From contig NC_092012.1 of the NCBI RefSeq assembly GCF_042242105.1, forward strand, positions 8,375,470-8,439,469: 64,000 bases of DNA. The letters are read 5' to 3'. The DNA is from Pempheris klunzingeri (Eukaryota > Chordata > Actinopteri > Acropomatiformes > Pempheridae). Positions within the stretch are counted from its first letter, which is position 1. Every line of letters starts with the position of its first letter. This document shows positions 1 to 64,000 of this stretch, one piece after another. The translations under genes were made by a program, and so were the position numbers. The notes below the pieces were generated by a model. It was given only the letters and a program-made list of their open reading frames with translations. It did not search any database and had not been told where the DNA came from.

Positions 1-540
1 GAGAGTTAGACACCGGAAGTATCCGATAAAAGATATAGATAACATATCGTGACAAAGCGTGACAAAAAGTACAATATTAATCCACAATTTACTTACGCAT
101 TGCACCAGAACAAAGCAGACGTAGTGTTGTTGTTGAGTAGTGTTTCACAATAGACAGTTATAACGCAACATACTTAAACAAAAGCAGTAAGTTACATAAT
201 GCCAGACAGGCTAGCAAAGCTAAAGTCAATGAGCATTTGTGCTGCTAATGGTAACGATATCCATCCCGATTTCTTGCTTGCCTTTGTTATGAGTGGGCAG
301 CTGCGTATGAAACGTCCTTCCTAAGACGAACGGAGCGACATCAGAAACCGCGGAGCATTGCAGCTTTAGTCCCGTTAGCTTTAGCAACAGTCGTGTCATA
401 ATGTTGACCCGCACCGTCTGAAAACGTTGGGTCAGCTGATCACATTGAGCTGCTCTGCTGCTGCTGCTGCTGCTGCTCCTCCCCCTCCTCCTCCCCCTCC
501 TCCTCCTGAATGCAGCTCCTCACCTCACCAGCAGACCGTG
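1..540 (-). promoter_or_regulatory. GC-rich promoter-like left edge, possible dut 5' end
   Basis: This edge holds an ETS-type CCGGAAGT near position 14, several CpGs and a (GCT)n/(CTC)n tract at about 452-507. On the minus strand an ATG at 397-399 opens a short frame beginning MTRLLLKLTGLKLQ. It is rich in Arg, Lys and Leu and nearly free of acidic residues, as in mitochondrial presequences, and it reaches a stop near 226. A possible GC-type splice donor lies near 290, but no partner exon is visible. Human gene order places DUT next to SLC12A1 in this orientation, and DUT has a mitochondrial isoform, so a dut first exon is a reasonable guess. I could not recognise dUTPase sequence itself. Confidence 0.25.
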
Positions 541-1946
541 TACGGCTGACTCATAGCTAACTCCAGTAAAAGAAAAACATTTATTCATAAAGAAATATAA
601 TAATGCATCTTTTATCTGTTATTTCCTCGTTAATTACATGGAAATTGCTTGGCAGCCATCATCTAATGATAGAGGAGAATCAATAGCCGAACGTCACTCA
701 AAAACCATTTACATTGGTAAATCATGAAATTATAAAATCTAATCAAAACTGTGAGCTAATATTTAATGGGGTTCTCCTCACATTGTGATCACTTGAGATT
801 AAGTCTTCTATCTCAAGCCTATTGCTGCCCTCCATTGGGGATAAATCAGCATTGCCATTCAAGATGTGAACTGAAAAGATTCACAATGAGTGCTCATATA
901 CAAAGATGTGCACGTGACCTCTAAATCCCCCAGTAGAACCATTTTGCATTAACTAAATTTGTATTTTTTTTCAATATAGTGTCCAAATGATTTATCATTT
1001 AACATTTTGTAGTTGATCTAAATATCTCGTGTACTGCTGGCTAGTTTAAGGCTTTCAAAGTGCATATACTATGTTTTGACAACAAGCACCTTATGATTAG
1101 CAAAATAAAATAAAGTGTAGTTTTACATAACACACAAGTAATGTGCATGTACTGCACACACTGGTGCTGGTGCAATCTCATCTAATCACCTAAGAAATGA
1201 CAGAGAAAAGGATAAAAACGGCTCCGAATGTTATTAATTCTTTGTCTCAGGTAATCACAATCTTATATTTGAATAGGAAGATAGACAATAGGCAACAATA
1301 TACACAGGAGATGGCTTTACAATCTTTTATTTCACTCAATTTTCCTTAAACAAAAGGTGTACTGTGATAGTAACATTACAAATATTAAGGCTAATTTATA
1401 TGACAGTGTAATGTGGAACAGGTTAACAGCTTTATAAGAGCAGTTTATTTTACACCCACTGAAAGAATGTTTTAAAAAAGAATCAAACCATTACTACCAT
1501 TGTTTTAAAGAACGGATGCTGTTAATTATTTATGAATTGCTCAAAAATATCCACTAGTGAATTCAGACATACACTATATACATTTATTTTACACTCACAG
1601 CAGCATGAAACACAGCTACTCAGTGTGAACAGTGTTTACAAGACAAAGTGGTAAAAACAGGTCAATGGTAAAATATTAACAAGGTTTAGCTGTGACTGAA
1701 AATGTGTTTTAACTATACCTAGAGCTGTTTTCTTTAGGTATACCCTATATTTTGTTGTCTTAGCACTTTAGGTGTACATTCCCCTCATCAGCACTTTACC
1801 AGAATTGCTCGTGTTTTATTGTGGTGTTGGTCTGGACGACTGAAAAACATCATCCAAGGCTGTGGTACGCTTTATGAACACAGTCCATCAATATGCTACT
1901 ACCATTAATTTCCTTTAGAGCTACTCTTGTTTAGCCTGCAAGGTGC
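541..1946. other. slc12a1 3' UTR and intergenic DNA
   Basis: AT-rich sequence without a recognisable gene. The part nearest 1946 should be the slc12a1 3' UTR. Minus-strand AATAAA signals occur at about 1815-1820, 1585-1590, 1444-1449 and 1326-1331; which one is used cannot be decided from sequence. Nothing else is seen down to 541. Confidence 0.5.
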
Positions 1947-12793
<10,847 letters not shown>

Positions 12794-13016
12794 CAGGAAT
12801 GCTGAAGGAGACTCTCAGATTTAAACAGTCAAGAATAAAACAGCAATGTGGGTTTAAAGTCTTCAGTCATCCAACAGTGTTTTAAAAGAGCAAGGCATCG
12901 AGCGGTGTGGTTATCCGTGTTTCAGATGTAAAAACTAGGTTAGGATTAGACTCATAGAGATCTCTTCTGCTCTGAGCGTCTTGTGCTTCAGCTCAGGTTG
13001 TCTCAGATGGCCTACC

Positions 13017-13022
13017 TTTATA
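13017..13022 (-). promoter_or_regulatory. slc12a1: TATA box of slc12a1
   Basis: On the minus strand the sequence reads GGGTATAAAGGTAGG, a strong TATA box. It lies about 225 bases upstream of the start codon, which would put the cap site near 12990 and give a roughly 200-nt 5' UTR continuous with coding exon 1. No in-frame ATG extension was recognised upstream. Confidence 0.6.
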
Positions 13023-13029
13023 CCCTGTA

Positions 13030-16000
13030 TCCCAGGGTCATACGCGACCTGCCAGCTATTGGCTAACGTTCTGGATCAACCCTCAGAAAAAAGAACGAGG
13101 GGTGTCAGATATGTCCTTGCTCCATCCTAGGGGACACAAAGGCATTGCTTAACGATTAACCAAGTCATAAACGCCAAACGAAAGATAAAGGCGCTCATTG
13201 CCTGAGTTCTGGAGAATTGATTACTAATATTATTGTCTCAAGCGTAGCACAACAGCACACGTTGCTCTGTAGTTGCAGTTTATGGGGCTATGGATGGTAT
13301 TTCCTCAGATCTGTGGGCCCTTTGGATGAATCATCAGGAAACATCCACATGGACGTTCCCACTAGAAGAAAGGATAGATAGCTTCACTTCATATAACTAA
13401 GTAGGAAAAGTTTGAAGGTCATACAAACCTTTTACAATGTGTATGAGAGTGGCAAAAAAAGATAAAGCTAATATGGACTGCTTAAAAATGTTCATTTCAC
13501 AACAAAAATATCGGCAATAGGATATAATCAATAATTCTGGAATGATAGCAAGAAGGAAATACATCTTTAAAGTAATGAATTTATTGAGCCATTAGAGTGA
13601 TATGGCTGAAAGAATAAATGTTATCTCAAATGATTCTCTAATGAAAGTCTGTGGGTCGGCAAGCACAGAAGAAATGGCCATATTCATGAGGAAAATGAGA
13701 GTTAATATAAGACCATGGATTACAGGAACTTGCCAGAGGCATTTCTCTACAGCCACATGACTTCTGAAGTGACTTTAAAATACCTCTTAACAGGTAAACT
13801 TCCTCATTACTGATACACCACTGTGATTTATGCACACAGTGAAAGGCAGGTGAATGACTCCAAATCTGACCTTGGCTGTATTGCAGGCTGAGAAAAATAC
13901 TCCAGCACGTGTTTTTATGTGCCAATTGAAAGGAAACAATTGATTGCACAATGGTTGTCAGATTTGGAACACTGTGTTTCATAATTTTCTACAAGGGTTA
14001 TACTGACTGAGTCATGCTAAAGAAAGAAAATTTTCCACAAGGATTACAACAGTACAACTCTCCTCTTCCCTTCTGCCTCTGTCTCACCTCTCTGTCTTAA
14101 TCAGCATCTGCAATAGGTAATGCTAACCGATAACAGGGATATTAATCCGTTGCTTTGTGTTGCATAGTCGTCAGGTTTAGAGTTTATTTTGAGTTTAAAA
14201 CAGTAAGGTCATGTCTCATGGTACACTGCAGTGAGGTCCTCAGGCCCTGCCGACTCTCTCCCATTGTCTGGACTAGAGATAAACGTGATTCCCATTTATT
14301 ATCAGGGCTGCTAGACTTTTGTCTGCTCTGCTTGAGTAAATTCAGAGTATGCAGTGCTCCTCAGAGAACTGTTGAGCTTAAATGGCGAGTCTGTGGCAGC
14401 AGGTGCATATGCTCCAATTTGTATAGAACAGGAGAATCTGCACTCTAGTTCGTGTCCAAAGGGCTCAAAAGAGGCAGAAAAAAAAAAACCCCATCTGCAG
14501 CATTTATCAGGCCTTGCTCTGCTTACTGCAATGTGGAAAAAAAAGTGATTAGGTGCAAATTTGCAGATATCAGCAGACAGCAATCCTGATACTACATCTT
14601 AAAGGGCTGCAATAAATAAAAGGGTGGGTAAACACTATCGCTCATCTCAGCTACATATACTACTCCAGTCAGCATAGACCTGCTAATTATATGTATGTAT
14701 ATGTATATATATCAGGTATGGAACTGAAAGCCTAATGGAAATAATTCTGTTAATTATACTTATAATGTTTCAAATGAGGCTGTTCTGAGCTTTAATCCTG
14801 CTGAGATTAAATCTAGTGATCCAAAAATAAGAAAAGAAGACTTATACAGTAAAATGTTCATATATTCTTCTTGACCAAGTTGCTGGACTGTGTCCTGCTC
14901 TGTTAGAGGCACTTTTCGCAAAATTCAGCCGTTAAAATCTATTATTTGAAATAGCTTTTGCTCTACATGTGACTAAATTTGTTTTCCTATAATGTTAACT
15001 GAGGTAAAAACCCAAATTTTAAAAAAATCTCTCCTAGATGTGACTAGATGTGCATGTTTATGAAATACAACTTTTCAACTAACTTTCAAATATGATAAAA
15101 TAATCGCAAGAAATATTTTTATCTTTAAACCCTCAAATAACCAACAAAAAGAAGAACTGAGCACATCAGCTCATAGTCAAGTGTAATTTTGAATCCATTA
15201 AGCTAATCATTAAACATAATAACTTTAGAATCATTAATAACATTGATTGATATCATGGTAGGTAATCATTGGCCTATCCATCCATACAGAGGCATTCAAC
15301 ATGGTTAAGTCTAAAATCCAAGCCTAAGATCAGCCTTCAGATTTGACATGTGGACTCTGACTTAAGAGTTGTCATATCAAACAGCAGCAGCAGAATATCA
15401 CCACTATATCTGGTGATAAACTGTATTTGTGAATTAAAAATGAAGTTACAGTAAGAGTTAAGCATTAAATAGAGCCTATCTAATAAAAGAAAATAAAACA
15501 CATTAGCTACAATATTTCTGACCTTTTCTGACCTGATTGACTCGGGATATATTTGGTAATCACAGCACTAAAAGTAACATTAATTGTACATTATAACACA
15601 TTTGTATGTGTTATAATGTTTTAAAAGCCTTGCTAATACAAAGGCTATTGTAGCTCTTATCAAACAAATCAAGGACATAGCTTGTGAAGTCCGAAGACCA
15701 GAGGTAATAAAACTGATGATTGATAATCAGCAAAAGCTAAGGTCCACTATTCAGCTGACTCATTGGTCCTACACCACATAACAAGGATTCTGTAAGCACT
15801 CAGGTCCTATTTTCTTTAAATCCAGCAGACAAAATGTAATCACATTAGAGTCCTAATTACCTTTGTGTCCCCAAAGAAGGAAATCAGCAACAAATGAATA
15901 TTTCTAATCTTTTTGATTATTCCTGATATCTACTCGCTGTTGCATGCAGACGAATGTGAGGAGATCACTTGAAATACGTATAGTGTGAGCATTACCGTTG

Positions 16001-16850
16001 GCCCTGTTTGAAATGTTTTCCTCATAGTTGGTGCCCTTGTACGCAAAGATGACGTCTGTTGTCTCTAACTTTGTTCCAGCTAAAGTAGTATTTCATAATT
16101 CATAGTACTATGTAGTTCATAGTATTTTATATAAACCCAAGACAACATATATGACACATGAGATATGACAATAAAATGCAAAGCAGATACATTTGTTAAA
16201 AATTGATGGACTCATAACCCTTGCTACTTGCTGGCTTAGTTCTTCTTCTAGGCCTAGGCTTATTGTCTGAAGAGGAAAAGGGCAGTGTTTTTTTCTAAAA
16301 CAGATTTCAGATAAGGATGTCACATAGGTGACAGAGATAATGGTGCAATAATGATTACATTCCTGACGATGTGTGTCAAGGTGAGGGAAGTGTGCACGGG
16401 GGTCTGGCCTCTGAATGTGAAACGGGCCTGCCTGATGACCACAAGCCTGTCAATGAACTCCTGTGTGTGTGTCAATTTCTGCTGCTAAATTACCTCCTTT
16501 CTCTCTCTAGACCATGCATGTACACACACACACACCATGCTCGTGTATGAGAATCTATTCCTGCTAATGTTATTATTGAAGCTTTTTTCTCACAGTATTT
16601 CTCTAATGCCTTCACTGCATCTCTGTCTGTGGCCACAGCTCTGCTGGATAGCTTAATGGTAGAGAAGCCGTAAAAGGTTTGACATTTTCATTAAGAGGAA
16701 TTATGAGCTTCTGCTATGTCGTGTAAACAAGACTGTCACCTAAAACATCATGCAGATTTGTAAAACTAATCTCATATTGTCTTTGCTCCACATGCTCCAG
16801 AGATTCCGGTGAGACACCCAAAAAAACAAAGATTTGACCAACAACATTTT
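13030..16850. other. Intergenic: slc12a1 upstream to ctxn2 3' end
   Basis: I see no protein-coding exon, tRNA or recognisable transposon. The longest open frames (for example 13638-13982 and 14155-14448) show no family features and are antisense or chance. The part nearest slc12a1 presumably holds its transcriptional control region. A minus-strand AATAAA at about 16868-16873 marks a plausible ctxn2 transcript end. Confidence 0.5.
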
Positions 16851-17756
16851 AAAGTGAAGAAATTCTGTTTATTTCACATCATTGAATCAAATCTATATCA
16901 ATGAGAAATCTCTACCACCAGCTGAGCAAGCAACAGGTCAGGAGATGCACTATCTGTCATCATGATATGCCACACACACACGCACACACATGCATACGCA
17001 CACTCACACACACACACACAGACACACACAACCACACATAAACAGGTGCTCTAATGTTTCTAGATGAAGGCACATAAACCCATTGAAGGTCACAGTAAGG
17101 CAGATTCACAGCACTAAGGAGAAACCGTAGACCGTAAAAATTAGCAAAGGAACACTCAAGACTTGGACCAGTCTGCCGATTATAGAATCTCTGTTTAAGA
17201 CTGTCCTGTTTTCCTCTGTCTGGAAGGAAGAGAGCAGGTGAGAAAGGGTGAGGATGGCTGAGGATAGGAGGAAAAAGATGTTCCCATGCAGTGCTGACAG
17301 ACATCCCACCCCTGTTTTCCATGTGACCTTTTCCTCTGCAGACAGGTAGTGAGAGTTTATCCTTGTCATTAGGAAACTAGCAGCGCTGAGGGAGAGAGTC
17401 CTTCCTAGTTTCTAATCCTCATTCCCCTTAAAAGTTCTTGGCTTCATTGCATAAGCCAATCATTAGACAGAACGCTTGACAGACAGAACAATTGACAGTC
17501 CATAAATCAACAGTATCATACGTCTTTGCAGACATATTGTCAGAAGTAAACAGTTGTGTTTTTTCTTTCACTCAGACATGTAATTTTGGCAACATACCGT
17601 ATACCATCACTCAAAGACAGCAGCAGTACAAACTCTGAGAGTTGTTTTTGCATCATTTAGAAACAGTAACACCATAATGTAAATCAGTTTGTTCAGTTGC
17701 CTTTCATTGCATGACTTCAAAAAACAAGATGCCACAGAAAGGACCGATCTGTACAC

Positions 17757-17805
<49 letters not shown>

Positions 17806-18490
17806 TCCTTTGGATCACCAACAGACTGGCTTTGATTAGTCCACAAAGCACTAGTTTTTTGACATAATACCCTGTATCCAACCATATACAGTCTTATGCA
17901 GAACAGCTCTGCTGTGCAGAGGTGAAATCACTGTTTCCCACTCTGAGTTCACATGAGGAATCTTGTCCCTGAGTCTTCAAACTACATCTGAATAATCCCA
18001 CGGCACCCCAGTTCCCCACCCTGTCCGATGAGCATCCACCTAATACCACCTCTTATCATCTACAGACATTCAACTTGAAAGGTTTGGGTTAAAGGGAGCT
18101 TCAGCCATTTCCGTGTAAATCGATGAGCTGAAATGCACACCCCCTGGCAGAAGGGCAAAGAATATGACACAGCATCTGCCTCACACTCGCTCAGACACAC
18201 ACAATAACAGACATGTAGTCACATACAGTAGAGAGACTCTACACTGGCTCTGAACTAACAGCGCACACACATTGAACAACATACACAGCTTCAGTCTCTT
18301 GGTTCAGTCCGTCACAGAGAGATGTCTCAATGGCGTATCAGTGTCAGGTGCAATGGTTGTGCAGGGCTGTGGCTTGTGTGTGTTTGCATGTGTGTAAGTG
18401 TATACGTGTCAGTGTGTGTGTGCATATGCGTGTCTATAGGCATTTCTGTTTGTGAGGACATCTATGGATGTGTGTGTGTGTGTCCCTGTG
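16850..18490 (-). other. ctxn2: Probable ctxn2 3' UTR
   Basis: No other gene occupies this stretch. It runs from the cortexin stop codon to a minus-strand AATAAA near 16868. It contains imperfect (AC)n tracts at about 16973-17032 and 18376-18481 and the trinucleotide repeat at 17758-17803. The assignment as UTR is an inference from position; an intervening polyadenylation site cannot be excluded. Confidence 0.4.
17758..17803. repeat. (CAG)n / (CTG)n trinucleotide repeat
   Basis: About 15 uninterrupted CAG units on the plus strand, so CTG in the sense of ctxn2. The apparent poly-cysteine frame across it on the minus strand is an artefact of the repeat. Confidence 0.95.
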
Positions 18491-23350
<4,860 letters not shown>

Positions 23351-23542
23351 ATCATGTGCACAATCTTTACAAATATTGCCATTTTCATCCCCTGGACTCC
23401 AATTCCCAATAGTGCTCTATTCAACAAGGCTGCCTGGCAACATCTCCCAAATCTCGCGATAGTTGCACAAATCTCCCCTGCACATTTTGAACTGCGTAGG
23501 GACAGGGGCATCTTACGTTGTGTGGGGCAAACAAACCTCAAC

Positions 23543-26500
23543 ATGGCAGATGTTGTAAGTCTTGACGAGGAGCCAAAGCAAGAGGAATCTATCGCATCCA
23601 CCAAGTCCGAAAACGAGGAGGAGAGTGTTACTGAAGAAAGACCCAATGGCGTGAAAACGTATGTAAAAGTTATGTAAGCTAACGTTATTGTTCTGTCCGT
23701 CCCGCCTGTGCAGCCGTTAGCTAGCTTAGCTAAAATGGAGTCCTGTGATGCTAGCTATTGTTAGCCATGAAGGCTACAACCTCTGTTATCTAACAATATA
23801 GTCTTTAAGTACCTGAGAGATAGTGAAGTAGATGTTTGGCTAAGAGCTAACACGACGCTAAAAATTATGCAAACGCTATATCTTTTACCACAACGTTCGA
23901 CGTTCATCATGATGAGACGTGTCAACCTCAAACGCCACTGTATGCTACTCTCGGCTATATTTTGCTCGTTTGTGAACTAGTTAACAGAAATCTGAAATTC
24001 TGTGCAAGTTAAACCTAGTTTAACTATTCACCTAGCTGGATAAATCAAAAAGGCTATTCTTGATTTCAAAAATTACCAGTTAGCATTAGCATCCCCGTTA
24101 ATCTCAACTCAGTATATATTTGTGCCACGCTAACAGTAAGGTGAAGTTGGCTGCAAATCCCTCCAGGATGCTTTACTGTCTAACTTTACTGTCTTTACTA
24201 GTCTTAATTAATTACCTGTGCTAGATAATGTTGTATTTTCTCTGCCCCCTACACCTCACCAGATGACAATCTCTCCAGCAGCTTCTATGACAAAATGTCT
24301 TACAAAAAAATGTTATGCGAAGTATTCTCTCTTTACACTAGGAATCCAAAGGTTTCCTAGCACTTATCCATTAAACGTTATGTTAAGAAATATAGTAGTG
24401 TCTTGCTGTTATTAAGCTATCTTATTAAACTCTTGGCTGTTTTTCCTGAAGGGAAGCAGTGTCATTAATGTGAAATTTATAGAGCTGTATCATTCACCTT
24501 GTATCGAAGAAAGTGTTTAAATTTAAAGATGAGCACATTACCATCGAAATGCAAAACACGAGACAGGACCTTGCTAATAGTCACAAATTTATTAACAAAT
24601 GTTTTTTTAATATACCAACTATGCTGTGTGATCTCTGAATGTGGGTTTGAGATGGGCTGTTTTGTGCATTTTGTAGGGATGGTGAAGAAACTAAGGCCCC
24701 CAAAGAAAAGCATGACACTAAAGAGAAGTCCTCCGGGAGCAGAAGAGGAAACCGCTACCATCCCTACAAAGACAAACACGGTGGAGAAAAGAAGGGTGCT
24801 CATCGGAACCGCGTGTTCATCAGCAATATCCCCTATGATATGAAGTGGCAGGCAATTAAAGATCTAATGCGTGAGAAAGGTAATGTCCCCTGTGATGGGG
24901 ATGGTGTCTCCCCTTCTCTCTAACTCTTCAGCTGATCAGAAGTTCTTGACCCTTTTTTCTTTGTTACCAGATGGAGCACCCTGCTTCTAGCAGTATTCAA
25001 TTAGCTTGTAGCTTTCTCTGGATGCACTTAGTGCAGATAGGAGGGAACCAACATAGTGTGATAATAGGTCATTGGAGTTAAATAATTTTTTTTTGGATGG
25101 ACACCAATTTAGTTTGGGCTGATATGTCTGTGAGAAAAGGAAGATGAACTTAGTTACATTGTCACTTGTTTTATGGCATTGTCAGCTCCAAAATGTAACC
25201 TCAAACCAGTTGTAGAATTGATTGTTGAATCATTTTGTTGCATCTGTTGCAAGGTGAATCTTGATTATATGAATGAAAATATTGTAATGTTTTACTTCAT
25301 GAATTATGGGGGTCTCAAGAAGCCTTTTGTAAGGTCAAAGGAGGGTTTATAACTCTCAACTGCCATGAATGGATTCTGTTGACAAACTGATCATGTTGAA
25401 GTCTTTTGAATTTCCCAGGTTTTTATGTAGCTGTGTTTCTCTCTGGCCTTGGCCTTTGGGTGTCTCAGTCACTGCCCAGAAAGGCATGGTGTTGTCTGGT
25501 GGGATGTTGGTCTGGGCTGACTGTTGATCATTAATGGGACATCTCCATCTGTAGCGGCATTGCCAAGGCCAACGGCGACTTGAAGACTTGGTGACTTAAA
25601 TTCCTTTGTTCTTTTGGTATTTTTCCTTTGTATGTCTCATGTAGTTGGTGAGGTTACATACGTGGAGCTCTTTAAGGATGCAGAAGGAAAGTCAAGGGTA
25701 AGTGATGTGGCCAACTTGCTGCACGAGGTTTTAAATGCCCTCAGCAGGCTCTCATTAATCCAGTGCTCTTTTAGGTTTTGATCCTTTGGGTCTTTCTAAG
25801 TTACTGAACTGGAGATACTGTAGGTTGTGTTTAGAGCCTGATAGATGGTTAATGATTGATATTCATTTGAAAGGGAGATGTCCTGTTGATTTTGGAAAAG
25901 TAGCCTAATGAACTCTACTTAAGAGTACACTTTTGCTTTTGTTGTTGCCATTTCAATTGGTGTAAAAGTTTGTTTGTTTGGCCATTTTCCAAAGGGAAAT
26001 GTGGGTTGTGTGATTTGTCTTATTGATTGACCCTCATGTCTCAAAATCTTATTTTACAATTCTGTTATATGGCAGAGCTCTCTCTTCAAAGGAACAAAAC
26101 AGTCTTGAAAGATCCTTTTTTTTTATTATGTTCTATACAAAATCCACAAATGTATGTTAAAGATGCAAAGGTGGACCACAGTATTTTTTTTCATTGCAGT
26201 GGTAAAATGGGTCCATCCTAAACAATGTTCTACTTAAATTTGTTAACGCTTCTTAATTTTTTTTATTTTTTACCTTGGTATTTGTGTCCAGTTCAAAACA
26301 TCAAAATGTCTCAACTAAATTACAATGTTGTTATCTGTGATAATTGTTTTACCAAAACCGTTTTACAATATAAATTAGTATTGTTTTATTTAAGTATTAA
26401 TTGTCAACATTGCTTCAGATATTGTTAAAGAATATGTGCTTATTAGCCTTTTAATCTTGTTTGCAATAGATTTTAACACAACCAAAAACCTGCTGGCTCA

Positions 26501-29500
26501 AGCCAGCACGCAAAATATGGCCAACATGCACTATAGATAATACCAGTAGCATGTTGATACATTAGATTTGTACTGTCCCAGTGCTTTGGCTTGATTTTGA
26601 CTATATTTTGTTCACTCCCTCAACTTTGGACATGTGGGCTACTTGGACTCCTATCACCCCCCCGTTTAGGGTTGTGGGTAAGAAACAGCCTTACTTTCTT
26701 ACATAAAACTTTTCTTTTTTTTTTTTAATCTTACGCCCACATGGACTCATCTGATGCCTCTGTATGCCTGACTCAACAGTGTGGTGGAATTCAAAGACGA
26801 AGAGTTTGTGAAGAAGGCGATAGAAACCATGAATAAGCATGACCTCAGTGGAAGGCCACTCAACATCAAGGAGGTGAGGACATATTATGGGTAAATGGTT
26901 ACAGCAAAACTGAAACGTTTCATTTTTTAATATATTGCTCTCTTAAAGAAACTAAGTTTTCAAGTAAATAAAATTGCACTTTCTCACATTTATAGGAAGA
27001 AGGAGCAGATATAAAGTGACCGTGTGGCATAGATTTCAAAAATTTGATAATTGAACTGCAAACATCATGTGACTATAAACAAAATTCTTCCCTTCGATAG
27101 ATTATTGTCGATCTAGATCTTCCCTTTAACATTGAGCTGATGCTTCATGTTGGTCATGCTTTTCTATAAATTGTATCCACAAAAGAGTAAGTCATCACAA
27201 ATAATTTGTAGTGTTCATTACATCAGAATATTTTTTTGGTGGAATTGAAATTCTAATAGACACTGAAATACCACTAGATAACACAAACAAATGTAGAATT
27301 GCATTGTTCAATTGTTTATCACCAGTTGTACACCCCTTACTTGATGGATTCTTCATGATTATCTTGATGTAGCAGTTCAGAAAAAATTGCAATGTATTTC
27401 TTATTTCAGGACCCCGATGGGGAGCATGCTCGGCGTGTGCTGCAGCGTATGGGGGGAGGTCAACAAGGAGGTCGTGGGCAGGACATGGGTCCAGGTGGGA
27501 TGAACATCCCACCCTCCATTGCCAACAACCCCAACATCCCACCTGACGTTATCCATGCACTGCAGGCTGGACGACTGGGCAACACAGTGTTTGTGGCCAA
27601 TGTGAGGACATAGTAATAAACAAATTCTAAATCTAGCTATTGATGATTATTCATCTCTACTGAGACTGGTGATGTCTTACTGTTGTTTTACAGCTGGATT
27701 TCAAGGTGGGCTGGAAGAAGCTAAAGGAGGTGTTTGGCATGGCAGGGGTGGTGAAACGAGCAGATGTGAAGGAGGATAAAGACGGCAAAAGCCGCGGGAT
27801 GGGAACAGTGACTTTTGAGCAACCGCTGGAGGCTGTGCAGGCCATATGTATCCTTAAGAATTAAGCACTGAAGTAGGAGTGGCACACAAAGTAACGCTGT
27901 CCAGTTTTGCCGTGACCTTCTCCTTGACTCTGGACTCAGCCATGTTCAACGGACAGATGCTCTTTGACAGACAGATGCACGTTAAAATGGTATGCTATTT
28001 TTTTTTATTTTTTAGCGACTATATACCTCAAATTGTACAGAAGATGAGAAAATACATTTTTACATTTGTTACTTGGTTTTATAGGATGAGAAATCTCTTC
28101 CCCCTGATGATTTCCACCAAGTAGAAAAATCACCTCAGTTACCACGTGAGTACATGGTTTTCTCCCAGTTGTTGATATCAAACTCCTTCATCGTAATAAG
28201 CTCAGTGATTTGTGTATAGCACTAACATAGTCCATGTAAGAAGGCATGCAACTCATCTGGGAATGAATGATGCATATGTTCTATAGATATTTACTGTCAT
28301 GTTAGAAGGGCCCAGATATGTTGCTGAAGCAGAATGTTGGCTTGTTCGTGTTATGTTTTCTGCTCCGCATGTAAAGGCATGATAAAAGTAGTAGTGGTTG
28401 TCACCGAAAATATTTAGAAATATTTATTCAAAGATGGAAAGTCAGCTTTTTTTTTGTGATTCTTTATCGGTCAAGTTCCAGAAGGTATGTCTGTTTAACT
28501 GTGGTTAAAAACATCACTTTTGAAAGTTTTTTTTTTAAATGATATTGGAAAAATTAATGACTTAGAAGTAGTAGTTGTTATCTAGTAAAGTCCTTGTATT
28601 CAAAGACCTGCCAGTCAATTTGAGTTGTAGCTGGTTCCCATTTTATGGTGTGCTTGTTTATTAATGGAGCGGACAGAGGTCTGATGTCTGCATTGAAAGT
28701 ACAGGCTCGCCACATGGTTGAACAAATAACATCTGTTCATCTACCCAACAGTAATGTCTGTTTACCTTTTTGTTGTTCAGTGTGCTCGAGCAGTACGTCT
28801 TCCATTATTGAGAGTTGGTTCATTGCAAATGCATTCATCAAAAGATGTCTTGATACATTTACTTTTCACTAAATGACTTTTTACTAAGTGTACAGATTTT
28901 TAAAAATTGAATGTATGTTAAGATAAATGTCACTAATGTCATTAACTATTGATTTGGCTTTGTATAAATTATATGGTAGGCAATTCTAGCGTAGAGCTAG
29001 TAAATTCAAACGTTGCTCTTATTTTCCTGTGTGTTTTCTGTTAAGGGGGTCTTGGTGGTATTGGCATGGGACTGGGGCCAGGAGGGCAGCCTATAAATGC
29101 TAACCGTCTGAGCGGTGGTGGTGGTGGCGGCGGCATGAGCTCCATGGGGCCTGGAGGTCAGTCAGCTCTCAGATGTTTTTAGTTGATGGAAAATGTTCAC
29201 TCACACATACAGTACATATCTGATATTGTAAAGCAGACCCGTCTGTCTCGATAGATAAATGGTTATGATAGAAAATCAGAAAGTCAGCTGGTCAACACAT
29301 TAGTGACACAAGGCCGCATTGATCAACTACTTTTAACATCATTGTCAGGGTTCCTACGCAGTATGGAATTTGATTTAAATCCTTTCCAGGTATCAAGTAT
29401 ACAAAAAACAATATGTGAGAATGGAAAAGAAGTCAATGGACTATTGCCTCTGTTCAGTTTTCTGAACTTTAAAATTCAGAATTTTTAGAAGAGAAAAATT

Positions 29501-32500
29501 TCATTCAAGCAGAGTATTTCTCATGGTGTTTGGAGCAGGCAGCCAGCACAGCCAAAATGTGTACCACTTTTTTACTTTTATTTTTATAATAAACTGAAAA
29601 TATTTTCTCCTCAACATATGGAATTAACAATATGAGCACAGGTAGCACTGGTTAGTTTACTCCCTCTTTGGGTTGATATGTTTGACAGTGGCACGTTGTC
29701 CAACTGTCTGAGTCTGGCCTCGACCACCACAATGCCGAATAAATGAGTAAAATAATGTACTCTGATCTCAAATATGGTCTGAAAAGTGTCTGAAAATTTG
29801 AGCTCGGAAAAGTAGGAAATTTTGAAATTGGAGAATGTGTTGGAACCCTGCATTCTGCCAGTAAACCAACACACACAGTTAATGTGTAACCCATTCAACC
29901 ACCACGTCTTGGCTGACATTTCATGGCTCATCTTTTGACCCTGCAGATGGCTCAATATGGGTTAAAAAGATAAGACAAGCAGAGTCCCTACCAGCTGAAA
30001 TACAAGACTTTTACACAATTAGTGTAGGCTACACACAGTACCTTCCCATTTGATGTAGGTAGTAGAGTATTTGCTTTGGGGTGGCCTGACTGACATTTTC
30101 TGTCCTAGGTATGGATGTTCCAGGTTATGGTGGAATGAACAGGCTTGGAGGAGGTAAGGTTTCTGCTGCCTATTAGAAAGACAATTCTTGACTTTTTGTG
30201 GAGAAACGGAGTGAGCAGTGGTCTAACTAGGTGCTGCTTTTGACAGGAATGAGTGGTGGCGGGGGCTTCGGAGGCATGGATAGCATGGGCAACATGGGTG
30301 GCTTTGGAGGGAGAGACATGGCGCCAGTTGGCAGGATGGGAGGTAAGCGGGTGTATTCACTCCGAGGGGGCAGAGATGAGGTTCAGTTCTGGGACATTTT
30401 TGTTGTTGAGATGCACCTTTGTGTTATTGGTAACTTAAGTCTAAGGTTACTTTTTTTTTTCTGTGTTGAGATATGTACCGGTCAGGAATGGGCGGAATGG
30501 ATCGGGATTTTGGCCACAGTGACATGCCAATGAATCGAGGATTTGGGGATTCTTACGGAGGAATGGGTAGGTGATACTCTTCCTTCAGACATCCTGAATT
30601 CTGTCATGATTAAACATCAGAGCCTATTCAAGTTCTTCTATTTCGGTTTTAAGTTATGATGGGTTTAGAAACTGCTTTCTGTTCTGTGTGTGGTTCAGTT
30701 GACTGTGGTTAAACTGTTGTGGTCTAATCTAATGTGCCCCCAACTTGCATTCTTTCCTTTAGGTGGAGGTTTTGGAGGAGGCATGGGCAGTGGTGGCATG
30801 GGGCACATGGGGACTGGATTAGGTACATGAGATATTAAATCCAGTTTTCCTAAGACTGTGATATCAATTATTCCCTTATAGATGCACATTACTGTTGACA
30901 TTTGTAACATGATCAGCCATCAAGAGGAGGGAGTAGTAGTGCACCATGCTGTAGAAAGTCATTTAGCATCATGATTTGCTAAATAGGTGGTGGGTAACAA
31001 GGAGGCCCAGTAGTTGGGAAGACTGCAGTCAGATGACCTCAGTACAAGCATTTGCCCAGCTCGTGTTGTCTTAAACATGAGGTTCCTGAGAACTGGTGCA
31101 TGATACATGCTGAAATAGGATCAAAATGACCTACTCTGACAGCACTGGTACATGGTATGTGTATGATATTGTGGCCACAGTTACAACACAGTTTGCCACC
31201 CAGTCTTTATTAGGAAATTAACTGCTGGAAAAATTTGATCCCATATATATATCTAATGAGCACCAAGTAACGTTTTATTGCTTGTGGGCAGCCAGATGGA
31301 TCCTGAGGAAGATTATTATGTGCATGTTGTGTGGGCTGTGAATGAGGAAAAGCTCTTACATGAAGCAAAATAGCAGGTGCACCAGGAGACACTTACATAA
31401 TCCGTGTGTCCAAGACCCACCACTTGCACTTGACGTGCCTGTGTCATTTAAAATAGGCAGTTGCACACAAAATGGAAAGAGTTTTAAAGAAAGTGTCTCT
31501 TTTGACAATAGCTTGCACTTGTAGTGCTGTTCAAGGGACCCAAGGACGCTTAACCTGTATGAAGGGTATGTTTTGTATTCATAGGAGCTTACATAATTTC
31601 TACTGAGTCCTCCTTGTGGAGTTAGTTGGTGACGAACAGGTCCAAAGTCTGCTTTTCCTGTACAAACAATGGCGCGGTGACATTGGATTCTTTCTGACAG
31701 CTAATGCTTTAAAGTGATAAAGTGTTTAGACACACTTCAGGGAAATGTCATTAGACTGAATTAATTAATAAATCACATTGTAATGTGTAGTGTATGGAGG
31801 TTTTAATATGCAGTTAATGTCCTAAAATCTCATTCATATACATCTGTGGTCTTTTCAGGGCTAGGCTAGTGCTTGGACTTCTATATCCTGCTTGTTAAAA
31901 TATGCATTAAGTTGCTCTCATTTATTAATGTGTTTCTGTGTGCATGTATTGCATGCAGGTGGTGGAATGGGCAACATGTCGATGGACCGGATGGGCTCCA
32001 GCTATGACCGTATGGGCGTGTCAGGAATGGACATGAACCGCAGCTTTGGTGGCTATGGAGGTGGGGGACCGGGCCACATGGGTGGAGGCATGTCTGACAG
32101 AGGCTCTGGCTCCAAAGCAGGCTGTCAGATATTTGTGCGAAATGTAAGTGTGCGCTACACAGAGGTCTGTCTAATAGGACTGGAGTTACCTGTTCACTGG
32201 TTCACTGACACTGATGAACACATTTTCTCTATGCATTTGGTGCCCTTACATTGATTGAAGCTTTGAAGGGACACAGCCCGTGCTTGCTGGGAATTGATAG
32301 AAATGACTGATGCTGTAAATGAGGATTCATGATTGGAATGTTTAGATGAACTGGACTTCACTGTTGACTGTTTCTTTCATCATGTATTTGTACCAAATAC
32401 TTAATTACAGTCGTTTCATCTGCATCTTGTCCTGCTTATATCCTAATATTGACACGTGTATTGACTCAAGTATATATTTGTTGCAGCTGTCGTACGATCT

Positions 32501-32882
32501 AACATGGCAAAAGCTGAAAGAGAAGTTCAGTCACTGCGGTAAGTCTTTTACATACTATGAATGAAATCTTTATTGCCTGATTTACACACTACACACTACT
32601 CGAAGACGTCTGACTTTTCATTGTGTAAGATCTTTAATCAGGAATGCCAAAATTACCACCACTTTATGTAACAGTGTGGTTTCAGAATGCATTCATTGCT
32701 CATTCTCGTCTACTGCAGGCCAGGTAATGTTCGCAGAGATCAAGATGGAGAACGGAAAGTCAAAGGGCTGTGGAACAGTGAGATTCGACTCTCCAGAGAG
32801 CGCCGAGAAGGCCTGCAGGATGATGAATGGAACCAAGATCAACGGCAGAGAGGTGGACGTCCGTATCGATCGCAACGCTTAG
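23543..32882 (+). CDS. myef2: Myelin expression factor 2 (myef2), hnRNP M-like
   Basis: RNA/DNA-binding protein of the hnRNP M family; MYEF2 was described as a repressor of myelin basic protein transcription. The joined frame gives 579 residues (human 600). Residues 1-82 are acidic then basic. RRM1 is about 83-158, with RNP2 VFISNIPYD and RNP1 KSRGCGVVEF. RRM2 is about 216-290, with VFVANLDF and KSRGMGTVTF. A long Gly/Met-rich linker (about 310-500) carries repeated GGMG, DRMG and MDR units. RRM3 is about 502-579, with IFVRNLSYD and KSKGCGTVRF, ending DRNA. Start: ATG at 23543 (MADVVSLDEEP); upstream frame without ATG support was ignored. A polyadenylation signal AATAAA sits at 33094-33099. 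The gene converges on slc24a5, as in human. hnRNP M itself is the alternative, but the tail NGREVDVRIDRNA and the synteny favour MYEF2. Confidence 0.95.
26670..26677 (+). other. myef2: myef2 8-nt microexon
   Basis: The bases GGTTGTGG lie between a C-rich tract ending TTTAG and a donor GTAAGA. The preceding exon ends in phase 0 after the KSR codons and the following exon begins with the third base of a glycine codon. Only these eight bases restore the frame and the conserved RRM1 RNP1 residues G-C-G before VVEF. Without them the frame shifts. Confidence 0.85.
29346..29850. mobile_element. hAT-like non-autonomous element in myef2 intron
   Basis: The left end reads CAGGGTTCCTACGCA. The right end, reverse-complemented, reads CAGGGTTCCAACACA. 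Together they form an imperfect terminal inverted repeat about 505 bases apart. The CAGGGTTCC end matches a hAT-type family I remember from vertebrate genomes. There is no coding capacity, and no convincing 8-bp target duplication was found. Confidence 0.5.
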
Positions 32883-33978
32883 AGCTTTTGTAGAAGTCAT
32901 GCTAACACACTTCCACATTCAGCCCTCTTGCCAATGATCTTTTGTTTTGTTTTAAAAACACAATTACTTCATATCTCCATGTGTCCACGGTTTCTTTTTT
33001 CTTTTCTTTTTTTTTTTGTTTATGTATACTAGATAGCTCTTTTATCTTTGTTTTGTAAACCCTTTTTAATTTGTCAGGCAGTTTATTTGAACGAATAAAC
33101 TTTTTAATTTTTAAACCTGGTGGTCGTAAAATCTCCTGAGATCAAAGTCTGGAAGTTGCTCTTCACATTGTGTGAACTAAACCTGAGGTGTTGGTCTATT
33201 AAGAATTATTGCTCAACACTGCCATTCAGTGGCCTATTGAAAGTGGGGAAATTCCATATTAATCTCAAAGGCAGCACTTAGAGACGACAGCTGATAAAAT
33301 CCTTTTCAATTTTTCTAACACCAAGCACAGGAAGCTATTTCTCAGATCTGACACTGGTATTAGTTTTGTTTTAGCAGGATAGGATAGTCACTTTTAAATA
33401 TATTGACATTGTTACAAATAAGTATAGACCAATGACTGAAGTCCATGTCAGCTTTACAGTTGGCTGTAAACACAGCCGATAAAGCTCAATTCTAATTTTA
33501 CTCTGTAGGTAATCGAGGACACGTGGAATTTTTTTTGTTTTTACTATTTGTGGGTCTTTCCACTGTCTGTTTGCAGGGCCATAAAGCTTATCTGAGCCTC
33601 TTTTTGTCTTGACTCACCCACCAACTTAAAAATGAGGACAAGGCCAAATGAGTTTAGTTGACACCTTTTTATTACTTGACTGACTTGTCAGTTCTGGAGT
33701 TCTTTGAACTCAGCAGTTGCTCCTTTGATGGCACAGTTTGTGTCTGTGGGCTTTGAGTAAGACAGAAGACTAGTGCCGCATATTACAAATAGAGGTCATC
33801 CTCCTCGTGTTGTGTCCAGCACACCTCATCCATGTCACAATATTTTTAAAGAATGTGAGTGGGCTTGTGATTCCTTGCCTTGACATTTGAAGATTAATCA
33901 GCTTAACCATTTTGTTGTGCTTTTGGACTGTTGTTAGAGTCTCCGAAATTATGGCTTCAGTCCTGAGAAGGTCAGATT
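32883..33978. other. Convergent myef2 and slc24a5 3' UTRs
   Basis: The plus-strand AATAAA at 33094 follows the myef2 stop by about 210 bases. The minus-strand AATAAA at 33668-33673 follows the slc24a5 stop by about 305 bases. If these are used, the two transcripts end about 550 bases apart without overlap. No other gene is seen. Confidence 0.6.
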
Positions 33979-39656
<5,678 letters not shown>

Positions 39657-40350
39657 TTAAGTCGATGAAGTGAAATTAGCAATTATTCCAAGGAGTCATA
39701 TGTGTCTTTACTCTAACAAGCTTGCAAAGATTAAAAGTGAACTGAAGCTGCTTGAAGGCGCTGCATCTAACACTACACTACGACTACGAGCTGCAAAGAG
39801 AGAGATTATTGGGGGGAGAAGGCATCTTTTAAGGCCTGGCGCTACCAAGAATGGGGGGGGATCACGAGTTGCGAGTCATTCCAGTCGACTTGAACACACT
39901 CCAGCCTGAGGCGCATCAGGGGTAAACGCAACATAAAACCAACTGAACACACCTCTATCACGTTTTAACACGTAGAAAATCTGTTTTTCTTTTCTTTTCT
40001 GGTAACAAAAACATAGCAGAATATTACATGTCTGTAAATAGTTAGAGTTTCTGCAGGTTAGAAAGCTTAACTTTTTAAAACTATGCTTTGATGCTTGAGC
40101 TTACTGGAGAGATAATAATGTGCTTTCATGTGCATCCGTGGCGTGTAAGGAGTTAGTAAAGGATGAAAAAAAAGTCTATACTTTTAGTAATTTTGGTGGC
40201 CTATACTTATTTTTTGTAGCAATACATAACATGTAGGTATAACATGTAATCTATAACATCTATAACAGTCTAGAGGTGACAGTAACTGTAGTTACAGTGT
40301 ATGGATATTCAAACTATAAGTTAGAACCACTGATGTTAATAGACACCTAT
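39657..40350 (-). promoter_or_regulatory. slc24a5: slc24a5 upstream region
   Basis: About 690 bases lie between the slc24a5 start codon and the fossil transposon. No TATA box is evident. A TCATGTGCA at 40126-40134 fits the core recognised by MITF/TFE bHLH-leucine-zipper factors (TCATGTG), and AGTCATATGTG near 39692 is a weaker M-box-like match. Both are single short matches, so the regulatory role is inferred. Confidence 0.35.
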
Positions 40351-43300
40351 CAAGGCTGGGCCGGATTAACTATAAGGGCAACGGGACCATTGGTCAAGGG
40401 CCCAATACCTCTAAAGGGCCCAGGGCTAAAGGCAAAATACCTCCAGCAAAATATCTGGTCACATCTTGTTGAAGTTTACTTGTCCGCGGGGTGCCGCTTG
40501 TCTCACTACTGCGAACTCACGGACCCTCCGCTCATTGGTCAGCTCAAGTCACGTGACGCTAAAGTTTTACGTCACGCTTTAACGTCAAGTTTACGTTAAC
40601 GCGGGTGACGTCGTCAACAATCACAAGAAGTTACAACAAACGGACAACTTTGGAGGGCAGCTAAGTGGGAGCGCCAATTAAATAAGGATAATGACTAAAA
40701 ATATATGACGAAAATTTGTTTCTTTGCCTCTGTTAAGGCAGCTACTAGCACACGACATTTCGTCACCTGTCGAAACAGCTAACGTTAGCAGCCAGAGGAA
40801 GTGGACACCAGTTTATTGGTAGCTAACGCGGAGGAGGCTAGCGAAGTGACTCGGAGGGAGTCTGAACTTGAGTGTAGGACACGCTCTCTCACCTACGATT
40901 TTGTCTCCAAAACAGCCAAATTGTGCTAATGAAGTAGCAACTTTCTCACCATCGACTGGCTCAGTTTACTGCTAATCCTGCTAACTCCTGTCATCACAAA
41001 GGCATTATCAGCGAAACAACCACAGAGGATTTGTGATCTCCAAAAGAGTGCAGAACATTGACAAAACATGCCCTCTTTATTGCACAGGTCTCAAAACGTG
41101 CCCGACAGTGTGAGGCAGAACAACAGCACTGGAAACTGGCCTTCAGACACGTGGTCGCTGTCATTAAACTTTGGGGAGCAAGAGGACCATTCAAAGGAGA
41201 CAGTGGACTGCTGGGGTCGATTCGCTGCAGGACAGATTTGAGAGTGCTTGACCTGATTGCAGAGTTTGGCCCCCTAGAGGTAAGCTTGCACACTTGTCTT
41301 GAACTGTGTGTGAAGAATTCATTTCTTTAATGGATGAGAAAACTAAGCAAGCAATCGCTGCGGAAATCAGGCCTGCCAAATATTTCTCTGTAGTCTTTGA
41401 TTCATTCAGGTTTAGCACACGTGGACCAGCTCGCATTTGTTTTTCACTTTGTTATTGCAGAGAGCAGTGACATTGAGAGATTCATGGGTTTGAGTACATC
41501 CAAACTGCATATGTGATTTGAGTGGTGCGAGACTTGTGAATAGACTTATCAAACTATGGTGGGCAAAGTCAGGACAATGAGGACAATGCTAGCAACATGT
41601 CTGGCAAATACAAAAACTATGTGCTATCCGTTCGTTGAAACTTGAGTGTCAACAGCATTGATAACTGCTGTGAGGAGGTTGACTCTTTTTCTTGAACTGC
41701 TACAGCCTCTGTATACATTTAGCAGCGCCTCAACCCATTGCTGGAACACATTTAACCATAACGGCGACAATGACATTAGCCTCGCTCTAAAATCGCTTTG
41801 CAAAACTAGATGGAGTTGTAGAGCAGAGTTTGCAAAAGCTCTCATTTAGAATTACAAGGTGATTGGCCAAAATAGGCTCAGACTGTTGTGAGAAATCCCA
41901 AACCAACCGAGGTGCTGCTGCACTAATTTCTAAGCTTGATAAACTGGAGACGGTACTGACAATTTTGTGGGACCAGGTACTGAGTTGGTATAAAGGTCCC
42001 ATATTATGGACAATGCAGTTTTTAATGTCTTTTAAACATAAATATGTGTCTCTAGTGTGCTCACATGCTGCCGATATCTGAGAAAACACTGTCCCCTCTC
42101 TGTTTCTCCTGCTCTATCTTTCAGTAAAATTGTGTGAAAATGCTCAGTTTAGATTTGGCTCACTGTATGATGTCACATGGGGATTTGTTGATTATGTGAC
42201 CTCCTTCAGCCCTTCAGTAGGCTGACTGTCCCCGCCCACTGAAAACCTCCTGAAACGACCTTGCTGTCCTCCATTGTTCTTTCCTCACTAACACCAGCTT
42301 ACAATGTGTGTGTTTTTTTTAACATTAAACCATGAAAACCTATTCTAGTAGGACCTCCAAATACAAGTATAAACTTGAGAATGAGCCAAATATGGAACCT
42401 TTTAATACAACAAGCAATCAGCCACAGGAAGGTGACCTGGATTTAGCCTGGATTTGGTCTTATGTGGTCATTGCACTCCTGTGTTGGCTCTCAGTGAGGC
42501 CAGTTTACAGAGCTCAAAGAAGAACGCTCTGTCAGCGCTGCACAAGTCTGCCAGTTTAATACTTAACATGTGAGAAAAAGGAGATTTGCACATGAGTTTG
42601 ATCATGACAGCAAGGTAGCTCATACTGTCAGTAGTCTGAGATTTAAGGTTGAATCATGTCATTTTTGACAGGTTGAGCTCGTGTCTAAACGGATAGATGC
42701 CTACACAGATGTGTGTGAATTTGATGTTTCGTGGTGATTGTGATGTGTGTTAAAGAGCTGCTAAGCTGAGCTCCGCTTACCCGACAGATCGGGACAAATT
42801 CCTGGCAGATGAACGTATTCAGTTCATGCATTTTGTACAGAGTGAGACTTTGCCTGCACAGTTGCTGCAAGCTCTTGAATGTAATGGACTTAAGACAACA
42901 TGCACTTTGAATGATTTTAACGTTGCCTGTGAGGGTGGGAGGTAATTTTCTGTTTTAAAATGAGTTAAAAGTGAGTTGAGGACCACAATGTCAAAGAGAC
43001 AGCTTTCTGTACTCTCCCTCCTGGCTATTGAACATGAACTGGTTAGGGTTCTTTGAGGATATTGTAGTTCAGAAAGTCAAAAGAGAGTCCAGTGTAAGAT
43101 CTCAATGTAAGATCAAATGCAGTCAAGCCAGAACATGATTGTACACTATCAGAAAATGTGGTCAGTTAAACGTGCTCTTACAACCCATCCTTCTCATTAT
43201 TTAATGAGTAAAAATTGTGTATTTTGCCAGATTGATGCTGATAGGTTTTCAAGCATGTAAGGTAATTTATGAGTGAGTAACCTTGGCAAGACACAGTGGT

Positions 43301-43581
43301 GGATTTACTCGTATTTGTACTAAAAAAAAAAAATAATAATTCTATTATATTAAAATGCAATGATTGTAAAGATACATTTACTGTATGCAACTTTATGCTA
43401 CTGTACTGGGACCTTTTAAAATCAACAAAGCCTGATTTGTTTCACATTTGATCAAAATTGATCATTAAAATGATGATCCTTGATTATTATGATATCAACA
43501 ATGCGATTATTGTCCTAGGGGTGGGGGGAGGCACTTGAATAATGGTGCCTAGGGACACAGTGGAGTGTTAATATGGCCTTG
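40351..43581 (+). pseudogene. Decayed hAT transposon (ZMYM1-like transposase)
   Basis: Several plus-strand fragments in shifting frames resemble the hAT transposase family related to ZMYM1. Near 41058-41290 is a segment with WKLAFRHVVAVIKLWGARG and LDLIAEFGPL. Near 41345-41510 is AEIRPAKYFSVVFDS then DQLAFVFHFV. Near 41590-41630 is DNASNMSGKYKNY. Near 41665-41850 is FFELLQPLYTFSSASTHCW then LCKTRWSCRAEFAKAL. Near 42985-43085 is RQLSVLSLLAIEHELVR, the C-terminal hAT dimerisation region. Stops and frameshifts separate them, so no protein is made. The ends match loosely as an inverted repeat (CAAGGC...TTAAC...CCATT..TCAAG..CC at 40351 and on the minus strand from 43581). No 8-bp target duplication survives. 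Transposase similarity is confident; the exact boundaries are not. Confidence 0.75.
41991..42404. mobile_element. Element nested inside the hAT fossil
   Basis: Begins TAAAGGTCCCATATTATGG and ends with ATATGGAACCTTTTA, an imperfect inverted repeat about 414 bases apart, and contains GATGTCACA and CCCGCCCAC. These features recall a common fish non-autonomous element starting 'GGTCCCATATTAT'. It interrupts the transposase similarity, which stops near 41980 and resumes near 42660. The stretch 42405-42660 is unassigned. Confidence 0.5.
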
Positions 43582-45946
43582 CAAGTAGTTTAGGTGTGTG
43601 GGTGGGTGGGTGTGTGTGTGTGTGTGTGTGTGGGAGGGAGGGTGGGCTGGGCTGGGCAGAAGAGTTGTAGGACTTGCTTGGACATGCCCCAAGTTTTCCC
43701 TAAATCCACAAGCCAGCGAGGATGTGTGCAGACTTTGAGACACCCTCAGGAGCCATTAAACTGGTGGACAATCTGCCATCCCTGCAGACACAGACCTGCA
43801 CAATCAGAGGCAAGTGTCTTTGTTTATGTTTTATGCACTCAACTCAAGACTGTGTGTACTGAAGTAAATAGCAGGTTGTCTGAATGCAAAACTTTGTGAT
43901 CTGACATGAGATTGACAAATAATTAATGACTGCATTAGTAGGCCCAACATGTCAGCCTAATTATGCTGCACAGGCTTCTCTTGTTGTGATGGATGACTAT
44001 GAGTCAAAACAGTGTTTTTTTTATTGTTAAATAATAGACAGCAGTGTGTGTGTCAATGGCGCCCCTGTGTGGTATAATTAGATGTTTTTTTCTTAAAACA
44101 GCTGTCATCTTTATCATGCAGTACATTTTGACATATTATCTGACTTATTATATATCAGATAGTTGTGACACTATGAAATAAATAATATAATATGTTAAAA
44201 AGTTTTATGACTTTGCTCAAATTCTTCTGCTTCTTTTCACCGTATGAGATTATATTACAGGACATTTTGTATTTATTTACAGCAGTATTTAGTTCAAGCT
44301 ATTTAAAGTGTACCTTTATTTTACATTGGCTATGTCATTTCATAATATCGCTTTTCATAACAAACTGAACATTTGACATAGAAAAAATTGATATTTGAGT
44401 TGAAAATGTAACTGATTAATTTCCAATTCGTGGCTTTAATCCACGTTAGTCTATTCATAGCATTTATTTAATAACATATTTATTCATTTGATGGTGAACC
44501 TTTTAGATCTGCATAGGATGTGACCTCAGCTTTCTTTCATGGTATTCATTTATGTGGCTGCAATATGGATTACTACTGAAGCGACAAAACATTTGAACAC
44601 ATTTAAAAAAGAATATGTTAAAATCATCTGTATTCATGATATGCACTTGTATCAGGTTATATCATGTTTGGGCTGGATGCCCGAGAGACTCAGACAGCCC
44701 TCAGGTAGTGGAGCAGTTTGTTATTGTCTTTGACCAGAGCCTTATCCAACCAGTAGATGCCAGTGTTGGAACAGAAAGTCTTTGAGGGCTGACATTAATA
44801 TGGCACAAAGTTTTTTTTTATGGAGAAAAAACAAAGCATTCTCTGTAGCTAATATATAATTAATTTATGAGTTTCACACTGTGCTTTACTCTTTGCTGTG
44901 TCTGGGTAATTATTCAAGTTTCAGGGTCATGGCAGCACTACTGTTCCTGCTATCAGAAACTGTGAGCTGCAGCCATATTAAGAATAAATACCAGGCTTTC
45001 TTTTATTTACTGTTTTTTGTTCCACTGAGATAAATGATTTAATAGCACATTCCACAGAGGCATGTGTATTGCAGTCGTGTGTGTGTTTGTGTTGGAGAAG
45101 TATGGTAAAATAGTGGCTTGGCAAGACACCTCTCCGTCTCAATTGTCATTGGAAGCCTCTTTGTGTCACTCCGTGCGTACGTGCGCTTTCACTTCTGTGT
45201 AAGAAGATACAATGGAAACTTGACAATGCCCCGTTCCATCTCAGTTGTCACTGGCACGCTAGCTGTGTGGAATAAAGTGCCTCCAAACAAAGGGGAAATC
45301 TTTATCACGCACAAATCCTGTGTAATATAAAGGATGTATTCATAATATTGTTGTTAAATTTGTGGTAACAGCAGACTGTGTTTGTCTTGTAGAGAGAATC
45401 AGCACAAAGTGAAGGAGTAATACTTGTCTGGTTGCTTTTCACAACAGTGATCTCAGTCAGAGAAATAGGGGAAGGAAGAAAAACCAGAGCAACTGGTCGA
45501 GCTGCTTTACTCATCATTACACAAGGAAAAGTCAGCAGCTTTTATTGGTTCCACGAGATCACCCTGTCCTATGTTCATGAAACTATCCTTATCATTTGCT
45601 TATCGCACCTTGCTTTCTCCTATGCTGTTCCTTGGCTCTGCAAACAGCACAGGTGTGTGTGTTTTGTGTACTTCGACTTGTTGAATACCAGCACCCTGCC
45701 CTCTGCGAGGAGTGCTCAGTGTTCAAGGTTCAGGAAGATAACGAGAGGTGAGTGGCTGACGCATAGCTCGTGTTGTGTTTCCAAAGGCTCATATCAGATT
45801 ACGGCAGACAGCAGGTTGGGTGAAACTGTAGCTGTATTCAGATCGTGTGGCTCGAACAAACCAGGAACTGGGACTAACAAAGGAGTTTTAAAGAAGCTAA
45901 AGAAGCTAACAGAGGGCTTCCTGTTGTTTTTAAGAAGAGCGTTACC
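43582..45946. other. Intergenic and upstream region of the RING gene
   Basis: Holds a (TG)n tract at about 43606-43632 and otherwise AT-rich DNA. A 205-codon open frame at 45432-46049 overlaps the next gene in another frame, starts at TTG and has no family features. A direct duplication AAAGAAGCT/AAAGAAGCT sits just upstream of the next start codon. The promoter could not be placed. Confidence 0.5.
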
Positions 45947-47032
45947 ATGGGCAAGAAGACACAACACAGTCTGCTGCTTTTGCTGTGTTTGTCAGGGCTT
46001 GTTCACTGCTCAGCTGCCTTCGTGTTTTGGACAGCTGTGCTGGAAATAAGCTATGTTAACAGCAACAATGAGACTGTGGACAAATATTGTGAGTGCGGGG
46101 TGTATGGTCGCAACTCTCCCCTGAACAAAGCCTCAGGCACTGTTACGCTTCCCAAGGGAGACCCCAAAGGCTGTGGCCCGGATCCTGTCTACAACCGCAA
46201 CTCCAGCTCACCACCTTGGATAGCCCTGGTTAAAAGGGGCAACTGTACCTTCAGTGAGAAGATCAATGCAGCCAAACGACAAGGAGCAGCTGGTGTGGTG
46301 GTGTATAATGTGGATGGCAGTGGCAACAGCACCACTCACATGGCACACTCGGATGCAGATGATATTGTGGCTATCATGGTTGGCAACACTCAGGGCATGG
46401 CAATCGTCAAGTTGGTGCAGAATGGGACTGATGTTCGGATGTATGTTGATGTAGGCAGCCCCCACGGGCCCTGGATGGACACCTACTGGCTTTACTTCCT
46501 GTCCATCGCCTTCTTCATTGTGACAGCGGCCTCGATCGCCTACTTTGTTTTCATCTCTGCAAATCGTATCTACAGTGTGAGCATGCTCAGGCGCAGCGAG
46601 AGGAGGCTGAAATCTGAGGCCAAAAAGGCGATCGGACGTCTACAAGTACGCACACTCAAGAAAAATGATGAGGAAACTGCTTCTGACTCCCACATGTGTG
46701 CCGTCTGTATCGAATCCTACAAGGCAGGCGAAGTGGTGACAGTGCTAACATGTGACCACATCTTCCATAAAGTCTGCATCGAGCCCTGGCTGCTGGAGAG
46801 GAGGACCTGCCCCATGTGTAAGTGCGACATCCTTAAGGCCCTGGGGGTCGAGGAAGAGCACAAAGACGACATTTCTACTGAAGCACCACCAGATGTCACT
46901 GTGATCACAGTGGCGGGGGGTGAAGCCATATACGAAGTCCCACTCACTGACCCAGCGAGCTCTGACCCAGAGAGACAGCATCGCTATGACAACAGGGCCT
47001 TCGAGGGAGACTCAGAAGCTGCGAGAGGATGA
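45947..47032 (+). CDS. RNF128/GRAIL-like transmembrane RING E3 ligase
   Basis: Single-pass RING-type ubiquitin ligase of the PA-TM-RING (GRAIL/goliath) class, 361 residues in one uninterrupted exon. Residues 1-24 look like a signal peptide. The luminal protease-associated domain spans about 50-170, with WIALVKRGNCTF and AAGVVVYNVDG and N-glycosylation sites near 41, 85, 99 and 127. A transmembrane segment covers about 179-204. A conserved juxtamembrane stretch KKAIGRLQVRTLKK precedes the RING-H2 finger, whose ligands are C251, C254, C269, H271, H274, C277, C288 and C291, followed by CDILKALG. The closest family members I recall are RNF128, RNF133 and RNF148. RNF128 is multi-exonic, while RNF133 and RNF148 are intronless in mammals, so the exact orthology is open. 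Start: ATG in a good context (GTTACCATGG). An AATAAA at 48364-48369 would give a 3' UTR of about 1.35 kb. Confidence 0.92.
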   Translation: MGKKTQHSLLLLLCLSGLVHCSAAFVFWTAVLEISYVNSNNETVDKYCECGVYGRNSPLNKASGTVTLPKGDPKGCGPDPVYNRNSSSPPWIALVKRGNCTFSEKINAAKRQGAAGVVVYNVDGSGNSTTHMAHSDADDIVAIMVGNTQGMAIVKLVQNGTDVRMYVDVGSPHGPWMDTYWLYFLSIAFFIVTAASIAYFVFISANRIYSVSMLRRSERRLKSEAKKAIGRLQVRTLKKNDEETASDSHMCAVCIESYKAGEVVTVLTCDHIFHKVCIEPWLLERRTCPMCKCDILKALGVEEEHKDDISTEAPPDVTVITVAGGEAIYEVPLTDPASSDPERQHRYDNRAFEGDSEAARG

Positions 47033-48385
47033 ACAACGGCAATGGGAACAAAACAGCAACAAACCAGGACACAGTCAATTTCCCTGAATGAAACAGATAT
47101 TTTTTTAGGATACATTGATCCAGCACAATGGAATCAAACTATGATATTCCAACAGAAGACACAATATTCATCTTGTAATGCAGGCATGTTAAAATACATT
47201 TAAATGTTAATGGACCTTGTGTAATCAACTTCGATGTCATTGCATTTGCTTTGTGTCAGGCTCGGTGAACGTGTGTGATTACTGGGTGTGTTCATAAAGT
47301 TGTGTTTTGATGGTTAGAATAGATTCTGGAGACTGAATAGTTGGGGAGTGTTGCAAGGGTCAAATTGCTGCTTTACATAGTGAACACACCAGTTCAACGC
47401 TGGTTAAGAGGAAATGGAGCAGAGCAGTCGACTGTTCGAAATTGGGGCCAAATTTCCTTTTTAACAGAAAGCTCGTCAGCTGACATTGTTCACGGTCCCT
47501 CACAAATGACCATCTTTTTAGATTTATTCACAGTTCAAATAATTTAAACAATCTGATTTTCTTTTTCAATCTTTTTAAAGTCAAGTATGTGTTTCCATTT
47601 TAATTGCCTGGTTGTCAGGTTGGATTTTCAAACAACACACCCTTATGAACACACCCTGGACTGGAAATGCAGCATGACACACATTGCACTGTGATGAGTG
47701 AATAACATCACCTGAGGGGCTGGGACTCTTAAGAAACATGACCCATAGAAACATGTTTACCACAGAACTTTCAAGCCCTTTATAATCTGTTGGCCTATAG
47801 CACTTTAGACCTGCAGTAAATGTCATAGAAACTGTAGATGATATGCCTCCAAAAAATGTTATCTTGACTGTTGGATAGGGGAAAATTGTCTTCATGTGTG
47901 CTGGTTTTAAAAATTCTTTTTGTTGAGATTGATTTATCAATCAACTTCTATCTGTTAATATGCAGGTAATACGTAATATATGTATAGTACTTCTCGAAAC
48001 AGCTGATTTTCATGGACAAGCACAAATTGTTAGTCTTGAACAGGTCTTCCAGTTTTTTTTTTTGAATTATTTGGAATGGAGTTTATACAATCCTTGTGGT
48101 CTACCTCTGAACTCTCAAATGGGCAAATTTTGGAACATGTTTAAGATTCTTGCGATTCCAAGATTAAGCGTGTCCCTCAGTAAAAGATAAAGCTAAAAAG
48201 AATTGTATCACATCTTTGTGTGCTGGCGGGGATATGCTGATTGTGTATTTTTCTATACTGAATCATTTTCACTGCTGTTTTACAGATTCCAGGAGTCTTA
48301 AATTGTTCTGTAAAAACGAATATTACTTGCTCTATTAAATCACATTGATGCTTATTAGAATGCAATAAATCCCTCAAAATGAGGC
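47033..48385 (+). other. Probable 3' UTR of the RING gene
   Basis: AT-rich, non-coding, ending with AATAAA at 48364-48369. No repeat other than short T-runs is seen. The extent is inferred from the first good polyadenylation signal noticed. Confidence 0.45.
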
Positions 48386-48448
48386 CAACTTAATGAGCAT
48401 ATGTTCTTGTAAGAATGGCGTTTCTGTGTGTGCATGTTTTGGGAAGGG

Positions 48449-48486
<38 letters not shown>

Positions 48487-51181
48487 TGTGTGCAGGTGTG
48501 TTACTCTACATCAGGCAGGTCTATGTGTGGTTAAGTAGTGTCTCACTTTCAGAGTTATAGTCTTGTTCCCGGTGACTGTTGGAGACGAGTGAAACTGTAA
48601 TTACCTCTGCACAGGTGGGAGCCGATCCACACACACCCTGAGCTTGAGCTGGATAATCATCATATCACATAAGTAGAAGGGCCTGACCCAGCAAGCAGAG
48701 ATATGCAGCTGTATGGCAATGGAATGGAAATATTTTTTTCCTCCATTGGGTTTTATAAGTACATCCACGGTCAAATCTGTAACGAAATTGCAAGACTGCT
48801 TTTGAATTTATGTGAGACTATTGAACATATTGTCTGAGTCAGTCAGGACTTTGGTGCTTGCGTGACTCTTGAACAGCTGATACACTTGCTGACTCTCGGT
48901 CTCTTGAGTAGTTTTCACCAACATTTGTGTCTTGGGACCTCTTAGAATAAAGAAATGCCCACTTGTGAACCTTTAACACAGATTATGGCTTTAGTGTGGG
49001 CATGAGTTGAATGCGTTTCAACCAAAGAGTGATTTTCCTCTCGGACTGTCTCATTTAAAGAAGTTGTAGAGACCCGAAGAGGTGAATATTTCAGAAGAAA
49101 AAAGCAAAAACATACATTTATTTGTGTGACAAAAGTATCTGGTAAGTTGCTGTACTGCTTTAGAGCATCCTGCCACACTCCTCGCATATTTCAAATGCTA
49201 TATTTTTTATATTTTATTATTTTATATTTATTAACTCGTGTGCCTTGGGGTGTTTCCTTCATTTTATCTACGTCTGAGGCCTCTATGGTCAGAGGCCTCC
49301 CTGGCACGCTTGTTCATTGTTAATCATTTTAATTTTAACATCCTGCTATTATAATGAAATGCCAGAAGGTCTCAAAAGTTGCCCAAGGACTGAGTGATTG
49401 ATCACCGAACCACAAGAGGGATGTGTGAGTGGGGTGGAGGTATCTGAGGTCTCACGGGGAGGGGAGATGGGGTGAAAGGTTTACAGGCTAAAGCAGGTGG
49501 ACTAACGGGGCATGAGAAGTTTTTGGAGAAATGGCTACAGTCCAGAACTCGGATTTGTGAGCTGAGATTCCCCCTCATGGTGTTCCCTCTCCCCCCCGAG
49601 GGCGGTGTGCACCTTTCGGGCCAGTGCTGTGAGCTCAGCATTCATAGGTCAGATGGTTATAGTGGTATCGCAGCGAGACAGAGAATCAATACTGAACTAA
49701 CTGGCCAGGCTGGGAACAACTGGCAAGCCGTGGGTTAGAGGCACGCTCTGCTCAGCGGTGGCGCTCCTCTGATTTATTGCAGTTGTTAAAGAGAAAATTG
49801 AGTCAGAAGGTTTTCATTTAATGGCATACTAGTCTGCGGCTATACTCTAATACTGCACTTGACCTTCAGTTCCAGATAGGAATCAAACAGTGGAATTAAC
49901 TACTGTATTGGCCTGAGAGCTTATCTGCTCCTGTACAGTTTAATCAGGGGAAATATCTCATGTTTTCTGTGGCAACGGATAAACCTAGAGGCTTGGGACT
50001 GAATAAAAAAGCATAACATAGCAGGGCTGTGGTTAAATAAACAAAAAGACATGGCTTTCTGGTCAGGCTTTAGGCCCGTGCTCCTTGCTGTGTCTCAGTT
50101 TGTCCCTGTGGATGTTTACAATAGCCCTGCAACACCACCTGGTGGAGAACATCCCCACTCACAATGAATTCCAATTAATTTCCAGCAAAGAGCAAAGGTT
50201 AAACTGGTCAGAAGCCAGCCCCATCCTTTCATTCTTGCTCTGCAGGTGCTGGGGCAATTTCTTGCTTGAGTGGAAAGTACAGAGTAATAAATCCCGCCAT
50301 AATGAAATTGACTACTTCACTGGCTGTATACTTTAATGGCCCAGTTGAAGAGTTCTATCTGTCTGTCTGTCTGCCCGTCCGTCTGTGTGGTCGATCTCCC
50401 TCTGCCGTGCCGCCTCGGCAGACTGCGGGAAAAGTCTTTCTAATTAAATTACAGTAGTTGGTCATGTCTCAGGCTCTGCTTTCCCAGACTGTCTGAGTAA
50501 TTATCTTAATGAAAGGGGGAAATTTGATTACAAAAGTGCAGTAAGAAACAAATTAATCTATTTAGTCAGTAAAGACAACATAAAACATGTCTTTCCTCTC
50601 TTTCTGCTTACATAGACTATTAGATCAAACTCTCTGGTAGATATTTATAATCCCCCACTCCACATCCTTGGTGTTTCATTGGCTTAGCAATGAAGTGCAA
50701 ATAAAGAGTATTAGGATTCATAACTCCTTTTCCCCAGCAGGGTTTATGTCTGTTGAACAATCAGGTTATGTTCACAAATTTCCTGATGGTTCATGTGTGT
50801 TTGTTTCTGCATGTGTTTCCAGTGAGTTTACCACCACAGGCGCCTGCATTTCAGGTTGGTCTAGGTGAGAGCCGTAGCTTCTGCTTGATGTTGTCAACCC
50901 TTCCTTCCTCTTGTTGTCCCTCTGGCTGATCAGATAGTGCTGAGTGCACTGGACAAAACAGCTCTCATCCTGTGTCATTGTCGTTACCGCCCTGTCCCGT
51001 CCTGTCCTTTGATATGTTGGCCGGCTCACCCTCCATTGCCCTCTTCTTCCTGCTGACAGGCGGCAAAAGGGCAGGCGGGCCAGCATGTGAGGTTGAGAGG
51101 ATGTCCGAGAAAGAAACATCTCTCCCATCGACTCAATGGCACGGGAAGGAAGTGATGTCACGTGGTTATCTGTGTCTCACA

Positions 51182-51207
51182 CAATTCAATTCAATTCAAT
51201 TCAATTT
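51182..51207. repeat. (AATTC)n pentanucleotide repeat
   Basis: Five tandem AATTC units followed by TTTTCAATTTC. Such tandems often border dispersed repeats in fish. Confidence 0.85.
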
Positions 51208-51752
51208 TCAATTTCAACAATGGTTCAGAAGACAGTAATATGGGTGAAAAAACGGGACTTTTCTCTTCGGTCTATTCTTTCTGTATAGTTTCCAGTTTTA
51301 ACATTCATTTTAAGTGCTGAATCTGGTTTGGTTTACCTGGCAAATGTTGAGCCGTGATTAAAAGTCTGCCATCTACTGGACAAGTAATAGCACAGCATTA
51401 TGTTGACTAGATTAAGGTGTTTAAATTGATTAATTATATCAGTCAATTTTTAAGCCAAAATACCATACATTCACTGTTTCCAGCTCTTTTAATGTGAATA
51501 TTTGTTGCTTTTCTTTGTATCATGGGACAGCAAACTAAATAGTTTGTGGTTTTGTGCTGTTAGTAGGTTAAAATAAGCAAATGTCAATGAAAATGATTGC
51601 TAGTTGCAGCACTAGATATTAGATTTAATATCAGTTGTTGCCTCTATTCTTGTCACCTCCTGCTGTGTGGTATGGGACACATTTGATATTCTCTTCTGCT
51701 GGTGCAGATTCCAAACATTCCCAACATTTGCGCATGTCATTACCTCCTCCAA

Positions 51753-51787
51753 TCTATCTATCCATCTATCTATCTATCTATCCATCA
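51753..51787. repeat. (TATC)n tetranucleotide repeat
   Basis: About eight TATC/CATC units with two interruptions. Confidence 0.9.
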
Positions 51788-53380
51788 TCTATTGCGAGAA
51801 CATGCACACACACATCAGACTGAGAGCCAGGGAAAGAGAGAGATGCTCCGTGCGCCTCAAGAGAAACACGCCTTTAAAGCAGAAAAGGTCTGAGAAACAT
51901 GTCTGTGTTTACAATCAGCCTTTGTCTCAAGCCGGGGTGATGTCTCAGCACTGAGCCTGCACCTGTCTGGGACCGGCCCTGTACTTATCAAACCAATTTA
52001 CTCAGTATAAATCCAGCCCATACGAATCCTGTGTGATTTTCCAGTCAATAGCCCTATTTGTATATACTTCATGAAAATGATTTGTCAGCAGTCCTCAGTC
52101 TCAACGATTGAGTTGTGCATCATCACACCCTAGAAAAATATCCTCTTGTCTCACTCTGAATGCTGATGGCCCGAAGCAAGGTATCAACCAAAGTTTCCTC
52201 CCAGAAGAAACTGCCACTCAGCACAGTTTGACAACACGAATCAATGATCAAGCTGCTTTTCATCAGCTCCTGCCATTTTCTGGAATTCCATTCATGCACG
52301 TCTTACTGGAGGCTCACTTTTCAGAAATGTCAATAGTTTATGAAAGTGGGCATGTGTTTGTGAGCTTGTATGTGTGTTTGTGTGTCGCGCTCTTTCCCAG
52401 CAGCCCATCCATCCTCTCTGATTAACTCCTCGTGTGTCCTGTTGCCTGTGGCGATTAATTAATGACCCATTTGCTTAATTGCAAAGAGCTAGCAGGACAA
52501 AGCGAAAAGCAAAAGAGGCATCACCTGGGGAATGGAGGGGGTGATGTTTGTGTTTGGCTTTTTGACGTTCTGTAAGGGAGAGAGGAGGTGAGATATAGTT
52601 GGGAAAAAACTGAAATGAATGTCATTTAGTGTGCACAGGGTGTCCCAGGATGTTAGCTGCTGTGTCCCCGCTTGTCTTTTTCTGCCAGCGTGGTATTTTT
52701 CTGTCCCTGCGTGCAGGTGTGTGTCTGTGTGTGTCCCCGTCCATTGTGACCGTGGGGTTTATGTGTGTCCAAAGTGACACAACAGCAGCTTCAGGTTCGT
52801 CTCTGCCTCTTTCTGTGTCATTGTGCTGAATGTGCTTTTCCTAAACGCAGCACACATTGTTAACAGTCACCCCGTTCACTCTGACCATCTGTCACAGGCC
52901 TTCCTGGGCTTCCCTACACAGTTTGTCCACAAGCTGTGGCTGCCATTTGGTTTACCAATAAAAGTCACTCGAAGGTTTGTCCTAATTTTTATATGCCAGG
53001 GGTCAATGCTAGGACATTGCACAACGTTGGTTGCATTTTTAAAGACATAGCGGCTAAAAATAAGTAGATTCAGTGCAGATAAAATGTTATTCACCCTTCA
53101 GTATGAACGGAGAGATGTGTCAGTATTAAAGGCCCCTCATTCTGCTAATTTTCAAGTTCTCAGAGTTTGGTGGTCTGTAGGCACACCAGGGAAGCATATT
53201 AATACTGAAAAGACACAGAAGGACCATTTAGATGTTAAAGAAACCAAACACAATAACACACACATCTAATGTTTTCTGGAGAGGACTGTATTGTAGAAAG
53301 TATTATCGTTAACCACATGTGGGATCATCATGCTAATAGTCTCACTCACAAACCATCTAAACTAGCTCCTCCAGGGTTGA

Positions 53381-53382
<2 letters not shown>

Positions 53383-53441
<59 letters not shown>
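53383..53441. repeat. (GT)n microsatellite, 59 bp perfect
   Basis: Longest perfect dinucleotide run noticed in the window; the valine/cysteine-rich reading frames across it are artefacts. Confidence 0.97.
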
Positions 53442-53443
<2 letters not shown>

Positions 53444-55093
53444 TGGGGTTAGTGTACAGTTCCCTCTTCATATCTGTCATGGAAACGTGCAAATTTGTTT
53501 CCGGAAATCCAGTTGGTCCTGGCTGGAATCTGCTCATTTAGTAGAGTCATATCTTGTTTATGGAAAGAACATTATCACCACATTGGTTCCATGTGACCTT
53601 CACCTTTACGTAGTGCAGTACCACTTCACACACTAGCAATTACATGGCAGTCAGATAAGCAGCAGGCAGGAGCCTAAAATCTGAGATTAGATCCTGGTTT
53701 CATAATTGCAGGAGCAAACTTCATGTTTTTTTATGTGCAAACTTGTGTGCTAAGACACTGTTAACAGCACAAATTGATGGACAAATGAAGAGAACATACC
53801 TAAAAGTTTTTTTTAACTTTTTAGATTTACAAATTTTAGCTTTTTGAGCTTGCAAAATAAGGGACGTGTGATGTATATTGTGTATTTAAACACTACAATG
53901 CACAACTGCCACTGCATTTTTGTTTTTAAGCTTTATTTTATATCCCTAATGGTCACTTCACACTTTTGTTTACACTAATATCACAATATCAGGAGCAACA
54001 GGGCGGATTCTGAGCTGACGAGAGGGGCCTCGGCTTGTTCAAGTATCATTAGCTCCTCTCTGATCAGCTGCTCTGTATAGTTGGATGTGCACACACAAGC
54101 CTTCACAAATGAACTTACGAGCACGTGAGTAATGGGTTGTTGTTCCATTGCTCGTATTTATTATGTATTGTCTATGTGTCTTTTTTAACCATATGTTCAG
54201 TTGTAACTCTTTTAGTTTTTACTGGCAAATGCTCGCAGTGTATTTTCTTTTGTAAGAGAAGACAAAAGGTGTTGTTGTTGCTAGAGGAGAATAGGAGGCT
54301 TTGTCATGACTTTCTATATGTGCAGGCATGGGTTACATCCCAGTGAAGCTTCCTTTGTCCAAGCAATGGGATAGCTGGTCTGTGGCTGAGCTGAGGCCTG
54401 AGCAGGGGGGCGGGGATGTGGAGCTGCAGCCTGAGAAATAGATATGAGTCCTTGGCTTCAGGTAGGGTCATCTGAACACCATGTGACGTTGCACAAACAA
54501 AGAGGATCTTGGCCCCAGGCTGGATGAGGATTGTTACACCGATGAGCGAGAGAGAGAGAGAGAAAGAGGGAATCACTTGACAAAGTTTGTTTGTGTTCAC
54601 CTTCTCCAAACCGCAGCCACAGCTCTTTGTGAGAGTTTCCTGTGTGGTCTAGACTGAGCTGGGATTTGTGGTTTAGGTGAAGTTAGAATACCACCAGAGG
54701 AATATCATGAAATATTTGCCTGGTGTCAGAGCTAGTGGCACCATTTCTTCACAGGGAACTCTTTGTAAATGGTTTATAGGTTGTAACTAATTGATTTATT
54801 AATGGTAAATGATGATCTTATGATTTGGTCTGAAAATTTATCAGGGAGACTGATCACCTAGTTTCTGGAAAATACAAGAGAGCATCTGGATCACAACCCA
54901 TTTATTAACAACTAATTAGCAACTCCAACCGCACTATTGATGAATTGTGGCGGAAACCTGTTTATTGATGACCTGTTAACATATATAGCTGCTGACATGA
55001 TGGAAAATGAGAAACCAGAAAACAGTCCATTGACCCTGTAGTTGGAAATGCCAATGTGTTCTTAATGAATCGAATTCATTGTATTTGTCCATT

Positions 55094-55470
55094 AAATATA
55101 AGGCTGTACCCAGCAGCTGGTTAGCTTAATTTAGTGCAAAGATGGGGGAAACAGCTAGCCAGACTCTGTCCAATGCTTACAAAATCTGAGCAGGCAACCA
55201 GACGAGACGCCAGGATGTCTCTGCTCCCAGCCATTAAATAGTCGGAGTCATTTTACGGATTACGGATTAAGCAAACGAGATATAACATGTTAGTTAGTAA
55301 GCTTAAGAAGCGCTGGTGGGTGGATTTTGTGATAGTTGGACAGGGCTGTTTGTCCCTGCTTCCAGTCTTCATGCTAAGCTAAGCGTCAGCAGCTTAGAGG
55401 CATTTATTGTCCCATCTAAGTCTCCGTCAGAGAGCAACTCATTTCCCAAAATGTAAACTATCCCTTTAAG
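55094..55470 (-). mobile_element. Dispersed fish repeat (minus orientation)
   Basis: Contains GGGGGAAACAGCTAGCCAGACTCTGTCC, CGAGATATAACATGTTAGTTAGT and CTTCATGCTAAGCTAAGC, and ends AACTATCCCTTTAA. These are landmarks of an abundant non-autonomous teleost repeat that I recognise by the 'GCTTAGCAT...GACTGGAAGCAGGG' and 'AACAGCTAGCCTGGCTCTGTCC' phrases. Boundaries are approximate. Confidence 0.6.
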
Positions 55471-57059
55471 GTGATGCCTAAAACAAGTGTCATGCTGAAG
55501 GAGTATAAACACCAGCTGGTTTTCACAACTTGGCAACACCAACGTTATTTCATTAACAGCTTATGTCTGATCTATGAAGCGTTAGTAAAGAAACTATTAA
55601 CCATTAACAATGCCATTAGTTTCTGCTCCGACTTGTTTTCGGCTAGGGCGCGTGAACACAAATAAAACACCCACAGCCACAACTTTCCCTCCTTGTCTTG
55701 ATCCTCCTTGTAAATAAATGTAATTTACAGCCACTGAGCAGAGTGGTCCCTCAGAGTTCAGGCACGGCAAGCTCAACTAAATCAACTTCGACTACAACAA
55801 CGGCTCTAACAGCAGGCTCGTCATCGAGGAACTGCTTAGAATACAGGATCAATGAGAGGGAGAGCAACGGAGAGGGAGAGCAAGAGAGATGGCTTAACAG
55901 AGGGGGAGGGATACACTTCCTTCACCTACATGCATGAATACACACTACACAAACACACACACTCTCACACACACTCACACACACACACACTGCTGACTCT
56001 TATCTGCAGCCTGAGGGAGTCAGTCAGAGTCAGCGAGGTCCCCCACACAGAAATAGTCGCCATGGCTCTCCACGCCTCTTGATTACCGCTTTGGATCTCA
56101 GCAGGTGAAGGACAATATTGTTCAGGCATTGTACAGGAAACCTAGATTCTACCTCACAGCCCTATCTCATATTTGCATTTGCTTTTTACCTCCTGAGTTA
56201 ATGCCTCTCTATCTCTCTGCAATGAAATCCCCTCAGAGAATATACGTGAGCTCATTATGCATATTTTAGTGTGGAAACATTCTCCTGTGGGATTTATGTA
56301 CGTTGATTGGCTTTAATTATGTGCGTTTGTATGGACCTGCCAGTAAATGAGCCAATGTTTTGCGACTGGCCATGTGAGGTGATGTGTGACACTGGTAACT
56401 GCAGGCTATGATGGGATATTTTCCTCGTGAGTGACTCGGCCAGCACGTCATTCTCTTCAGACGTTCATTTTCTTGCCCTTCGAGTCAGATTGTCTGCGTG
56501 TGTGTGTGATGTATCATGGGTGTTTGTATGATTGTGCCGGACTCCCTTTGTGTGTGTGTTCGTGTGGAGGGTTAAGAAATGGGCCTGTCAGAAGTGAATG
56601 ATCAGACTAATCAGGTGGAACACAGCAGACTGCAGGATTAAGACACACTGGAGAGAGACAGCCCAAATATAGCCAGGGTCAACACACATCTCACGCTAGG
56701 GATCTGTGTGTTTGCGTGTGCGTGTGTACTGTAGACTCAGTCTTATGATGTCCCATGATGGGCCTTTTTTTCGTTAATTGCTTTATTTTTAACATTATGA
56801 TCTGAGATTCTCAGTGAATCCATCATCACATCACTATATCTTTGTTTCTCTCTTGTCAGGTGGGAGTTTAAAGGCGCACGCACACCAACAAACCTACAGC
56901 AGCATTTACACTGTCATCTAGTATTATCTTCCTTTTCTACATTTGATCGCCCTGCAGGTAAACAAACAAGCAGCTCTTTTGAAGACAACCCCTTTAACCA
57001 GTGGGCCTTAATGGCATTAACTGTTAAGCAGAATGAGTTGTTCTGAAATAAAGCTTGAC

Positions 57060-57480
57060 ATGTTGTTTACCTCCCATAACAATGAACCCATTTAACATAA
57101 GTGAACCTTACAAGCCTAAATGGATAGATCATCAGCAGAGGAGACAACAGCCTGTGTTTATCTCCTCCATCTATCCTTTTAGTCATCCAATCACTGATAA
57201 ATGTACATGCTCGCACTCATTTGCTCTGACAAAAAAATGATGTTGCTTTGATTTTTAATGCGCCGGAATAAAAACAATCATCAATATTAATGGCCACTCT
57301 ATTTGGAGATAATGCTCACATTCATTATCATCCATTAATGTTTGTGTACCTAATTTAATAGGACTATAACCTCCACAAAGGCATATCATGCATTCCTCAA
57401 CGCTGTTTATGTGAGGAATCCTGAAAGGGTGGAAGCTAATTGAATCAAAAGTCAAATAGACCCTCGGAAAGTTTAGTCAC
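57060..57480. promoter_or_regulatory. Candidate conserved non-coding element
   Basis: Unique-looking AT-rich block without repeats, with clustered cores such as GGATAGATCATCAG, AATCATCAATATTAATGG, ATTATCATCCATTAATG and CCTAATTTAATAGG. The texture is that of vertebrate developmental enhancers. No conservation data were available, so this is inference only. Confidence 0.3.
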
Positions 57481-60400
57481 ATTAGCTGCTGCAATCAGTC
57501 GCGTGCTACAGACATTCTTGTGACACCGCCAGGGCTAACCTTCATCATATTCCACATCATGTTGTTATCATTCACCTCATTACACTTCCAATCAGACTCG
57601 CACAGCATTGCCGAACGGTGTGAATCCAATTTTTCTTTCCACCTCTTTCCCCCAGTGATGATTTTTTTTCTTTCCAGTTGTCTCTTTCGTATCTTCATCG
57701 CTCGCGTTCCTCCCGCTCTTCTTCTCTCTCGTCTGTCTCTCAAGAGCTGCTCTAATTAAACACGGGGTCGGTGGTGGTACAGAGCCTTCCAGCCGAGCAG
57801 AGGAGAAAGGCTCTAATTCCAGCTCTCAGGATGGAACTTTGACACACAATGGCCCTGCCATCCTCTCTGCCCCCCATAGATTCCCAACTGAAAGCCCTCT
57901 CCTCAGGCAGCTTTTTAATAGGCCTCCCCTCACCCAGCACACGCACCCACACACATATAAACACACATGCAAACACGCGTGCACCTACGCGGCAACACAC
58001 ATGTACGCAATACACACAGACACACACACAAGCCATCGGCCCCTTGTGTGTGTGCACCACTTGTGCTGCAGCTCACACTGCTTTTGGCTTTTTGAAGTGC
58101 TCCTAAGGCCGGGACGACAGCCTTTTTACTTTCTTCATCATGCAGAGGCGCAGTTGCTAAGCTAAGGCTACTCGTCTGACTAGCCGGTATTGTGAGAGCA
58201 GCACTCAAGGGCCAACTGTCGGGAACTAAAGGTTCTTGACCATTTTCTCCACATGATGTAGATTTTAAAAGCACTTGATGCAGGAAGATTTAGCATGAAA
58301 AAAGTATTTTGAAAGCAGGTGCTTTCAACCACCTTAAATTTCCCGGTGCTGAAATTGGGTTTAGGTCAATCTGAGGCTGGATTTTACATTGTAGAACAGC
58401 TACCCCCATTTGATGCCATTACCGCCATTTGGCTGGTATTTCCTGAATAGTTTGGACAGCTTAGTAGGTTGTAGCAGCTTTGCTTTTACACTTTTCAAAA
58501 ACCACATTTGCAAATTTAATTCTGACAATTGCTTTAGTGATTTCTACAGTTATTTAAGGGCCACTCTAGATAATAGTTTATATAGTATATATTATAGTAA
58601 TAGATTTATTATTAAAGAAAAATTTGGCAATGCTGTATTTTTAATTATCAAAATCCCCCCCCAAAAATAACAACATATTGATATTATCACTAATACTCAT
58701 ATCTCTTATTATACACTGTACTGAAAACCCCCATTGTTGCCCAAAAACTGCTAAAAACACTTAAATGAGCCACACAATGTCACTGGTCGCCAGTCCGACT
58801 GTAAATAATCACTAGTACACTAAAAGTGTATTAATCTGCATCTGAAAATAGTCCTGGACAAATTATGCACAATTTATTCCTTTGCTAAAACCATTTTTAG
58901 GTAATTACTGAACTTTGACACTTTGTATAAATAATTACATCTGGAGTAAGAACAAATGGACACAGGACTTAGTGCCGCGTGCAGAGTTAGGGAGTGGGAA
59001 AGTACTGAAAGACGGACTTTTCATGGAATTTCTCCACAATAGGGAAAACACAGAATAATTTCTCATCCTTTTAAGGGTCACTATAGGTATGTGTGTAAGT
59101 ATGTTATGAAATAATTTTTTTTCTTAGCTGTATATGTAGAGAGATGAAAATGGCTGAGAGCTTCTTTTAGGTTATGTGTGGGTATGTGCCGTTGGGGATG
59201 GGGGTGGTGCTAAGCCGTATCCTGTGAGTCCAGGATATTGGATCGTTGGTGATGTGTTTTTGCCCTGAATGATAATGCTGCCTGTTGGAAAGACTAGGGG
59301 TTGTTGTGCAACATCTTGGCACTCAGCTCTTCCCTCCTTTCCGTGCCATCTTCTCCCCTCCGTCACTCTCTGTCCTCACTCCTCTTTTTCCCTCCAGCTA
59401 CCCTCCTTCAATCCTTCGCTCTCTCTGAGACTGGAGACGTGCCTTCACAGCACAAAGAGACAGTGTTCAATCAGGATGGGAAGAGTCAGAGAGAGCTCAT
59501 CTGCTTAGTGTGACGCCTGTTACGTATTGATCTGAACCCTGACTCCCTGTATAGGGCAGCGAGGGCACATTTATGTTAGTGTCGATATAGATGAAAAAGA
59601 GGGAAACAACAAGAGAAAGTTGTTTGCTCTATTGGCCTCAGCGTGTTCATCTGATTCCTCAATAATAAACAAGGTTGGTCGGGGGATGGCTGTGGAGTAG
59701 AGGCAGAAAATTGGGCAGCTGATACAGCAGCCTGCTTGTGAAATCTCTCTGTGCTGATGTGTATAGACTATAAGCCCATTGATCTGTAGAGAGAATTAAT
59801 TTGCTCTGGCACTAATGCAGGAGGGAGCTAACTTCATGTTGTTAGCCAACATGAGATCCAAGCTATGTTCAATTAAGCCCGGTAACAAAGGCAGAGTGCT
59901 GCACTCATGAGTGCCCTACACAATCTCATCCATGCAACATAGTTATATTTTTGTATTTTTGTAATTCATATGGGCTGCCTTGATGTCGGTGTGTGCTCTA
60001 ATTAGTAATTCATGTCTGATTTTATAATTCTGATATAATGATATAATTGATATAATTCTAAACAGCAATTAAAGGGGTTCTTTGTTATTTGCAGAAATAT
60101 TGCTGCACATGGTGTAAGGTTTTTATAATTATTACAGCATCCAGCTCAGTCAGCCACGGCATGTGCTTGAGGGTAGGTCTAAACTCCAGGCTGTTTATGT
60201 GCGCTTGTATGTATTCAGGGGCTTTCCCAGGCTCATGGCTTTGCAGGTGATGACGACCCTGTCGGCTGCGATGTGTACGTTCGCGTCAGCCCTCGGGGAT
60301 GGGGTGTGTGTGTCGGGGTGTGTCTCAGGGTGAGTGTCTGGGAAGCTGAGATTTCCCAATGACAAAGCACCGTAATAGCAGGCTAGACTTAAGTCATAAA

Positions 60401-63400
60401 GCAATTGGGATAATCCACTGGTTTACCAACAATGCTTCCAGGACACCCACACTGTAAAAGGCCTGAGTCAGCCTTCAGAGGGGAGAAAAGGAGTGGAAAG
60501 AAGGAATTAAAGAATAGAGAAATACCATGGTTTATTGCCACCTACGCAAAGCAGGGTGAGGGTTATGTGGCTGATCAGATGGGCACTTTGTGGTGATGAT
60601 CCTAACCTGAACATGTGAGACCCTCGAAAAAACAGTTTGACTTTCAGGTGTTTACAGTCTCCGTGAGTGAATGCTCGCATGATAGGCTTGTTGCAACATG
60701 CCCCTCTCACCCACCCCTCCTACAAAGCACGCTTTTTACTAACACACACACATACACACACACACACACAAACACACGGCCCGGTGAGCAGATGAAATCT
60801 GACAGATAAGCACCTTTACTTGCAGGTGCAGGAGCAGGGTCTGTGCATCTTAAAGAACCGCATTGGACAGATATTCATCTCACTCTCTCCTCTTGCTCTT
60901 AACACTGTTCTTTATCTGCGTCTCTTGACTCTTTCTCTCAGACTAGCCTGGGTGGATGCTATGCATGGTAATACTGCGCTGACATAAATCCAGATTCAAT
61001 ACCTTGTCCTTCTAATTTCCAGACAAGCGGAAGATGGCAGTACAAGCCCCTTCGTGACATTAGCACTCCATACGCTATTCGTTACTTGGCCTGCCAAGTT
61101 AAAATTTTATTTCCAATATATATTCCAGCTGTGGGTGGTATCCTTGAGGTAACCATAATGCCAGGAATGATCAAATGTTTTCCTGGGCAAAACTGAAGTT
61201 AACCCTGTTTGATTGTGTTCTTCACTGTGCATTACGTTCACTGTCTCAGCCTGCCAGAATAGAGCAGCAGACGTACTATAAGTCCAGAGGAAGTCATAAA
61301 AAATTGCTAAAATTAACTTTAGATTTTTCCTCCCTAAGGCGGGAATAGACAATGTTATTTGACTGAATCGTGAACTAACACTGCGGCGTGCCATGGTCAC
61401 TAATGGGTTTAAGTGGCACAACCACTGAACTTTTTAAAAGTACAGTATTATTGAATGAAATCTTGATATTCTGACTGGATGTGTTGACCTGATGTTACAC
61501 AGCACTCATATGTGCTCTAGCTCTGTCTTTGGTGACAAATATCACTCGCAAAAGCCCTCTTGCCAACACGTCACTGTTTGCTACCGTAATAACAGTATGC
61601 TGATGTTGACACCTTATCTTATTACTCTTACTCTTCTTTATGCCCTGCTTGTTACACTTACTCAGCAAAAGAACTGTTTCATATTACTGAAGTCTGGTTT
61701 ACTTCAGTGTCTCCTGCTGACCATTTTACAGTCCATAGCAAGCTGCTCTGTTTCTGAATGCTTTTCCTGCCTCTCCAGTGACTTTAGACTTACAAGAAAT
61801 GAAACAATGAAGCTTGATTATGTTATCCAAGTGTGATTCATTTGAAAGTGAGAAAAAGAAGAAAATCTATCATTCTAACGGTGCACTATTTGTTAACTTG
61901 AAGCAACAGAGCTAATGTGTTTGGACCAAGCACATACAAAGAAAGAAAAAAAAAAAAAAGCCAAATGGTGAGTAAGACAGTTGTTCTTTTTATTTTAAGT
62001 CATTTCTGGACTTTGTTGCGTAATATAATGCATTGCCTTCGTGGACTAATTATTTCCACGTGCATCCCATCAGCTTTTAATGATGATGTCTCATGATAAA
62101 ACACAGGTGGCAGTGCAGATGCAGAAGAGGATGTCATGTCATTTCTGGAGGTTATTCGGGAGCACAGCAGCCCCCCACAGCAGGGAAATCTTAGCAGCCA
62201 TTATATAATATACCAATGAATTAAAATCTCTGCAGCCTACTTCTATCCGACCTGCCATCTCTCACGAGGTCTCTGTCTGTGGTGTCACTGCATTTGAATG
62301 TAGTGTTTGGCTGAAACTCAGTAAGGGAAAACTGGGAAAAGTCCCTGAACGTGCTTTATTCTCTCATTAAGCTATTTGGTTTATAGTTTATCCGCAATCC
62401 AAATGTCTGTATCTTCTCATGAAGGCGTAGAAAATATGACTCTCTTCTGTCTGCACTTCCATTCCCCATATTTCAACAATTCTTTTCTCTTCCTTGCTTT
62501 TACTCGCCTGCCTTTTAAGTTGCTTTTCAAAGCAATATGTGCCATTAACCAACTGTCAGTGTAAGGGTGCTTGGCACATGGATTAGACTTTGATGGCTTT
62601 TCCTGCTTGTAGAGGCTGCACTGCAGAAGCGGCAAAAACTTTTTTTCAATCCAACTCTGAGAAATTTTGGCTTCTTCCCTGTCATTTAATTCCAATTTCA
62701 AATGAAGCATTACCCGGACGGTCTGTCAGATTTTAATGCATCAGAGTGAGAGCACATGTACTCGCTAAAGCCCACAAAGAAACCGTCTAAGCACCTTTCC
62801 ATGACTGAGGCTTGTAAACGTAATTGCTGGTTTCACCTCCGGGCTTTTAAGAAAAGAGGACAGGAAGGAGTAGGCTACAGATGGACGATTTTCGGTCTAA
62901 TCGCCATCCTTAAATTTCTAAAGAGATGCTGCAGAGTAAGCCAGAAAGCAGAGAAATGGAGCTGATCACTCTCTCTGTGTTAGTATGTACTAAGTATTTT
63001 TGTGTTTGTCTATGTTCTGCTTGTGAGGGTTTGCATTTTCAAAGCACATTTTAATCTGTGCTTCCAATTTTGGCAATTTACTTCTTATTTTCCTGCATCT
63101 AGATGAGTGACCTACCTGCGCATCACTCGTTACCGAGGTGTTTTTTTTAGCATCTGCTTCCTCTGTCCCTTGTGAAGTAAACACACACACATTCACACAC
63201 ACATGTGCACAGACACACACAGATAGGTCCGCATGACAACCAACACATGCTATTTGTCTGGGAACAGTCGGTGCTAGTAATGAGACTAAGTGTGGGCAGG
63301 CGGATGGACAAGTGAATGAAACGGCTACAGAATCACTGGCTGTGTTTGATTTGCCTCCACTAATTCAAAGAGACCATCTGATAAATTGAGAGGATGGGAC

Positions 63401-63501
63401 GTACATCAGAATAGCAAAAGGCGCCTCTTTGTTGTTCCCTATTCCCAACCAAATCACATCCCAACCCCCGTTAGAACACCCACAGGGGAGAATGTCTCCC
63501 T

Positions 63502-63537
<36 letters not shown>

Positions 63538-63590
63538 TGTGTGTGCGTGCGCGTGCGTGTGTGTGAGAGAGATAGAAAGAGAGAGAGAGA
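63502..63590. repeat. Compound (TG)n-(GA)n microsatellite
   Basis: A TG run with a GCGTGCGCGTGCG interruption passes into GAGA repeats. Alternating purine-pyrimidine sequence lies next to a purine tract. Confidence 0.9.
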
Positions 63591-64000
63591 GCTGGGTTGC
63601 TAGGAGGTGTGAGTTTTCAGGAGGTCCTGCTGAAAGCAAATGAAGGAGCACTTGTGTCAACATTCTGACGGCGGCGATGAGCCACAAAGCCTCCTGGCCA
63701 AACAGCCAAAGGGCTGCATAACGTCTTTGCAGGAAAGCAGGAGCCACGCTCTCAGAGGCCTCCTGCACTCCGTCTTTATGTGCGGATCACTGAGATGAAA
63801 CCCCTTTTCCTTTCAATCTAGATAATTTGACTTCAAATATTACCATGGTCGTTGACTTGAGTTTCTGCAGGCAGTCAGCAGACAAAACGGTGATTGTATA
63901 TGATGGTCAAAAGTTTTTTGGGAGGTTTTTTTAAGATGATGTTTTTGATTTGTTTTTGCTGTATTTGATAGTAAACACTGAAGAAATGTGGGGAGGGGGG

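Follow-up and report, generated by a model that had tools for sequence, protein, structure and literature searches.

Within the 64,000-nt stretch of the Pempheris klunzingeri genome analysed here (the window), an original prediction placed an 8-nt microexon inside RRM1 of a myef2 gene and likened it to neuronal microexons controlled by SRRM4. This raises the question of whether so short a segment is a real exon and, if it is, whether it is a required part of the message or a switch that can be turned on and off.

The myef2 gene and its 8-nt exon

Members of the hnRNP M/MYEF2 family are recognised by three RRMs, the last two of which are separated by a region rich in Gly and Met. The gene model in the window comprises 17 coding exons and 579 codons on the plus strand without an internal stop (exon numbers throughout refer to coding exons only). 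Its protein contains three RRM_1 stretches (Pfam), and a Gly/Met-rich stretch is visible in the translation. The HNRNPM chains 2do0, 2dgv and 2dh9 are the top 3 of its 18 solved relatives (E 1e-9); they span the RRM2 and RRM3 regions, with RRM1 outside all three. In RRM count, in the Gly/Met-rich stretch and in having HNRNPM as its closest relative, the model agrees with the family. An Na/Ca exchanger open frame lies downstream (33979-34323, minus strand) and an SLC12-matching open frame far upstream (3165-3788), both of which fit the vertebrate MYEF2-SLC24A5-SLC12A1 neighbourhood. The gene is therefore named myef2, as the HNRNPM chains are closest and the neighbouring genes fit. A search of the window against Rfam gave zero families above cut-off. 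The features that bear on the microexon are as follows, with all splice-site scores taken from a matrix that was not trained on this species.

23543-32882, plus strand: myef2 coding span in the gene model, with 17 coding exons, 579 aa and three RRMs
25645-25697, plus strand: exon 3 in the gene model (53 nt), (K)VGEVTYVELFKDAEGKSR
25698-26669, plus strand: intron 3 in the gene model (972 nt)
26650-26669, plus strand: 3' splice site of intron 3, a C-rich tract with the end CGTTTAG; score 8.3, 6th among the gene's 16 acceptors
26670-26677, plus strand: coding exon 4, the microexon GGTTGTGG, encoding Gly, Cys and the opening two bases of a second Gly codon; entered in phase 0 and left in phase 2
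26678-26685, plus strand: donor of intron 4, GTAAGAAA; score 7.0, 10th among the gene's 16 donors
26678-26779, plus strand: intron 4 in the gene model (102 nt), the retention of which gives a stop directly after GCG
26780-26873, plus strand: exon 5 (94 nt), the remainder of RRM1, which holds the early stop upon exon 4 skipping

Exon 3 ends at 25697 with KSR in phase 0, and the first T of exon 5, at 26780, completes a GG/T codon that is followed by GTG GTG GAA TTC (VVEF). Between them, GGTTGTGG is preceded by CACCCCCCCGTTTAG, with AG at the border, and followed by GTAAGAAAC, which begins with GTAAGA. Exon 4 bridges the two sides as KSR-GCG-VVEF, which is the RNP1 strand of RRM1. The original prediction was exact in the coordinates, sequence and borders of 26670-26677, and the C-rich acceptor and GTAAGA donor that it described are both present there. 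Its frame logic also holds, as the 579 codons are open with the eight bases and the frame is shifted without them, and the RNP1 Gly and Cys are encoded as it proposed, together with two bases of the following Gly. With a length of no more than 30 nt, AG/GT borders and a reading frame that needs it, exon 4 has, from sequence, the size, borders and frame dependence of a constitutive coding microexon.

We enumerated the AG...GT segments of 2-59 nt and length 2 mod 3 in the gap between exons 3 and 5, using GT donors and keeping the facing ends of both exons fixed. The RNP1 residues (KSRGCGVVEF) are produced by 1 of the 55 frame-compatible segments of the gap; the other 54 frame-filling segments fail to give RNP1. 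The myef2 gap has 79 segments of 3-30 nt, and exon 4 ranks first among them by summed splice-site score. Of the 7,319 AG...GT segments of 3-30 nt on the window's plus strand, 22 equal or exceed this score, which therefore supports the exon but cannot alone mark it. In its exact form, the frame AG-GGN-TGY-GG-GT is found a single time on the plus strand of the window and is absent from the minus strand. The pattern AG-GGN-TGY-GS-GT arises in 0.0005 of 4,000 first-order Markov copies of the myef2 gap and in 0.00125 of 4,000 such copies of the corresponding gap in an hnrnpm-like gene (L019, described below); when GTRAG is also required, it arises in none of the 4,000 copies of either gap.

The hnrnpm-like gene

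The genome (646 Mb, 439 contigs) yielded 493 RRM candidates and 150 scored RRM hits. Twenty-one loci were compared with the myef2 protein, 13 of them stretches that resemble the last RRM exon in extent and 8 of them RRM loci, and six of the 21 matched it at E 1e-3. The top locus of those compared was L019, which reached 507.9 bits in sum where the runner-up had 77.0, and which has 75% identity to myef2 in the RRM2 exon and 58% in RRM3; further copies may exist elsewhere in the genome. This similarity identifies L019, on the minus strand, as an hnrnpm-like gene and a paralogue of myef2 in the same genome. Around the codon in question it is laid out as follows.

4182-4130, minus strand: L019 exon before the microexon, ending in VGEVTYVEHLMDAEGKSR
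3407-3400, minus strand: L019 microexon GGTTGTGC (8 nt), between AAAG and GTAAGT; reads KSR-GCA-VVEF
3202-3109, minus strand: L019 exon after the microexon, starting VVEFRTEE

The exon lengths of 53, 8 and 94 nt and the phases are identical in myef2 and L019, with the microexon at the same codon, and exons farther out differ in length between the two genes. In the L019 gap, 1 of 105 candidates fits, and the intron downstream of the microexon measures 197 nt. Neither RRM2 nor RRM3 of myef2 contains counterparts of the two introns that split RNP1 in RRM1. Because the paralogue carries the same exon, the microexon is likely to be older than the gene split, and the simplest account is that it probably originated in one event before myef2 and hnrnpm diverged. 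The vertebrate genome duplications are a possible date for that split. The length would have been kept at exactly 8 nt because any change would break either the frame or RNP1.

Intron 7 of myef2 (27848-27939, 92 nt) resembles introns of the minor (U12-type) class, with the donor GTATCCTT and a branch candidate, CTCCTTGAC, that has its A 13 nt before the acceptor end and agrees with the branch consensus at 7 of 8 positions. Intron 13 contains an equally good match to that consensus, yet the match sits at the acceptor itself and the donor of intron 13 is ordinary. At the same place as intron 7, L019 has the similar signals GTATCCTTTT and TTTTCCTTAATG, ahead of CATAG. Introns 6 (27602-27693) and 15 (32144-32486) split RNP2 of RRM2 and RRM3, respectively, at the same place and in the same phase (VAN/L, VRN/L), and introns 2 (24880-25644) and 16 (32539-32718) correspond between RRM1 and RRM3; the matching positions of 6 and 15 and of 2 and 16 may have been left by duplication of RRMs inside the gene. 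Elsewhere in the window, a 384-codon open frame at 45878-47032 with PA and zf-RING_2 (RING-H2 finger) domains apparently encodes a PA-RING E3 ligase in a single exon.

Skipping, inclusion and possible regulation

Joining 25697 directly to 26780 gives KSR-CGGIQRRRVCEEGDRNHE-stop, with the stop 54 nt into exon 5, which continues for another 40 nt; from the end of exon 5 it is a further 192 nt to the exon 6/7 junction. Skipping in L019 gives a stop 6 nt into the next exon, and retention of the downstream intron leads to an immediate stop in both genes. Loss of the microexon reduces the Pfam RRM_1 match from 69.0 bits (positions 1-69) to 32.2 bits (1-40) in myef2 and from 66.0 to 29.5 bits, ending at profile position 40, in the hnrnpm-like gene; the half of RRM_1 left after skipping is still above the family cut-off of 20.7. 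The frameshift and loss of RRM1 that had been foreseen for skipping are thus borne out, in the sense that the rest of RRM1 is gone. In the part of PMC6547761 considered here, an exon is called essential when its removal places a stop over 50 nt ahead of some junction. The stop produced by skipping exon 4 is at least that far ahead of a downstream junction, and exon 4 therefore counts as an essential (NMD-on-skipping) exon under that definition. Transcripts lacking exon 4 would be expected to be degraded.

Constitutive micro-exons are described as having splice sites that are stronger and neighbouring introns that are shorter (PMC4317164), and included microexon clusters as having the strongest splice signals (PMC7821500), in the sections of these papers drawn on here. 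In myef2, the good acceptor (8.3) and the short 102-nt downstream intron would help constitutive inclusion, and the short intron could plausibly be spliced out first; in control microexons the order of flanking-intron removal is about equal, according to the excerpt used of PMC10250204. Two points run against a constitutive reading, namely that the myef2 donor is middling (7.0) and that intron 3, at 972 nt, is not short. Strong sites are also not common to both genes, because both sites of the L019 copy are weak (0.7 for the acceptor and 4.3 for the donor), and the copy ranks 18th of 137. Inclusion of the L019 microexon may need help, and its weak sites, with a TGC nearby, argue against any simple rule of splice strength. 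We nevertheless consider it very likely that GGTTGTGG is a real 8-nt exon of myef2 that is essential, completes RNP1, probably predates the split of the two genes and, as we infer, is present in essentially all productive mRNAs. From its sequence, the exon looks old and required, not like a brain-specific switch.

Early stops on skipping, found in both myef2 and L019, would also suit autoregulation, in which abundant hnRNP M/MYEF2 binds its own GU-rich microexon region and thereby causes skipping and nonsense-mediated decay. We regard this as unlikely, and hold the same view of its broader form, in which the shared 8-nt exon would be an ancient dose sensor, with the proteins binding their own or each other's GU-rich microexon to cause skipping and decay and with the shortness of the exon easing its skipping. 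HNRNPM eCLIP sites are GU-rich, with G or GG set between one or two U (PMC8346284, in the part consulted), a motif that the exon's GGUUGUGG resembles, but the GU letters of the exon are largely dictated by its Gly-Cys codons. Moreover, GU-only runs are not enriched over shuffled sequence in either gap (8 against a mean of 7.9 in myef2; 11 against 9.1 in L019). The weak L019 acceptor is also in keeping with autoregulation, as is an HNRNPM essential exon that is a low-confidence autoregulatory candidate in PMC6547761. However, that candidate has q = 0.7, its exon number is not given in the part of the paper considered, and the authors there call the false-positive share of such predictions unclear.

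Regulation by SRRM4, with the microexon included chiefly in neurons and skipped elsewhere, was the comparison that the original prediction drew, and for myef2 it is not supported. The passages considered of PMC10250204 and PMC5247714 describe SRRM4 targets as tending toward weak 3' splice sites with UGC near the 3' site, and in those of PMC7821500 a fraction of 0.74 of the microexons in neuronal, muscular and some neuromuscular clusters is in frame. In myef2 intron 3, no TGC starts within the last 85 nt, the nearest starting 88 nt before exon 4, and the acceptor is good, so both hallmarks are missing. Exon 4 is also out of frame, its length not being a multiple of three. Its likeness to SRRM4-dependent microexons is one of size class only. 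Skipping it would yield a truncated protein and no alternative isoform; because RRM1 is destroyed, any switch would be on/off through decay or truncation and not between two working isoforms. What speaks for an SRRM4-type switch is a gene linked to the brain by its name, myelin expression factor 2, and the L019 copy, which, unlike myef2, combines a TGC 33 nt upstream of the microexon with a weak AAAG acceptor. For the myef2 microexon, we judge such a switch to be highly improbable, although the L019 signals keep the idea alive for hnrnpm, where inclusion of the microexon may be regulated differently from myef2.

That the gap is bridged otherwise, by a different donor or acceptor that keeps the frame, with GGTTGTGG a chance match and no microexon at all, is barely credible given that 1 of 55 candidates fits and that the paralogue has the identical 8-nt solution, even though the support for splicing comes from sequence and the enumeration covered GT donors and fixed ends of exons 3 and 5.

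Relation to known exons and meaning

A required exon of this size has parallels, as the constitutive microexon is a known kind of exon. As described in the parts considered of PMC4317164 and PMC7821500 (included clusters), constitutive vertebrate micro-exons are, like exon 4 of myef2, very short coding exons that the frame requires. In myef2 the acceptor is good and the intron on one side is short, which is a further likeness. They differ from the present case in that the exon here has just 8 nt, the myef2 donor is middling, the L019 sites are weak and inclusion is deduced. The plant 9-nt AP2 exon (PMC8831610, from the sections seen) is similarly tiny, lies in the core of a nucleic-acid-binding domain and is common to several genes of a family, whereas the exon described here belongs to an animal gene, has 8 nt and breaks the frame when skipped; a common origin is not implied. 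Essential exons such as PTB exon 11, as presented in the portion used of PMC6547761, resemble exon 4 in that skipping is predicted to create a stop over 50 nt ahead of a later junction, although the myef2 exon is assigned to this group by its predicted skip product.

No publication on this exon was found among the open-licence papers searched, as far as their accessible text goes. In the same set, no co-mention of MYEF2 and microexon was found, and co-mentions of HNRNPM and microexon were incidental in the portions of the papers examined. The exon may well already be annotated in genome databases. Exons below 10 nt are easily overlooked, and the sensitivity of STAR drops drastically below that length (PMC7821500, in the part considered). 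Models of myef2 and hnrnpm that lack the microexon are frameshifted within RRM1. Two paralogues with the same 8-nt solution at an RNP1 codon offer a clean case in which to ask how the spliceosome handles a microexon that is conserved and indispensable, and the pair raises the further question of whether occasional failure to splice it is used for dosage control.
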